Below are positions 1 through 64,000 of a stretch of DNA of 64,000 bases, one piece after another. The stretch spans positions 1 to 64,000 of the forward strand of contig JAKCCX010000007.1 of NCBI GenBank assembly GCA_021838715.1. Reading direction: 5' to 3'. The DNA is from Pseudomonadota bacterium (GTDB lineage: Bacteria > Pseudomonadota > Gammaproteobacteria > Burkholderiales > Burkholderiaceae_F). A model generated the notes under the pieces. It searched no databases and was not told where the DNA came from. It saw only the letters and a program-made list of their open reading frames with translations. The position numbers were made by a program, and so were the translations under genes. Numbering within the stretch: position 1 is the stretch's first letter; every line of letters begins with the position of its first letter.

Positions 1-12
1 CATGCATTACGT

Positions 13-236
13 GGCGGCTGCACTCCGCCGGGGCCGCCATAAGACGCGGTGGCGAGCAGCACAAGGCCGCGGGCGGGGCGCGACCGCGCGCCTCCACCTC
101 TGACTTACGGCCGCATGTTTGAGCGCGGCGTCCGCAGGACGCTGCGCGAGTTCGGCCGTGCGCCCGCGGACTGCGCAGCGCAGTCGCCCCACAGGGGCGA
201 CCACCGCGTAGGCGGCCCTGGCGGAGTGCAGCCGCC
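13..236. repeat. 224-bp element bounded by imperfect inverted repeats
   Basis: Positions 13-38 and 211-236 are inverted copies of each other over 26 bp with one mismatch. A second 9-bp match lies inside them (44-52 against 201-209). The interior holds smaller perfect stems, such as the 8-bp stem at 184-202 with a 3-base loop. No transposase or convincing reading frame lies inside. The structure fits a MITE/REP-like non-autonomous repeat or a large structured RNA; the sequence alone does not decide. Positions 237-358, between this element and the end of ruvA, show nothing I can name apart from a short stem (346-352 with 364-370) overlapping the ruvA stop codon. Confidence 0.5.
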
Positions 237-358
237 GCTCGCCTGCGTGGTGCCGGCGTCATCGCCGCAATCGCACGCCCATTCCCTGCGCCGGGCAATC
301 CGCTCAGCCCACCAATGGGTCCATTTTTCCTTCGCGCCAGTATTAGCGAAGCACTACA

Positions 359-946
359 CTAGCGCTTCGCGATCGCCTGCAGCGCCATCCGGATCCCGTC
401 CGACACCCCGGTTCCCGCGGGAATCGACCGCATTGCCGCGGCACCCTCGCGCTCGGAGTATCCAAGCGCGAGCAGCGCGCGCAGGATGTCCGTCGACGCA
501 TCGCCGACGGATGCCTGCGCACCGCCGCCGGCGTCGTCGATCGCGGGAACGAGCTTGCCTTTGAGTTCGAGCAGCAGCCGCTCCGCGGTCTTGGCGCCGA
601 TGCCCGGTACGCGGGTGAGCGCTCCGGCCTGCTGGAGTGTCACCGCCTGCGCGAGTTCCTCGACGCTCAGGCCCGAGAGCAGCGCGAGCGCGGTGCGCGC
701 CCCGACGCCGGAGATGCGGATGAGGGCGCGGAACGCGTGGCGCTCCGCCGCCGTGGCGAATCCGTAGAGCTGGTGGGCGTCTTCGCGCACCAGCAGATGC
801 GTGAGCAGGGTGACGCGCTCGCCGACGGCGGGGAGGTTGTAGACCGTGCTCATCGGCGCGTCGAGTTCATAGCCGACGCCCCCCACGTCGAGCAGCAGCG
901 ACGGCGGATGTTTTTCGAGCAGCGTTCCGGCAAGGCGTCCGATCAT
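359..946 (-). CDS. ruvA: Holliday junction DNA helicase subunit RuvA
   Basis: RuvA binds four-way junctions and loads the RuvB motor for branch migration in recombinational repair. The 195-residue protein has the family layout: an N-terminal OB-fold beginning [12 protein letters not shown], a central pair of helix-hairpin-helix motifs ([16 protein letters not shown] and [21 protein letters not shown], about residues 79-132), and a C-terminal RuvB-binding domain ending in [16 protein letters not shown]. Length is close to the usual 190-205. It lies 3 bp downstream of ruvC in the same direction, so the two are very probably co-transcribed. ruvB is not seen downstream within the window. Confidence 0.97.
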
Positions 947-949
947 CGT

Positions 950-1543
950 TCAGTTCTCCGCGGTGTAGTTCCGCCAGGCCGCCGCGGCGCGGCGGCGCGA
1001 GCTGGCCCGGCGCGTCGTCCCGGCGCCCAGCGCCGCCAGTTGCGCTCCGGCGGTCCCGCGCAGCCGGGCCGATGCATGGGCATGGCAGATGGCGCACGCC
1101 AGGGCGTCGGCGGCATCGGTCGCCGGCGCGCGGTCGAGTCCGAGCAGGCGTTGCACCATTTTCTGTACCTGCGTCTTGTCGGCGTGGCCGTACCCGACCG
1201 TCGCCTGCTTGATCTGCAGCGCGGTGTATTCATGCACCGGCACGTCCTGTCCCACCGCGGCGCAGATCGCGGCGCCGCGGGCCTGGCCCAGCAGCAAGGT
1301 CGATTGCGGATTGACGTTGACGAAGACCTTTTCGATCGCCGCCTCGTCGGGCGCATTGCGCTCGATCACCGCGCCGAGTTCGCGCAGGATCGCCTGCAGA
1401 CGCTGCGGCAGATCGCCGGCGGCGATCCGCAACACCCCCGAATCCAGATGCCGCAGCGTCGCACCGCAGGCTTCGATGATGCCGAAGCCGGTCCGGTTGA
1501 GTCCCGGATCGATGCCCAGGATGCGCCGCGCGGGTTTGGTCAC
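950..1543 (-). CDS. ruvC: Holliday junction resolvase RuvC
   Basis: RuvC is the endonuclease that cuts Holliday junctions symmetrically, acting with RuvAB. The 197-residue product starts with [16 protein letters not shown], which carries the first catalytic Asp. It has the [20 protein letters not shown] segment with the catalytic Glu, and the [15 protein letters not shown] segment with the C-terminal acidic pair. The last ~35 residues are an Arg/Ala-rich tail beyond the usual end. The start lies 1 bp after the purH stop and the stop is 3 bp before ruvA, giving a purH-ruvC-ruvA transcription unit. Confidence 0.96.
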
Positions 1544-1544
1544 G

Positions 1545-3107
1545 TCAATGGCGGAAATGCCGCATCCCGGTGAACACCATGGCGATGCCGCGCTCGTCGG
1601 CTGCGGCGATCACCTCCGCATCGCGCACGCTGCCGCCCGGCTGGATCACGCAGGTCGCGCCGGCATCGACGAGGGCGTCGAGGCCGTCGCGGAAGGGGAA
1701 GAAGGCGTCCGACGCCACGCAGGATCCGGCCAGCGAGAGGCCGGCGTCCTTGGCCTTGAGCGCGGCGATGCGGGTGGAGTCGACCCGGCTCATCTGGCCC
1801 GCGCCGATGCCCAGCGTCGCGCCGCCCTTTGCGTACACGATGGCGTTCGACTTGACGTACCGCACCACCTTCCAGGCGAAGAGCAGGTCGTCCATCTCGT
1901 CGGCCGACGGCGCCTTGCGCGTGACCACCTTGCAGTCGGCGCCGCCGATCGTCGCGATGTCCGGCGTTTGCGCGAGCAGGCCGCCGCCCACGCGCTTGAA
2001 CTCGAGATCGTTGTGGGCGTCGCCCTGCGGCAGTTCCAGGACCCGTACGTTGGTCTTGGCGCGCAAGGCATCGAGGGCGAACGCGTCGAATGCGGGCGCG
2101 ATCACGACCTCCGTGAAGCGCTCGCAGATCGCGCGGGCGGTGGCGCCGTCGACCGGGTGGTTGAAGGCGATGATGCCGCCGAAGGCCGAGGTGGGATCGG
2201 TGGCGTAGGCGCGCCGGTAGGCGTCCAGAACCGTTGCGCCGGTGGCGATGCCGCAGGGGTTGGCGTGCTTGACGATCACGCAGGTCGGCGCGGTGAAGCT
2301 GCGCACGCATTCCCACGCCGCATCGGCATCCATGATGTTGTTGTACGAGAGTTCCTTCCCCTGGAGCTGGCGGTAGGATGCAAGCAGGCCTGCGCCCACC
2401 GCGGCGTCGCGGTAGAACGCGGCGTCCTGGTGGGGGTTTTCGCCGTAGCGCATGTCCTGCACCAGTTGCCACTGGCGCGTGAGGATGCGCGGGAACATGC
2501 GGTGCGATCCGTCCGCCTCGATGCTCGAAAGATAGGCGCTGATCGCGCCGTCGTAGGCGGCGGTGTGCGCGAAGGCTTTGGTGGCGAGTTCGAAGCGGGT
2601 CGCGGCGCCGACGGCGCCCGACGCGTTCAGCTCATCGAGCACCCGGCCGTAATCCTGCGGATCCACGACCACCGTGACCGCGGCGTGATTCTTCGCTGCC
2701 GAGCGCAGCATCGCCGGGCCGCCGATGTCGATGTTTTCGATGGCGTCGGACAGGGTGCATCCGGGCTTGGTGACGGTCGCCTGGAACGGGTAGAGGTTGA
2801 CCGCGAGGATTTCGATCGGGGCGATCGCGTGCTGCGCGAGCGTGGCCATGTGCGCGGGATCGTCGCGCCGGGCGAGCAGGCCGCCGTGGATGTTCGGATG
2901 CAGGGTCTTCACCCGGCCGTCGAGCATCTCGGGGAATCCCGTGACCTCGGCGACCTCGGTCACGGCGATGCCCGCTTCGGCGAGCAGCTTCGCGGTGCCG
3001 CCGGTGGAAAGAATCCGGAAGCCGGATTGCACCAGGCCGCGGGCGAATTCCACGGCGCCGGACTTGTCGGACAGGCTGATCAGCGCGGTGCGGGTCGATT
3101 GGGACAT
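1545..3107 (-). CDS. purH: Bifunctional AICAR transformylase / IMP cyclohydrolase PurH
   Basis: PurH carries out the last two steps of IMP synthesis: formylation of AICAR with 10-formyl-THF, then cyclisation. The 520-residue protein begins [22 protein letters not shown]. It has an N-terminal MGS-like cyclohydrolase domain (about residues 1-150, with [13 protein letters not shown] and [17 protein letters not shown]) and the larger transformylase domain with [11 protein letters not shown] chose the ATG at 3107 over the in-frame one at 3125 because an AAGGA Shine-Dalgarno lies about 9 bases upstream of it. The gene follows fis by 91 bp and leads into ruvC. Confidence 0.97.
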
Positions 3108-3198
3108 GGATCGGGTTCCTTGCATGAGCTATGGTACGTGGAGCATCGCGGGCACCGGGTCGGCACGCGCGACGAATCATTCTGCGATTCTGCGCGAT

Positions 3199-3513
3199 TC
3201 AGCGGACGTCGAAATCGTGCAGCTTGCGCCGCAGCGTGTTGCGGTTGATTCCCAGCAGTTCGGCTGCCGCGGACTGGTTGCCCGCGCAGCGCGTCAGGGC
3301 GAACCGCAGCAGGGGCCGTTCCACCGCCCCCAGCACCATCTCGTGCAGGGCGTGGGGCGACGCGCCGTCCAGGCTGGAAAGGTACTCCTCCAGGTTCCGG
3401 AACACGCACTGTTCGATGGTTTCGCCGATGGCGCGCGCGTGATCGAGCGCAGCGCCGTCCTCGCCCGTCTTGCGGGGGGGGCTGGGGATCGGATCGGCGC
3501 GGTCGGTGGGCAC
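3199..3513 (-). CDS. fis: DNA-binding protein Fis
   Basis: Fis is a nucleoid-associated, DNA-bending regulator that acts as a dimer. The 104-residue product ends in the typical C-terminal helix-turn-helix (NQSAAAELLGINRNTLRRKL, about residues 79-98), preceded by the dimerisation helices (HALHEMVLGAVERPLLRFALTRCAG). About 30 N-terminal residues before DHARAIGETIEQ are polar and poorly conserved. It sits 12 bp downstream of dusB, the classical dusB-fis pairing in proteobacteria, which argues for co-transcription. Confidence 0.95.
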   Translation of the reverse strand: MPTDRADPIPSPPRKTGEDGAALDHARAIGETIEQCVFRNLEEYLSSLDGASPHALHEMVLGAVERPLLRFALTRCAGNQSAAAELLGINRNTLRRKLHDFDVR

Positions 3514-3525
3514 TTCGGGGAGTCC

Positions 3526-4545
3526 TTACTCGGACCGGGGAATGTACTCAAAAAACGGACTACGTGCAGCCGCTTCTCCGAAAAAGATTTCCACTTCCTT
3601 GCGCTGGGCCGCCGGACATTCGATTTCGTTGATCCGCTGTCCCGCTTCCCGCCCGCCGCGCAGGCCGCGCAGCCAGCCGTGAATACGCTTGCGCGCGATG
3701 CGCACGCCCTGGATGTCGGCGTAGTGGGCGTAATGCTCGTCCAGATAGGCGAGCAGCGCCGGTGCGACATCGGCGACCCGCATCGGCGGCGCCGCCACGC
3801 CGTGCCGCAGGAGATGGTCGATTTCCCCGAAGATCCAGGGGCGCTCCTGGGCCGCGCGGCCGATCATCACGGCATCGGCACCGGTGCGCGCGAGTACGGC
3901 GCGGGCCGCTTCGGGGCCGTCGATGTCGCCGTTGGCGACCACCGGGATCGCCAGTCGCGACTTCACCTCCGCGATCGTGTCGTACTCGGCGTGGCCACGA
4001 AAGCCGCAGTCCCGGGTGCGGCCGTGGATGGTCAGCATCCGGATGCCGGCATCCTGCGCCATGCGGGCGATGCGCGGCGCATTGCGGTGGGCCGGATCCC
4101 AGCCGGTGCGGATTTTCAGGGTGACGGGAACCGCGACGGCCTGCACGACGGCGTCCAGGATGCGGCCGACGAGCGCTTCGTCGCGCAGCAGCGCCGAGCC
4201 GCACGCGGCATTGCAGACTTTCTTGACCGGGCAACCCATGTTGATGTCGATGATCTGCGCCCCCCGCTCGACGGCGTCGCGGGCGGCATCGGCGAGCATT
4301 GCCGGATCCGCCCCCGCGAGCTGCACGGCAACCGGCTCGGCTTCGCCGTCCATGCGCAGGCGCCGCGCCGTTTTGCGGCTGCCGCGCAGCCGCGCGTCGG
4401 AGGTGGTCATCTCACCCACCGCATAGCCGGCGCCGAAGGCCCGGAAGAGCCGGCGCAGGGGCAGGTCCGCGATGCCGGCCATCGGAGCCGCGAAGACGCG
4501 GTTGGAGAGGCGGTGGGGGCCGATCTGCACGGGCGCCGGGTCCAT
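3526..4545 (-). CDS. dusB: tRNA-dihydrouridine synthase DusB
   Basis: This FMN-dependent enzyme reduces specific uridines in the tRNA D-loop. The 339-residue protein begins MDPAPVQIGPHRLSNRVFAA. It shows the Dus signatures: FAAPMAGIADLPLR near the N-terminus, the active-site segment DINMGCPVKKVCNAACGSALL with the catalytic Cys, the FMN-phosphate loop PVVANGDIDGPEAA, and VMIGRAAQERPWIF. The ATG at 4545 overlaps the stop of the upstream hydroxylase gene (TGATG). The in-frame extension toward 6051 is only antisense-like read-through. Pairing with fis supports the DusB subfamily. Confidence 0.94.
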   Translation of the reverse strand: MDPAPVQIGPHRLSNRVFAAPMAGIADLPLRRLFRAFGAGYAVGEMTTSDARLRGSRKTARRLRMDGEAEPVAVQLAGADPAMLADAARDAVERGAQIIDINMGCPVKKVCNAACGSALLRDEALVGRILDAVVQAVAVPVTLKIRTGWDPAHRNAPRIARMAQDAGIRMLTIHGRTRDCGFRGHAEYDTIAEVKSRLAIPVVANGDIDGPEAARAVLARTGADAVMIGRAAQERPWIFGEIDHLLRHGVAAPPMRVADVAPALLAYLDEHYAHYADIQGVRIARKRIHGWLRGLRGGREAGQRINEIECPAAQRKEVEIFFGEAAARSPFFEYIPRSE

Positions 4546-5750
4546 CAGACCCGGACTCCGAACATGAGCAGGCGGGCGAACGCCCGCCGCACGTCCGGCA
4601 GGAGATCGAGCGCGCCGAGCGCGGCCGAACGCGCCATCGCGACCGGCAGCGGTGCCGAGGAAAAAAGCTGCGGCAGCATTCCGGTCAGGGCGGGCACGAC
4701 GGCGCGGTCGAGGCGGCGCGTGGCCCCGTAGCGGGCCAGGGCCGCGGCAACGTCGCGCGTGCGGCGGATGTCGGTGCCGGCCGGCGTATCGGTCAGGCAG
4801 TCGACCAGGCATACGCAATCGCGCAGGCCGAGGTTGAAGCCTTGCCCGGCGACGGGGTGCAGCACCTGGGCGGAGTTGCCGATGTGCACCAGACGGTGTT
4901 CGCACACCCGGTCGACGCGCGTCGGCCGCAGCGGAAAGACGCTGCGCGGGCCGATGGCCGTGGGCGCATGGAATCGCGGCCCCAGGGTCTGCGCGATCTC
5001 CCGCAGCAGCGGTTCTTCGGGCGCCTGCTGCCGGGCGCGCGCGATCTCCGACGGTAGGCACCAGATCATCGACATCTGCTGGCGGCCTCCGGGAACCGGC
5101 AGCAGTGCGAACGGCCCCTCGTGGGTGAAGCGCTCGAAGGCGTCGCCCGGGGCCAGGCCGTCGAGGGTGAGATCGGCGAGCAGGGCATGGGAGCGGACCG
5201 GCGCGGCATCGCCCACGCTGCGGTGACGGTCGGGCCCTCCTTCCGCATCGATCGCCAGGGCGCAGGCGATCTCCGAGCCGTCGTCGAGGGTGACGCGGAC
5301 GCAGTCGGGATGCTGCTGCAAGCCCAGGACCCGCCGCGGGCGTTCCGCGGTGATCCGCGGCTCGGCATCGATCGCGCGGGCGAGGGCGGCGACCAGGTCC
5401 GCGTACCAGACGGTGGCGCCGACCGGTTTCGCGCCGAAGTCGGGATCGCGGGCCGCGTCGCCCGCCGGATTGGCAGCGGGGCTTCCGAGATGCGCGGCGC
5501 CGGCGTGGCCGCGGGAACTGACATGGACGCGGCGGATCGGTGCCAGCGGAAGCGTTCCGGCGCCGAGCAGCGCGCCGAGGATCTGCAGACTGCCGCGGGA
5601 AAGGGCCAGCAGGCGCCGGTCGCGCCGGAGATCGTCGACGGGGCGGGCGTCGTAGAGCGTGGCGGCGATGCCGCGCCGCGCCAGGAGCAGGGCCGTGACC
5701 ATGCCCACCGGGCCGCCGCCCAGGATCGCGATCCGGGATGTCGTACGCAT
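4545..5750 (-). CDS. FAD-dependent UbiH/UbiF-family hydroxylase
   Basis: This is probably a ring hydroxylase of ubiquinone biosynthesis. The 401-residue protein has an N-terminal Rossmann FAD motif (IAILGGGPVGMVTALLLARRG), a middle region typical of aromatic hydroxylases, and the second FAD/ribityl motif (HIGNSAQVLHPVAGQGFNLGLRDC, about residues 294-317) that marks the UbiH/VisC/Coq6 group. Which ring position it modifies cannot be told from the sequence. It overlaps dusB and murU by one base each, so it is translated within the amgK-murU-hydroxylase-dusB-fis series. Confidence 0.85.
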   Translation of the reverse strand: MRTTSRIAILGGGPVGMVTALLLARRGIAATLYDARPVDDLRRDRRLLALSRGSLQILGALLGAGTLPLAPIRRVHVSSRGHAGAAHLGSPAANPAGDAARDPDFGAKPVGATVWYADLVAALARAIDAEPRITAERPRRVLGLQQHPDCVRVTLDDGSEIACALAIDAEGGPDRHRSVGDAAPVRSHALLADLTLDGLAPGDAFERFTHEGPFALLPVPGGRQQMSMIWCLPSEIARARQQAPEEPLLREIAQTLGPRFHAPTAIGPRSVFPLRPTRVDRVCEHRLVHIGNSAQVLHPVAGQGFNLGLRDCVCLVDCLTDTPAGTDIRRTRDVAAALARYGATRRLDRAVVPALTGMLPQLFSSAPLPVAMARSAALGALDLLPDVRRAFARLLMFGVRV

Positions 5751-6451
5751 CAGAAAATTCTACGCAATCGGAGGGCCTCTTCACAGGCCGCCAGTTCCGC
5801 GGTCGTCCCGACGTTGAACCATGCGCCGCCGAAGTGCTCGGCGCCCACCCGTCCGCGGTCGACGAATTGGTAGAGCCAGGGAAACAGCCGCGCCCGCGAC
5901 GGCGGCAGGTCGGCGAAGATCCGCGGCGCGAACAGGCCGATGTTGCCGTAGGTGAGCCGGGGCGCCGTGCGGGTCGCCGCTCCGCCGGGGGATCGGCCCA
6001 TGTCGCCGCCCGGATGGTAGGGCGGGTTGTCGACCAGGACGAGATGGGCATCGAGGTCGCCGCGCGCGATGCGCTGCGCCGGGCCGGAGAGGCTCCGGTA
6101 ATCGAATGCCGTCACGATGTCGCTGCTGGCGACGACGAACGGTTCGTCCCCCAGCAGCGGCAGGGCGTGGACGATGCCCCCCAGCGTTTCGCGCGCATCT
6201 TCGGCGCGCTCGCCCTCGCGGGCGTAACGCAGCCGCGCGCCGTAGCGGCTGCCGTCTCCCAGCGCGGGCTCGAACTGGTCGGGCAGATGCGCGGTATTGA
6301 TGACGATGTCCGCGATTCCGGCGCGCGCGAGCCCCTCGATCTGCCATTCGATCAGCCGCCTGCCGCCGACCTGCAGCAAGGGCTTGGGACAGGTGTCGGT
6401 GTGCGGCCGCAGGCGTTCGCCGCGGCCCGCGGCAAGGAGCAGCGCGCGCAT
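5750..6451 (-). CDS. murU: N-acetylmuramate alpha-1-phosphate uridylyltransferase MurU
   Basis: MurU makes UDP-MurNAc from MurNAc-1-phosphate in the peptidoglycan recycling route that bypasses de novo synthesis. The 233-residue protein begins MRALLLAAGRGERLRPHTDT and has the nucleotidyltransferase signature GxGxRLxPxTxxxPKPLL plus VNTAHLPDQ and the metal-binding SSDIVTAFDY segment. Start at 6451 was chosen because it places this motif at the N-terminus and lies 1 bp after the amgK stop. Adjacency to amgK and divergence from lptD match the known amgK-murU locus, separating it from other sugar-1-phosphate nucleotidyltransferases. Confidence 0.9.
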   Translation of the reverse strand: MRALLLAAGRGERLRPHTDTCPKPLLQVGGRRLIEWQIEGLARAGIADIVINTAHLPDQFEPALGDGSRYGARLRYAREGERAEDARETLGGIVHALPLLGDEPFVVASSDIVTAFDYRSLSGPAQRIARGDLDAHLVLVDNPPYHPGGDMGRSPGGAATRTAPRLTYGNIGLFAPRIFADLPPSRARLFPWLYQFVDRGRVGAEHFGGAWFNVGTTAELAACEEALRLRRIF

Positions 6452-6452
6452 G

Positions 6453-7610
6453 TCAGAACGTGGTTCCCTCTTCCCGGGCCCGTCCGTGGATGCGGTCGAA
6501 CAGTCGGGCAAGGGCGGCGAACGGGTCGTACCGCTCGACGACGCGCTGGGCATGGCGCAGCACCACCGGCAGGTCCGCCAGGTAGCGATCCTTGCCGTCG
6601 CGGTGGTGGAGGCGCGCGAAAATCCCGAGCACCTTGAGGCTGCGCTGCAGCCCCATCCACTCGAGGTCGCGCCAGAACCGGCCGAAGTCGGCCGGCACCG
6701 GCAGGCCTTGCCGCCGCGCGCGCTCCCAGTATCGGGCGGCCCAGTCGATCTGCTGCGGCTCCGGCCACTCGACGTAGGCGTCCCGGAGCAGCGACACCAG
6801 GTCGTAGGTGATCGGTCCGATCACCGCGTCCTGGAAATCCAGCACCCCGGGTTCCGGCGGCGCCAGGCTGGATGCCGAGCCCGAGGGGGAGCCTGCCCGC
6901 GGGTCGCTCCCGGCATCGCCGGGCGCCATCAGGTTGCGGCTGTGGTAGTCGCGATGCACGAACACCTGCGCCTGGTCCAGCGCCGACGCGGCAAGGCGCT
7001 CGCAGGCCGCGTCCAGCACCGCGCGCTCCGCCGGGCTCAGGTCGACCCCCAGATGGCGGGCGACGTACCATTCCGGGAACAGCCGCATTTCGGCCAGCAG
7101 GCGATCGCGGTCGTAGGGCGGCAGGGCCGTTCCGGCGACCGGAATGGTCTGCATGCGGACCAGGGCCGCGATTGCGCCCTCGTACAGGTCCGCAATCCGC
7201 TCCGGCCGGGCCGCGATGGCATCGGCGTAGGTGGCATCGCCCAGGTCGCGCAGCAGCAGGAACCCATGTTCGAGATTGCGTTCGAGGACGGCCGGCGCCC
7301 GCACCCCCTGGCGTGCGAGCAGGTCGGCAACGAGCAGGAAGGGGCGGCAGTCCTCGTGCTGCGGCGGGGCGTCCATGATGATCCAGGAACGATCCGCCGC
7401 GGCGGGGTCGTTGTCGCCCCGGCGATCGACGCGGAAATACCGCCGGAAGCTGGCATCGCTCGATGCCGGCCGCAGGCTGGCCGGATCCAGGTTCCAGGTT
7501 GCCGGAAGGGATGCCAGCCACGTGCGCAGCGCGTCGAGGCGGAGATCTGGGGGGGGCGTTTCCTCGTGCGGCATGTCGGGGTTGGAGAGGGTTTCGGGAC
7601 GATCCGCCAT
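6453..7610 (-). CDS. amgK: N-acetylmuramate/N-acetylglucosamine anomeric kinase AmgK
   Basis: AmgK phosphorylates recycled MurNAc and GlcNAc at C1, supplying MurU. The 385-residue protein has an aminoglycoside-phosphotransferase fold: a nucleotide-binding half with SSDASFRRYFRVDR and SWIIMDAPPQHED, the catalytic loop VFVHRDYHSRNLM, and the metal-binding VLDFQDAVIGPITYDLVSLLRD. The catalytic loop is followed by a low-complexity Gly/Ser/Pro stretch ([16 protein letters not shown]). The ATG at 7610 is used; a second in-frame ATG at 7574 is possible. It is transcribed divergently from lptD across 41 bp. Confidence 0.9.
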   Translation of the reverse strand: MADRPETLSNPDMPHEETPPPDLRLDALRTWLASLPATWNLDPASLRPASSDASFRRYFRVDRRGDNDPAAADRSWIIMDAPPQHEDCRPFLLVADLLARQGVRAPAVLERNLEHGFLLLRDLGDATYADAIAARPERIADLYEGAIAALVRMQTIPVAGTALPPYDRDRLLAEMRLFPEWYVARHLGVDLSPAERAVLDAACERLAASALDQAQVFVHRDYHSRNLMAPGDAGSDPRAGSPSGSASSLAPPEPGVLDFQDAVIGPITYDLVSLLRDAYVEWPEPQQIDWAARYWERARRQGLPVPADFGRFWRDLEWMGLQRSLKVLGIFARLHHRDGKDRYLADLPVVLRHAQRVVERYDPFAALARLFDRIHGRAREEGTTF

Positions 7611-7651
7611 AATGGCGCGTTTTTCAGAAGAATTCGGAATAGTACCGTCCC

Positions 7652-10027
7652 ATGCGCCAGGGAAATCGAGATCCCGGACATCGCGTTGCCGCTGCACTGG
7701 TCGTCGCCGGACTCCTGCTGACCGTCGCATCGGGGTGGGCGGATCCGGGGCCTGCCGTGGCGTTGCGGCTCGAGCGGACCCTGGGCGCGGGGCGCGGGGC
7801 GGTCGTGGTCGGGCAGGCGCCGCCGATCTATGCCCGCGCCGACCATGTCGTGGGCGCGGTCGACGAAACGACCACGCTCACCGGTTCCGTCGAGTTGCGG
7901 CGTGCGGGGATGGTGCTGTTCGGCGACCGCGTCGTGTACGACATCGCCACCGACGAGGTCGACGCGCAGGGCCATGTCCGTCTGGTGGCCAAGAGCGCGG
8001 TCTTCAACGCTCCGAGCCTGAAGTTCCAGGTCGAGGCGCAGACCGGCACGATGCCCGATGCCAGCTACACGTATCCGGCGCGCCACGGCAGCGGCAAGTC
8101 GAACCTGATCGAGTTCCTGGGCGAAGGCAACGAGCGGATGCACGATGCCACGTTCACCACCTGCGATCCCGACAATCCGTCCTGGTGGGTGAAGGCCGAC
8201 ACCCTGGACATCAATCAAGGCGATCAGGAGGCGACGGCCTATGCGGCGACCCTGTATTTCGGCGGCGTTCCGCTGATCGACACGCCCTATTTCGATTTTC
8301 CGATCGGCGACGCCCGGAAGAGCGGCTTCCTGACCCCGGGGTACATGCAGAACAGCCTGCTCGGGTCGGAATTCGTCATTCCCTACTACTGGAACATCGC
8401 GCCCAATTACGACTACACGTTCACGCCCTACATCCTCCCGAGCCGGGGAACGCTGCTGGGCAACGAATTCCGCTTCCTGACGCCGGAAACCCAGGGGACC
8501 GTCAACTACGACGTGATGCCGCACGACCGCGGAACCGGCACGATGCGCGACCACATGGTGCTGTCGACGCAGTATGTCGGTCCGACGGGACTCTCCGCCG
8601 GGATCAACTACAACCGTGTTTCGGATCCCAACTTCCTGATCGATTTTTCGCAGAACATCCTCGCATCGTCGCCGCAGGAACTGCCGCAGGAGGCCTACCT
8701 CAACTACGCGAAGACGTATTGGACGACGACGCTGCGGGTGCAGGAAAGCCAGACGCTCGTGCCGCTGCTGCTGCCCTATGACCCCGGACCGTACCAGCGC
8801 GTGCCCGACCTGACCGTCCAGGGACAGCATCTCGACTGGAACGGGTTCGACGTGACCGGATTCTTCGATGCGACGCACTTCACGCATCCGGCGATCAATC
8901 CGTATTTCGTCGTGCCGGCGACGAATCCGAAATACGATGCCCCCGAGACCTTCAATCCCGGGTTCTATACGCAAAGCGGATCGCGGTTCATCTTCAATCC
9001 GGAGGTGAGCTACCCGATCCTCTCGCCGGGATGGTTCATCATTCCGAAGGTGCAGTGGAACGCCACGTACTATCAGCTCGATCCGATGTACAACTACGGC
9101 AACACGTCGACCACCCGCACGGTGCCGACCGCGTCGTTCGACACCGGGCTGATCTTCGATCGGCCGATTCGCTGGCTTGGTGCGGACGCGCGGCAGACCC
9201 TGGAGCCGCGCATGTACTACGCGTTCGTTCCCTACCGCAATCAGTCGCTGCTGCCGAATTTCGACAGTACGGTGTCGGACCTCACGTTCGCGCAGTTGTT
9301 CGCGCCGAACATCTTCACCGGCTATGACCGGATCGCGCAGGCCAACGAACTGACCACCGCCCTGACGAGCCGCGTGATCGACAGCGCCAGCGGCGCGGAG
9401 CGGCTGCGCGTCGGGATCGGGCAGCGCTTCTATTTCTCGCCGCAGATGGTGACCCTGCCCGGCGTGCCCCCGACCACGAGCGCGACGTCCGATACGCTGT
9501 TTCTCGCCGATGCGTCGATGGGCCGCAAATGGAGCGTCGACATGAGCGTTGATTACTCCACGGTGACCAGCCAGACGGCGCTGGCTTCCTTCGGCCTGCA
9601 TTGGCAGCCGCGGGAAAGCTCGGTGGTGAACTTCACCTATCAGTACGAGACGCCGTACTACACCGGCTATCCGATCAACAACTACGGGTTTTCCACGCAG
9701 TGGCCGCTGTCGAAGAACTGGTACGGCGTCGGGGCGTTGAACTACTCGGTCGCCAACCGCAGCTGGGTGGAATCCCTGGCCGGGCTCGAGTACCGGGCCG
9801 ATTGCTGGGTGGGGCGGATGATATTCTCGCGCTACGCGATTCCCTACCCGGTCGCGATGGGGCAGTTCAACAATTTCTACACGACGACGTATTTCTTCCA
9901 GATCCAGCTGAACGGACTGGCCAGCGTCGGCACCAATCCCATGGGCCTCCTGCAGAGTAACATTCTGGGCTATCAATCGATCAGCCCGCCGCGGCCTCCG
10001 CCGGGTCCGTTCGATTTCTACCAGTGA
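7652..10027 (+). CDS. lptD: LPS-assembly outer-membrane protein LptD
   Basis: LptD is the outer-membrane beta-barrel that, with LptE, inserts LPS into the outer leaflet. The 791-residue precursor has a signal peptide (AAALVVAGLLLTVASGWA), an N-terminal LptA-like jellyroll (about residues 50-200, YARADHVVGAVDETTTLTGSVELRR) and a long C-terminal barrel. Only two cysteines are present, C171 and C718, whereas E. coli LptD has four arranged as two interdomain disulfides; this protein would form one. A Pro-rich tail ends in FDFYQ. It is followed 7 bp later by surA, whose product helps fold LptD. Confidence 0.96.
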   Translation: MRQGNRDPGHRVAAALVVAGLLLTVASGWADPGPAVALRLERTLGAGRGAVVVGQAPPIYARADHVVGAVDETTTLTGSVELRRAGMVLFGDRVVYDIATDEVDAQGHVRLVAKSAVFNAPSLKFQVEAQTGTMPDASYTYPARHGSGKSNLIEFLGEGNERMHDATFTTCDPDNPSWWVKADTLDINQGDQEATAYAATLYFGGVPLIDTPYFDFPIGDARKSGFLTPGYMQNSLLGSEFVIPYYWNIAPNYDYTFTPYILPSRGTLLGNEFRFLTPETQGTVNYDVMPHDRGTGTMRDHMVLSTQYVGPTGLSAGINYNRVSDPNFLIDFSQNILASSPQELPQEAYLNYAKTYWTTTLRVQESQTLVPLLLPYDPGPYQRVPDLTVQGQHLDWNGFDVTGFFDATHFTHPAINPYFVVPATNPKYDAPETFNPGFYTQSGSRFIFNPEVSYPILSPGWFIIPKVQWNATYYQLDPMYNYGNTSTTRTVPTASFDTGLIFDRPIRWLGADARQTLEPRMYYAFVPYRNQSLLPNFDSTVSDLTFAQLFAPNIFTGYDRIAQANELTTALTSRVIDSASGAERLRVGIGQRFYFSPQMVTLPGVPPTTSATSDTLFLADASMGRKWSVDMSVDYSTVTSQTALASFGLHWQPRESSVVNFTYQYETPYYTGYPINNYGFSTQWPLSKNWYGVGALNYSVANRSWVESLAGLEYRADCWVGRMIFSRYAIPYPVAMGQFNNFYTTTYFFQIQLNGLASVGTNPMGLLQSNILGYQSISPPRPPPGPFDFYQ

Positions 10028-10034
10028 GTTCCGG

Positions 10035-11393
10035 ATGATGAATTGCGAGCAAAAAGCGGCGCGGTGGATGTTGCGGGCGGTGCGCCGGATGGCACTGTCG
10101 GCGGCCGTCGCAGTGGCGGGTGTCCTGGCGGTGGTTCCGGCGCAGGGCGCCGCGCCGCGCCTGCTCGACCGGGTCGTCGCGGTGGTCAACGACGACGTGA
10201 TCACCCAGGGGGAACTGGACTACCGGATGCACCTTGCCGAAGCCCAGCTCGCGCGCCAGCACATTCCCATGCCGCCGGAGGACGTGCTGCGCAAGCAGGT
10301 GCTCGAACGGATGATCCTCGACCGGGCCCAGCTGCAGCTCGCGCAGGAGACCGGCCTGCGGGTGGACGACGCGACCGTCAACGCCGCCATCGCCCGCATG
10401 GCGCAGCAGAACGGCATGACCTTGGCGCAGATGCGTACCAAGGTCGAGGCCGACGGCGTGCCGTTCGACCGGTTTCGCGAGGACATGCGCAATGAAATCA
10501 CGATCATGCGGCTGCGCGATCGCGAGGTCGACGCCCACATCCAGGTCACGGAGGGCGAGATCGACGACTATCTCGCCACCCAGGCGAAGGCAGCCCATCG
10601 GGGCGAGGAATACGATGTCGCCCAGATCCTGATCGGCGTGCCCGAGGTGGCCAGCCCGGCGTACGTCGAGCGTGCCCGGGCCCGGGCCGAAGACCTGATT
10701 ACCCAGATCCGGGGTGGCGCCGACTTCGGCCGCCTGGCGGCCGGCTATTCGTCCGCGCCCGAGGCGTTGCAGGGCGGCGACCTGGGATGGCGCACCCTGG
10801 ATCGCCTGCCCAGCCTGTTTGCCAACTCGGTACGCGATCTCGCCCCCGGCGGGATCACCCTGGTGCGCAGCCCCGTGGGCTTCCACATCCTGAAGCTCGT
10901 CGGCAAGCGCGGTGCGGCCGACGGACAGTTCTCCGACAAGCCGGTGATGCAGATCCACGCCCGGCACATCCTGCTGCGGGTGACCGATGCCATGCCCGAG
11001 GAGGAGGTCGTGCGCCGCTTGCAGGACCTGCGCAAGCGGATCGTGCAGGGGCATGAGAGTTTCGGCGAGCTGGCGCGCCTGTATTCCGCCGATCCGAGCG
11101 CGACCCGGGGCGGCGATCTGGGTTGGCTCTACCCGGGGGATACCGTTCCGGCGTTCGAACACGCGATGGACGCGCTGAAGGTGGGCGAAGTGAGCCAACC
11201 GGTGAAGAGTCCGTTCGGCTGGCACCTCATCCAGGTACTGGCCAAGCGCGTCGAACAGCCGTCGATCGAACGCAAGCGGATGGAGGCGCGGCAGGTGCTG
11301 CGCTCGCGCAAGTCCGAGGAGGCGACGCAGGAGTGGCTGCGGCAGTTGCGGGATCGCTCGTACGTCGAATACCGCCTCGGCAACAATCCGTGA
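10035..11393 (+). CDS. surA: Periplasmic chaperone/peptidyl-prolyl isomerase SurA
   Basis: SurA escorts unfolded outer-membrane proteins such as LptD to the Bam complex. The 452-residue precursor has a signal peptide ending near PAQGA, the SurA N-terminal domain ([20 protein letters not shown]), and two parvulin domains (about residues 190-290 with [13 protein letters not shown], and 300-405 with [20 protein letters not shown]), followed by a C-terminal helix. The gene's stop overlaps the GTG start of pdxA. The lptD-surA-pdxA-rsmA order is the conserved proteobacterial cluster. Confidence 0.96.
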
Positions 11394-12352
11394 GCCCGCC
11401 GCGGATCGCGGTCACGACCGGTGAACCGGCGGGGGTCGGTCCGGAAGTGGCGCTGCGCGCCGCGGTCGAATGCGGCGCGCCCTGCGATTTGTTCGGCGAT
11501 GCGGCGCTTCTCGAATCGGTAGCCGGCGCGCTGGGCCTCCCCTGGCCGCCGGCCGCCCCCGTCCGCGTCGTGTCGGAACCGCTGGCGGCGCCGGTGCGCC
11601 CGGGCGTGCCGGATCCGCGCAACGCCCCCTACGTGCTGCGGCTGCTCGATCGGGCGCTGGCGTCCTGGCGTGCCGGAGAGATCGCCGCGATCGCGACGGC
11701 GCCGGTGCACAAGGCGGTGATCAACGATGCCGGGATCGCATTTTCCGGACATACCGAATACCTCGCCGCGGCGACGGGCACGCCGGAAGTCGTGATGATG
11801 CTGGTGGGCGGGGGGCTGCGCGTGGCCCTGGCGACCACCCATCTTGCCCTCGCGGCCGTGCCGGCGGCGATCACCCGGGCACGGCTGGACGCGGCGCTGG
11901 ACATCCTCCATCACGACCTGCGTGACCGCTTCGGCATCGCGCGGCCGCGCATCGCGGTGACGGGCTTGAATCCCCATGCCGGCGAGGGCGGGCATATGGG
12001 ACGGGAGGAAATCGACGTCATCGCTCCGGCGCTGGAGGCCGCGCGCGCCCGCGGCATCGACGCCAGCGGCCCGTGGCCGGCCGACACCGTGTTCGCCGCG
12101 CAGAAGCGCGAGAGCACCCGCGCCGACGCGATCCTTGCGATGTACCACGACCAGGGGCTGGCGACGCTCAAGTACGCGAGCTTCGGCGGCGGCGTGAACG
12201 TCACCCTGGGACTTCCCCTGCCCCGCACCTCGGCCGATCACGGCACGGCGCTCGACATCGCCGGCAAGGGGGTCGCGGACGCCGGGAGCATGCAGGAAGC
12301 GGTGCGCCTGGCGGTCGAACTGGCGGAACGGGAGGCGAGGGGGCATGGATGA
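11390..12352 (+). CDS. pdxA: 4-hydroxythreonine-4-phosphate dehydrogenase PdxA
   Basis: PdxA oxidises 4-phosphohydroxy-L-threonine in the DXP-dependent route to pyridoxal phosphate. The 320-residue protein begins [22 protein letters not shown]. It keeps the family signatures [13 protein letters not shown] and [13 protein letters not shown] (metal-binding His) and [16 protein letters not shown], with [13 protein letters not shown] near the C-terminus. I chose the GTG at 11390, which overlaps the surA stop (GTGA), because it puts the conserved VTTGEPAG motif at the extreme N-terminus. The 3' end overlaps rsmA by 8 bp. Confidence 0.94.
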
Positions 12353-13127
12353 GCACCGCGCGCGGCGCCGTTTCAGCCAGAACTTCCTTCATGACCCCGG
12401 CATCATCGCCCGCATCGTCGCGGCGATCGATCCGCAACCCGGGCAGCACATCGTCGAAATCGGGCCCGGGCTCGGGGCGATCACCGAACACCTGATCGCG
12501 CGGGCGGGACGCATCACGGCGGTCGAGATCGACCGCGACCTCGCGGCGCGCCTGCGGGAACGCTTTGAGCCCGCGCAACTCGAACTGATCGAGGCCGACG
12601 CGCTGACGGTGGATTGGCAAGACCTCGCGCGCGCCGGCGAAGGCGCGCTGCGCATCGCCGGGAATCTGCCGTACCACATCTCGACGCCGTTGCTGTTCGC
12701 GCTGCTGCCGATTGCCGATCGGGTGCGCGACCAGCATTTCATGCTGCAGAAGGAGGTGGTCGATCGCATGGCCGCGCCGCCGGGCGGCAAGGATTACGGG
12801 CGGCTTTCCGTGATGTTGCAATTCCGCTATCGTATCCAGCGTCTTTTCCTGGTGCCGCCCGGCGCCTTCCGGCCCGCCCCCGCGGTGCAATCGGCGATCG
12901 TGCGCATGCGGCCGGTCGCGACGGCGGATCTTCCGGATGTCGACGCGGAAACCTTCGCCAAGGTCGTCACCGCCGGATTCACGCAGCGGCGCAAGACGCT
13001 GCGCAACGCGCTCTCGCAGGTCCTGCCCGAAGCGGCGATCGAAGCCGCGCAGGTCGATCCCGGCGCGCGCGCGGAAACGCTGGACGTCGCCGCGTTCGTA
13101 CGCCTCGCCCGCGCGGCGCAGGGGTGA
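12345..13127 (+). CDS. rsmA: 16S rRNA (adenine1518/1519-N6) dimethyltransferase RsmA
   Basis: RsmA (KsgA) dimethylates two adenosines near the 3' end of 16S rRNA during small-subunit assembly. The 260-residue protein begins [20 protein letters not shown], includes the SAM-binding [15 protein letters not shown] and the catalytic [15 protein letters not shown], and ends with the C-terminal domain carrying [12 protein letters not shown]. It overlaps the pdxA stop by 8 bp, indicating translational coupling in the lptD-surA-pdxA-rsmA unit. Confidence 0.96.
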
Positions 13128-13134
13128 ACCTGCG

Positions 13135-13368
13135 ATGACGCTTCCCATGGCGCTTCCGAGCCCCGCCTACCTCGCCGGAATGCTGTTGTTCGGGTTGATC
13201 GGACTTGCCGCCTTCCGCTACGGCGGCAAGTCCGGCATGCCGGCGGTCAAGTGGATCGGGGCCGCGCTGATGGTCTACCCCTATGCGGTCTCCAGCACAT
13301 GGTTGATCTACGCCGTCGGCGTGGCGCTCTGCGCCATGATGTACTGGCTGCGCGACTGGGGTGCCTGA
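13135..13368 (+). CDS. Small two- to three-helix inner-membrane protein
   Basis: The 77-residue product is mostly hydrophobic, with membrane segments at about residues 8-25 (YLAGMLLFGLIGLAAFRY), 35-52 (WIGAALMVYPYAVSST) and 53-70. It starts 7 bp after the rsmA stop, suggesting it ends the lptD-surA-pdxA-rsmA operon. It resembles small conserved membrane proteins of unknown function in betaproteobacteria. No catalytic motif is visible. The downstream 60 bp (13369-13429) separate it from the convergent TraG-like gene and contain short direct repeats. Confidence 0.7.
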   Translation: MTLPMALPSPAYLAGMLLFGLIGLAAFRYGGKSGMPAVKWIGAALMVYPYAVSSTWLIYAVGVALCAMMYWLRDWGA

Positions 13369-13429
13369 GGCGCAATCCGGCGCAATCGGGCGAATGGGGG
13401 CGACCGGCCCGCACGCCGCGCACGCCGCG

Positions 13430-15256
13430 TCAGGAAGGATCCGGGCTCTTGCGGGGGCGTGGTGTCCTGGCGGCGCCTGTGGTCTTGCTTCCCGGCTTGC
13501 GGGCCGTCGTCTTCGGTGGTGATGCCTTCGGCGAGGTTCGGGCGCCGCCGCGCGATGCGGCAAGCGGGCCCAGCCCGACCGCACGGTAGACGCGCTGGTT
13601 CCAGCGCCGTCCCAGGGGCGAGTTGACGATCCAGTGCCGGGAGAACGAAATGATCGAGGCGCGCGCGTGCCAGGCGGTCATCAGTGCGGTCTCCATCCGC
13701 GCGCTGGCGTGATAGAGCGCGCGACCTTCTCCGTAGACGATGCCCAGGGCGAGGGTGGGCAAGCCCATGTAGCCGAGGGAGATCGCGATCGACATCGCAC
13801 GGCCGGCGGACCAGGAGCCGTGCGGCGCTCCGCCGACCAGGGAGCCGATCTGCGACAGCGCCGGTTCGATGTCCGCCCACAGATCGAACAGCACGCTCCA
13901 GAGGCTGACGAACGAGATCGGTCCGACCATCCAGGCGACGGCGACGCGCGCGCGCCCGGGCCAGAGCAGCATCCAGCACCCGATGGTGGAGACGAGGATG
14001 GCGATGGTCTTGGCCACGCCCAGGGTGAACGGCAGCACCGCCACCACGAGCGTTGCGAGCGTGCCCAGCATCACCGAGGCGATCGTGAGCAGGACGGTGG
14101 TGATCGGCTGCTCGAGCCAGGTCGTGCGGCTGCTGGTGGTATAGCGATCGCCGGCGGGCATGCGCAGCCGTGCCGCGGTTTCGAGAAGCGGCGCCATGGC
14201 GAGGGCGCAATTGGCATCGCTGGTTCGCTGGCACAGGCTGCCGATCGCGGCCTTCGCCCGGCCGTCGGCGGCGATTCCGGCGGCGGCATCGTAGAACACC
14301 GATCGGCCGATCCGGTCGTACAGGTCTTCGATGCGCGAAACCGGTGCCGCGGAATCGGCCTGCGGGAGCTGGGCGCGCAGCGTCGCCGCGAGCGCATCGG
14401 CATGGCGGATCGCATCGTCGTACGCCGGGGCGTTGTCGAGGCGCCAGGGCAGTCCGGGAATGGCGCCGGCACTGCGCAGGCTGAATGCGATCTGCGCCGG
14501 ATTGCCGGGGGCAGCGGGGATGGTCCACGCCTGCGCGCCGGCATCGCCGGTGATCTGGTTGATCAGCGGCGCCTGCGCGCGCAGCAGGGTGCCCAGGTCG
14601 ATGCCGGCCGCGGCGAGCGCGGCCTGTACGGCCTGTGCCTGGGCGGCGGCGTGCGCACCGATCAACTGCGGGGCGTCGGGCGCCGGCGCGAGCAGGGCGG
14701 GGAGCAGGCCGCTGGCGGCGATCCGCTGCGCCAGCGCGGGATCGTCGTGCAGGATCTGCGGCACGATGTCCTGCCGCCAGATGATCTCGTTGGCCTTGAG
14801 TTGCGGCTCATCGATCAGGGCGGCTTCGTGCGTGATCGCATCCACCTGCGCGGCGACGCCGGGAACCACGAACGCCGGCCCCTGGTGGGTGAGCGCGCGC
14901 AGACTCACCGCCGCGTTCGCCCCCAGGCGTTCGATCCAGTAGGTCAGGTGGGGCGCGGCGCCGGTGCGGGTGCCGAAGAGCCGTTCCACCTCCCCCGGCG
15001 CACCGTAATCGAGCGCGGTGAGGTCGACGCGCTGCGGCACCAGCGTGAGCACGCTCGCCAGCGCAAGGCAGGCAAGATGGCGCAGCCAGATGATCGGTTG
15101 GCCGGCGATCGCACTCTGCAGCATCGCGGCGATCAGTCCGGCCGCGGCCAGCAGATAGAACAGCCAGGCAAGCGATGGACTTGCGAGCGCGGCATCGATG
15201 CGGCCGACCAGGGCGTAGGCCCCCGCGGTGAACAGATCGACGAATTGTTCGCCCAT
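13430..15256 (-). CDS. TraG-like mating-pair/T4SS inner-membrane protein
   Basis: This looks like the TraG N-terminal-domain protein that ends conjugative T4SS operons. The 608-residue product has an N-terminal membrane pair (LAWLFYLLAAAGLIAAML, LACLALASVLTLV), a ~270-residue periplasmic region, then about four membrane segments between residues 370 and 520 (TTVLLTIASVMLGTLATLVV, TIAILVSTIGCWMLLW). A Lys/Pro/Thr/Ser-rich tail follows (about residues 560-608). It lacks the long C-terminal periplasmic domain used by F TraG for stabilisation and entry exclusion, as in ICE-type versions. It is the last gene of the tra-like operon, 10 bp after the TraH-like gene. Confidence 0.75.
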   Translation of the reverse strand: MGEQFVDLFTAGAYALVGRIDAALASPSLAWLFYLLAAAGLIAAMLQSAIAGQPIIWLRHLACLALASVLTLVPQRVDLTALDYGAPGEVERLFGTRTGAAPHLTYWIERLGANAAVSLRALTHQGPAFVVPGVAAQVDAITHEAALIDEPQLKANEIIWRQDIVPQILHDDPALAQRIAASGLLPALLAPAPDAPQLIGAHAAAQAQAVQAALAAAGIDLGTLLRAQAPLINQITGDAGAQAWTIPAAPGNPAQIAFSLRSAGAIPGLPWRLDNAPAYDDAIRHADALAATLRAQLPQADSAAPVSRIEDLYDRIGRSVFYDAAAGIAADGRAKAAIGSLCQRTSDANCALAMAPLLETAARLRMPAGDRYTTSSRTTWLEQPITTVLLTIASVMLGTLATLVVAVLPFTLGVAKTIAILVSTIGCWMLLWPGRARVAVAWMVGPISFVSLWSVLFDLWADIEPALSQIGSLVGGAPHGSWSAGRAMSIAISLGYMGLPTLALGIVYGEGRALYHASARMETALMTAWHARASIISFSRHWIVNSPLGRRWNQRVYRAVGLGPLAASRGGARTSPKASPPKTTARKPGSKTTGAARTPRPRKSPDPS

Positions 15257-15266
15257 GACGCCGCGC

Positions 15267-16610
15267 TCAGTAGTTGGCGAACAGCGGCATCAGGTCGCGC
15301 ATGCCGAATTGCGGTTCCGACCGAACATTCCCCAGGGCATCGGCGCGCGCGGCCGTCTGGGCCCGCACCGCGTCCAATGCGCCGATCTGGGCGCGCGCCA
15401 GACCGGCGCGCGCCTCCTGGGCCTTGGTGAGCACGTTCGCCTCGTCGATCAGATTGCCGATCGCCGCATGCAGTCGTGTCTGCCGTGCGCGGATCTCGGA
15501 TGCATCGGCGGCGATGCCCGGCTTGGCGTCGATGCGGTCGGTCTGCTCATACAGGTCGAGCAGGCGCGAGTACATCGCACTGACGGCGATCTGCGATGCG
15601 AGCGCGTCCTTGTAGAGCGCGCGCGCCGCGGGGTCGAGCAGGCGCACGCTCTGGAATGCGCCCGACGAGACGGTCGCGAAGGCGTCGGCGGGCAGGCATC
15701 CCGCGGGATCGGCGGTTGCAGCGAGCAGCGCGCTGCTGTCGCAGGCCGGAATCTGCGACGGACGGGCGCCGGAGTCGATGCGCTCGAGCGCCGCCCGCGA
15801 CAGCGTGCGATAGCGGTTGGCCATCGAGGCGACCGTCAGGCGCGGGGAGCGGATCTGGAAGGCCCCGTTGGCGATGCGTTCGTCGGGAAGCAGCGCGAGC
15901 AGGGCATCCCCGTCCGGCGTCGGGTTCCACGTGGTGTAGCGGCGCAGGAACGCCGCGGTCGATTCGGTGGCCGCCAGATTCAAATTGGCGAAGAGATGCT
16001 GCACCGAGCAGATCCGGTAGGCGACGGTGGGCGAGGCGCCGCCGGCGATCTGCTGCCCATAGCATTCGTTGCCCGCTTCGGCCATCGTCGTTGCGCCGAG
16101 GCTTTCGCCGCGCGCGCGGTCCGCCTGGGCGTTGCATGCCTGGGTGAATGCAAAGAAGCGCGCCGCGTATTTCTTGTCGAGCATGTCGAGCACCGATGCG
16201 ATCGTCGGACTGGCGTAGGAAAGCGTGATGAGATAGTTCGCGGCGGCGGCCTGGGCGCCGGAGAGCAGCATCTGGCGCAGTTCGGTCAGGAGTTCGGTCG
16301 GGGCGAACGTCTGGAGGAAGCCGTTGAAGTCGACCCCGGAGCAGCCCAGTTGCGTCGCGCCGCCGAAGGACACGCCGGCCGAGACCGCCGCCGGGGGCGT
16401 GTAGGCAGGCTCCGCACCGGTGCCGAGGATCGCGCCGAGACGCGAGTCGGACATCGACTCCGAATAGGGCGTGGCGTTGCCCGGCGGAAACTGCTGCGCG
16501 GCGGCCGCCCCCGGCACGACGAGAATCCACGACAGCGCGAGGCGGCGGCTGCACCTCTCCAGGCGTTGGCGGCTCCATTGCTGTCGATGGTGCAATCGTG
16601 ACGGGATCAT
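15267..16610 (-). CDS. TraH-like T4SS protein (PFL_4711/ICE family resemblance)
   Basis: A secreted 447-residue protein: an Arg-rich n-region, hydrophobic LALSWILVVPGAAAA and a likely cleavage site before QQFPPG. It resembles the TraH-like proteins of integrating conjugative elements (PFL_4711 type) in GCSGVDFNGFLQTFAPTELL, LSGAQAAAANYLITLSYASP and ALLPDERIANGAFQIR. TraH-type proteins act in the periplasm/outer membrane in pilus assembly. The C-terminal ~90 residues are predicted helical with Ala/Gln/Glu/Arg. The ATG at 16610 overlaps the upstream stop (ATGA); no strong Shine-Dalgarno precedes it, which fits translational coupling. The family assignment is from memory of motifs. Confidence 0.7.
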   Translation of the reverse strand: MIPSRLHHRQQWSRQRLERCSRRLALSWILVVPGAAAAQQFPPGNATPYSESMSDSRLGAILGTGAEPAYTPPAAVSAGVSFGGATQLGCSGVDFNGFLQTFAPTELLTELRQMLLSGAQAAAANYLITLSYASPTIASVLDMLDKKYAARFFAFTQACNAQADRARGESLGATTMAEAGNECYGQQIAGGASPTVAYRICSVQHLFANLNLAATESTAAFLRRYTTWNPTPDGDALLALLPDERIANGAFQIRSPRLTVASMANRYRTLSRAALERIDSGARPSQIPACDSSALLAATADPAGCLPADAFATVSSGAFQSVRLLDPAARALYKDALASQIAVSAMYSRLLDLYEQTDRIDAKPGIAADASEIRARQTRLHAAIGNLIDEANVLTKAQEARAGLARAQIGALDAVRAQTAARADALGNVRSEPQFGMRDLMPLFANY

Positions 16611-17059
16611 GGGAGGATTCCTGATGGTGGGTCCGGAGGACCGGAAGCCGCACCGCCGGCGGGATGTTCCTGCTGCAGCGCGGTCATGCGCCTGGCGACG
16701 TATGCCGCGACGGCGAGTGTCTTTTGCTGCGTCCGGATCCATGCCCGGATGTTGTCGTCGGTCGGGTCGAGCAGCGCCCGCACGGCTTCCCGCGGGGGCT
16801 TGCCGTAATCGGCGAGGAAGGCGGAAATTTCCGCGTCGATCCGGCGTTTGCGCAAGACGGCCCGGGCCTGTTGTGCGGGCGTCGCGCAGCGCGTCCAGCC
16901 GGGCCGCAGCGCGGAGCGGCAGTCCGCGATGCGGGGCCCCGGATCTCCCGCTGCCGGAGGGTCCCGGTCCGGCCCTGCCGCGGGCAGCGGTTGTGCCGGG
17001 CTTGCGCCGATGGCGAACGCGGCGCAGCAGGAGGCAAGCAGGAGAACGGCTCGGTGCAT
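16607..17059 (-). CDS. Exported protein of unknown function in the tra-like operon
   Basis: The 150-residue product begins MHRAVLLLASCCAAFAIGA, a signal peptide with a possible early lipobox (LASC). The mature part has a Pro-rich segment, two spaced cysteines (ADCRSAL and TRCATP), and a helical block (FLADYGKPPREAVRALLDPT then NIRAWIRTQQKTLAVAAY), ending in another Pro/Gly-rich tail. It is not recognisable as TraW, TrbC or TraU, but it lies where F-type operons carry traW-traU-trbC. Its stop overlaps the TraH-like start by 4 bases, and it starts 14 bp after the preceding gene. Confidence 0.65.
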   Translation of the reverse strand: MHRAVLLLASCCAAFAIGASPAQPLPAAGPDRDPPAAGDPGPRIADCRSALRPGWTRCATPAQQARAVLRKRRIDAEISAFLADYGKPPREAVRALLDPTDDNIRAWIRTQQKTLAVAAYVARRMTALQQEHPAGGAASGPPDPPSGILP

Positions 17060-17073
17060 TGCGGGGTTCTCCC

Positions 17074-17631
17074 TCACCGCCCGGGCGCGCCGAACACCCG
17101 GGCGTCGATCGCGACCTCGGCGAGCGGATCCGGCGTCGATTGGTGACGAATGCGGCCATGCCGGCGATGGCCGTGGTGGTGCTGTCGTGGCGGGATGCGT
17201 GCCCCGATTCGCCGCGCGGTGGCCGATGGCGGCCGGCGCCCCGGACGCGATGCGGGCATCGGGCCTGCGCCATGGCCGGCACCCTCCGGCCTGCTGGCGG
17301 GCGCCGTCTCGGTCCCGCTCGGTGGCCGGGGATCCTGCGTTGCCGGACGGACCGGCGGCGGCGCCGGAAGGGCGGCGGGCCGTGCTGGCGCGGTGACCGC
17401 GCCTTGCGGCGGCGCATGGCCGGTTCCGAGGTCTACCGGCGCGATCGGATCGGCAGCGCGCCGCAACGCGCCGGACGGATGATTCCCCCGATCCGCTGTG
17501 CCGCCGGTGACGCCGAAGAGCCAGGGCGCGATCGCGGCGAGCGCGGCAAGCGCGACGATCGCGCCGGCGGCCCGGATGCGCACGCGGCGCCGCTTCGCCG
17601 CCGGATCGATCGAGAGGTCGGGAAGTTTCAC
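17074..17631 (-). CDS. Bitopic Pro-rich membrane protein in the tra-like operon
   Basis: The GTG start at 17631 overlaps the TraC-like stop (GTGA). The 185-residue product has a basic cytoplasmic start (DPAAKRRRVRIR), one membrane segment (AGAIVALAALAAIAPWLFGV, about residues 23-42) and a long periplasmic part rich in Pro, Ala and Arg, with a His/Arg cluster (PPRQHHHGHRRHGRIRH). The topology and position directly after traC recall TrbI of F-type systems, but no sequence motif supports that identity. The low-complexity composition makes homology hard to judge. Confidence 0.6.
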   Translation of the reverse strand: MKLPDLSIDPAAKRRRVRIRAAGAIVALAALAAIAPWLFGVTGGTADRGNHPSGALRRAADPIAPVDLGTGHAPPQGAVTAPARPAALPAPPPVRPATQDPRPPSGTETAPASRPEGAGHGAGPMPASRPGRRPPSATARRIGARIPPRQHHHGHRRHGRIRHQSTPDPLAEVAIDARVFGAPGR

Positions 17632-20279
17632 GACGACGGTCCCGGGTCGGCCGTGCGCGCGATGCCATATGGAAATTCGTGCGCGAACCGTTGCAGCGCC
17701 GCAAGCATGTCGCCGCATTCCCGGACCATGCGTTCGATCCGGTCCTCGTCGACAGGGTCGGTGGTCGAGACGGCATAACGGAGCGGGTCGGGAATCAGCA
17801 ATCCCTTTGCCGCACGCATCCCGTCGATCGAGACGAAAAATTCGCTGTAGCGGCGTTTCACCAGTCGCAGGTTGCGCACGATCTCGAGCTCGCGCTCGTT
17901 GAGCCGCACGTAGCGTTGCAGGTCGTTGTGGCCGGCTCGGTCCATCGGCAGGACGATCTTGGTCGCCGTGTTGACGAGCATGACGCGGCCGCTGGGCGTG
18001 TCGAGGTCCTGCGGGTCCTGCACGATGGGGATCGCAAATCCGCCGAGGCTGCGGTACGCCTTGAGCGACCGCTCCAGGATCGCGGCGGCATGATCGTTGC
18101 GCACCAGCGCCCACACTTCATCGGCGACCAGTCCCTTGGGCACCGCACGCAGCGCCGGATCGGCCATCACCTCGTCGACGATGCCGAACACACAGAACGA
18201 CACGAGCGCGGCGCAAGGCTGGCGCAGGATGCCGCCGAGATTGAAGAACACGAACCGGTCGTCCGCCCGAATGCCGCGCGGCGCATTGAAGAGCTTGCGA
18301 TATGGTCCTTTGCGGTACGGGTGGAGCCGTTGCGCAAGCCCGCGCCCCAGCGGCCCGATGCGTTCGAGTTCTGCACAGACGTCGTCGAGAACGGTTTCGC
18401 GCACCGGCACGTCGCGCAGCGCATCCCAGTTCCGTTGTGCGGCGGTCATCGCCGCGGTCTGGAGCGCAACTTCCTCTTCACGGGAAATCGCCTCCTGCGG
18501 CCCGCCCTCGGTGATCATCAGCATGAGTGCCGCGAACCAGCGCGCCTGGTTCTCGAGCGTCGGCCGCCCGTGGAACGGGTTGAGGGAAATGTCGCTGTCC
18601 AGGGTCAATTCCACGTAGCGGCCGAGCAGCATCGCGAGCTTGCGATAGTCGGCCTTGATCGACACCAGGAACAGGCGGATGTCGGGAAGACGCCAGAGCT
18701 GCAGCAGGTAGTCGTGGACGAAGAAGCTCTTTCCCGAACCCGACTGGCCGACGATGAGCGCGTGCGGGTTCTTTTCCGCCTTGGTGGGGTCGAGAAACAG
18801 CGGCTCGCCGGACGGGCTGCTGTAGAGCACGATCGGCGCGCGGTCGCGGTCGGAGACGGCATCTTCGGCCGCAATTCCCGTCCAGCATCCGCCCGCGGGA
18901 TGGATGTCGGCGCAGTCGCGCGACAGCATGCGGCGTCGGCGGCGCAACGCGCGTTCGGTGAGCGGATAGACCGTGAAGGGCAGGCAGCCCCGCAGCAGCA
19001 GGGAACTGCCGATGTCCGATTCCGGCGCCGATTCGATGTCCGCCTGCTCGAGGATCTTGCAGACCCGCGCCGCCGCATCATCGGCCGCTTCGGCGCGATC
19101 CTCGCTGATGTGGATCTGCAGGCGGGTTTCGAAGATGCGTTCCCCGTCGGCGAAGATCCGGTGTTCGACGTCGTGCAGCGCCTCGGTCCGCGCCTGCATC
19201 TCCGTTTCATTGAATCGATGGGTGGAGCGCGCGTTGAGCAGCGCGCGGGCCTTGATCTGTGCCAGCGCACGGACGGGCGGAATCGGGGTTGCGGCAACGC
19301 ATACGGTGATACGCGGCAGCGCAACCGCCAGCGCATCGAGCATGCCTGAGGCGACGGCCCGCGGCGGCCAAAGCATGGATACCACCCGGTGGTGCATCAC
19401 CGCGCCGCGCGCCACGCTGCGGAATCCGGGACCGTCGATGCCCTCGATGCGCCCGAGCGCGCCGATCGCCGCGCGCAACTCCTCGCCGCAGGAATCCAGG
19501 CCACGGTTCGCATCGTCTGCGACGGCGTGGTCGCCTGCCGGTCGATCGGCGGCGCCGCGTTGCGGAAACAACTGCGCGCCGACCCAATCGACCAGACCTT
19601 GCGCGTCGAGCGCGGCCGGCTCCCATCCCTGGGCCTGCGCGGCGGCAAGCACGTCGCGGATGCCGGCGACGAACCGGGCGGCGCGTCGCTGTGCGCCGGT
19701 CGGCGGCGCGGCGGCATGCTGGCCGTCATGCGGGTCGTCGGGGGACGGAGCGAAGGGACGGCGCAGCAAGGCGCGAAGACCCGGGCGCGCGAGGCCCAGC
19801 GGTTCGGACTTGATCGCAACCGCAAGAATGCGCTGCCGGGGAACCAGGTTGATGGCCCGGTCGTCCGGAAAAAATCCTTCGCCGCAGGCGCGCTGCCAGC
19901 GGTCGACGATCCGGTCGGTGAACAGACGGCCGCAGGCGTCGATGCCGGGCTGGCCGCGATAACGGCGCAGCGCGGCGTCGACCTGCGGTTCGCTGCGGGC
20001 GAACCATTGCCAGTGCGACCCCGCCGGAAGGGCGTGCAGCATCGCGAGGATGCCCTGCGCAACGTCGTCCTCCGCGTTGGGAACGGTGTCGACGGTGGGG
20101 GGAAAAAGGGTGAACGCATAGCCGAGCGCGTCGTCGGCGAGGAGATGCAGCGGACCGAACCCCTGGAACTCGCCGCAGTGCAGGTAGGGCAGCTCGGCTG
20201 CCAGCGATGGGTGGTGTTGCCCCGCTCGACCGGCCAGAGCACGTCGACGCCGCCCGAACAGGCGCTCAGCGGCCCGCAT
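17628..20279 (-). CDS. TraC/VirB4-like conjugative transfer ATPase
   Basis: This is the motor ATPase of the T4SS, peripheral on the inner membrane. The 883-residue protein has an N-terminal TraC/VirB4 domain and a C-terminal P-loop ATPase domain. Walker A is GQSGSGKSF at residues 511-519; Walker B is LVADEVWAL near residue 713; a later FAIPIVQDPQDLD resembles the VirB4 sensor region. Length matches TraC of F and ICE systems (about 870-900). I prefer ATG 20279 to GTG 20285 because GAGGG lies 5-9 bases before it. Both start choices overlap the lipoprotein gene. The catalytic motifs look intact. Confidence 0.88.
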   Translation of the reverse strand: MRAAERLFGRRRRALAGRAGQHHPSLAAELPYLHCGEFQGFGPLHLLADDALGYAFTLFPPTVDTVPNAEDDVAQGILAMLHALPAGSHWQWFARSEPQVDAALRRYRGQPGIDACGRLFTDRIVDRWQRACGEGFFPDDRAINLVPRQRILAVAIKSEPLGLARPGLRALLRRPFAPSPDDPHDGQHAAAPPTGAQRRAARFVAGIRDVLAAAQAQGWEPAALDAQGLVDWVGAQLFPQRGAADRPAGDHAVADDANRGLDSCGEELRAAIGALGRIEGIDGPGFRSVARGAVMHHRVVSMLWPPRAVASGMLDALAVALPRITVCVAATPIPPVRALAQIKARALLNARSTHRFNETEMQARTEALHDVEHRIFADGERIFETRLQIHISEDRAEAADDAAARVCKILEQADIESAPESDIGSSLLLRGCLPFTVYPLTERALRRRRRMLSRDCADIHPAGGCWTGIAAEDAVSDRDRAPIVLYSSPSGEPLFLDPTKAEKNPHALIVGQSGSGKSFFVHDYLLQLWRLPDIRLFLVSIKADYRKLAMLLGRYVELTLDSDISLNPFHGRPTLENQARWFAALMLMITEGGPQEAISREEEVALQTAAMTAAQRNWDALRDVPVRETVLDDVCAELERIGPLGRGLAQRLHPYRKGPYRKLFNAPRGIRADDRFVFFNLGGILRQPCAALVSFCVFGIVDEVMADPALRAVPKGLVADEVWALVRNDHAAAILERSLKAYRSLGGFAIPIVQDPQDLDTPSGRVMLVNTATKIVLPMDRAGHNDLQRYVRLNERELEIVRNLRLVKRRYSEFFVSIDGMRAAKGLLIPDPLRYAVSTTDPVDEDRIERMVRECGDMLAALQRFAHEFPYGIARTADPGPSS

Positions 20280-20631
20280 GGTCACCCTCGGCCCAATCGA
20301 AGTCGGATACCGGGATCGCCACCCAGCTGCCGAAGTGCTTGTTGTGTTCCGCGTCGACCCACGAATAGAGGTAGGCCATGCGGATGTCCGGCGGCCGGAT
20401 CGCCGGGCGGGGAATCGGCGACCCCGTGCCGGCGTCGTCGCCGTGCCGAGGCGGCACGACCGCTGCGGTTTCGAGGACGCGCAGCGAATCGCCGCGTGCC
20501 TGCTTCAGGGCCTGGTTCATCGACATCGTGGGCACCGATACGTTGGTGGCGGGAACGGCGCACGCCGACAGCGCGAGGGCGGTGACGGTGGCCATTGCGC
20601 GGAGCGCTACAGGGGAAAGGGTATGGTTCAT
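20266..20631 (-). CDS. T4SS-associated lipoprotein (TraV-position)
   Basis: The 121-residue product has a signal peptide with lipobox LSAC (Cys near residue 24), then a short polar region with a Pro-rich linker and a conserved-looking end (IRMAYLYSWVDAEHNKHFGSW). It lies between the TraB-like and TraC-like genes, where F and ICE conjugation operons encode the TraV-type outer-membrane lipoprotein of the core complex. Its ATG overlaps the TraB-like stop (ATGA), and its 3' end overlaps the ATPase gene. The identity rests on position, lipobox and size. Confidence 0.7.
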   Translation of the reverse strand: MNHTLSPVALRAMATVTALALSACAVPATNVSVPTMSMNQALKQARGDSLRVLETAAVVPPRHGDDAGTGSPIPRPAIRPPDIRMAYLYSWVDAEHNKHFGSWVAIPVSDFDWAEGDHAGR

Positions 20632-21746
20632 GGCAGTGCGATATGCGTCGGGGTTATGGCGCGTCCGCTTGCGGGGACGCGCAGATCGTTGGCGAGCACG
20701 ACCGTCACCGGGGTGCCGCCGCCCACCTGCAGCGATGGGCTGTACAGGTTGTAGTAGTCGTTGATCGATTGCGTGAGCGCATTCGATGCGCCGACGGCGG
20801 CGCCGCCGGTCGCATCGCGCATGGGGCTGCCGACGAAATTCGCACTCGCCCCCATCGCCATCGCGCTGTATTGGTACTGCTCCTGACTCAACCGCTGCCC
20901 ATATCCGCTCAGGGCGCCGCCGGCCGCGGCGACCAGGGTCTTCCGGCCCAGGTTTTCGACGATCGTCGCCCGTACGCCGCGGATCCCGTCGCGGTCGACC
21001 AGCCAGCCCGCCGTATCCCAGGTGCGGGATGCGCCATCGGGAAAGGTGCAGGTCAAGCGCGCAAGCTTGAAATCGATGCGCCCGGCGGCGATTTCCGGCC
21101 GACCCTGTACGAGTGCGAAACAGCCGTCGAGATCGGAAGAAAACGCGTTGGCGGACCGATAGCGGCCGTGCAGCGCGACCAGGCTCTCGCGGTCGGACCC
21201 GCCGACGATGGCGACCACGCCGTTGAGCAGCGTCCCCGCGATGAATCCGTTGGGCACGATGTCCGGCTCTTCGTCCGGCTTGGATTCCGCGGCCGGCGCG
21301 TCGTCCGCAACCGCCGCGCGTCGGACGTGCACGCGCGGCGCGGCGATCGGTGCGGGCGATGCGCTGTCCGACGCTGGACGCAGCGACTGCTGCAACGCGC
21401 CGAGCCGGCGGGAGAGTTCGGCATCGAGCTGCGTACGCTGTTGCGATTCGAACGCGCGCAGCCGCTGCTCCTGTTCATGGCCGGATTGCGTGAGGGAACG
21501 CTGCATCTGGTCGGTGACCTGCCGCTGGAACGACTGGATGAATTGTTCGGTCGGAATCGCCGCGCCGAATCGGGCCGATCCGGCGGCCGCGATGTTGCCG
21601 CTGCCTGCGGCGTGCAGCGCGCCGATCGGGGCGCAGGCGATTGCCGCCGACATCGCCCGGGCCACCGTACGGCGCGTTCCCGCGCGTCGCGGCCGGGGGC
21701 GAGGCCGCGATGATGGAAGGAATCCTGGGGTCGGCCGGCGCATCAT
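20628..21746 (-). CDS. TraB/VirB10-like T4SS core-channel protein
   Basis: The 372-residue protein matches the C-terminal TraB/TrbI fold: IVPNGFIAGTLLNGVVAIVGG, FALVQGRPEIAAGRIDFKLARLTCTFPDG, GVRATIVENLG, and a Gly/Ala-rich region that in VirB10 forms the outer-membrane antenna. Between residues ~60 and 110 a Gln/Arg-rich coiled-coil precedes a Pro/Ala linker. Unusually, the N-terminus (Arg/Pro-rich, then VARAMSAAIACAPIGALHAAG) looks like a cleavable signal rather than the long inner-membrane anchor of VirB10/TraB. It starts at 21746, overlapping the TraK-like stop (ATGA). Confidence 0.78.
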   Translation of the reverse strand: MMRRPTPGFLPSSRPRPRPRRAGTRRTVARAMSAAIACAPIGALHAAGSGNIAAAGSARFGAAIPTEQFIQSFQRQVTDQMQRSLTQSGHEQEQRLRAFESQQRTQLDAELSRRLGALQQSLRPASDSASPAPIAAPRVHVRRAAVADDAPAAESKPDEEPDIVPNGFIAGTLLNGVVAIVGGSDRESLVALHGRYRSANAFSSDLDGCFALVQGRPEIAAGRIDFKLARLTCTFPDGASRTWDTAGWLVDRDGIRGVRATIVENLGRKTLVAAAGGALSGYGQRLSQEQYQYSAMAMGASANFVGSPMRDATGGAAVGASNALTQSINDYYNLYSPSLQVGGGTPVTVVLANDLRVPASGRAITPTHIALP

Positions 21747-22612
21747 CGATCCGCATAGACGAGATATCCCTGCGTCGATGGATGCGCGGCATCGAGTCGA
21801 AAGTCGTCTGCGCCCATCGCGCGCAGGATTCCGAGCCGTGGAATGCGGATGTCGATGTCGGCGGGGACGACCGGAAGCGACCCTGGTGGAACGCTCGCCT
21901 GGATGCGTACGACGATGCCGGTGATGCCGCGCGGCAGTCGCCACAATTGTCGTGCGGCGATGCGGTACGGTGCCTGGTCGAGCAAAATGCGCCGGCTGGG
22001 CTCGATCTCCGATCCGGGAGGTGGGCTGGCGCGCATCATCGCCTTGAGCGCATCGAGTACCGCTTTTTCACCGGGATCGGCGGGCGCTCCGCCTGGGCGG
22101 GGCGCGAGATCGTGAACCGTGACGATCGGGGTATAGGGCAGCGCGCTGCTGACGCGCGCGAGGTACAGCGTGCCCGTCCTGCGGCCGCGCATGGTCAGGC
22201 GCTGCTCGATCCCGGCCTTGCGCGGCCGGATGATCAGGGTGCGATCGTCGAGCAGCGTGCAGGCGACGTCGTCGTCGTGCTCCCAGACGTCGTCGAAGGG
22301 CTCCGGCATCACCAGCCGGGTGTCGGAGCCCAGGCGCACCGGGACGCGCAGGGTGGTTGCGCCGGTCCAGACCGCGTCGGTGTTGATCGGTGCCGTCCCG
22401 GCCTGGCTCTGGTTCGCGGTCTCCGACGCACCGGCCGGGTTGCCTGCGGTGGCCGCGACGCACAGCAGGACCAGCGCGGCGAATCCGCGCGCGCCCCCTT
22501 GATCCGCGGCGCAAGCGCGACCCGACCGCAAGGGCGCGGCTGTGCTCGCCGATGGGTTTCGGGCCATTGGCGCGTGCGGCGCCGGGTCCGGTTCACGAAT
22601 GTATCGAGTCAT
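21743..22612 (-). CDS. TraK-like T4SS secretin-type protein
   Basis: The 289-residue exported protein has a hydrophobic signal segment (GFAALVLLCVAATAGNPAGA, about residues 40-60) after a long polar n-region; a second ATG 15 codons in may be the real start. The body is beta-rich (TTLRVPVRLGSDTRLVMPEPFDDVW, DRTLIIRPRKAGIEQRLTMRG) as in TraK/VirB9-type proteins that form the outer-membrane ring with the lipoprotein and TraB. Order L-E-K-B in the operon supports the assignment. Its start overlaps the TraE-like stop (ATGA). Confidence 0.75.
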   Translation of the reverse strand: MTRYIREPDPAPHAPMARNPSASTAAPLRSGRACAADQGGARGFAALVLLCVAATAGNPAGASETANQSQAGTAPINTDAVWTGATTLRVPVRLGSDTRLVMPEPFDDVWEHDDDVACTLLDDRTLIIRPRKAGIEQRLTMRGRRTGTLYLARVSSALPYTPIVTVHDLAPRPGGAPADPGEKAVLDALKAMMRASPPPGSEIEPSRRILLDQAPYRIAARQLWRLPRGITGIVVRIQASVPPGSLPVVPADIDIRIPRLGILRAMGADDFRLDAAHPSTQGYLVYADR

Positions 22613-23217
22613 TTCGTCTCCTCGTCGAGCACGTTGAAATCCTCCAGAACGATTCCCGCGCGATTGCGCTCCGACGGCGACCCCCATCTCAATTGCAATC
22701 GGACGCGGCATCGGTTGCGGTTCATCGGCAGGCCGCTGGCGTAGACGGTCCGCTCGCCGTCGACCGCGTACTCGTACCGGCCCGAGCCGATCCGCCGCAA
22801 CGATTCCGTTCCCGGGCTTGCGAAGAAGGTCCGCGACTGGTTCTGCGCTTCGACGTCGCGCTGCAATCCGCTGCGCGCCAGCCGCAGCGCCGGGAGGAAG
22901 CGCGGCGCGGCGAAGGTTTCGAGTTCATCGAATCGCTCGGCGAAGCTGCGCGGCCCGCCGAAATTGGTGGCGAGCGTGGCCAGATACCGTGCCGTGGCAC
23001 GCATCTGCTCCTCGGTGATCCCCGGCGTGTAGACGCCGCCGATCGCGCCGGGGACGACGAACACCGGCATGTGCCGCACCAGTTCCTGCGCGCTGCCGGC
23101 GGTATGGACCGCGAAGGCCAGACTGGCGGCGGCGACGGCGAACAGCGCGATGCCGCTGGTCGCGGCGAGCGTGATCGCGCGGTGGATCGCCTGTTCGAGC
23201 GTGCGGAATTCGGTCAT
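22609..23217 (-). CDS. TraE-like T4SS inner-membrane protein
   Basis: A bitopic protein of 202 residues with one N-terminal membrane helix (GIALFAVAAASLAFAVHTA, about residues 22-40) and a periplasmic domain. The segment VVPGAIGGVYTPGITEEQMRATARYLATLATNF resembles the TraE motif region, and TraE is the F-type counterpart of VirB8. It lies 16 bp after the TraL-like gene and overlaps the TraK-like start. I see no frameshift or missing region, and the length agrees with TraE (about 190-210). Confidence 0.75.
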   Translation of the reverse strand: MTEFRTLEQAIHRAITLAATSGIALFAVAAASLAFAVHTAGSAQELVRHMPVFVVPGAIGGVYTPGITEEQMRATARYLATLATNFGGPRSFAERFDELETFAAPRFLPALRLARSGLQRDVEAQNQSRTFFASPGTESLRRIGSGRYEYAVDGERTVYASGLPMNRNRCRVRLQLRWGSPSERNRAGIVLEDFNVLDEETK

Positions 23218-23233
23218 GGTCGTCCCCCGCCGA

Positions 23234-23485
23234 TCACGGATCCAGGCTGCGCAGACGCCGGTCGAGCAGCCCGCGCAGATTGATGCCGGCGCGATAGGCG
23301 CGGTGCGCGAGGTAGCCTTCCGGCTTGCCCAGGGTGCAGCGCACCGTGAGCGCACAGGCGACCGCACCGGCTCCCAGTGCGAAGAGCGGATCGACGGTGC
23401 GCAGCAGGAAGAGCGGTACCAGGAAGGCCATGCAGTACTCGCCGATGCGGCTCGCGTTGTCGATCAGGCGCGGAACCGGCCTCAC
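23234..23485 (-). CDS. TraL-like T4SS inner-membrane protein
   Basis: The 83-residue product starts with GTG at 23485, overlapping the pilin-like gene's stop (GTGA). It shows the TraL pattern: an N-terminal PRLIDNASRI segment, a short hydrophobic hairpin (AFLVPLFLLRTVDPLFALGAGAVACALTVR) and a C-terminal GKPEGYLAHRAYRAGI, like the conserved polar C-terminal region of TraL. TraL-type proteins are the VirB3 equivalent, needed for pilus assembly. Length matches TraL (85-110). Confidence 0.72.
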   Translation of the reverse strand: MRPVPRLIDNASRIGEYCMAFLVPLFLLRTVDPLFALGAGAVACALTVRCTLGKPEGYLAHRAYRAGINLRGLLDRRLRSLDP

Positions 23486-23826
23486 CCTGCACCCCCAAGC
23501 GCCTGCGCGGTGTTGCGCATCGAGATGACGATGAGCGGGACGAAGAAGATCAACGCGCCGGCCACCATCACTCCCAGCGCATGCATGAAGCCGCGTTCGA
23601 GAAAGAGGTAGATGCCGAGGCCGACGATGACGGCGGAGCCGACCAGGCCCCAGGGCCCGTAGAGCACACTGCGGAATGCCGTCCACAGCGTGGTGCCGGC
23701 GTCCGGCCCCATATTGCTGATGGCCTGCGCGGCGGCGATCGCCGGCAGCAGCGCAAGGGTCGTTGCGACGGCGCAGGCCGGCGTTCGCATGCTGCGTCGG
23801 CGCGGTGTGGATGCCGGGTTGGTCAT
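23482..23826 (-). CDS. Pilin-like (TraA/VirB2-type) T4SS subunit
   Basis: The 114-residue precursor has a long signal peptide (Arg-rich start, then ACAVATTLALLPAIAAAQA) and a mature part of about 78 residues with two hydrophobic helices (GLVGSAVIVGLGIYLFLERG and GVMVAGALIFFVPLIVISM) joined by a short loop. That is the layout of TraA/VirB2 major pilins. As first gene of the operon it would give the most abundant product. The Shine-Dalgarno AGGGA sits 7-8 bases before the ATG, but is paired inside a predicted hairpin (see 23831-23871). Confidence 0.75.
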   Translation of the reverse strand: MTNPASTPRRRSMRTPACAVATTLALLPAIAAAQAISNMGPDAGTTLWTAFRSVLYGPWGLVGSAVIVGLGIYLFLERGFMHALGVMVAGALIFFVPLIVISMRNTAQALGGAG

Positions 23827-23830
23827 CGGA

Positions 23831-23871
23831 GATTCCCTGGTGATGGCCCCGGACGGGGCGACGAGGGAATC
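23831..23871 (-). promoter_or_regulatory. Leader hairpin that occludes the pilin gene Shine-Dalgarno
   Basis: In the minus-strand transcript, GATTCCCT (23871-23864) can pair perfectly with AGGGAATC (23838-23831), which contains the Shine-Dalgarno of the pilin-like gene starting at 23826. Inside the loop a second stem, GCCCC-GTCC-GGGGC (23859-23846), stacks between the arms. The start codon lies 4 bases after the outer stem. The pairing is read directly from the sequence; a role as thermometer, attenuator or protein-controlled switch is inference. Confidence 0.5.
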
Positions 23872-23982
23872 TTGCGGTGCGTCGGCGCGCTGCGCACTAC
23901 CGGAACTGGTCTTGTCCGGTGCGCCGTGGCGCCTTATCGCGCTTGCGCCAACGCGGCGTTGCGCGCCGCCGCGCCTTCCGGC

Positions 23983-24831
23983 CTAAAACGGCAGCGCCGA
24001 CAGGTCTTCGTTGCGGATCCGGTCGCGCGCGACCTCGAACCCCGGGAGCAGGCGGCCGACCTGACGCCAGAATTCCGGTCCGTGGTTGAGTTCCTTGCGG
24101 TGCGCGAGTTCATGCGCAACCACATAGTCGATCATCGATAAGGGGAAATGGATCAATCGCCAGTTGAGGCGGATACGGCCGTCGGCGCAGCAGGAACCCC
24201 AGCGCGAACGCGCGGAGGACAGCGCCCAGGAGGTGTACGTGACGCCGTTGCGCAGCGCCAATTCGCGCAGCCGCGATCCCAGCACCCGCTGCGCTTCGGC
24301 TTTGAGCCACGTCTGCACGGCGTCGCGGATCTGCGCTTCGGCAGCCTGCGGCGGTAGTGCCAGCCGCAGTTCGTCCGGCGTCGCAGGCTCGGACGGAGGG
24401 TCGCCGCCGGCCGTGCATACCAGTTCCGAGGCGCGCAGATCGCCGCGCAGCCGCAGGGTGATCTGCACGCCGAGGTAGGGCAGGGTGCCGCCGTCGCAGA
24501 ACCGCACCTGCGGCAGCTTGCGTCGCGCACGCCATTGCCGCCATTGGTCGAGACGCGTGCGGATCCAGCGCTCCTTCTCGACGATCGCCGTTTCGATGTC
24601 GCGCAGCGACACCCAGCGCGGCGCACTGACGGTCAGGCCGCGGTCGTCGATCTGGAAGCCGATGGTGCGCCGGCGCGCGCGCCGGAGGCGGTAGGCGTAG
24701 GTCTCGCCGGCGAGCAGGATGCGGCGTTCCGGCGGGAGCCCGTCGGCGGAGGGGCGGACCGCCGACGGCGGATCCGGCAGATCCGGGAGCGGGATCAGGT
24801 CGAGGCTGAGCTGCCGCGGGACGCTAGCCAT
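23983..24831 (-). CDS. YgjP/WLM-type zinc metallopeptidase
   Basis: The 282-residue cytoplasmic protein carries the zinc motif HELAHRKELNHGPEFW near its C-terminus (HExxH with a downstream His), as in the YgjP/DUF45 family. Upstream features include RARRRTIGFQIDDRGLTVSAP and SSARSRWGSCCADGRIRLNWRLI, both typical of the family. Function in the cell is not established. It overlaps the plsC stop by 8 bp and ends 156 bp before the pilin gene start, so readthrough into the tra-like operon is possible. Confidence 0.85.
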   Translation of the reverse strand: MASVPRQLSLDLIPLPDLPDPPSAVRPSADGLPPERRILLAGETYAYRLRRARRRTIGFQIDDRGLTVSAPRWVSLRDIETAIVEKERWIRTRLDQWRQWRARRKLPQVRFCDGGTLPYLGVQITLRLRGDLRASELVCTAGGDPPSEPATPDELRLALPPQAAEAQIRDAVQTWLKAEAQRVLGSRLRELALRNGVTYTSWALSSARSRWGSCCADGRIRLNWRLIHFPLSMIDYVVAHELAHRKELNHGPEFWRQVGRLLPGFEVARDRIRNEDLSALPF

Positions 24832-25690
24832 TGCCGGCGGCGGACTCCTGCGGATAGCGGTGCGGTGCGATCCTGTGCATCTCCGTTTCGATCCAGCGCT
24901 CCGTCATGCGCGCCACTTCGCCGGCGCTGCGTCCCCGGGTGTCGACCGGCGGACCGATCGACACCGTGATCGTACCGGGAATCTTGAGAAAGGCCTTGCG
25001 CGGCCATAGTTCGCCCGAGTTGAGGGCGATCGGCACCGCGGGCACGCCGGCGCGCACCGCCAGGCGGGCGGCGCCGGTCTTGTAGCGCGTGTGGGTGCCG
25101 GGGGCCGTGCGCGTGCCTTCCGGGAAGATGATCACGTACCAGCCTTCGGCAAGGCGCTTCTGTCCTTGTTCGACCACCTGCTCGAAGGCGTCGGTGCCGC
25201 GGCCGCGATCGATACTGATCATGCCGAGCGTGGCGATGCCCCAGCCGAAAAACGGGATGCGGTGCAGTTCGCGCTTGTAGACGAAGGAACTCGGCCGCGG
25301 CATCGAGGCGATCAGCCAGATCGTCTCCCAGGCCGACTGGTGCTTCGGCAGGAGCACGGCGGGACCGTCGGGCAGGTTCTCCCAGCCGGTCACTTCATAG
25401 CGGATGCCGCAGACCACCCGGGCGAGCCAGAGCGCGGTCTTCGGCCAGCCGGTGATCAGCCAGTAGCGCAAGGGGTGCGGCGTGACGATGCAGAGCAGGG
25501 AAAAGATCGAGTACGGCGCGACCGTCACGGCCAGCAGGAGGAGGTAGACCGCCGAGCGCAAGGCGATCCACGCCTTGCGGATTCCCGTCGGCGGGCGCGC
25601 CACGCCCGCGGCCACGGGCGCCGGTTGCGCGCGGGATGGGTCGCGGGAATGTGCCGCCGTTGCGGCCGGCCCCTCCGGAGACGGCGTCAT
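24824..25690 (-). CDS. plsC: 1-acyl-sn-glycerol-3-phosphate acyltransferase
   Basis: PlsC acylates lysophosphatidic acid to phosphatidic acid at the inner membrane. The 288-residue protein has a membrane segment near residues 47-67 (AVYLLLLAVTVAPYSIFSLL), the acyltransferase box KHQSAWETIWL (an HX4E form in place of the usual HX4D), a glycerol-phosphate-binding region with ISIDRGRG, and motif III FPEGTRTAPG. The N-terminal 35 residues are Pro/Ala-rich. Its ATG overlaps the glyS stop (ATGA). Confidence 0.88.
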   Translation of the reverse strand: MTPSPEGPAATAAHSRDPSRAQPAPVAAGVARPPTGIRKAWIALRSAVYLLLLAVTVAPYSIFSLLCIVTPHPLRYWLITGWPKTALWLARVVCGIRYEVTGWENLPDGPAVLLPKHQSAWETIWLIASMPRPSSFVYKRELHRIPFFGWGIATLGMISIDRGRGTDAFEQVVEQGQKRLAEGWYVIIFPEGTRTAPGTHTRYKTGAARLAVRAGVPAVPIALNSGELWPRKAFLKIPGTITVSIGPPVDTRGRSAGEVARMTERWIETEMHRIAPHRYPQESAAGNG

Positions 25691-27806
25691 CCCGCTGCCA
25701 GCTGGGAAATGTCGGCGACCCGGTTCATGACCGTGCGCAGCCGCGCCAGCAGCGTCAGGCGGTTGGCGCGCAGCGCGGGTTCATCGACCATCACCATCAC
25801 GTCGTCGAAGAAGCGGTCGACGGGCAGCTTGAGCGGCACCAGCGCCCGCAGCACGCCGGCGTCGTCGCCGGCGGCCAGCAGGCGGTCGACCTCGGGTGCC
25901 GCGGCGTGAAACGCGGCGGCCAGTTCGCGTTCTGCCGGCTCCTGCAGCAGATCATCGCGCAGGGCCTCGGTCCGGGTGGATTCCGCGGCCTCCGCTTTGC
26001 GCAGGATGTTGCCGATGCGCTTGTTCGCCGCCGCCAGGCTTGCCGCCTGCGGCAGTTGCATGAACGCGCGCACCGCCTCCATCCGTGCGGGAACCCGGTC
26101 GATGCGTTCGGGCCGCAGCGACAGGACGGCTTCGGTTTCGTTGGCCGAATACCCCTGTTCGAGCAGCATGCCGCGCAGACGGTCGTAGAGGAAGTCCAGC
26201 ACCTCGCCTTCGCAGCGGGAGAACGTCTGCGATTCGGACGCCGCGAAAATGTCGAAGGCCAGTGCGACCAGTCCGTGCAGGGACAGCGGCAGCGCCTTTT
26301 CGGTCAGGATGCGCAGCACGCCCAGCGCGTTGCGGCGCAGGGCATAGGGATCGCGGTCGCCGGTGGCGCGTTCGCCGGCGCCGAAGAGCCCCGCCAGTGC
26401 CTCGAGCTTGTCGGCGAGCGCGACGCAGGCGCCGATCGTCGAGGCCGGAACGGCATCGCCGGCGAAGCGCGGCTGGTAGTGTTCTTCGATCGCCTGGGCG
26501 ACGTCTTCGCGCTCGCCTTCCTGGCGGGCGTAGATCCGGCCCATTTCGCCCTGCAGTTCGGGAAACTCGCCGACCATGAGCGTGCCCAGGTCCGCCTTGG
26601 CAAGCCGCGCGGCGCGGGCAACGGCCGCTTCCTCCGGGCGCTGGGATTCGGGCAGGGCGAGGGCGATGGCGCGCGCCAGTGCGGTCAGGCGATCGATACG
26701 CTGCAGTTGTGAGCCCAGGCGGTGGTGGTAGACGATGTGTTCGGCGCCCGCCAGGCGCGACTCCAGCGGCTGCAGGCGGTCCTGGTCGAAGAAGAACTTG
26801 GCATCGGCCAGGCGCGCCCGCACGACCCGTGCGTTGCCGGCGACGATCGCCGACGGGTCGGCCGTTTCAAGATTGCTCACCAGCAGGAAGCGGTTGCGCA
26901 GCCGGCCTTGCGCGTCCTGCAGCGCGAAGTACTTCTGGTTCTGCTGCATGGTGAGGACGAGGCAGGACTGCGGCACTTCGAGGAACGCCTCCTCGAAGCC
27001 CGACTCGTATACCGCCGGCCACTCCACCAGTGCCGTCACTTCATCGACGAGCGCGGCCGGCATCACCGGCTTCGCGCCGGCACGGGCCGCGGCGGCGTCG
27101 ATCAGCACGGTCATGCGGGCGCGCCGGGCTTCGAACGACGCGATGACCTTGCCCTGCTCGAACAACTGCTTTTCATAGGTGTCGGCGTGTCCGATGCGCA
27201 GCGGCTCGGCGCACAGGAAGCGGTGTCCGCGCGTTTCGCGGCCGGATTGCAGGCCCAATGCCTGCACCGCAACCACCGCGTCGCCATGCAGCGCGATCAG
27301 GCGGTGCGCCGGCCGTACGAACTGGACGGTGGTCCGACCATCGTCGAGTTGGTAGCTCATGACTTTTGGGATCGGCAGTCGCGCGAGGGCGTCTTCCAGC
27401 GCGGCCTGCAGGCCGTCGCCGAGCGGGATCCCGGGCGCCACGCCCTGATAGCGCAGGATCTCCTGCTTCCCGTCCGAAATGCATTCGATGCGGGCGGCAT
27501 CGTATTCCAGCCCCAGGGCGTCGAGCTTCTTGCGCAGGGCCGGCGTCGGGTTGCCGGCGGCGTCGAGGCCGATCGCCGCCGGAACGAGTTTGTGCTGGAA
27601 CTGCCGCTCCGGCGAGACCGCGGCCACGTCGGCGATGCGCACGGCCAGCCGGCGGGGCGTCGCGAACGCGTCGACGCGCGCGGCGCCGTCGGCCAGTTGC
27701 CGGGCGATGAGCCCGTCGCGGATCGTGCGGGCGAAGGCATCGCGCAATGCGGGGAGGGCCTTGGGCGGCAATTCCTCGGTGAAGATCTCGACGAGCAGGG
27801 GGGCTT

Positions 27807-27810
<4 letters not shown>
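25687..27810 (-). CDS. glyS: Glycine--tRNA ligase beta subunit
   Basis: GlyS is the beta chain of the alpha2-beta2 bacterial glycyl-tRNA synthetase, contributing tRNA binding. The 707-residue protein begins [20 protein letters not shown], the family signature, and includes RFPQ-like [20 protein letters not shown] and the HD-like central region ([31 protein letters not shown]). Length matches the family (about 690-710). It overlaps both glyQ upstream and plsC downstream by ATGA junctions. Confidence 0.97.
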
Positions 27811-28730
<920 letters not shown>

Positions 28731-28778
28731 TGCCCGGTTTGTCCGCCGATTCAAAGGGGCGGATCGCAGGCGGGGATT

Positions 28779-29660
28779 CTACTTGGGGTTCGTGGACAGC
28801 CACTGCGCGACGGGATCGGCGAGCTCCGTGTAGTGCGGGGCGAGCGTCTGCAGCCAGGCGGCGTCGAGTTGCAGGGAAGCCAGCAGGTCTGCGCCGGTTC
28901 GGGACGGATGGCGGCGGTCGTCCGGCGGCAGCGGGGACAGGGCGGCGGCGGGCGACATGCCCAGGGCGCCGCCGTCGGCGAGCAGCGAGGCGATGTGCAG
29001 CACGGCGGCGAGGTCGGAGAACGGCTGTGCGGCGAGCGGATCGGGGGTATGTCGGATGCCGTCGATCAGACGATGCGGCAGTTGCCAGCGCCGGCCCAGT
29101 TCGGCGGTGACGTCGGTGTGGCGGCAGCCGATCGCTTCCAGTTCCAGACGCAGCCGCGAGCCCGGCGCGTGGGTGGCGGATTCGACGTGCGCCACGGCGT
29201 GGGGCATCGCCTGCGCGATCACGATCTGGCCGCTGCGCAGCAGGATTCCGGCGAGATAGGCGCTGTCGGCGTCGACGTGCAGATAGTGACTCAGCCAGCG
29301 CGCGTAGCTGCCCGTCGCGGCGGCATGACTCCACAGCGAAACCCGGTCGGGAATCCCGGCGCACGGGAATGCGGATGCGATCGAGGCGAACAGAACGACG
29401 TCGCGCAGCGGCTCCAGCGGCCAATCCGCGCAGGCATCGGCGAGACATGCGCCGTCCGGGGTGGTCTCGGGACGGACGAGGCGGATGAACCGCAGCACGT
29501 CGGCGGCGAACCGGGGATCCTGCTCGGCGATGCATACCACGGTGTCGGTGCCCACGCCCGAATCGTCGACACTGGCGACGATCTGGCGCGCGATTTCCGG
29601 CATCGCGGGGAAGGCGTTCGCCGCAAGGAAAAACTGGTCGATGCTGCCCATGTTGCCCAC
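28779..29660 (-). CDS. HDOD-domain signalling protein
   Basis: The 293-residue protein matches the HDOD domain, a catalytically inactive relative of HD phosphohydrolases found in bacterial signalling proteins. It begins with FLAANAFPAMPEIARQIV and has the expected AGILLRSGQIVIAQAMP and IGCRHTDVTAELGRRWQLPHRLIDGIRHTPDP segments. There is no additional output or receiver domain. A second ATG at 29651 is an alternative start. It stands apart from lnt (123 bp upstream) and from glyQ (48 bp downstream). The target of the signal is unknown. Confidence 0.8.
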   Translation of the reverse strand: MGNMGSIDQFFLAANAFPAMPEIARQIVASVDDSGVGTDTVVCIAEQDPRFAADVLRFIRLVRPETTPDGACLADACADWPLEPLRDVVLFASIASAFPCAGIPDRVSLWSHAAATGSYARWLSHYLHVDADSAYLAGILLRSGQIVIAQAMPHAVAHVESATHAPGSRLRLELEAIGCRHTDVTAELGRRWQLPHRLIDGIRHTPDPLAAQPFSDLAAVLHIASLLADGGALGMSPAAALSPLPPDDRRHPSRTGADLLASLQLDAAWLQTLAPHYTELADPVAQWLSTNPK

Positions 29661-29783
29661 GTTTTCTGGATCCCGTTCGGTCGCGGACGCGACACCGCTT
29701 CCCTGCTTGTGAAACCGAAGGGTAGCCTCAAGAGGGGATCGGCATGGCGCGGGATAGCGGCAAAATTTCCCGCCTTCTCACCC

Positions 29784-31379
29784 TCAAGTTTTCCGTCGTC
29801 GTGCCGCCGAGATGACCAGGACAAACGCGCTGGCGAGCAGAATCGGCGCGTTGCCGAAGCGCAGGAACGGCGTTTCCCCGGTCATTCCCTGGACGCTGCC
29901 TTCCAGTGCGCCTTCTCGTCGGATTGGCAGCCGGCCTTGCACGGCGCCGCGCGCATCGATGATCGCCGTTACGCCGGTGTTGGTGTCGTGCAGCAGCGGG
30001 CGTGCCGTCTCGATCGCGCGCATCCGGGCGATCTGGAGATCCTGCGGCAGGGCGATCGACGCGTCGAACCACGCGAGATTGGAAAGATTGAGCAGCATGG
30101 TCGGCTGCCGCTTCGGGTCGTGCCATGCGTCCCGGATCAATGATCCGAAAAGGTCTTCGAAGCAGATGTTGACGGCGATGTTCTGGCCGGCGAGATGCAT
30201 CGGCTCCTGGTAGCGGCCGCCGTGCTGCTGGTCGCCGATCGGAATGTGCAGCATGTCCACGAACCAGTGGAAGCCGTAGGGGATGAATTCCCCGAACGGC
30301 ACGAGGTGCCGCTTGCTGTAGCGTTGCGGCGCGGTTGCCCCGTCCGCCGGCACGCCCAGCGCGCTGTTGAAGTAGCGGTTCTCCGGTTCGACGAGGAAGA
30401 TTCCGAAGATCAGCGCCGCCCCGGCCCGCCGTACCGGGTCGTCGATCGCGGCCACGACCTCGTCGGGCAGTTCGTTCAACGGCACCGGGAACGCCGATTC
30501 CGGGAACACGATCAGCTTGGGCCGCCGCGGGTCCTTGGGGTTGACGGTCAGTTCCGGCAGATAGCGGGCCAGCGCGGTGTCGAGGCCGGTGTTGGCGAAT
30601 TTGATGTCCTGGGACACATTGCCCTGGACGAGGCGCACGCGCAGCGGCGAACCGTAGGGGTGCGACCACACGATCGTCTGCAGCGCGGCGCCGCCGGCGA
30701 GCAGCGCGGCCATCCCCAGCAGGGCGGGCAGCCAGCGGCGGGGCGCGCAGTGATTGTCGAGCGCCCAGGCGGCCAGGACCGCGAACAGCGCCGCGCCGGC
30801 ACCGACGCCGTAGACGCCGAGCAGCGGGGCGAAGCCCGCGAGCGGCCCGTCGGTCTGCGCGTATCCGGTGGCAAGCCACGGGAATCCCGTCAGGACGATG
30901 CCGCGCAGCCAGTCGGCGAGCGTCCAGGCGGCGGCGAGCGCCACGGCGCGTCCCCAGGTTCCGGGCCGGCTGATCCGGACCGCCGCGGCCATTGCGAGCG
31001 CCGGATAGAGCGCGAGGTAGGCGGCGAGCGCCGCGGTGGCTGCGGCGGCGAGCCACGGCCAGAGTTCCCCATACTCGTGCAGGCTGATGTAGATCCAGGA
31101 GATGCCAACGCCGAACCACCCCATTCCGAACACGCCGCCGAGCAGGGCCGCACCGCGGGTGCTGCGCGCGCGCAGCACGAGGCCGAAGATCGTCGCGAGC
31201 GCGGCGACCTGCAGGAGCGGCAGGTCAAAGGGTGCGAACGAGAGGGCTTGCGCACCGCCGGCCGCTGCCGCCAAGGCCATCCGGATCGCGGTTCTTCCCT
31301 CGGCGGGGAACGTGCCCAGACCGCAGGACTTGCCGCCGCGCGGAGCATCCCCACCCGGCGGCGGCGTCTCACTCGTCAT
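29784..31379 (-). CDS. lnt: Apolipoprotein N-acyltransferase
   Basis: Lnt adds the third acyl chain to the N-terminal Cys of lipoproteins in the inner membrane. The 531-residue protein begins MTSETPPPGGDAPRGGKSCG, has several N-terminal membrane helices (about residues 25-215) and a C-terminal nitrilase-like domain with the catalytic Glu in LIVFPESAFPVP, a Lys in YSKRHLVPFGEFIP and the nucleophile Cys in VNICFEDLFGS. It ends in a final membrane helix. The start at 31379 overlaps the corC stop by 11 bp. Confidence 0.94.
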   Translation of the reverse strand: MTSETPPPGGDAPRGGKSCGLGTFPAEGRTAIRMALAAAAGGAQALSFAPFDLPLLQVAALATIFGLVLRARSTRGAALLGGVFGMGWFGVGISWIYISLHEYGELWPWLAAAATAALAAYLALYPALAMAAAVRISRPGTWGRAVALAAAWTLADWLRGIVLTGFPWLATGYAQTDGPLAGFAPLLGVYGVGAGAALFAVLAAWALDNHCAPRRWLPALLGMAALLAGGAALQTIVWSHPYGSPLRVRLVQGNVSQDIKFANTGLDTALARYLPELTVNPKDPRRPKLIVFPESAFPVPLNELPDEVVAAIDDPVRRAGAALIFGIFLVEPENRYFNSALGVPADGATAPQRYSKRHLVPFGEFIPYGFHWFVDMLHIPIGDQQHGGRYQEPMHLAGQNIAVNICFEDLFGSLIRDAWHDPKRQPTMLLNLSNLAWFDASIALPQDLQIARMRAIETARPLLHDTNTGVTAIIDARGAVQGRLPIRREGALEGSVQGMTGETPFLRFGNAPILLASAFVLVISAARRRKT

Positions 31380-32271
31380 GCGGGATGGGTTCCGGCTCGC
31401 TCGAATGGCGCTGCTCGGGGATGGCGCGCGTGACGTGCAGCAGTTCCACCTGACGGGGGTCGGCACGCAGCACCTCGAAGCGCAGTCCGCCCAGTTCCGC
31501 GGTGTCGCCGCGCCGCGGCACCCGGCCGAGCGCGTCGGTGACCAACCCGCCGACGGTGTCGAATTCCTCGTCGGGGAAGGTGGTGCCGAAGTTGGCGTTG
31601 AACTGCTCGAGTTCGGTCAGGGCCTTGACGCGGAATCGACCGTCGCCTTCGGCGATGATGTTGTCCTCCTGCTCGTCGATGTCGTATTCATCCTCGATGT
31701 CGCCGACGATCTGTTCGAGCACGTCTTCGATGGTGATCATGCCGGCAACACCGCCGTATTCGTCGACGACGATCGCGATGTGGTTGCGCTTGGAGCGAAA
31801 GTCGCGCAGGAGAACGTTGAGCGGCTTGGATTCGGGGATGAATACCGCCGGCCGCAGCAGCGAGCGCAGATCGACGTCCGGCTCTGTCGTGTACCGCAGC
31901 AGATCCTTGGCGAGGAGGATGCCGATGATATGGTCGCGCGAGCCGTCGATCACCGGAAAGCGCGAATGGCCGGTTTCGATGACCCGTGGCATCCATGTCG
32001 CAACCGGGTCGCCGATCTCCACCACATCCATCTGTGCGCGCGGAATCATGAGGTCGCGGGCGCGCAGGTCGGAAACCTGCAGCACGCCCTCGATCATCGA
32101 GAGTGCGTCGGCATCGAGGAGGTTGCGGCCATGCGCTTCGGAAAGCACTTCCAGCAACTGCTCGCGGTTTTCGGGTTCGCGGTACAAAAACGCCGTCAGG
32201 CGTTCGAGGAGGCTGCGTTGGCGATTGCCGGGTTCTTGGCGTTCGGAATCGGAATCGATGTGGTCGGACAT
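31369..32271 (-). CDS. corC: CorC/YbeX-type CBS-domain protein
   Basis: The 300-residue cytoplasmic protein carries two CBS domains (about residues 60-185; MIPRAQMDVVEIGD and IPESKPLNVLLRDF) followed by a CorC/HlyC C-terminal domain (GRFRVKALTELEQFNANFGTTFPDEEFDTVGGLV). Members are linked to Mg2+/Co2+ efflux and, through gene order, to ribosome maturation with YbeY. Start at 32271 (MSDHIDSDSE) is used; an in-frame ATG 10 codons upstream gives a Cys/Arg leader unlike the family. Confidence 0.93.
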   Translation of the reverse strand: MSDHIDSDSERQEPGNRQRSLLERLTAFLYREPENREQLLEVLSEAHGRNLLDADALSMIEGVLQVSDLRARDLMIPRAQMDVVEIGDPVATWMPRVIETGHSRFPVIDGSRDHIIGILLAKDLLRYTTEPDVDLRSLLRPAVFIPESKPLNVLLRDFRSKRNHIAIVVDEYGGVAGMITIEDVLEQIVGDIEDEYDIDEQEDNIIAEGDGRFRVKALTELEQFNANFGTTFPDEEFDTVGGLVTDALGRVPRRGDTAELGGLRFEVLRADPRQVELLHVTRAIPEQRHSSEPEPIPHDE

Positions 32272-32310
32272 TGCGGTCGGGCGTGCCCGGCAGAGGAACA
32301 AGTCCGTAGA

Positions 32311-32817
32311 TTACCGGACTTCGCCTTCATATGGATCGGGGATGCGCAAGCGCGCCAGGATTTCCCGCTCCCGCCGTTCCATGTGACGCGCCTGTGACGG
32401 GGTCTCGTGGTCGTCGCCTTGCGCATGCAGCACGCCGTGAACGACGAGGTGGGCGAGATGCTGTCGCAGCGTCCTGCCCCGTTCGCGCGCTTCGCGCCGC
32501 ACCACCGGCATGCACAGGACGATGTCGGCAACCGCTTCCGGCCGGCTCTGGTAGTCGAACGTCAGCACGTTGGTGGCGTAATCCCGGCCGCGATAGCTGC
32601 GGTTGAGCCGCCGCCCCTCGCGCGTGTCGACGAAGACCAGGACGAGGCGGGCATCGCGGCGCAGGGCAAGGCGGATCCAGCGCCGCAGCGTGGTGCGCAC
32701 GGGAAGATCGGCGTGGCGCTCCGCCCCGAGGATCGTGAGCTGCAGCGACTTTCCCTCCCCTCCCGCGCGGGCGGGAGGGGGGGTGCGGGTGGCGTTATTT
32801 CGATTCGGCCCGCTCAT
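32311..32817 (-). CDS. ybeY: Endoribonuclease YbeY (rRNA maturation factor)
   Basis: YbeY is a zinc-dependent RNase involved in 16S rRNA 3' maturation and 70S quality control. The zinc motif HGVLHAQGDDHE is present, as is the conserved NRSYRGRDYATNVLTFDY. The reading frame opens at 32817, inside phoH, giving 168 residues. About the first 24 residues ([24 protein letters not shown]) are unlike the family and are encoded partly by a GC-rich palindrome (32753-32784). The true start may be a non-ATG codon nearer LQLTILGAER. Confidence 0.93.
   Translation of the reverse strand: MSGPNRNNATRTPPPARAGGEGKSLQLTILGAERHADLPVRTTLRRWIRLALRRDARLVLVFVDTREGRRLNRSYRGRDYATNVLTFDYQSRPEAVADIVLCMPVVRREARERGRTLRQHLAHLVVHGVLHAQGDDHETPSQARHMERREREILARLRIPDPYEGEVR
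32753..32784. repeat. GC-rich palindrome at the ybeY 5' end
   Basis: The stretch is a near-perfect inverted repeat: CCTCCCGC and GCGGGAGG flank a 4-base centre, with further C-run/G-run extension on each side. Read on the minus strand it encodes the PPARAGGEG stretch at the start of the ybeY frame. Short palindromes of this type recur between genes in high-GC betaproteobacteria. A terminator or insertion role is possible but no T-run follows. Confidence 0.45.
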
Positions 32818-33724
32818 ACGCCTCCACGATGCGCGCCACGAGGGGATGCCGCACGACGTCCGCGGCGGTGAAATAGGTGAACGCCATGCCGCGCACCGCG
32901 CGCAGCACGTGTTGGGCTTCGACGAGACCGCTCGATTGGCCCCGCGGCAGATCGGTCTGCGTCACGTCGCCGGTGATCACGGCCTTGGAGCCGAAGCCGA
33001 TGCGGGTGAGGAACATCTTCATCTGCTCGGGCGTGGTGTTCTGTGCCTCGTCGAGGATGACGAAGGCGCGGTTGAGCGTGCGGCCGCGCATGTAGGCCAG
33101 GGGTGCGATCTCGATCGTCTGGCGCTCGAGCAGCTTCTGGGTCTTGTCGAAGCCGAGCAGATCGAAGAGCGCGTCGTAGAGCGGACGCAGATAGGGATCG
33201 ACCTTCTGTGCCAGATCGCCCGGGAGGAATCCGAGCCGCTCGCCGGCCTCCACCGCCGGCCGGGTGAGGACGATGCGTTCGACCGAATCGCGTTCGAGCG
33301 CATCGACCGCGCAGGCGACGGCGAGATAGGTCTTTCCCGTTCCCGCCGGCCCGATGCCGAAGCTGATGTCGTGGGCGAGGATCGCCTGCAGATATTCGCG
33401 TTGACGCGGCGTGCGGCCGTGCAGGTCGGTGCGGCGGGTACGCAGCGCCGGAGCCGCCGTTTCCTCGCCGAAACGCTTGCGCTCGAAGACGTGCAGTTGC
33501 ACGTCCTCGAGCGTCACCGGCCGCTGTTGCGCCAGGGCGAGCAGGCGTTCGATCACCGCTTGCGCGTGCCGCGCTTCGTCGGTCGGGCCGTCGATGTGGA
33601 ACGCGTGCCCGCGGCGGCGGATCGTGACGCCGAACTCGGTCTCGAGCTGTCGCAGGTTCTCATCCAGCGGGCCGGCGGCATCGGCGAGACGCCGGTTGTC
33701 CGCCTGGGTGGTGAACTCGATCAC
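32795..33724 (-). CDS. PhoH-like ATPase
   Basis: The 309-residue P-loop protein has Walker [13 protein letters not shown] (about residue 123), Walker [21 protein letters not shown], and downstream [12 protein letters not shown], the pattern of PhoH/YbeZ proteins. YbeZ interacts functionally with YbeY in ribosome maturation. The N-terminal ~100 residues include a small KH-like region ([20 protein letters not shown]). It overlaps miaB by ATGA, and the next frame, ybeY, opens inside its last 23 bp. Confidence 0.93.
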
Positions 33725-35211
33725 GCCGTCGCCTTCCCGGTCGCCTGTCCGGCCGTCTGTCCGCTCGTCTGCCCGTCAGACCGGCCGTTCTCGCGCGCTC
33801 CGGCGGCGGACGCGGCCGGAGCCGGCTGCGGCGTGTCGCCAAGGTCCGCGACCGCTTCGCCTCGCAGCGTGTGCGGGAAGGCCTGCGTGATGCGTACCCG
33901 GATCATGCGCCCGGCGCATTGCGCGGCGCGCTCCGGATCCATCGGGAAGTTCACCATGCGGTGGTTGGAGCAGCGTCCCGACCACTCGCCGGGGTCGCGG
34001 CGCGACGGTCCCTCGACGAGCACGTCGTAGGTCCGGCCGACCATTTCCGCTCCGATCCGCGCCTCGATTTCGCCGAGGCGCGATTGCAGCCGTTGCAGGC
34101 GTTCGAGCTTGACCGCCTGCGGCGTATCGTCCGGCAGATCGGCCGCGGGCGTGCCGGGCCGGCGGCTGTAGACGAAGGAAAAGCTCGCGTCGAACTGCAC
34201 ATCGTCGACGAGGCGCATCGTCTGTTCGAAGTCCTCTTCGGTTTCTCCGGGGAAGCCGACGATGACGTCGGTGGCGATCAGGATCCCCGGCCGCGCGGCG
34301 CGCAGCTTGCGGACGATCGCCTTGTATTCGAGCACGGTGTAGCCGCGCTTCATGGCGGCGAGAATCCGGTCGGAGCCCGCCTGTACCGGCAGATGCACGT
34401 GTTCGGCCAGTTTGGGCAGCCGCGCGTGCGCATCGATCAGCCGGCTGGTGAATTCGCGCGGGTGTGATGTCGTGTAGCGGATGCGCTCGATGCCCGGGAT
34501 CTCGGACACCAGTTCCAGCAGCAATGCAAAGTCCGCGGTCCGGCCGGAATCGCCGCCCTCGCCCATCGCCCCTCGATAGGCATTGACGTTCTGTCCCAGC
34601 AGCGTCACCTCGCGCACGCCCTGGTCGGCCAGGTCGGCGATTTCGGTGAGGACGTCGTCGAGCCGGCGCGAGATCTCCTCGCCGCGGGTGTAGGGTACGA
34701 CGCAGTAGGTGCAGTATTTGCTGCAGCCTTCCATGATCGACACGAAGGCGCAGGGCCCGCTCTTGCGCGGCGGCGGCAGGTGGTCGAACTTTTCGATCTC
34801 GGGAAACGAGATGTCGACCTGCGGCCGGCCGCTGGCGCGCCGCGCCGCGATCAGGCGCGGCAGGCGGTGCAGGGTCTGGGGGCCGAAGACGATGTCGACG
34901 AAGGGCACCGATTCGATGATCGCAGCGCCCTCCTGGCTGGCGACGCAGCCGCCGACGCCGATCAGCAGGTTGGGGTTGGCTTCCTTGAGTTCGCGCAGCC
35001 GTCCGAGATCCGAGCGCATCTTGTGCTGCGCCTTGTCGCGGATGGAACAGGTGTTGAAGACGATGAGGTCGGCGCCTTCGGGCGCGTCGGCCGGCTCCCA
35101 GCCTTGTTCGGCACGCAGCACGTCGGCGATCTTCTCCGAGTCGTACTCGTTCATCTGGCAGCCGAAGCTGCGGACATACACTTTGGGCGGATTTTCAGGG
35201 TTCGCGGGCAC
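33721..35211 (-). CDS. miaB: tRNA-2-methylthio-N6-dimethylallyladenosine synthase MiaB
   Basis: A radical-SAM methylthiotransferase acting on A37 of tRNAs. The 496-residue protein has the N-terminal UPF0004 domain with three cluster cysteines ([31 protein letters not shown]), the radical-SAM motif [16 protein letters not shown], and a C-terminal TRAM domain ([12 protein letters not shown]). The last ~45 residues are an Ala/Gly/Gln/Thr tail ([16 protein letters not shown]) encoded by a 12-bp repeat and are not part of the family. The start is GTG at 35211, divergent from dusA. Confidence 0.96.
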
Positions 35212-35267
35212 GGTTTTGATCCGGAGGCGAAAATCGTATTTTAAGCTTCCGCCGTCCCGCCTGCCCG

Positions 35268-36281
35268 ATGCCCCCCATGGATTCCGCCGACGATCCCTCC
35301 GCCGTATCCCCCTGGCGCTTCTGCGTCGCGCCGATGCTCGACTGGACGGACCGGCACTGCCGGGGCGTCCACCGCATCCTCGCCCCGCATGCCCGGCTCT
35401 ACACCGAGATGGTGACCACCGGCGCGCTGCTGCACGGCGACGGCGCCCGGCATCTCGATTTCGACGCGCGCGAACACCCGGTGGCCTTGCAGTTGGGAGG
35501 CTCCGAGCCGGCGGACCTAGCGCGTTGCGCGCGCATGGGCGCGGACTGGGGGTATGACGAGATCAACCTGAACTGCGGCTGTCCGTCCGAGCGGGTGCAG
35601 CGCGGCGCGTTCGGCGCCTGCCTGATGGCCGAGCCGCAACTCGTCGCGGATTGCGTGCGCGCGATGCGCGACGCCGTTGCGGTGCCGGTGACGGTCAAGC
35701 ACCGCATCGGAATCGATCGCAACGAGGACTACGGTTTCGTGCGGGATTTCGTCGGGGCCAGTTTCGATGCCGGTTGCCGCACGTTCATCGCACACGCGCG
35801 CAATGCCTGGCTCAAGGGCCTGAGCCCGAAGGAAAACCGGGAAGTGCCGCCCTTGCGGTATGACGTCGTCGCCCGCCTGCAGCGTGATTTCCCGCAGGCG
35901 GTGTTCGTGCTGAACGGAGGATTGACGACCCTCGATCAGATCGCGGCGGCGCTGCGCGGATTCGCCGGGGTCATGGTGGGGCGCGCCGCCTACCATCAAC
36001 CCTGGCTGCTCGCCCAATGGGAGCGGATGGCGTTCGGGACCCATGTCCTGGCGGAGCCGGAAGATGCGATCGAACCCCTCACCGCCTATCTCGAGGCGGC
36101 CGTCGCGCGCGGCGTTCCGGCATGGTCGGTGATCCGCCACACGCTCGGTCTGTTCCACGGCCGGCCCGGAGCGCGCGCCTGGCGGCGCGCGCTCTCCGAT
36201 CGGGCTTTCGTCGACCGGCATGGCACCATGGCGTTTCGGGTGGCGGCGGCGCGGCCCCGATCCGATGCCGAGACGTCTTGA
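35268..36281 (+). CDS. dusA: tRNA-dihydrouridine(20/20a) synthase DusA
   Basis: DusA reduces U20/U20a of tRNAs using FMN. The 337-residue protein shows the DusA features: [15 protein letters not shown] near the N-terminus, [15 protein letters not shown], active-site [20 protein letters not shown] with the catalytic Cys, [21 protein letters not shown], and [15 protein letters not shown] second ATG 4 codons in is an alternative start. A weak promoter may lie in the 56 bp between it and miaB. Confidence 0.96.
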
Positions 36282-36301
36282 AGGACGGGAAGAAACCGCA
36301 A

Positions 36302-37084
36302 ATGAAAAAGCCGCTGGTCGTCATCGCCACTCCCTGCTTCGGCGGGCAGGTCGGCATCGCGTACATGAATTCGGTCCTGCGGCTGATGGCCGCCGTGGGC
36401 GGGCGGATCGGCCTCGAACTCATCCAGATCGGCGGCGATGCGCTGGTCACGCGGGCGCGGGCCTTGCTCGCCGCGCGGTTCCTCGATAATCCGGATGCCA
36501 CGCATCTGTTGTTCGTCGACGGCGACATCGCCTTCGATGCTGCTCAGTTCGAACGCCTGTTCGCGCTGGACCAGGATTTTGCCGGTGCGATGTACCCGGC
36601 AAAGCGCATCGACTGGCCGCAACTGGTGCGCCGGATGGCCGAAGGTGAGCCGGCTCCGACCGCCGGATTGCAGTACGTCGGCGCACTGTGTACCGGCGAC
36701 GCGCTGCGGACGCGGGGCGGGTTCGCGACCGCGCGGTATGCCGGCACCGGATTCCTGCTGCTCAAGCGAACGGTGCTGGAACGGTTGATCGCGGCGCACC
36801 CCGAACTGGCGTTTTGCGGAATCCACGGCACCCCGGAGTTCGACGTCGACACGAAGAATCGATTTGCGCTCTTCGATCCGATGATCGATCCGGAAACCGG
36901 GATGTACCTGAGCGAGGATTTCGCGTTCTGTCAGCGCTGGCGCGCGCTGGGCGGGGAAATCTGGCTCGATCTGCACAGTGCGCTGACGCACGGCGGGACT
37001 GCCGATTTCGTCGGCAACACCGCGCTGCGTCATTTTCCGGCCGCCGATCGGCAGCCTGGGGCGGAAGGCCCGGCGGTGTCCTGA
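36302..37084 (+). CDS. GT-A-like glycosyltransferase of unknown specificity
   Basis: The 260-residue cytoplasmic protein begins MKKPLVVIATPCFGGQVGIA. It has a DGD metal/nucleotide motif in THLLFVDGDIAFDAAQFERL (about residue 70), AGAMYPAKRIDWPQL, RYAGTGFLLLKRTVLERL and LSEDFAFCQRWRALGGEIWLD, the shape of a GT-A nucleotide-sugar transferase. No membrane helix is present. It lies 20 bp after dusA. Substrate and acceptor cannot be inferred. Confidence 0.65.
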   Translation: MKKPLVVIATPCFGGQVGIAYMNSVLRLMAAVGGRIGLELIQIGGDALVTRARALLAARFLDNPDATHLLFVDGDIAFDAAQFERLFALDQDFAGAMYPAKRIDWPQLVRRMAEGEPAPTAGLQYVGALCTGDALRTRGGFATARYAGTGFLLLKRTVLERLIAAHPELAFCGIHGTPEFDVDTKNRFALFDPMIDPETGMYLSEDFAFCQRWRALGGEIWLDLHSALTHGGTADFVGNTALRHFPAADRQPGAEGPAVS

Positions 37085-37123
37085 ATGCGGTCCCGCCGCC
37101 CGCATGTTCGGGGCGGGTCCGGG

Positions 37124-38245
37124 TCAGCCGTGGGCCGCGGCGAAATCGGCGACGAAATTGCACAGCCGGGCCACCGCCGCCGGCGTGACGGCGTTGTACA
37201 GCGATGCGCGCAGGCCGCCCAGCGCGCGGTGTCCGGCCAGGCCGGAAAATCCGGCGGCGGTTGCCTGCTCCAGGAACAAGGCGTCGAGCCGGGGATCGCG
37301 GAACCGGAACGGGACATTCATGAGGGAACGGAACCCCGGGGCGGCGTGCATCTGCACCAGGCCGTCCAGGCCTTCCAGCGTCCGGTATAGCCGCGCCGCC
37401 TTGTCCTGGTTGATCCGCTGCATCGCCGCCACGCCGCCGATGGTGTCCCGCAGCCATCGCGTCACCAGCGTCAGCACGTAGATTCCGAAGACCGGCGGGG
37501 TGTTGTAGTTCGAGCCGTGCTGCAGATGCGTGCGGTAGTCGAGCATCGGCGGCAGGCCGGCGGGAACCCGCTCGAGCAGCTGCCGGTCGAGCACGCAGAC
37601 GGTGACTCCGGCAGGGCCGAGATTCTTCTGGGCGTGGGCATACAGAAACGCATGCGCGGCGACGTCGGCGGGTCGCGACAGGAAGTCCGACGACATGTCG
37701 GCGACGCGCGGCAGGTCGCTCAGGCCCGGCGCTTCGGCGAACTGCAGTCCTTCGACCGTTTCGTTGGAAACGTAGTGCAGGTATGCCGGTGCCGCCGATC
37801 GGCGCGGGCGTTCCGCCTGGCGCGCCGTCAGCGCGGCGGCGGTGGGCAAGGTCCGGAATCCCGTGGCGGCGCCGTCCCACAGCACGGCCACCGGCCGCAC
37901 GCAGCCGGCTTCGGCAATCGCCTTGGCGCTCCAGTGGCCGGACCGGACATACAGCGGATCGTCGCAGGAGGGCGGCGCGAAGTTGGCCGGAATCATCGAA
38001 AACTGCAGGCTGCTGCCGCCCTGCAGGAAGACGATGCCGTGGCTGGCCGGGACGGCAAGGAGGTGACGCAGGTTTGCTTCCGCTTCCGCAAGCAGGTCCT
38101 CGAACCATGCGCTGCGGTGGCTGGTGCAGAGCACGGAGAGGCCGGTCTCGGGCAGAGCGACGACCGCGTCCCGCACCGCGTCCAGCACCTCGGCGGGCAG
38201 GGCGCCCGGACCGGCCGAAAAATTCAGGTCGTTCGCCGCGGTCAT
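37124..38245 (-). CDS. serC: Phosphoserine aminotransferase SerC
   Basis: SerC transaminates 3-phosphohydroxypyruvate in serine synthesis and acts in the PLP pathway; it is a class V aminotransferase. The 373-residue protein begins MTAANDLNFSAGPGALPAEVL. It has MSSDFLSRPADV with the Asp that contacts the PLP ring, and the PLP Lys in YAHAQKNLGPAGVTVCV. The ATG at 38245 overlaps the upstream TPR gene stop (TGATG); a GTG one codon earlier is equally possible. The sequence is divergent in several conserved loops, so a phosphoserine aminotransferase-like role cannot be fully excluded. Confidence 0.88.
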   Translation of the reverse strand: MTAANDLNFSAGPGALPAEVLDAVRDAVVALPETGLSVLCTSHRSAWFEDLLAEAEANLRHLLAVPASHGIVFLQGGSSLQFSMIPANFAPPSCDDPLYVRSGHWSAKAIAEAGCVRPVAVLWDGAATGFRTLPTAAALTARQAERPRRSAAPAYLHYVSNETVEGLQFAEAPGLSDLPRVADMSSDFLSRPADVAAHAFLYAHAQKNLGPAGVTVCVLDRQLLERVPAGLPPMLDYRTHLQHGSNYNTPPVFGIYVLTLVTRWLRDTIGGVAAMQRINQDKAARLYRTLEGLDGLVQMHAAPGFRSLMNVPFRFRDPRLDALFLEQATAAGFSGLAGHRALGGLRASLYNAVTPAAVARLCNFVADFAAAHG

Positions 38246-39798
38246 CACGTCGCCGCGGGCTCGCGGCGTCCGGCCCGCTCGAGCAGCATCCGGCGTACCG
38301 CGGCGTCGATCCGTGCCACCGCCGGCCGGCGATAGTCCCAGCGCGGATCCGCGTCCGGCGGCGGCACGATCATCGTCGCGTTGGCTTCGAATACGACGAC
38401 CCTGCCGTCGGGGGCCACGGCGAAATCGATGCCGCCGTAGTCGAGACCCAGGGCGGCCTGGACATCCGACAGGGCCTGCATCGCGCGCGGTCCGAGCACG
38501 CCGGCCATGTCGGCCAGGAAGCGCGCGTCTTCAGCGCGATGCGCGGCGTTGTCGGCCATGTCGGCGCTGCGGTAGTGCAGCTTCCATCGATGGCCGATCG
38601 CCAGATGCAGCGGGTAGAGGCGGCCGTCGACCATCATCACGCGGTATTTCCGGTTCTTGCCGTCCGCATCGCGGAGGTCGAGAAACTCGATCGCGATCAA
38701 CTGCGCGCCGGGCAGTGCGGCGACGATCGCCGGCAATTCGTCAGGCCGGTCGACGCGCGCGAAATGATCGCCGCCGTGATATCCCGGCGAGCGCAGCAGC
38801 AGCGGAAACGACAGCCCGTGCCGCGCCAGGGCGGCAACCGCATCGCCGCCCTCCAGGACGGCGCGCGGCAGCGTCTGCGCATGGGGCGTCAGGACGCCGT
38901 CGACTCCTTGCAGGCGATGCCAGTTGTCGCACCGTCCTGTCCGCGCCACGGCCTGCGGGGCGTTGATCACCGGCGCGTCGGTGCGCGCCGCGAGGGTGAT
39001 GGCGCCCCGCACCGCGGCGGCATCGGCGTCGACGTCGCCCGCTGCATTGACCACCAGATCATGATCCGGCAAGGCCTGTCGCGGATCCTGGAACTCGGTC
39101 ACCGCGATCCAGACCTGGAACGTGTGCTCGTCGAGAAAACGTTCCAGCGGCGCATTGGCTTCGTTCGCCGAGGCGAGCATCAGCACGCGGACGGCTTCGC
39201 CATCGCCGCGGTAGGGTTGTTCGATGATGCTGCGGTTTTGAAACCCGCGGCGGCGGTGTTCGGCAGCCCGCTCGGGATCGCCCAGACGGGTCAGCGCAAA
39301 GGCCATTCCGGTGTGGGCGATCGCGTCTTCCGGGTGTCGCTCCAGCACCTGCGCAAAGGCCGTGCGTGCCGCGGCCGGATCGCCGGTCTGGACCAGCAGC
39401 ATGCCCAGCGCGACCCGGCTGTCGCGGTCGTCGGGGTGTTTTTCGACCGCCCGCAGCAGGAGCATGCGCGCGGCGGCATAGTGACGGGTGCGCATCATCT
39501 CGCGCCCGAGATTGCAGAGGGCGCCCGGGTGGTCGGGATCACGCGCCAGCGTCTCGAGGTATGCGCTGCGCGATCGGGTTTCGTCGCCGAGCTGCTGCAG
39601 CAAGGCCGCGCGCTGGAACAGCAGTTCGATCGGAGGCGCCGCTCCCGCGGCTGGAATCGCGGCTTCGACGGCGCGCAGCGCGGCCTCGCACTGCGCGCGC
39701 GTTGCCGGCGCCATGTCGGTCGGGGCCGATCCCGCCGCCGCGCCGTCCGTCGCCGTGTCAGTCCCCGCGTCCATCCCGATAGCCGTCGCCCCCATCAT
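38245..39798 (-). CDS. TPR-repeat protein with a C-terminal ATP-grasp domain
   Basis: The 517-residue protein has an Ala/Thr-rich start (first ATG 39798; another at 39774), then tetratricopeptide repeats over about residues 55-180 (LFQRAALLQQLGDETRSRSAYLETLARDPDHPGALCNLG and following). The C-terminal half fits ATP-grasp: SFPLLLRSPGYHGGDHF for nucleotide binding and GGIDFAVAPDGRVVVFEANATM with a metal-ligand Glu/Asn pair. ATP-grasp enzymes join carboxylates to amines or thiols; the substrate here is unknown. Coupled by overlap to serC. Confidence 0.75.
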   Translation of the reverse strand: MMGATAIGMDAGTDTATDGAAAGSAPTDMAPATRAQCEAALRAVEAAIPAAGAAPPIELLFQRAALLQQLGDETRSRSAYLETLARDPDHPGALCNLGREMMRTRHYAAARMLLLRAVEKHPDDRDSRVALGMLLVQTGDPAAARTAFAQVLERHPEDAIAHTGMAFALTRLGDPERAAEHRRRGFQNRSIIEQPYRGDGEAVRVLMLASANEANAPLERFLDEHTFQVWIAVTEFQDPRQALPDHDLVVNAAGDVDADAAAVRGAITLAARTDAPVINAPQAVARTGRCDNWHRLQGVDGVLTPHAQTLPRAVLEGGDAVAALARHGLSFPLLLRSPGYHGGDHFARVDRPDELPAIVAALPGAQLIAIEFLDLRDADGKNRKYRVMMVDGRLYPLHLAIGHRWKLHYRSADMADNAAHRAEDARFLADMAGVLGPRAMQALSDVQAALGLDYGGIDFAVAPDGRVVVFEANATMIVPPPDADPRWDYRRPAVARIDAAVRRMLLERAGRREPAAT

Positions 39799-40228
39799 GA
39801 CGCCACCGGTCGCCGTGACGGCGCATTTCGTCGCGATGATGCATTTCGTCCCAATGCCGGTGGCGCGGCACGTAGACGCGGCGGTACCAGTCGTCGCGGA
39901 CGAAGTAGACCGGCCGACCGCATGCCCGGAACTCCCGGCAATGCCGCTCCCAATGCCGTTCGTAGCCCGGCGGGACGTGCAGATAGAGGGGCGGCCCGAC
40001 GTAGCGCGGGTCGCGCCGCACGATCATCGGGGTTCCGTAGATCAGTTGCGGGGGTTGCGGGGCCGCGCCGATCTGGATCTGTCCATAGTATCCGGGCCCG
40101 CCGACGCCGGCGGCCATGCCGACCTGGGCGTGTGCGACGGTCCCGATGCCCGCCAGTGCGATCGCGAGTGCCGCAGCGCGTGCGATATGCGAACGAAAAC
40201 CGGACACTGCCGGGCGTGATGCGTCCAT
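39758..40228 (-). CDS. Secreted His/Arg/Tyr-rich protein
   Basis: The 156-residue product starts at 40228 with a strong AAAGGAG Shine-Dalgarno 6 bases before the ATG. A signal peptide (ARAAALAIALAGIGTVAHAQ) is followed by Gly/Pro-rich and aromatic segments (PGYYGQIQIG, YLHVPPGYERHWERHCREF) and a highly basic, His-rich end (HWDEMHHRDEMRRHGDRWRHD). Such small periplasmic proteins are common in this lineage and have no assigned function. The 3' end overlaps the start of the TPR gene by about 40 bp. Confidence 0.7.
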   Translation of the reverse strand: MDASRPAVSGFRSHIARAAALAIALAGIGTVAHAQVGMAAGVGGPGYYGQIQIGAAPQPPQLIYGTPMIVRRDPRYVGPPLYLHVPPGYERHWERHCREFRACGRPVYFVRDDWYRRVYVPRHRHWDEMHHRDEMRRHGDRWRHDGGDGYRDGRGD

Positions 40229-40322
40229 GACGTCTCCTTTGTAACGGGGTGCCGCCATTCTATGGCCACCCGCAGGCGGCGTCCGTTGCAAGTTGTAAGG
40301 CGGCACGAAACGTCTTCGTGCG

Positions 40323-41657
40323 TCAGTGCAGCTTCACGTGCGGCTCGGTGCGCCGCGTGATCATCCGTGCCAGCGTGTCGAGCGCAACCTTCCAGAATCC
40401 GTGCAGCGCCAGTTCGTGCATCTTGAAGAGCGAGAGGTACATTCCGCGCGCGAACAGCCCCTCCACCCACAGGTTGCCGCCGACCAGGGCGCCCATGAGG
40501 TTGCCGACCGTCGAATACTCTCCCAGCGACACCAGCGAGCCGAAGTCGCGGTAGTGCCATGGGGCCAGGGGCTTGCCGGCGATGCGCCGCGGAATCTGCC
40601 GTGCGAGGTGCGCCGCCTGCTGGTGGGCCGCCTGGGCGCGCGGCGGCACCAGGACGCCCGGCTCCTTGCCCGCCCATTGGCACGCCGCGCAGTCGCCGAT
40701 GGCGAAGATGTTTTCGTCGCGCGTTGTCTGCAGCGTGGGCGTGACGACGAGCTGGTTGATGCGGTTGGTCTCGAGGCCCGCGATGTCCCGGAGCACGTCG
40801 GGCGCCTTGACCCCCGCCGCCCAGACGACGAGTTCGGCGGGAATCGTTTCGCCGCTGGCGAGTTCCACGCCGTGCGGCAGCACCTTGGCCACGCGCGATC
40901 CGCAGCGCACCGCCACGCCCTTTTCCTGCAGCAGCGCCATCGCGCCGGCCGAGAGGCGATCCGGCAGCGCCGGCAGGATGCGGGCGTTCGCTTCGATCAA
41001 GGTGATGCGGATGTCCTTCTCCGGATCGATGCGATCGAGGCCGAACGAAACCAGACCCCGCGTGGAGTTGTGCAGTTCGGCAGCCAGTTCGACGCCGGTG
41101 GCTCCGGCGCCGATGATCGCGACCTGCAATTGCTCGGGGCCGATCGGCCCGGGCTGCGCGTGGGCACGGATGCAGGCGTTGACGACGCGGCGGTGGAATC
41201 GTTCCGCCTGGCGGGGGTTTTCCAGCGCGATGGCGTACTCGGCCACCCCGGGCGTGCCGAAATCGTGGGTGAGCGAGCCGATGCTGATGACCAGGGTGTC
41301 GTACGGAAAGCGGCGCTCGGCGGTCACCTGCTCGCCGTCGTCGTCGACGTGCGGCGCGACGATCACTTCCTTGCGCTCGCGATCGATGCCGGTCATCCGC
41401 CCGATGCGATAGCGGAACCCGTGCCAATAGGCCTGCGCGAGATAGTTGGTCTCGTAGGTCGACAGATCCATGCTGCCGGCGGCGATCTCGTGCAGGTGGG
41501 GTTTCCAGAAATGGGTGCGCTCGCGTTCGATGAGGGTGACCTGGACGCGGCCCTTGCGGCCATACCGGTTGCCGAGTTGCGTGGCGAGTTCGAGGCCGGC
41601 GGCGCCGCCGCCGACGATGACGATCTGATGGATTCTTTGTTCGTTCATTTCGCTCAT
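40323..41657 (-). CDS. ndh: Type II NADH:quinone oxidoreductase (Ndh)
   Basis: A single-subunit FAD enzyme that feeds NADH electrons to quinone without pumping protons. The 444-residue protein has the FAD-binding GGGAAGLELATQLGNRYG at the N-terminus and the NAD-binding GAGATGVELAAELHNS near residue 175, plus ENIFAIGDCAACQWAGKEPG and an amphipathic C-terminus (GLFARGMYLSLFKMHELALHG) that anchors it to the membrane. Start at 41657 (MSEMNEQRIHQ) overlaps the upstream oxidase stop (ATGA). Confidence 0.9.
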   Translation of the reverse strand: MSEMNEQRIHQIVIVGGGAAGLELATQLGNRYGRKGRVQVTLIERERTHFWKPHLHEIAAGSMDLSTYETNYLAQAYWHGFRYRIGRMTGIDRERKEVIVAPHVDDDGEQVTAERRFPYDTLVISIGSLTHDFGTPGVAEYAIALENPRQAERFHRRVVNACIRAHAQPGPIGPEQLQVAIIGAGATGVELAAELHNSTRGLVSFGLDRIDPEKDIRITLIEANARILPALPDRLSAGAMALLQEKGVAVRCGSRVAKVLPHGVELASGETIPAELVVWAAGVKAPDVLRDIAGLETNRINQLVVTPTLQTTRDENIFAIGDCAACQWAGKEPGVLVPPRAQAAHQQAAHLARQIPRRIAGKPLAPWHYRDFGSLVSLGEYSTVGNLMGALVGGNLWVEGLFARGMYLSLFKMHELALHGFWKVALDTLARMITRRTEPHVKLH

Positions 41658-43072
41658 AGCACTTTCCCGGGGTTGAACAGCGCATCCGGATCCAGCGCCG
41701 TCTTGATTGCCCGCATCCATTCGATCTCCTGCGGTGCCTTGACCCGGGCGACGAGTTCGCGGCGGAGTTGTCCGACGCCGTGCTCGGCGGCCACGGAGCC
41801 GTGATGGCGTTCGACCGCGCCGAAGACGATGTCGTTGATCTCCCGTTCGAGGTCGAACGCGACCTGCGGCGGCGTGCCCGGAACGGTGCCGACGTTGTAG
41901 TGCAGATTGCCGTCCCCGAGGTGGCCGAACGCGAAGACCTGCAGGCCGCGCTGGAGCGCGGCGAGGCCGGAGCCGGTTTCGGCGAGGAACGGCGCCCAGG
42001 CCTCGAGCGGCAGCGAGATGTCGTGCTTGACGTTGCCGCCGGCACGCGCCTGCGCTTCGGGAACCGACTCGCGCAGGTGCCACAGGTCGGCGCAGTCGGC
42101 GAGGGTGCGCGCGATCACCGCATCGTGCGCCGTACCGGCCTCGATCGCCGCGGCGCACAGCCGCTCGAGACCGGCCGCGGCGTGTTCGTCGCTTTCGTGG
42201 TCGGTCCATTCCAGGAGGGCCAGCCAGGGGTGCGGTGCCGGGAATGGTCGGCGGCGATCCGGGCTTGCGCGCGACACGAGCTCCACCGCCGGTTCGGACA
42301 GCAGCTCGAACGCCGTCAGGGCCGGGCCGGCCTGACTGCGCGCCTGCGCCAGCAGCGCCAGCGCGGCGTCGATGTCGGGCAGCGCGACCAGGGCCACGAG
42401 CTGCGCGCGCGGCGCCGGAAAGAGTTTCAGGCTCGCCGCGGTGATGATTCCGAGGGTTCCCTCCGACCCGATGAGCCATTGCTTGCAGTCGTAGCCGGAA
42501 TTGTCCTTGCGCAGCGCGCGCAGGCCGTTCCAGACGCGGCCGCCGGCGAGCACCGCTTCGATTCCGAGGGTGAGTTCGCGCGCATTGCCGTAGCGCAGGA
42601 CCTCGGTTCCGCCGGCATTGGTCGCCAGGTTGCCGCCGATGGTGCAGCTGCCCTCCGACGCCAGGCGCAGGGGAAACAGCCGGCCCCGGGCCTGTGCCGC
42701 GTCCTGCACCGCGCGCAGCGTGCAGCCGGCTTCGACGGTGATGCAGTCGTTGACGGGGTCGACGGCGCGGATGCGGTTCATGCGGCGGGTGCTCAGCACG
42801 ATCGCGCGCGCGCCGGGCGCCGGGGTCGCGCCTCCGACCAGCCCGGTGTTGCCGCCTTGGGGCACGATGGCCACGCCGTGGTGCGCGCAGGCTTGTACGA
42901 TGCGCGCCGTCTCGTCGGTCGAGGCCGGCTGCGCCACGGCGATGGCCGAGCCGGTGTAGCGGCGCCGCCAGTCGGTGCAGAACGGTGCGACGTCCGGTGC
43001 GTCGGTAAGGACGGCCTGCGCGCCGGCGGCGGCGCGCAGTGCGTCCAGGAAGGCGGTCTCGTCGTGGCTCAC
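41654..43072 (-). CDS. FAD-linked oxidase (D-lactate/glycolate oxidase-like)
   Basis: The 472-residue protein has a PCMH-type FAD domain (IVPQGGNTGLVGGATPAPG and SEGSCTIGGNLATNAGGTEVLRYG) and a C-terminal FAD-linked oxidase domain with FAFGHLGDGNLHYNVG and AAEHGVGQLRREL. This is the GlcD/D-2-hydroxyacid dehydrogenase group, which oxidises alpha-hydroxy acids to oxo acids. The substrate is not resolved. Start is the GTG at 43072, overlapping the ChbG-like stop (GTGA). Co-translation with ndh could pass electrons to the same quinone pool, which is inference. Confidence 0.85.
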   Translation of the reverse strand: MSHDETAFLDALRAAAGAQAVLTDAPDVAPFCTDWRRRYTGSAIAVAQPASTDETARIVQACAHHGVAIVPQGGNTGLVGGATPAPGARAIVLSTRRMNRIRAVDPVNDCITVEAGCTLRAVQDAAQARGRLFPLRLASEGSCTIGGNLATNAGGTEVLRYGNARELTLGIEAVLAGGRVWNGLRALRKDNSGYDCKQWLIGSEGTLGIITAASLKLFPAPRAQLVALVALPDIDAALALLAQARSQAGPALTAFELLSEPAVELVSRASPDRRRPFPAPHPWLALLEWTDHESDEHAAAGLERLCAAAIEAGTAHDAVIARTLADCADLWHLRESVPEAQARAGGNVKHDISLPLEAWAPFLAETGSGLAALQRGLQVFAFGHLGDGNLHYNVGTVPGTPPQVAFDLEREINDIVFGAVERHHGSVAAEHGVGQLRRELVARVKAPQEIEWMRAIKTALDPDALFNPGKVL

Positions 43073-43884
43073 AGGCAGTCCTTCCCCCGTACGCAGCGGA
43101 TTCCCGCATCCTGCAGAAGTTGCGCGAAGCGGTCGCCGGCAAGAATCGCATATTCCATCACCCGCGCTGCGGCGATCGGATCGCCGCTTTCGGCGGCACG
43201 GGAGGGATGGCACATCAGGACGTTGCCGTCCGCGCCGGCGGCGATCCATCGCGCCAGATTGCGCCAGTACGACTCGGCGGCGGGCGCGAAGTCGTAGACG
43301 CCGACGAGCCCGGTGCTCATGCGCAGCTTGCCTGCCGCGGCCAGACGGCGCAGCGGGGCGTCGCCGAGGCTGGCGATGAATCGCGCCTTGCGGTCGCGGA
43401 TCCCCGGGGGCGGCCGGGTGCTGCGCAGCCATGGCGGCTCGTCCGGATACCGGCGCTGCAGGGCCGCCAGCAGTTCCTGGCGCACGCCGGCGAACTGGTG
43501 GACGTGTTGATGGCCGTCGATGTAGTCGGGCCGGCGGCTGAGTCCGTTCTCGAACGCGTCGAGCTGCATTTCGATCGCATCGCGGACGGCGCGGCGCGGC
43601 ACGGCGCCGACGGCGCTGCGCAGGATCAGTTCGCGCAGGAACCACGTGTCATGACGGCATCCCGGGAACGTCTGGGTGAGGTTGAGGTGCAGCCCGATGT
43701 CGGCGCGCTCCGCCGGGGGCAGCGATGCCGCCGCCGCCGGCCAGCGCGGCGCGTCGACGAGTACGCTGGTCGCGGTGAGACGGCCGCGCGCGAGCAGGTC
43801 GGCGATGCCCTCCGTCGCGCCGGCGTCGATGGCGTAGTCGTCGGCACAGAGGATCCAGCGGCGGGACTCGGAGGGGGAGGACAT
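43069..43884 (-). CDS. ChbG/HpnK-family deacetylase
   Basis: A 271-residue YdjC-like carbohydrate deacetylase. It has CADDYAIDAGATEGIADLLARGRLTATSVLVDAP, with an Asp pair, and the metal-binding PDYIDGHQHVHQFAGVR, and ends with LMCHPSRAAESGD. Family members deacetylate N-acetylglucosamine units of chito-oligosaccharides (ChbG) or of hopanoid glycolipids (HpnK). The neighbouring glycosyltransferase favours a lipid- or polymer-linked sugar substrate, but no other hopanoid gene is seen here. Confidence 0.83.
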   Translation of the reverse strand: MSSPSESRRWILCADDYAIDAGATEGIADLLARGRLTATSVLVDAPRWPAAAASLPPAERADIGLHLNLTQTFPGCRHDTWFLRELILRSAVGAVPRRAVRDAIEMQLDAFENGLSRRPDYIDGHQHVHQFAGVRQELLAALQRRYPDEPPWLRSTRPPPGIRDRKARFIASLGDAPLRRLAAAGKLRMSTGLVGVYDFAPAAESYWRNLARWIAAGADGNVLMCHPSRAAESGDPIAAARVMEYAILAGDRFAQLLQDAGIRCVRGKDCL

Positions 43885-43981
43885 TCGTCGTTGGGCATGG
43901 GCTCCGGCGCATGGTCGGTCCGCGCGCGATCGGAGCGGTATCGGGCGCGGAGGAGCGCGCGGACCGGATGTCCGCCGGGGC

Positions 43982-44998
43982 TCAGAGGGACTTCGGGACC
44001 CGCATGTCGATCGGGCTATGTCCGAGCGCCCGCGCCACGATGTAGCGCGGGCGCTGTTTCACCTCTTCGTACACCCGTCCCAGATATTCGCCCAGGATGC
44101 CGATGAACAGCAGTTGCACGCCGCTGAAGAACATCATGCCCGCGACGATCGTCGCCCAGCCGGCGACGTTGTGCCCGCCGAAGAAGTGTTCGCCCACCAC
44201 CCACACGCCATAGGCAAACGCCAGCAGCGCGAGCACCGAGCCCACCCCGCTGGCGACGCGCAGCGGCAGGTTGGAGAAGGCCGTGATCCCGGATGCGGCG
44301 AGGGAAAAGAGCGTCTTGGCGCCGAAGTGGCTGCGTCCCGCGGTGCGCGGCGGTGCCGAAAACTCGATCGCCTCGGACCGGTATCCGACCCAGGCGTAGA
44401 GGCCCTTCATGAAACGCGTACGTTCCGGCAGCGAGCAGATCGCATCGACGACGCATCGGTCCATCAGCCGGAAGTCGCCCGCGTGCGGCGGGATGTCGAT
44501 CGCCGAGCCGACGCGCAGCAGGGAATAGAACAGCCGGGCGCCGACCCGCTTGAATGGCGGTTCGTCCTTGCGGTCGGCGCGCACCGCGTACACCATGTCC
44601 ATCCCCGCGCGCCAGCGCGCCAGCATTTCCGGGATCATCTCGACCGGATGCTGCAGATCGGCGTCCATCGTCACCACCACGTCGCCGCGCGCATGGTCCA
44701 GGCCCGCGCCGAGCGCGGCTTCCTTGCCGAAATTGCGCGACAAGGCGAGGCAGGTCACGCCGGGGGTGCCCAGCCAAGGTTCGATCGCGGCCAGGGTCCG
44801 GTCCCGGCTGCCATCGTCGACGATCACGATTTCCCAGTGTTCGGCAAGGGATTTCAGCAGGTCGATCAATGCCGGCAGGAGGCGTGGAAGGTTCTGCGCT
44901 TCGTTGTGCGCAGGGACGACGCAGGACACGGAGGGATTGGCCGCACTGCGGTCCTGGGTGGGTACGGCAATGACGGATGGGGACGTAGGGGCATTCAT
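43982..44998 (-). CDS. Polyprenyl-phosphate-type glycosyltransferase (GT2)
   Basis: The 338-residue protein has a GT2 catalytic domain (CVVPAHNEAQNLPRLLPAL, IVIVDDGSRDRTL, VVTMDADLQHPVEMIP, RTRFMKGLYAWVGY) and two C-terminal membrane helices (VGSVLALLAFAYGVWVVGEHFF and IVAGMMFFSGVQLLFIGILGEYLGRV). This is the layout of ArnC/GtrB/DPM-like enzymes that place sugars on undecaprenyl phosphate. A ChbG/HpnK-type deacetylase gene follows 97 bp downstream. The donor sugar is unknown. Starts at 44998, 17 bp after the upstream gene. Confidence 0.83.
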   Translation of the reverse strand: MNAPTSPSVIAVPTQDRSAANPSVSCVVPAHNEAQNLPRLLPALIDLLKSLAEHWEIVIVDDGSRDRTLAAIEPWLGTPGVTCLALSRNFGKEAALGAGLDHARGDVVVTMDADLQHPVEMIPEMLARWRAGMDMVYAVRADRKDEPPFKRVGARLFYSLLRVGSAIDIPPHAGDFRLMDRCVVDAICSLPERTRFMKGLYAWVGYRSEAIEFSAPPRTAGRSHFGAKTLFSLAASGITAFSNLPLRVASGVGSVLALLAFAYGVWVVGEHFFGGHNVAGWATIVAGMMFFSGVQLLFIGILGEYLGRVYEEVKQRPRYIVARALGHSPIDMRVPKSL

Positions 44999-45015
44999 AT
45001 CGGCCGTACTGTACT

Positions 45016-46170
45016 TCACTGTGCCTTGGTTCCCGGGCTTCCCGCGGCCGACTGCTGCTGGCGGAGCAATCGCAGCAACGGATTGATCTGGTCGAGCAGG
45101 CGGGGCAGATGCGGCACCACTTCCGCCGCGCGCCCGGACGCGATCAGGGCGAGCGCGAGGTGGATGTCCATTGAGCCGGCTTCCGGGCGCGGCGCCATGG
45201 CGCCGTGGTCGTCGGCCGAACCGACCAGGATCCGGCGCGATTGCATGTTCTGGGCGGTCTGGGCCCGTCGCTGCGCGACTGCGCGCAGATCGCCGGCGCT
45301 GCGCTGCAGTTCCTCCGAAAGCGTCGCCACGCCGATGTAGGTCCAGACTTCTACGCCGGGACCGGCGGCATCCACGTTCTCCAGCACCTTGCGCAGCCGC
45401 GCCGCGAATTGCAGCATGTCCACCGTGCCGTTGCTTTGCGTGGCCACGCAGAACTCCGCCTCGTCCGAATGCGTCGCCAGATCTTCGAGGCGGATCGATC
45501 CGCTCAGGGCGCGGCCGACGAGCCGGATCCGTTGCGCCGTTTCGCCCTCCCAGCGCTGTCCTTCGGCAGGCTTCAACTCGACCCGGATGCAGATCAGGGC
45601 CACGTCGCCGAGGCAGCGGCGTCCATAGGAGAGGAGCTTTTCGACCTGCTTGTCGAAGGCGGCGGTGTGCAGCAACTGGGTTTCCAGATCGACCGTGTGC
45701 GCGGATTCGAGCTGCGTGCGGGTTTCCACCAGCGCTTCGCGGGTGGCCGCAAGTTCGGCGAGCACGCGCAGCCGCACGACCAGATCGAGCCCGGCTTCCG
45801 TTCCCGCATCCTCCGGAACCTCGATCGCCGTGGCGTCGAGCACGGCAACCTGACCCCGCCCGTCGTCGTCGGCGCCCGGCCCAAGCAGGGCGACCGCCGG
45901 CATGTCGCGGATCCGTTCCACCTTCGAGGCCCGCATGCGCTGGATCAGTTCCGCACCGTGCGGCGCCGAAAAGTCGGCGACGACGACCCGGATCGCCGGG
46001 TCGAGCAGCACCGCTTGCCATGCCGCGCCGGCGTCGGGCGCCTCCCGGACGTCGAAATACCGCCGGACCGCTTCCGCCGCGGCGCTGTGCGAGATCCGGC
46101 CGCCATCGGCCAGCAGGATCCGTGACCGGGCGGCGGGGACGTCTTTCGTGGTTGCGGCGGGTTGAGTCAC
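45016..46170 (-). CDS. Receiver-like protein with a degenerate GGDEF domain
   Basis: The 384-residue cytoplasmic protein starts at the GTG at 46170. The N-terminal ~130 residues resemble a receiver fold (RILLADGGRISHSAAAEAVRRYFDVREAPDAGAAWQAVLL) but without a clear phosphoacceptor arrangement. A helical linker follows, then a GGDEF-like domain (about residues 180-320) beginning LETQLLHTAAFDKQVEKLL, whose signature reads SDEAEF in place of GGDEF, arguing against diguanylate cyclase activity. The C-terminus is a short helical tail (LPRLLDQINPLLRLLRQQQ). Confidence 0.6.
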   Translation of the reverse strand: MTQPAATTKDVPAARSRILLADGGRISHSAAAEAVRRYFDVREAPDAGAAWQAVLLDPAIRVVVADFSAPHGAELIQRMRASKVERIRDMPAVALLGPGADDDGRGQVAVLDATAIEVPEDAGTEAGLDLVVRLRVLAELAATREALVETRTQLESAHTVDLETQLLHTAAFDKQVEKLLSYGRRCLGDVALICIRVELKPAEGQRWEGETAQRIRLVGRALSGSIRLEDLATHSDEAEFCVATQSNGTVDMLQFAARLRKVLENVDAAGPGVEVWTYIGVATLSEELQRSAGDLRAVAQRRAQTAQNMQSRRILVGSADDHGAMAPRPEAGSMDIHLALALIASGRAAEVVPHLPRLLDQINPLLRLLRQQQSAAGSPGTKAQ

Positions 46171-46321
46171 CTTGGGATCGCCTCGTGGTCGATGGGGCCG
46201 ACGCCGGGGGAGGGCACTCCATCGCCGGGTTCCGCGATTGTAGTGGGGCGGCGGCGCCTGTGCCGATCGCACGGATGCTGTAGTCCGGATCGGCGGTCCG
46301 CCATCCGTTATGGCGGGTTCG

Positions 46322-46327
46322 TATAAT
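46322..46327 (+). promoter_or_regulatory. TATAAT -10 element upstream of etfB
   Basis: A perfect sigma-70 -10 hexamer lies 43 bases before the etfB ATG, in the 200-bp region divergent from the receiver/GGDEF-like gene. No good -35 match is seen at the expected distance, so an activator or an extended -10 would be needed. Confidence 0.4.
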
Positions 46328-46370
46328 CGGGCGCGATTCGTGAACGCATTTTGAACCTGGATAGATCCCG

Positions 46371-47123
46371 ATGAAAGTGCTGGTCTGTGTCAAGCGGGTC
46401 GTCGATTACAACGTCAAGGTACGGGTGAAACCCGACCAGGGCGGGGTCGACGTCGCCAATGTGAAGATGTCCATGAACCCATTCGACGAGATCGCCGTCG
46501 AGGAGGCGGTCCGCCTGAAGGAGGCTGGAATCGTCGCCGAGGTGGTGGCGGTGTCCTGCGGCCCCGCGCAGTGCCAGGAGACCTTGCGCACCGCGTTGGC
46601 GATCGGCGCCGACCGGGCGATTCTGGTGCAGACGGACGCCGAACTGCAGCCCCTGGGGGTCGCCAAGCTGCTCGCCGCCGTCGTGGGCCGCGAGCAGCCC
46701 CAGATCACGATGCTGGGGAAGCAGGCGATCGACGACGACGCGAACCAGACCGGCCAGATGCTGGCGGCGCTGTGCGGAATGCCGCAGGCCACGTTCGCGT
46801 CGAAACTGACCGTTGCCGACGGCTGGGCGGAGGTGGTGCGCGAGGTCGATGGCGGCCTGGAGACCATCGCCGTCCGTCTGCCGGCGGTGGTGACCTCGGA
46901 CCTGCGGCTCAACGAGCCCCGGTACGTGACGCTTCCGAACATCATGAAGGCGAAGAAAAAGCCGCTCGAAACGCTGACGGTCGAATCCCTGGGCGTGGAT
47001 GCGACGCCGCGCTGCCAGACCGTGCAGGTTGCCGAGCCGCCCGCGCGCAAGGCCGGGACGATCGTCCCGGACGTGGCGACGCTGGTCGCGAAACTGCGCG
47101 AGGAAGCGAAGGTGATCTCGTGA
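46371..47123 (+). CDS. etfB: Electron transfer flavoprotein beta subunit
   Basis: EtfB binds AMP and, with EtfA, carries electrons from acyl-CoA dehydrogenases toward quinone. The 250-residue protein begins [19 protein letters not shown] and includes [18 protein letters not shown] and [21 protein letters not shown], followed by the ETF beta signature segment [29 protein letters not shown]. Its stop overlaps the GTG start of etfA. Confidence 0.96.
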
Positions 47124-48064
47124 GCGCGCCGGCAGGGAAGGCATTGGTCCTGGCGGAGCACGACAACGCCGTGCTCCTGGCGGCGACCCGCAACGTCGTG
47201 ACGGCGGCGTTGCAGGCGGCGGGCGCGGTCGACGTGCTGGTCGTCGGTTCCGGCTGCGCGGCGGTCGCGCAGGAGGCGGCGGCGATCGCCGGCGTCGGCC
47301 GGGTGCTCGTCGCCGACGCGCCCCATTTCGAGGCCGGTCTGGCGGAGAACGTGGCGCCGCAGGTCGAGGGGTTGGCGCGCGGCTACACCCACGTGTTCGC
47401 GGCCGCGAGCAGTTTCGGCAAGAACGTGCTGCCGCGGGTCGCGGCCCGGCTCGACTGCGCGCAGATCTCCGATGCGATCGCGGTGCTGGGGCCGGACACC
47501 TATTCGCGCCCGATCTATGCCGGCAACGCGATCGCGACCGTGCGGTGTTCGGACCCCATCCTTTGCGTCACGGTGCGTCCGACGTCGTTCGGTGCCGCCG
47601 CCGACGGCGGCGCGGCGAGCGTCGAGGCGGTGACGGCCGTCCCCGATGCGGGGCTGTCGCGGTTCGTGAAGCGGGAATTCGCCAAATCCGATCGCCCGGA
47701 CCTGGCCGGCGCCAAGGTGGTCGTTTCGGGCGGTCGGGGCCTGGGTTCGGCAGAGCACTTCCGGATGCTGGACACGCTGGCCCATCGCCTGAACGCGGCA
47801 TTGGGCGCTTCGCGCGCGGCGGTGGATGCGGGGTTCGCGCCCAACGATTGGCAGGTCGGGCAGACGGGCAAGATCGTCGCCCCCAATCTGTACATCGCGG
47901 TGGGGATTTCCGGGGCGATCCAGCATCTGGCCGGCATGAAGGATTCGAAGGTGATCGTGGCGATCAACAAGGATCCGGAGGCGCCCATTTTCCAGGTGGC
48001 CGACTACGGGCTGGTGGCCGACTTGTTCCAGGCCGTGCCGGAGTTGATCGAAAAACTTGGATGA
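47120..48064 (+). CDS. etfA: Electron transfer flavoprotein alpha subunit
   Basis: EtfA carries the redox FAD in its C-terminal domain. The 314-residue protein has the N-terminal adenine-nucleotide-hydrolase-like domain ([19 protein letters not shown]) and the FAD-binding end ([66 protein letters not shown]). The start is the GTG at 47120 (GTGA with etfB). Confidence 0.96.
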
Positions 48065-48065
48065 T

Positions 48066-48091
48066 CGTTATCGTCTATCGTTTCGATAACG
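48066..48091 (+). promoter_or_regulatory. Inverted repeat upstream of the rubrerythrin operon
   Basis: CGTTATCG (48066-48073) and CGATAACG (48084-48091) form a perfect 8-bp inverted repeat with a 10-bp spacer that contains a further TATCG copy. It lies just after the etfA stop, in a locally AT-rich stretch leading to the rubrerythrin gene. It could be a dimeric-regulator operator for a metal- or peroxide-responsive protein, or part of a terminator; no T-run follows. The regulator is not identifiable. Confidence 0.35.
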
Positions 48092-48197
48092 GCAATTCAT
48101 TTGTTTTATTTTGTGCGCGCCGGTAGATTTTCCGGATCCGCCGGGTCCGCCCGGCCGGCGCTTTTTACCAACGTGTCCTACCGAGGAGGGTATCGCC

Positions 48198-48617
48198 ATG
48201 GCATTGAAGGGATCGAAAACCGAGGGAAACCTCAAGGCGGCGTTTGCCGGCGAATCGCAAGCCAACCGCCGGTACCTGTACTTCGCATCGAAGGCCGACG
48301 TCGAGGGCTATAACGACGTCGCGGCCGTGTTCCGTTCCACCGCGGAGGGGGAGACCGGTCACGCGCACGGCCACCTGGAGTATCTCGAGCAGGTCGGCGA
48401 CCCGGCCACCGGACTGCCGATCGGCGCGACGCGGGACAATCTCAAGTCCGCGATCGCCGGCGAGACCCACGAGTACACCGACATGTACCCGGGGATGGCG
48501 AAGGCCGCGCGCGAAGAGGGCTTCGAGGAGATCGCCGACTGGTTCGAGACCCTGGCCAAGGCGGAACGCTCGCATGCCAACAAGTTCCAGCGCACGCTGG
48601 ACGCGTTGACGGACTGA
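48198..48617 (+). CDS. Rubrerythrin (ferritin-like diiron protein)
   Basis: The 139-residue protein begins [21 protein letters not shown] and has the rubrerythrin four-helix bundle with diiron ligands in [52 protein letters not shown] and [12 protein letters not shown]. It lacks the C-terminal rubredoxin domain, so electrons must come from another protein. Rubrerythrins reduce peroxide. A GAGGAGGG Shine-Dalgarno sits 7 bases before the ATG. Its stop overlaps the next start (TGATG), placing it in an operon with the Fe-S and DUF3501 genes. Confidence 0.93.
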
Positions 48618-49972
48618 TGAAAGAAGAAAGCCTCCAAGCGCCGACCCGCCACCCGATCGCCTGGCAGACTCCCGAGTTCTGGGACGAGCCGGCGGTCGAG
48701 CGGGAGCTCGCGCGCGTCTTCGACATCTGTCACGGATGCCGGCGGTGCGTGAGCCTGTGCGGCGCATTCCCGACGCTGTTCGATCTGGTGGATTCCGGTC
48801 CGACCGGCGAGATCGACGGCGTCGAGAAGAAGCGGTATCAGGAAGTGGTGGATCGCTGCTACCTCTGCGACATCTGCTTCATGACCAAGTGTCCGTACGT
48901 GCCGCCGCATTCGTGGAACGTCGATTTTCCCCACCTCATGCTGCGTGCGAAGGCGGTGGCGTTTCGCAAGGCCGGCGGGCGCACCCGCGACCGCGTTCTA
49001 TCGGCGACCGATGCGCTGGGCAGGCTGGCGGGCATTCCCGTCGTCACCCAGGCGGTCAACGCGGTCAATCAGAGCGCGGCGGGCCGGATCGTCGCCGAGT
49101 CGGTGCTGGGGGTCGATCGCAAGGCGTGGCGTCCGCTGTACGCGGCGAAGAAATTCCGCCGAACGGCGCAGCGGCGCTGGGTCGGCGCGCCGGTGCGCGA
49201 CGGCGAGCGCACACCCGGCAAGGTCGCGGTATATGCAACCTGCTACGTCAATTATCAGGAACCCGGGATCGGGCACGACCTGCTGCGCATCCTGGAGCAC
49301 AACGCGATTCCCTACACGCTCGTCGAAAAGGAAGCCTGCTGCGGCATGCCGAAGCTGGAATTGGGCGATCTCGACGGGGTGCGGCACCTCAAGGAGCGCA
49401 ATATTCCCGTGCTCGCGGCGCTTGCCCGCGAGGGCTATGCCATTGTCGCGGCGGTTCCTTCCTGCGTGCTGATGTTCAAGAGCGAGTTGCCGCTGATGTT
49501 TCCCGAGGACGACGACGTCCGCGCGGTGGCCGCGGCAATGTGGGATCCGTTCGAGTATTTCGTCGCGCGCAGCAACGACGGCTTGTTGCGCAAGGAGTTT
49601 CCGAACCCCCTGGGTGCGGTTTCGTACCATGTCCCCTGTCATGCGCGCGTGCAGAACGTCGGCCGCCGGACGCAGGAGGCGCTGCAGTGGGTCCCGCAGA
49701 CCGTGGTTACGGTGGTGGAGCGGTGTTCGGGCCATGCCGGGACCTGGGGTGTGAAAAGCGAGTTTCACGCGTCCGCGATGAAGATCGGCCGCCCGGTGTT
49801 TCGCGCGATGCTGCAGGCCGGGCCCGACTACATCAGCTCGGACTGCCAGCTCGCCGCGCACCACATCGAGCAGGGGATTGCGGAGATGCGGGCAGCGGAA
49901 GGCGGCGAAGGCGCGGCCCCGCGGCTTGCGCACCCGCTCACGCTGCTGCGCATGGCATACGGCCTTTCCTGA
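48617..49972 (+). CDS. Fe-S oxidoreductase (GlpC/HdrD-like, CCG domains)
   Basis: The 451-residue protein has two [4Fe-4S] ferredoxin-type motifs ([15 protein letters not shown] and [17 protein letters not shown], about residues 37-97) and two cysteine-rich CCG domains ([13 protein letters not shown] with EACCGMP, and [12 protein letters not shown] with [12 protein letters not shown]), as in glycerol-3-phosphate dehydrogenase subunit C and heterodisulfide reductase D. Position between rubrerythrin and DUF3501 suggests it is the electron donor to, or partner of, the diiron protein. Activity is unproven. Confidence 0.88.
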
Positions 49973-49989
49973 CCGGAACGGGGGACCCG

Positions 49990-50580
49990 ATGGCGATCCA
50001 ACGAGAAAGCCTGCTCACGCTCGAAGCCTACGCCAAGGCACGGGCCGGCATCCGCGCGCAGGTCCTTGCGCACAAGAAGCGCAGGACCGTTGCCGTCGGT
50101 CCGAGCGTGACCCTGGTCTTCGAGGACGAGACGACGGTCCGCTATCAGATCCAGGAGATGCTGCGGATCGAGAAGACGTTCGAGGAGGAAGGCATCCGCG
50201 ACGAACTCGCGGCGTACAACCCCCTCGTTCCCGACGGCACCAACCTCAAGGCGACGATGATGATCGAGTACACCGATGCCGACGAGCGGGCGCGGGAACT
50301 GGCGCGGCTCATCGGCATCGAGGACCGGGTGTTTCTGCAGGTCGGGGATCGGGCTCCGGCCTACGCCGTCGCCGACGAGGATCTCGACCGCTCCAACGCG
50401 GACAAGACCTCCGCAGTGCATTTCCTGCGCTTCGAACTGTCTGCGGACGCGATTGCGGCATTCCGGGCAGGCACCCCGGTTTCGATCGGAATCGACCACC
50501 CGAACTATCGCACCGGGCCGATCCGCGTCGCGCCGGACGTGCAGGAATCGCTGGCCGGCGACTTTTCCTTGTCATCGTAA
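49990..50580 (+). CDS. DUF3501 family protein
   Basis: The 196-residue soluble protein begins MAIQRESLLTLEAYAKARAG. It contains the conserved VTLVFEDETTVRYQIQEMLRIEKTF and FLRFELSADAIAAFRAGTPVSIGIDHPNY. I recognise it as DUF3501, which commonly follows a rubrerythrin and an Fe-S oxidoreductase in proteobacteria. The function is unknown. It lies 17 bp after the Fe-S gene, in the same direction. Confidence 0.85.
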   Translation: MAIQRESLLTLEAYAKARAGIRAQVLAHKKRRTVAVGPSVTLVFEDETTVRYQIQEMLRIEKTFEEEGIRDELAAYNPLVPDGTNLKATMMIEYTDADERARELARLIGIEDRVFLQVGDRAPAYAVADEDLDRSNADKTSAVHFLRFELSADAIAAFRAGTPVSIGIDHPNYRTGPIRVAPDVQESLAGDFSLSS

Positions 50581-50643
50581 CGGCGGGGGCGCCTGGGTAT
50601 CATCGCGGATACCGCGTGCGTTTCCCGAATCAAGGAGGTTCCC

Positions 50644-50976
50644 ATGCGCTCCCGTGTGCTCGGCCTGGCGGCGTCGGCCGCGTTGCTTCTTTCCGCCTGC
50701 GCGTCCGTATCGGTCGGGCGCGATTTCGATCTTGCCACCTTCGAGTCGAAAGTACAGCGGGGCGTCACGACCCAGGCGGACGTGCAGGCCTGGCTGGGTG
50801 CGCCGGTGAGCATCGGCACCGACATGGAGCCCGACGGCAGCCGCTACGACCAATGGACGTATTACCGCGGCACCGGCAATCTCCCCGATCTGCAGGGCGG
50901 CAACTTCACGATGCTGCAGATCAAGTTCGATCGCCGGGGGGTCGTGCAGGGCTATAACTGGACCGGCCGGCAGTAA
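50644..50976 (+). CDS. BamE/SmpA-like outer-membrane lipoprotein
   Basis: The 110-residue product has a lipoprotein signal (SAALLLSAC, lipobox LSAC, Cys near residue 19) and a compact domain with VQRGVTTQADVQAWLGAPVSIGTD and YDQWTYYRGTG, the pattern of the SmpA/OmlA (BamE) fold. True BamE is about 110-180 residues; the domain also occurs in unrelated lipoproteins, so the role in the Bam complex is not certain. A 63-bp gap separates it from DUF3501, with an AAGGAGG Shine-Dalgarno before the start. Confidence 0.75.
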   Translation: MRSRVLGLAASAALLLSACASVSVGRDFDLATFESKVQRGVTTQADVQAWLGAPVSIGTDMEPDGSRYDQWTYYRGTGNLPDLQGGNFTMLQIKFDRRGVVQGYNWTGRQ

Positions 50977-50990
50977 AGACTGCTCCGGGA

Positions 50991-51007
50991 GGGGCGGCTT
51001 CCGCCCC
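50991..51007 (+). terminator. Putative terminator hairpin after the BamE-like gene
   Basis: GGGGCGG and CCGCCCC pair across a CTT loop 14 bp after the stop codon. Only two T bases follow directly, so intrinsic termination would be weak. The following bases continue as a 13-bp tandem repeat. Confidence 0.4.
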
Positions 51008-51050
51008 CTTGTTCCCGCCCCTTGTTCCCGCCCCTTGTCTCCCGCCCTTG
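51001..51050. repeat. 13-bp tandem repeat (about 3-4 copies)
   Basis: Copies of CCCGCCCCTTGTT occur in a row between the two convergent genes (BamE-like and the secreted protein ending at 51060). The last copies are degenerate. No regulatory role can be read from the sequence. Confidence 0.6.
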
Positions 51051-51059
51051 TCGGCCGGC

Positions 51060-51536
51060 TCAGTTCGCCCGCGCCGCGCCTTCCATGTACGTGCGGGTCA
51101 ACTGGAGCCACTCCGCTTCGGAACCGCAGGGCGGCGCGCCCTCGACCACGCAGGCGAGCGGCGTGACGCCGCCCCAGATGTCGAATCGCCCGATCAGCCG
51201 GTTGTTGGTGGCATCCCAGAGGCGCAGAACGGTGCGCGGCAGGATCGTCCGCAGCGCCGGGTCGTTCATGTTGGCCGTCTGGCTCTCGATGTAGTAGCAG
51301 GTTTCGCGCCCGGCGTTGTAATGGCTGACGAATCCGGTCGTTTCCCCGGGGAGCATGCCGTTGCTTTTCATCGACTGCGCATGCAGTTGCGACGCCAGTG
51401 TCGTGCACTGTTGCGCCGCTTCGGAGCCGTCGGCGGGGGGAACATCCGCGCGGGCGCCGCACGCGGCGGTGGCGAGCATCGCTCCGAAGAGCGTGACAGC
51501 CGCGAACCGGGCGCGGCCTGCGGTCGGAAAATCCAT
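51060..51536 (-). CDS. Exported protein of unknown function
   Basis: The 158-residue product starts at 51536 with a signal peptide (ARFAAVTLFGAMLATAACGARA) that includes a possible lipobox (TAAC). The mature domain has CTTLASQLHAQSMKSNGMLPGETTGF, CYYIESQTANMNDP and LRLWDATNNRLIGRFDIWGG, with four further cysteines that may form disulfides. I do not recognise a named family. It is the last gene of the minus-strand series that includes the rlmL-like gene, 19 bp downstream of it. Confidence 0.7.
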   Translation of the reverse strand: MDFPTAGRARFAAVTLFGAMLATAACGARADVPPADGSEAAQQCTTLASQLHAQSMKSNGMLPGETTGFVSHYNAGRETCYYIESQTANMNDPALRTILPRTVLRLWDATNNRLIGRFDIWGGVTPLACVVEGAPPCGSEAEWLQLTRTYMEGAARAN

Positions 51537-51555
51537 GATGGAGACCCCTTTCACG

Positions 51556-52716
51556 TCAGCCCCGCATGCTTCCGGCGACCATTTCAAACCGGAAGAACCG
51601 GCACTCGAGCGGCCCATTGTAGAGCACTGTCTTGCGGGATTCCCGCAAGCGCATCTGCCGGGGGAGTTCGCGGTCCGAACTGAGCACCCACGCCTGCCAG
51701 CCGGAAAAGTTGCGTTTCCACTGCGCGGCGACGTCGTTCATCATCGCCGGAACGGTGGCGGACTTGGGGTTGCTCTGTTCGCCGTACGGCGGATTGGTCA
51801 CGATCCAGCCTGATTCCGCGATGGCCGTGCCGGTGCGCGCGTCCTGGGCTTCGAAGCGCAGGACGCCGCGCTCGAGCAGGCCGGCCAGACCGGCGCGCCG
51901 GGCGTTGGCCACCGCCGTGGCGACCACCCGGGTCGAGATGTCCCGTCCGACGATCTGCGGGGCGGCACCGTCGTCGATGCGGTCCTGGGCATCCTTGCGC
52001 AGGCGCGTCCACGACGTCCGGTCGAAGCTGCGCAGCGCTTCGAAGGCGAAGCGGCGCTGCAATCCGGGCGCGCGGCCGGTGGCCATGCAGGCCGCCTCGA
52101 TCGCGATGGTGCCGCTGCCGCAGAACGGATCGAGCAGCGGGTGGGGCGGCGCCCAGCCCGCGATCCGCAGCAGGGCGGCGGCAAGGTTCTCCTTGATCGG
52201 CGCTTCGCCCTTGTCCGCCCGCCAGCCGCGTTTGAAGAGCGCTTCGCCGGAGAGATCGAGATAGAGCTGCGCCCGCTGGTCGGTGAGGTGGGCGAGCACC
52301 TGGATGTCGGGACGCTGGCGATCGACCGACGGTCGGGCGCCGCTGCGTTCGCGTGCCCGGTCGACGATCGCATCCTTGACGCGCAGCGTGGCGAACTGCA
52401 GGCTGCGCAACGGCGACCGGTGCGCGGTGACGTCGACGCGCAAGGTCTGCTCGGCGGAGAATTCGCGCTCCCAAGGCACCGTGCGCGCCAAATCGTAGAG
52501 ATCGGTTTCATCCCGGTAGCCGCCCTCGGCCAGGCACCAGAGAACACGGCTGGCGAGTCGCGAGTGCAGGTTGGCGGCATAGGCGGTCGCCAGCGTGCCG
52601 GAGAAGCGCGCGCCGCCCGCCGCTGCGGTGGCGTCGGCCGCGCCGATCGCGCGCAGCTCGTCGGCCAGCAGCGGTTCGACGCCGCGCGGGCAGACGGCAA
52701 AGAAGGTTTCGCTCAT
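51556..52716 (-). CDS. RlmL/RlmKL-type 23S rRNA guanine methyltransferase
   Basis: The 386-residue protein combines a THUMP domain (about residues 60-160) with a Rossmann methyltransferase domain: LLDPFCGSGTIAIEAACMATGRAPGL for SAM binding and IVTNPPYGEQ as catalytic motif IV. This matches the RlmL half of the gammaproteobacterial RlmKL fusion, which makes m2G2445 of 23S rRNA; the C-terminal RlmK half is absent. Its start overlaps the hemJ stop by one base. Confidence 0.87.
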   Translation of the reverse strand: MSETFFAVCPRGVEPLLADELRAIGAADATAAAGGARFSGTLATAYAANLHSRLASRVLWCLAEGGYRDETDLYDLARTVPWEREFSAEQTLRVDVTAHRSPLRSLQFATLRVKDAIVDRARERSGARPSVDRQRPDIQVLAHLTDQRAQLYLDLSGEALFKRGWRADKGEAPIKENLAAALLRIAGWAPPHPLLDPFCGSGTIAIEAACMATGRAPGLQRRFAFEALRSFDRTSWTRLRKDAQDRIDDGAAPQIVGRDISTRVVATAVANARRAGLAGLLERGVLRFEAQDARTGTAIAESGWIVTNPPYGEQSNPKSATVPAMMNDVAAQWKRNFSGWQAWVLSSDRELPRQMRLRESRKTVLYNGPLECRFFRFEMVAGSMRG

Positions 52717-53135
52717 CAGAAGGGCTGCACGATGACCAGCACCAGGATCCCGGCCAGCAGCACGGTGGGAATCTCGTTGAACCAGCGATACCAGATGTGG
52801 GTGTGCGGCGTCCTGCCGGCCTGGAACGCCTTCAGCTGGCGCCCGCAGACGGCCTCGAAGACGAACAGCCCGACGACCAGCAGGAGCTTGGCGTGGATCC
52901 AGTGCTGCCCGTCGCCGATGTGGAATCCCAGCCAGAGCCAGAGGCCGAGCGCGACGGCGACCCCGCTCAGCATGTGGCCGAAGCGTCGCAGCTTGCGCGC
53001 CATCAGCAGGAGCCGGTCGCGTTCCGCACCCGGGTCGGGAACCTGCGCGAGATTGACGAGGATGCGCGGCAGGTAGAAGAGTTCCGCGAACCAGCCGATG
53101 ACGAAGAACACGTGAAACGTTTTGACCCAGAGCAT
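52716..53135 (-). CDS. hemJ: HemJ-type protoporphyrinogen IX oxidase
   Basis: HemJ converts protoporphyrinogen IX to protoporphyrin IX at the membrane in bacteria lacking HemY/HemG. The 139-residue protein has four membrane segments. A His follows the N-terminal start ([25 protein letters not shown]), and the conserved WIHAKLLLVVGLFVFE and HTHIWYRWFNEIPT segments are present. It overlaps proA by one base at its 5' end. Confidence 0.92.
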   Translation of the reverse strand: MLWVKTFHVFFVIGWFAELFYLPRILVNLAQVPDPGAERDRLLLMARKLRRFGHMLSGVAVALGLWLWLGFHIGDGQHWIHAKLLLVVGLFVFEAVCGRQLKAFQAGRTPHTHIWYRWFNEIPTVLLAGILVLVIVQPF

Positions 53136-54436
53136 CAGTTGCGAACCTCGCCGTTGCCGAACACCACGAATTTCTGCGACGTGAGACCTTCCAGCCCGAC
53201 CGGTCCGCGCGCGTGGAGCTTGTCGTTGCTGATGCCGATCTCCGCCCCCAACCCGTACTCGAACCCGTCGGCGAAGCGCGTCGAGGCGTTGATCATCACC
53301 GAGGCCGAGTCGACTTCGCGCAGGAAGCGCATGGCGCGCGGATGATCGGTCGTCACGATGGCGTCGGTGTGCCTGCTGCCGTAGGTGTTGATGTGGGCGA
53401 TCGCCTCGTCGAGCCCTGCGACCACGCGGATCGACAGGATCGGCGCCAGGTATTCGGCACGCCAGTCGTCTTCGGTCGCCGCGACCAGCGGGCCGATTCC
53501 GGCCGCCGACAGGATGGTGAGCGCCTGCGGACAGCAGCGCAGTTCGACCTGCTTGGCGGCGTAGACGCTGCCAAGCCGCGGCAGCACTGCGGGCGCGATG
53601 CCCGCGGCGACCAGCAGCGTTTCCATCGTGTTGCAGGTGCCGTAGCGCTGGGTCTTGGCGTTGTCCGCGATCCGCACCGCCTGATCGAGATCCGCCGAAT
53701 CGTCGATGTAGACGTGGCAGACGCCGTCGAGGTGCTTGATCATCGGAACCCGGCTTTCCCGCATCAGGCGTTCGATCAGGCCGCGGCCGCCGCGCGGAAC
53801 GATGACGTCGATGTATTCCGGCAGGGTGATGAGGTGTCCCACCGCCGCGCGGTCGGTGGTGTCGATCATCTGGACCGCCGCCCGCGGCAGTTGGACTTGC
53901 TCGAGCGCGTCGGCGACGAGACGGGCCAGCGCGCGATTGGATTCGATGGCCTCGGAGCCGCCGCGCAGCACCGTTGCATTGCCGCTCTTGATGCAGAGCG
54001 CCGCCGCGTCCACCGTGACGTTCGGCCGGCTCTCGTAGATGATGCCGATCACCCCCAGCGGAACGCGCATCCGGCCGACGCGGATGCCCGAAGGCATGGA
54101 ACGCACGCCGTCGATGGCGCCGATCGGATCGGCCAGTTGGGCAACCTGCTCGACCCCGGTGGCCATGGCTTCGATCGTCTTCGCGGTGAGCGTCAGCCGA
54201 TCCAGCGCCGCGCGGTCCAGCCCTTCGCGGCGCGCGCGCTCGACATCGCGGGCGTTGGCGTCCAACAGCTCCGCGCTCCGTCCGCGGATCGCCGCGGCGA
54301 GCGCGCGCAGGCAGCGGTCTTTGACGGCGGTCGGGGCGCAGGCGAGCGCTGCGCTGGCCTCGCGAGCGGCCTTGCAGAGGTCGCGGACATGGGCGCCCAG
54401 ATCGGCGGGAACGGTGCTGGCGGCGGAATCGGTCAT
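53135..54436 (-). CDS. proA: Gamma-glutamyl phosphate reductase ProA
   Basis: ProA reduces gamma-glutamyl phosphate in proline synthesis. The 433-residue protein has the aldehyde-dehydrogenase-like fold with [51 protein letters not shown] and the catalytic Cys region [12 protein letters not shown]. It ends with [37 protein letters not shown], typical for the family. The N-terminal ~20 residues vary. Confidence 0.97.
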
Positions 54437-54488
54437 CGGAATCGGCGGCGTGTCGGTCGGGTCGGGTCAGGATGGATCGGACGGTCAG

Positions 54489-54511
54489 CCTGCGGGGTCA
54501 GGCCCCGCAGG
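54489..54511 (-). terminator. Hairpin between holA and proA
   Basis: CCTGCGGGG and CCCCGCAGG form a perfect 9-bp stem with a 5-base loop, 28 bp downstream of the holA stop. No T-run follows on the minus strand, so termination is uncertain. Next to it lie repeated TTCAGCC(C/T)CCGG units (54505-54546). Confidence 0.4.
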
Positions 54512-54539
54512 GTTCAGCCCCCGGATTCAGCCTCCGGGT

Positions 54540-55583
54540 TCAGCCTCGATGTGCGGCGGCGTGCAGCGCCAGCGCGACATCGGTCAATTCTAACCACGGA
54601 TCGTCGCCGCGCCCGGCGACGCGCAGGCCTTTGACGATGCGATCCACCTCGGCGCAGCGCGCCAGCAACTCCGCCAGCACGGGTTCGCCGAGGCGGGGCA
54701 GGACCCGCTCGACCATCGCCGCCGGCGCGCCCGAGCGCGGTCCCCACGACCGGCCGCCGGAGCGCGCGGCGCCGTAGCCATGCCGTGGCTCGGCCGCCTG
54801 CTTGAGCCGCAGCAGGCTGCGCAGCTCCTCCGAAACGATCCACAGCAGCAGCGGCAGCGGCTCGCCTTCCGCCTCCAGGCCCGCCAGCAGCCGGCGGATG
54901 CGTACCGGATCGCCGCCCAGCATCGTCGCCGGCAGGGCGGACGGATCGAAGCGTGCGACGTCGAACACGGCCGCCCGCACCTGCTCGAAGGGCAGCGGCC
55001 CGGGCTCGTAGAGCATGCCGAGCTTGCCGATCTCCTGATGCGCAGCGAGGAGGTTGCCTTCGACGCGGTCGGCCATCCACTCCAGCGTCTTCGGGTCCGC
55101 GCTCTGGCGCTGGCGCGCCAGGCGTCCCGCGATCCATTCCGGCAGTTGTGCGCGCTCCACCCGGGGAATCTCGATCCAGACCCCCTCGGTCTGCAGGGCT
55201 TCCGCCCACTCGGTGGTGCGCGTCGCGCGGTCGAGGCGCGGCAGGCTCACGATGCTGAGGAGGTCGTCGCCGTTGCCGTGGGCGTGGTCGCGCAAGGCCT
55301 GCCCCCCGCTCTTGCCGGGTTTGCCGCCCGGCAGGCGGATCTCCAGCATCCGCCGGGGCGCGAACAGCGACAGGCCGGACGCGGCCCGGGCGAGCTGGGA
55401 CCAGTCGAAGCGGCTGTCGGCATGCAGCACTTCCCGTTCCGCGAAGCCGTTCCGCCGCGCCGCCGCGCGGATCGCGTCCTGCGCTTCGAGCGCCAGCAGG
55501 GCTTCATCGCTGCTGACCGTATAGAGACGCGCCAGCGGCCCGCGCTGCAGGTGGTTCGCCAGTTGCTCAATGCGGATTTGCAT
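54540..55583 (-). CDS. holA: DNA polymerase III delta subunit HolA
   Basis: HolA is the wrench subunit that opens the beta clamp. The 347-residue protein begins [20 protein letters not shown] and matches the delta-family layout: an N-terminal AAA+-like domain (YTVSSDEALLALEAQDAIRAAA), EGNLLAAHQEIGKLGMLY and a C-terminal helical domain with LLLWIVSEELRSLLRLKQA. An Arg/Gly-rich insertion (YGAARSGGRSWGPRSG) lies near residue 280. The start overlaps lptE by 17 bp. Confidence 0.93.
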   Translation of the reverse strand: MQIRIEQLANHLQRGPLARLYTVSSDEALLALEAQDAIRAAARRNGFAEREVLHADSRFDWSQLARAASGLSLFAPRRMLEIRLPGGKPGKSGGQALRDHAHGNGDDLLSIVSLPRLDRATRTTEWAEALQTEGVWIEIPRVERAQLPEWIAGRLARQRQSADPKTLEWMADRVEGNLLAAHQEIGKLGMLYEPGPLPFEQVRAAVFDVARFDPSALPATMLGGDPVRIRRLLAGLEAEGEPLPLLLWIVSEELRSLLRLKQAAEPRHGYGAARSGGRSWGPRSGAPAAMVERVLPRLGEPVLAELLARCAEVDRIVKGLRVAGRGDDPWLELTDVALALHAAAHRG

Positions 55584-56088
55584 TCGGCTTGGCCGCTGCG
55601 ATCCGGTCGAGGACCTGCTGGACGAGGTCGGACTGCATGTCGCGGTACAGCAGGGCGTCTTCCGTTTCCTTCGAGATCGTCTGCGTGTCGCTGGAGGACA
55701 TGACGCGCTGCACGCGGATGGTCGTCGGCTCGATCAGTTCGTGTCCCTTGGGGTCGACGAGGCGGAAGCGCAGCGTGTCGCTGAGCGTGTACTGGATGGC
55801 GTTGCCTTGCGCATCCATCGTGAGGACTTCCTTGTCCTTGGTGTCGCCGAGCAGGTCGAACATGGCCTCCGCCTTCGGCCCCGCGGGCACGATGCGGGTG
55901 TTCGTGCCGACGCGGATGCTGCGGGCGAGTTCGGTGCCGAAGGGCGTGTTGGCCGGCATCTTCAGCGCGATCGTCGAGAATGCGAGCCGGCGGGTGCCGC
56001 GGAGATGGAAGCCGCAGCCGGACAGTGGCAGCAGCGCCGGCACGAGCGCCAGCACGATCGCGGCGATCCGCCGGTTACACGACCACAT
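55567..56088 (-). CDS. lptE: LPS-assembly lipoprotein LptE
   Basis: LptE is the lipoprotein plug of the LptD barrel. The 173-residue precursor has lipobox LSGC followed by [17 protein letters not shown], the family hallmark (CGFxLRG), and a C-terminal region with [20 protein letters not shown]. The ATG at 56088 overlaps the leuS 3' end by 14 bp, the conserved leuS-lptE-holA order. Confidence 0.93.
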
Positions 56089-58681
56089 TGACCAGCTTCC
56101 CGGGCACCACCACGACCTTTTTCGGCGTGCCCGTGATGTATTTCGCAAGTCCCGCATCGGCCAGGGTCGCCGCCTCGATGGTTTCCCGGCTCGCGTCCGC
56201 CGGCACGCGCACCGCGCCGCGCAGCTTGCCGTTGACCTGCACCACGAGTTCGATCTCGCTGCGCTGCAGGGCGGCGGGGTCGGGCTCGGGCCAGGGGGCG
56301 TAGACGAGTTCGCCGAAGCGTGCCGGCAATTCCAGCGCGTTCCAGATCTCCTGGGTGATGTGCGGTGCGACCGGATAGAGCACGCGCAGCAGGATGTGCA
56401 GCCCTTCGTCGACGGCCGCGGCGATTCCGGCGTCGGCGGCATCGCGCCCCGGCGTTTCCAGCAGGTTGAGCAGCTTCATCGCGCCCGACACCACGGTGTT
56501 GTACTGCAGGCGCTCGTAGTCGTAGTTGACCTGCCGGAGCAGGGAGTGGACCTCGAAGCGGATCGCCGCGTCGCCGCGCTGCCCGCTCGCGGCGCCGGCC
56601 GAAGCCTTCCGCCAGCCCTGGGCGAACGACCACAGCCGCCGCAGGAAGCGGTGCGTTCCTTCCGCGCCCGCGTCCGACCAGGCGGCGCTCTGGTCCGGCG
56701 GGCCCGCGAACATGACGAAGGCACGCGCCGTGTCGGCGCCGAAACGGGCGATGATGTCGCGCGGCTCGACCACGTTGTTCTTGCTTTTCGACATCTTCTC
56801 GATGCCGCCCAGCGTCACGGGCTGCCCGTCGGCGCGGGACGTCGCCCCGATCGCGCGACCCCGTTCGTCGTGGCGCAGTTCCACTTCCGAGGGGTAGAAC
56901 CAGCGCTTGCGACCGCCTTCCTCCTCGCGGTAGAAGCAGTCGTTGAGGAGCATCCCCTGGGTGAAGAGCCGGCGGAAGGGTTCGTCGAAATCGACGATTC
57001 CGAGGTCGCGCATGACCTTGGTCCAGAACCGCGCATACAGCAGGTGCAGCACCGCGTGCTCGATGCCCCCGATGTACTGGTCCATCGGCATCCAGTAGCG
57101 CGCGCGCTCGTCGACCATGCCCGTGCCGGCGCCCGGCGAGCAGTAGCGCAGGAAATACCAGGACGAATCGACGAAGGTGTCCATGGTGTCCGTCTCGCGC
57201 CGCGCCGACTTGCCGCAGCGCGGGCAGGCGCAGCGCAGGAACTCCTCGCAGCGGTCGAGGGGGTTGCCGCTGCCGTCGGGAATCAGATCCTCGGGCAGGG
57301 TCACCGGCAGGTCGGCATCGGGGACCGGCACCGGACCGCAGGATTCACAATGGATGATCGGAATCGGCGTGCCCCAGTAGCGCTGGCGCGAGATGCCCCA
57401 GTCGCGCAGGCGGTATTGGGTCTGCGTGCGCCCCAGGCCTTGGGATTCCAGGTCGCGGGCGATGGCCTCGACCGCGGCCGCGTGGCCGAGGCCGTCGTAG
57501 CGGCCGGAGCGGATGCAGACGCCGGCTTCCTTGTCCGCGTACCACGCCTCCCAGGCGTCGGCGGAAAACGCCTTTCCGGCAACGTCGATGACCTGCCGGA
57601 TCGGCAGGCCGTATTTGTGCGCGAAGGCGAAGTCGCGTTCGTCATGGGCCGGCACGCCCATGACGGCACCCTCGCCGTAGCCCATGAGCACGTAGTTGCC
57701 GATCCAGACCGGGATCGATTCGCCCGAGAGCGGGTGGCGGACCGAAAAACCCGTCGCCATGCCGCGCTTTTCCAGCGTCGCCAGGTCCGCTTCGGCGACG
57801 CCCCCTTGCCGGCACTCCTCGATGAATGCGGCCAGCGCCGGATTGTCGCGCGCCAGCCGCTGGGCAAGCGGATGTTCCCCGGCGATCGCGACGAAACTCA
57901 CGCCCATGATCGTGTCGGCGCGCGTCGTGTACACCCGCAGCAGCGCGTCCTGCCCGTCGAGGTGGTACGGAAAGCCGAAATTCACGCCGGTGCTGCGGCC
58001 GATCCAGTTTTCCTGCATCGCCCGCACTTGATGGGGCCAACCGTCGAGCGCGGAGAGGCCGTCCAGCAGCGCATCGGCATACTGCGTGATCGCCAGGTAG
58101 TAGCCGGGGATCTCGCGTTTTTCGACCAGCGCGCCGGAGCGCCAGCCGCGGCCCTCGATCACCTGCTCGTTGGCGAGCACGGTCTTGTCGACGGGATCCC
58201 AGTTCACCATCTGGGTCTTGCGATACGCGATGCCTTTTTCCAGCATGCGCAGGAACAGCCACTGGTTCCAGCGGTAGTACTCGGGCCGGCAGGTCGCCAG
58301 TTCGCGCGACCAGTCGAAGGCGAAGCCCAGCGGCTCCATCTGCGCCTTCATCTCGGCGATGTTCTGGTAGGTCCACGCCGCAGGCGCGATCTTCTTGTCG
58401 ATCGCCGCGTTTTCCGCCGGCAGGCCGAAGGCGTCCCAGCCCATCGGCATGAGCACGTTGTACCCGCGCATGCGCAGGTGGCGCACCATCACGTCGTTGA
58501 TGGTGTAGTTGCGCACGTGGCCCATGTGCAGCTTGCCGCTGGGGTAGGGCAGCATCGAGCAGGCGTAGAACTTCCCCTTGGGGAAGCGCGGATCGTTTTC
58601 GGTGGCGGTGTGGGCGTCGATGGCGCGCCAGTGCGCCTGAGCCTGGGCTTCGACGTCTTGGGGGGTGTACTTTTCTTGCAT
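56075..58681 (-). CDS. leuS: Leucine--tRNA ligase
   Basis: The 868-residue class I synthetase begins [20 protein letters not shown], with the HIGH-like [18 protein letters not shown], the editing (CP1) domain, the zinc-knuckle region ([36 protein letters not shown]) and [10 protein letters not shown]. It ends [10 protein letters not shown]. No Shine-Dalgarno precedes the ATG. A TATAAT sequence (58693-58688 on the minus strand) lies 6 bases upstream, so the mRNA may be leaderless. Confidence 0.97.
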
Positions 58682-58687
58682 CGGGGA

Positions 58688-58693
58688 ATTATA
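58688..58693 (-). promoter_or_regulatory. TATAAT -10 element next to the leuS start
   Basis: On the minus strand TATAAT ends 6 bases before the leuS ATG (58681). A start of transcription 6-7 bases downstream would fall on the A of the ATG, giving a leaderless transcript. No matching -35 box was found. Confidence 0.4.
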
Positions 58694-58740
58694 GGGGGCG
58701 GATGGCGGATGCCGTCGTCCGCGCGCTCGTCTAAAATTCG

Positions 58741-61167
58741 ATGATGAATCTCGTCGACGATCTCAACCCCCAGCAGCGCGCCGCCGTCACCCTGCCCGAC
58801 GAACCGGCGCTCATCCTCGCCGGCGCGGGTAGCGGCAAGACCCGCGTGCTCACGACCCGCATCGCCTGGTTGATCCAGTCCGGGCGCACGACGCCGGCCG
58901 GCATTCTCGCCGTCACCTTCACGAACAAGGCGGCACGCGAGATGCAGACCCGCCTCGAGGCGATGCTGCCGGTCAATCCGCGGGGGATGTGGATCGGAAC
59001 CTTCCACGGCCTTTGCAACCGCCTGCTGCGCGCCCACCATCGCGACGCCAACCTGCCCGAGACCTTCCAGATCCTCGACACGCAGGACCAGCTGTCGGCG
59101 ATCAAGCGGCTGGTCAAGGCGGCCAACGTCGACGAGGAGCGCTGCCCGCCGCGCGACCTGCAGTACTTCATCAATTCGGCCAAGGAATCGGGCCGGCGCG
59201 CCTCGGACCTCGGCGGCGCGGGAACCGATCGCCGCTGGGTGGAGCTCTACGCCGCCTACGACGCGCAGTGCCAGCGCGAGGGCTGCGTCGATTTCGCCGA
59301 GTTGTTGCTGCGGAGCGTGGAACTCCTGACGCGGCACGAAGCGATCCGGGAACACTACCGCAGCCGTTTTCGCCACATCCTGGTCGACGAGTTCCAGGAC
59401 ACCAATACGCTGCAATATCGCTGGCTCAAGCTCCTCGCGGGGTTGGGCGGATCCGAGGGCGTGCCGACGGGCGTGCCAACGGGCGTGCCAATCTTCGCGG
59501 TCGGCGACGACGATCAGTCGATCTACCGCTTCCGCGGCGCCAACGTCGGCAACATGTCGGATTTTCAGCGCGAATACGCGGTCCGGCATCTCATCAAGCT
59601 CGAACAGAACTACCGCTCGCACGGCAACATTCTCGACGCCGCCAACCACCTCATCGGCAACAACGCGCGGCGCCTGGGCAAGAAGCTCTGGACCGACGCC
59701 GGGGCGGGGGAAAAGATCCATCTCTTCGAAGCCGGTTCCGACGGCCAGGAGGCGGCGTGGATCGTCGACGAGGTGCGCGATCTGCAGGGGCGGGGCGCCC
59801 GGCTGCAGGACGTCGCCATCCTCTACCGCTCCAACGCGCAGTCGCGCGTGATCGAACATGCGTTGTTCAATGCCGGCATGGCCTACCGGGTTTACGGCGG
59901 CATGCGCTTCTTCGAACGCGCCGAAGTCAAGCACGCCCTGGCCTATCTGCGGCTTGCGGCCAATCCCGACGACGACATTTCCTTCGCCCGCGTGGTGAAC
60001 TTCCCGCCGCGCGGCATCGGGGCGCGCAGCCTGGAGCAGTTGCAGGACGCGGCGCGGCAGGCAGGGACCAGCCTGTTCCGCGCGATCGGGACCCTGGGCG
60101 GCCGGGCGGGAGCCAATTTCGCGCAGTTCGCCGCGATCGTCGGTGTGCTGCAGGAGGCGGCCGGACGGGTGACGCTGGCGGAACTGGCGGCCGAGGCGCT
60201 GCAGCGCAGCGGCCTCAACGAGCACTACCGCAACGAGCGCGACGGCGCCGACCGGCTGGAAAACCTGGCGGAACTGATCAATGCCGCCACCGGATTTTCC
60301 GCCGAGCAGGCGCGCGACGTGGCACGGGAGATCGGGCTCGATCCGGGGCTGAGTCCTGGGCTGAACCCCGGGCTGAACCCCGGGTCGGCCGCGGCCGATT
60401 CCGCCGGGGACGAGGCCGATCCGCGGGCGGCCTTGATCGCGTTTCTCGCGCACGCGTCGCTCGAAGCCGGCGACAACCAGGCGAGCGCCGGGCAGGACGC
60501 CCTGCAGCTCATGACCGTGCATGCCGCGAAGGGCCTGGAATTCGATTCGGTGTTCCTCACGGGGCTCGAGGAAGGGCTGTTCCCGCACGAGAACAGCCTG
60601 AGCGAGGCCGATGGCCTGGAGGAGGAACGCCGGCTGATGTATGTGGCGGTCACCCGGGCGCGCAAGCGGCTCAGCCTGAGCTATGCCCAGAGCCGCATGC
60701 TGCACGGCCAGACCCGCTACGGGTTGCGCTCGCGCTTCGTCGAGGAACTGCCGGAAGCGCTGCTGCAGGTCCGCACGCCCAAACGTGGGACGTTCTTTGG
60801 CGCGGGGATGACGGATCGGGCGGCGTGGAGCCGCGAAACGTCCCACGCCCGCCCGGCTGCCGCCGCGCGGGGAAGGGGAGATGCCGGCAGCCGCAGCGCG
60901 CCCTTCTCCCGTGCGATGGGAGAGGCGGCGGGAATGAGCGGGAACGGGACGCCGCCACGGTCGCCGCAACCAGCGGGCGGGGCCGCGGCGACCGCCGCCG
61001 AGTCGCATGGCCTGCGCGTCGGCCAGGGCGTGCGCCATGCCAAGTTCGGCGAGGGCATCGTGGTCCGGCTGCAGGGAAACGGCACCGATGCGCGGGCGCA
61101 GATCAATTTCCGCTCGGTCGGGGTGAAGGAACTGCTGCTTTCCGTCGCCAAATTGCAGCCGGCCTGA
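58741..61167 (+). CDS. uvrD: UvrD/Rep-family DNA helicase
   Basis: Superfamily 1 3'-5' helicase, ATP-driven, used in repair and replication restart. The 808-residue protein has Walker [16 protein letters not shown], motif [11 protein letters not shown], motif [17 protein letters not shown], motif [15 protein letters not shown] and motif [18 protein letters not shown], and ends with a UvrD C-terminal Tudor-like domain ([19 protein letters not shown]). Two in-frame 12-bp tandem repeats are present ([10 protein letters not shown] just before motif [20 protein letters not shown] near residue 540). Whether it is UvrD or Rep is unclear. ATG at 58741 or 58744. Confidence 0.93.
59458..59493 (+). repeat. 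12-bp tandem repeat in uvrD (3 copies)
   Basis: Units GGCGTGCC(G/A)A(C/T)(G/C) run 59458-59469, 59470-59481 and 59482-59493. They encode [12 protein letters not shown] just before the helicase motif III. In-frame length means the frame is kept. Confidence 0.85.
60334..60381 (+). repeat. 12-bp tandem repeat in uvrD (4 copies)
   Basis: Four in-frame units of 12 bp (60334-60345, 60346-60357, 60358-60369, 60370-60381), the last two identical (GGGCTGAACCCC), encode [16 protein letters not shown] in a linker of the helicase. Confidence 0.85.
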
Positions 61168-61562
61168 CATTTCGCGATATTTTCCGGGCCTGAAGGCTCG
61201 CCGCTGGAATTCGCTGCTTGGACCACGCAGCCACCACGTAAGGCATGGCCCGCAGCCAGCGCCTCGACCGGGCAGACACCTCGTCGGTTACGAGTGCCAC
61301 GGTCCGGTCAGGGCGCTTTCCTTCTTACAATGCCACGGCGTTTGATGAGATCCGGGTGCCCTTCAGCGGTCTCAACCCCATTGGGGGCGCGGTGCTCACC
61401 CTGGGGGCCGGGGCGGTGCCTGCTAGGTCATCGGTGCCAGGCGGTATTACGTTCGAAGCAGAATGACGCACTACACTGTCTAGGAAATAGCTAGGAAAAT
61501 AGGAAAGTCGAACCAGCAGGGTTGAACTCCGCGGCCTTTTTCGCCAAGGGAAGACGGGAAAA
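61168..61562. other. 395-bp non-coding stretch before the AIPR gene
   Basis: No credible gene. Up to about 61460 it is GC-rich like the host; from about 61470 it turns AT-rich, with a near-duplicate CTAGGAAATAG / CTAGGAAAATAG at 61480-61490 and 61491-61502. The junction between host-like and AT-rich DNA probably lies near 61450-61480. No tRNA, att core or transposase fragment was recognised. Confidence 0.4.
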
Positions 61563-63251
61563 ATGACGGTGAATATCAATGCATCCATCATCGACCAACG
61601 GGTAACCGGCGTTCAAGGGGAAATCGCGGAACAGGCCTATCGCGAATTTGGCCTCAACGACCACAGTCGTCTGAAATCTCTGGCGTTTATCTACCTTTGC
61701 GTCAAGACCATGCTGGATCTCGATGCCGACGAGGCGTTCGACTGTCTGACGGATGGTGGAGGCGACTTTGGGGTCGACGCCATGCACGTCACGGAGGAAA
61801 TGGACGGTGAATTTGGCGTCACGCTGTTCCAGGGGAAATATAAGCGAGTCCTCGATGGTGCATCCAATTTTGAAAAGGCCGGGATCGAAGCGCTAACGAA
61901 TGCCGTCGGCCATATTTTCGATCCGTCGGCCGAGTTGGGGGCGATCAATGATCGCCTCCGGGTAAAGGTCGAAGAGGCAAGGTCGATGATTCGAGATGGA
62001 TTTATTCCTCGTGTGCGCGCCATTGCTTGCAACAACGGGCTGAAATGGAATGCCGACGCACAATCCGCGATCGATCGCGCGGGTTTTGGCGAACAGGTCG
62101 CATGGGAGCACGTCAATCATGATGTGCTTGTTAATGTCTTGCAGCGCATTCGGCCTGTCGATGACGTCATGCGCTTGACCGGTCAAGCGATTGTGGAGGA
62201 TATGAACTTCAGTCGCGTTTGCATCGGCCGCGTGCCGGTTTCCGAAGTTGCCGCTCTGATGAGGACGCACGGAGATCGCCTTCTGGAGCGCAATATTCGG
62301 CGATATCTGGGGTTGCACGGAAACCGCGTCAACGAGGGGATCCGCGGCACCTTGCTTTCGGGCGCGCCGGAAAATTTTTACTTCTTCAATAATGGATTGA
62401 CCCTCGTCTGCGACGATTTTTCATACAACGCGTTGCAGAGCAGCAATTTTCAGGTCAGGATCGAAAACCTGCAGATCGTTAACGGTGGACAGACCTGCAT
62501 GACGATTCTGAAAACGTCGGAAGAACTGGAAAGATCTGGAAAGACACTGCCGGCCGACGCGAGCGTCCTGGTACGGATCTACAAGCTGCCGCGGGACAAC
62601 GAAGACATCGTCTTGCAAATTACGCATGCGACCAATAGCCAGAACCCCGTCGACCTGAAGGACTTGCGCGCCAACGACGGGAAGCAGAGACAACTAGAGC
62701 AGAGCATTCAGGATCTGGGATACAACTACCGACGGAAGCGATTGGACGGCACCGCGAAGCCTACGGACATTACGTCGGGTGCGGCGGCGGAGGCGGTGCT
62801 GGCAGTCTGGCGCCAGGCTCCGCACCAGGCGAAATTCTTGACTCGCGAGCACTTCGGAAAGCTCTATGGCTCGATTTTTTCGGATTCGCTCAATGGGGCA
62901 CAGGTTCTGGCAGCGGTCCTCCTCTATCGGATTGCGGAAAATCATCGGCGGCGTCCTCACGAAGGTGACCCGTTGTTTGTCCGCTACGCGTCGTGTTTCA
63001 TTGCGATGCAGATGGGGCGGCGTTTATTGAAGGATCTGGGCGTTGACCTTGGCGGGCTCGATCACAACAACTTTTCCCAAGCCAAATCGCATATCGAGGA
63101 CTTGGGGGAATCCTACTTTGCCGCATCTCGGGGTGACATCGAGGCGGCTTTGAAGGCGCTCTATGGCCGCGACGAGGTTTCCGTCCAGCAGCTTTCCGCA
63201 ACGTTTCGGCGCGGCGATCTGATTGAAAAGCTTAAACGAACCGAGGTGTGA
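61563..63251 (+). CDS. AIPR-family putative phage-defence protein
   Basis: The 562-residue protein matches the AIPR (abortive infection/phage resistance) family: FYFFNNGLTLVC at residues 272-283 and IENLQIVNGGQTCMTIL, with QIVNGGQT at 304-311. The N-terminal ~110 residues contain DFGVDA (Asp72) and LFQGKYK (Gln90, Lys92), resembling the D-(x)n-(E/Q)xK signature of PD-(D/E)XK restriction nucleases. Its base composition is visibly lower in G+C than neighbours, with more AT-ending codons, suggesting horizontal acquisition. Its stop is 1 bp from the stop of the convergent membrane-protein gene. Confidence 0.83.
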   Translation: MTVNINASIIDQRVTGVQGEIAEQAYREFGLNDHSRLKSLAFIYLCVKTMLDLDADEAFDCLTDGGGDFGVDAMHVTEEMDGEFGVTLFQGKYKRVLDGASNFEKAGIEALTNAVGHIFDPSAELGAINDRLRVKVEEARSMIRDGFIPRVRAIACNNGLKWNADAQSAIDRAGFGEQVAWEHVNHDVLVNVLQRIRPVDDVMRLTGQAIVEDMNFSRVCIGRVPVSEVAALMRTHGDRLLERNIRRYLGLHGNRVNEGIRGTLLSGAPENFYFFNNGLTLVCDDFSYNALQSSNFQVRIENLQIVNGGQTCMTILKTSEELERSGKTLPADASVLVRIYKLPRDNEDIVLQITHATNSQNPVDLKDLRANDGKQRQLEQSIQDLGYNYRRKRLDGTAKPTDITSGAAAEAVLAVWRQAPHQAKFLTREHFGKLYGSIFSDSLNGAQVLAAVLLYRIAENHRRRPHEGDPLFVRYASCFIAMQMGRRLLKDLGVDLGGLDHNNFSQAKSHIEDLGESYFAASRGDIEAALKALYGRDEVSVQQLSATFRRGDLIEKLKRTEV

Positions 63252-63252
63252 A

Positions 63253-63996
63253 TCACTCGACGATGTCCCGGTACATCGCGTAGGCGCAGGTCTGGGTCGC
63301 CGCGCCCACCACCATCGACAGCGGCGCCAGCACCATGCCGACCGTCGTCTCCCCCACGCTGAAGGCGTCGACCATCGCGCCCAGCGCCAGGACGAGCAGG
63401 GTGGCGAGCGCGATCAGCGACAGGAAATAGACGAGCATCGGCCAGCGGTTGCGCCAGCAGGTGAAGAAACTGAAGAACATCGCCTTGCCCGCGGTCATGC
63501 CGTGCCAGGCGACGAGCGGGGGCGCGAACCAGATCGCCATCTGCAGCGGCACCCAGATCACCAGGCTGCCCAGCACCCACGCCGTCTGCGCGTGGGTCAG
63601 GTGTTCGGCTGCATCCTTGCCGGTTCCGGACGGGAGCATCGCAAAACCGGTGGTGAGCAGACCCGCCGCGATCGCCGACACCACGCCGATCTTGATCAGA
63701 TGCAGGCGCGTGAAGGGCTCGCGCAGCGGATCCGTGTAGCAGTGCGGCCCCGGCGCTTTGCCGCGGTCGACGTCACGGCAGACGCCGAGCATGCCGACCC
63801 ATGCCGCCGGCATCAGGATGAGGGCGAATGCCTGCCCCACGATCGGCAGCAGGCTGATCGTCCAGATGACGATCATTCCCATCAGGACGAAGGTCAGGAT
63901 CGACAGCGGCTGGCGGCCGAAAAGCCGCAGACCGCTGCGGATCCATCCGATGCCGTCGGACGCCTTGCGCGTGTGGATGGTCGGTGTCAGACCCAC
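63253..63996 (-). CDS. BPSS1780-family membrane protein (start may lie beyond the window)
   Basis: At least 247 residues with four to six membrane segments (FVLMGMIVIWTISLLPIVGQAFALIL, KIGVVSAIAAGLLTTGFAML, VLGSLVIWVPLQMAIWF, MLVYFLSLIALATLLVLALGAM). The N-terminal GWIRSGLRLFGRQPLSILTF and the segment SFFTCWRNRWPM fit the BPSS1780 family of betaproteobacterial membrane proteins, which lack a known function. The GTG at 63996 is the last in-frame start visible; the gene may begin past the right edge. Confidence 0.75.
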   Translation of the reverse strand: MGLTPTIHTRKASDGIGWIRSGLRLFGRQPLSILTFVLMGMIVIWTISLLPIVGQAFALILMPAAWVGMLGVCRDVDRGKAPGPHCYTDPLREPFTRLHLIKIGVVSAIAAGLLTTGFAMLPSGTGKDAAEHLTHAQTAWVLGSLVIWVPLQMAIWFAPPLVAWHGMTAGKAMFFSFFTCWRNRWPMLVYFLSLIALATLLVLALGAMVDAFSVGETTVGMVLAPLSMVVGAATQTCAYAMYRDIVE

Positions 63997-64000
63997 GGCA

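Follow-up and report, generated by a model that had tools for sequence, protein, structure and literature searches.

An apparently domesticated F-family type IV secretion machine without a coupling protein at a shared chromosomal site in a lineage of Burkholderiales

A 64,000-nucleotide stretch of burkholderialean DNA (hereafter, the window) carries, on the minus strand at positions 13430-23826, eleven intact, contiguous open reading frames that encode a divergent type IV secretion system (T4SS) of the F family. Very probably, this block is a domesticated machine that lacks a coupling protein (T4CP) and is maintained by selection. Its presence at the same site in related species, dN/dS values of its core genes like those of the flanking genes, the identity of the last 78 pilin residues among four species, and the absence of a T4CP jointly argue for a retained machine rather than a recent remnant. 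The machine probably still works and makes a pilus, without DNA transfer of its own; that pili or cell contact would be its main function is a more tentative proposal, possible rather than probable. The block is not a chance assemblage, given that its genes have homologues in the same order in three other congeneric species (48-96% at the amino acid level), a second genus (locus L033), plasmid pOS401 and two genomes from outside the family. Hereafter, G000 denotes the genome of the window, G001, G002 and G005 species of the same genus, G006 a deeper branch of that genus, G012 (L033) and G026 (L034) the sister genus, and G076 and G242 the genomes from other families.

An earlier note, made from the sequence of the window, had described eleven open minus-strand frames of an F-type T4SS, joined from the pilin gene to the traH-like gene by 4-base overlaps or short gaps, and this description proved accurate to the coordinate (Table 1). 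Overlaps of 4 bases each join A/L, E/K, K/B, B/V, C/g8, g8/g9 and g9/H, the V/C junction measures 14 bases, and gaps of 16 and 10 bases separate L from E and H from G, so that all neighbors within the block overlap or lie at most 16 bases apart. The gene order, A-L-E-K-B-V-C-[TrbI position]-[TraF-like]-H-G, is that of the F plasmid, and it supports the F-type identity along with profile searches and homologues. On one side, the block is flanked by rsmA, with an open reading frame for a small membrane protein behind it, and on the other side, by wlm (a YgjP/WLM peptidase gene), the last of the codirectional run glyQ-glyS-plsC-wlm. The G+C content of the block equals that of its flanks, as the note had remarked. 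Within the window, there was no tRNA or Rfam match, and no att-like pair of terminal repeats was found; integrase families were checked through scans of selected window proteins.

Table 1. Coordinates of the block and of neighboring features in the window, with the evidence for each assignment
Feature	Position	Strand	Evidence or remark
rsmA	12345-13127		flanks the block
73-aa membrane protein	13147-13368	+	between rsmA and the block
TraG N-terminal-like polytopic membrane protein (VirB6 type), 608 aa	13430..15256	-	several membrane segments
TraH-like periplasmic protein, 447 aa	15267..16610	-	six conserved cysteines; F TraH rank 1
g9, TraF-like N-terminal part, 156 aa from GTG start	16607..17077	-	F TraF rank 1
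g8, TrbI position, 185 aa, one membrane anchor and proline-rich tail	17074..17631	-	
TraC/VirB4 ATPase, 883 aa	17628..20279	-	TIGR02746, E 7e-44, under equivalog cut-off
TraV-like lipoprotein (VirB7 type), 121 aa	20266..20631	-	position; lipobox-like start
TraB-like (VirB10 type), 372 aa	20628..21746	-	PF03743 TrbI/TraB, E 1.7e-9, above cut-off
TraK-like (VirB9 type), up to 289 aa, start uncertain	21743..22612	-	homologues match TraK_C weakly
TraE-like (VirB8 type), 202 aa	22609..23217	-	homologues match PF05309 TraE, E 5e-10, 8e-8, 1e-5
TraL-like (VirB3 type), 83 aa, GTG start	23234..23485	-	order; weak match of G012 homologue to PF07178 TraL, E 0.025
TraA-like pilin, 114 aa	23482..23826	-	PF04956 TrbC/VirB2, E 8e-6, just under cut-off
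Inverted repeat AGATTCCCT-25 nt-AGGGAATCT	23830..23872	-	just before pilin start
wlm (YgjP/WLM peptidase gene)	23983-24831		flanks the block
AIPR/AbiU-like phage-defence gene	61563-63251	+	after uvrD

Two other features of the window deserve mention in their own right. The 73-amino-acid membrane protein shows no family match and is encoded at the same place only in the four close carriers of the block, not in the genomes in which the site is empty (see below). The AIPR/AbiU-like gene lies in a stretch with a G+C content of 0.57-0.60, against about 0.69, and was probably acquired.

Significant matches to their own families were obtained for TraC, TraB and the pilin; the remaining proteins gave none and were assigned through their homologues and the F gene order. 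TIGR02746 is the best family for the ATPase, which contains the Walker A motif GQSGSGKS and the Walker B motif LVADEV. In profile comparisons, F TraB ranked first for the TraB-like protein (probability 96%), and F TraK ranked top among 28 F proteins for the TraK-like protein; the matches to the TraE family come from the homologues in pOS401, G076 and G242, and the g9 homologue on pOS401 matches PF13728 (TraF, E 0.0042). Six cysteines are conserved among the TraH-like homologues, spaced almost as in F TraH, and the lengths are similar (447 versus 457 amino acids); only one of the seven members matches Pfam TraH, and weakly. For the TraG-like protein, F TraG ranked first with negligible probability, and the pOS401 homologue weakly matches PF07916 (TraG_N); at the sequence level, the identification of TraG and TraL is weak. 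The earlier note needs two corrections: its 'TraG' corresponds to the N-terminal, VirB6-like part only (608 versus 938 amino acids in F), and the two genes that it had left unassigned sit at the TrbI and TraF positions, both lacking the C-terminal domain of their relatives. By equivalence among T4SSs, the component types are VirB2, 3, 4, 6, 7, 8, 9 and 10, plus TraH and a piece of TraF. Among solved structures, there was no sequence match to F TraH or to the N-terminal region of F TraG and none useful for the TraH-like (g10) family; the TraE-like and TraH-like proteins, modelled with AlphaFold from three close sequences, gave unusable predictions, with mean pLDDT values of 40 and 42. No relative of the TraH-like protein was found on viral contigs.

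The block resembles the F plasmid tra system (MPF_F) in gene order, in the homology of TraC and TraB, and in the cysteine spacing of TraH, but differs from it in the absence of TraU, TraW, TraN, TrbC, TraD, TraI and the C-terminal part of TraG. Its plasmid counterpart is the T4SS of pOS401 (AP026971.1, Comamonadaceae bacterium OS-4), which has the same eleven-part order, with homologous A, L, E, K, B, V, C, g9, H and G (24-36% amino acid identity over the best segments), and likewise shows no gene for TraU, TraW, TraN or TrbC in the cluster. Unlike the block, the pOS401 cluster is plasmid-borne, opens with a VirB1-type transglycosylase, includes one extra gene and full-length g8 and g9, and is followed downstream by a T4CP (with TraG-D_C and TrwB-type domains) and then a helicase gene; the same T4CP-helicase pair is found about 7 kb from the cluster in G076. 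Thus, pOS401 and G076 provide a picture of the mobile form of this machine. As an aside, pOS401 (L037, 904-24945) is typed 'non-mobilizable' in PLSDB despite its T4SS and T4CP, also carries a type IV thin-pilus set (PilB, PilT-like and pilin-like genes), and is likely an unrecognised type of conjugative plasmid.

The statement of the earlier note that no relaxase, coupling protein, TraU/W/N or transglycosylase accompanies the block is confirmed; nor does the block encode an adhesin, TraN or a VirB5-like tip protein. Beyond the block, the pOS401/G076-type T4CP was undetected in 9/9 family genomes searched, among them G001, which is complete, and G002, with 100% completeness, and no TrwB-type T4CP was found in G000, G002, G012 or G026. 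Of the three relaxase types tested, MOBF and MOBP were not found in G002, MOBH was not found in any genome searched, and none of the three was found near the block in its relatives. In G001, TrwB-type T4CPs and MOBF/MOBP relaxases are paired at sites distant from the block, and these pairs belong to other elements. Separately, an 8.7-kb contig of the window's genome (L117, C76) carries a MOBP relaxase (about 794 amino acids) and toxin-antitoxin-like gene pairs, with no T4CP seen on it, and is likely a mobilisable element.

The phyletic distribution of the machine is narrow. Most of the genomes compared are apparently metagenome assemblies, and the absences given here come from profile searches of genomes that, G001 and G002 excepted, are incomplete. 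At E<=1e-40, the TraC subfamily was recovered, among 399 genomes of the order, only in the genus of the window, G076 and G242; a survey of the family yielded it in 6/67 genomes and 2/18 genera, and in a class-wide sample of 369 genomes, the window's own genome was the sole carrier. Among 72,556 plasmids, a single one, pOS401, encodes the TraH-like protein. In G001, G002 and G005, both the block order and the two neighbors (wlm and rsmA) are the same as in the window; in G006, the part of the block that is on the contig adjoins wlm; and in G012, the block also adjoins wlm, with no rsmA on the far side within the 12 kb examined. In G003 and G004, sisters of G006, rsmA and wlm are adjacent, about 350 and 130 bases apart, that is, the site is empty. 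In G026, the block is found on other contigs, and a glyoxalase gene comes after wlm. Most simply, the block would have been acquired once, before the two genera split, lost once in the line of G003 and G004, and relocated in G026. The alternative is independent or repeated arrivals, which are possible given that the G026 block is away from wlm and that the A-L-E-K tree does not resolve the position of G006, with the genus clade not rejected (AU p 0.19). The wlm-rsmA interval itself varies across the family and so tolerates insertions: several genera have a glyoxalase and an S9 peptidase gene there, and G023 (L076 6931-17043) has a 10-kb insert with OmpA-like and SARP-like regulator genes. The G242 cluster of the same subfamily (L084/L085, C8, about 288000-300000) likewise stands among ordinary chromosomal genes, flanked by a gene of sugar-kinase type and by an ABC transporter operon. 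The stretch examined contains no pOS401-type T4CP, and a divergent T4CP-like match lies on another contig; this cluster may be a second, independent stand-alone case.

Comparison of four species by the Nei-Gojobori method indicates that the core of the block has evolved much like its surroundings. The dS values of the block genes (0.31-0.61) overlap those of the flanks (0.23-0.42), and dN/dS for A, L, E, K, B, C, H and G is 0.11-0.18 (0.11 for TraC), similar to the 0.06-0.18 of the flanking housekeeping genes. All four species share the same 78 C-terminal pilin residues, despite 15-25 differences in the DNA. Three genes are loosely constrained, namely, TraV (0.32), g9 (0.36) and g8 (0.61), and two of these, g8 and g9, are also truncated relative to the pOS401 and G076 proteins, the shortenings being common to all four close species. 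The g8 protein ends just short of the conserved C-terminal domain of its relatives, a domain without a Pfam name, and g9 lacks the thioredoxin-like C-terminal domain of its relatives; G012 and G026 also have this domain, at least roughly. In the latter two genomes, the g8 equivalent is fused in frame to the end of TraC, as a tail that consists of a membrane anchor, a proline-rich part and the C-terminal domain, which suggests that g8 works with the ATPase. We infer that g8 and g9 were shortened as a still functional machine was streamlined, and not through decay.

In the inverted repeat in front of the pilin gene, the arms are identical in the four species, and the loop and the upstream DNA vary. 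The 3' arm contains the predicted ribosome-binding site, and the repeat is unique in the window and absent from G006 and G012. Its fold z is only -1.66. The repeat is perhaps a translation switch or an operator.

Of the two readings offered by the earlier note, the domesticated apparatus is upheld by the fixed site, the flank-like dS, purifying selection, the intact frames and the lack of the T4CP that accompanies plasmid relatives. The other, an ICE remnant with recently lost ends, is not supported, in that the block occurs in species that diverged deeply and in another genus, and its core genes are under constraint as strong as that on housekeeping genes; a recent remnant is rejected by dS, dN/dS and conservation. 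Premature stops in relatives, which the note had considered a sign of such a remnant, were not found, the block frames being intact in every relative. Non-functional decay of an ICE or plasmid is very improbable: the loose constraint on g8, g9 and TraV, the shortening of the first two, and the lack of the block in two members of the genus point in this direction, but all four close species share the shortenings, the core retains intact, constrained genes and an invariant mature pilin, the site is fixed, and decay is contradicted by the four-species dN/dS and by the pilin.

In the simplest scenario for the domesticated machine, a plasmid or ICE machine resembling those of pOS401 and G076 would have entered an ancestor and settled beside wlm. 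The relaxase, T4CP, VirB1-type transglycosylase and the ends of the element would then have been lost, the accessory g8 and g9 shortened, and the block kept by vertical inheritance, fixed in the chromosome. What remains is an outer-membrane core (K, B, V), an inner-membrane platform (L, E, G), the ATPase C and the pilin A, and the ATPase might still drive pilin through the K-B-V core into a conjugation-type pilus. With no coupling protein, cytoplasmic DNA or protein cargo would have no known entry, so that the pilus itself could be the product, mediating contact, adhesion or biofilm formation, as proposed for Bartonella Trw; VirD4-less pilus systems have precedent (PMC12857230). Because no substrate gene is linked to the block, contact or adhesive pili require the fewest further assumptions. 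Weighing against this reading, the block encodes no adhesin, TraN or VirB5-like tip protein, two sister genomes live without it, the host already has type IV pili, and repeated acquisition of the block is possible.

Other functions have to be weighed against a pilus, and two of them, two-step protein export and DNA uptake, are still serious contenders. The block could be a two-step protein exporter, whose substrates would reach the periplasm via Sec and exit through the outer-membrane core, pushed by the pilus, with no need for a T4CP, a mechanism proposed for Bordetella Ptl and partly for Brucella VirB. The missing T4CP and the selection on the core complex, ATPase and pilin agree with this possibility, as does the fact that MOBless chromosomal T4SSs are often protein exporters (PMC3158045; PMC12857230). 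However, the operon consists of apparatus genes only, with no substrate gene linked to it in any relative, and we consider export unlikely. Mobilisation in trans, whereby the machine would transfer the DNA of other elements with their own relaxase and T4CP, seems quite improbable. The MOBP relaxase on another contig of the window's genome and the several relaxase-T4CP pairs in G001 could serve such a role, but G002 has the block without any relaxase (MOBF/MOBP/MOBH) or T4CP, the cognate T4CP was not detected in any of the family's carriers, and the G001 T4CPs, near relaxases at distant sites, are parts of other elements. Since no relaxase of the three types and no T4CP were found in the 100%-complete G002, DNA release of the gonococcal-island kind is unlikely as well.

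DNA uptake, with a pilus or pseudopilus that would bring DNA to the periplasm and ComEC taking it onward, by analogy with ComB or Ced/Ted, is improbable, even though the component types equal those of Helicobacter ComB (VirB2-4 and 6-10, with no VirD4, VirB5 or VirB11; PMC12857230). The carriers G000, G001, G002, G012 and G026 have ComEC and DprA, and the empty-site genomes G003 and G004 (88% and 83% complete) gave no match to either; yet these two are incomplete sisters, so that the absence is one event at most, the carrier G005 gave no ComEC match, and the blockless G014 and G023 have both proteins. Moreover, the carriers possess PilT, PilU, PilQ and PilB, that is, ordinary uptake through type IV pili is available to them, and a T4SS that replaces type IV pili in this capacity is rejected on these grounds. 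There is a slim chance that the block is a native organ of DNA import or cell-to-cell exchange, an analogue of ComB or Ced made of F-type parts, operating beside type IV pili and ComEC. The archaeal Ced and Ted systems, like the block, are chromosomal takeovers of a conjugation pilus machine without a relaxase, but they consist of VirB2/4/6-type parts only and are experimentally tied to DNA transfer (PMC9905601).

Relaxase-less and T4CP-less T4SSs are already known. MOBless chromosomal T4SSs, with no relaxase nearby and with some members in MPF_F, have been delineated as a computed class (Guglielmini et al. 2011, PMC3158045), and a fixed site, selection and T4CP loss of the kind seen here are not among the features described in the part of that work considered. 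Bartonella Trw, Bordetella Ptl, Brucella VirB and Helicobacter ComB are VirD4-less T4SSs (PMC12857230), and the outcomes of this type of reduction include two-step protein export, effector delivery, adhesive pili and DNA uptake (PMC12857230). Like these systems, the block retains the core complex, the VirB4 ATPase, the pilin and, putatively, the pilus, with the T4CP absent, which places it among VirD4-less domesticated T4SSs; they are VirB-type machines of host-associated bacteria, whereas the block combines F-family parts with TraH and a TraF-like protein. A literature search, which was not exhaustive and did not cover preprints, recovered no report of a characterised stand-alone F-family T4SS of such composition.

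The well-studied takeovers of conjugation machines covered by a review of VirD4-less systems involve VirB-type or Dot/Icm-type systems, mostly in host-associated bacteria (PMC12857230). A stand-alone machine of the F family, long retained after the loss of its transfer genes and with a frozen pilin core, raises the question of which F parts suffice for a useful organelle. With no TraU, TraW, TraN, TrbC or T4CP, the block is a natural reduced F-like set for asking what a lone pilus does, and its plasmid relatives represent the 'before' state.
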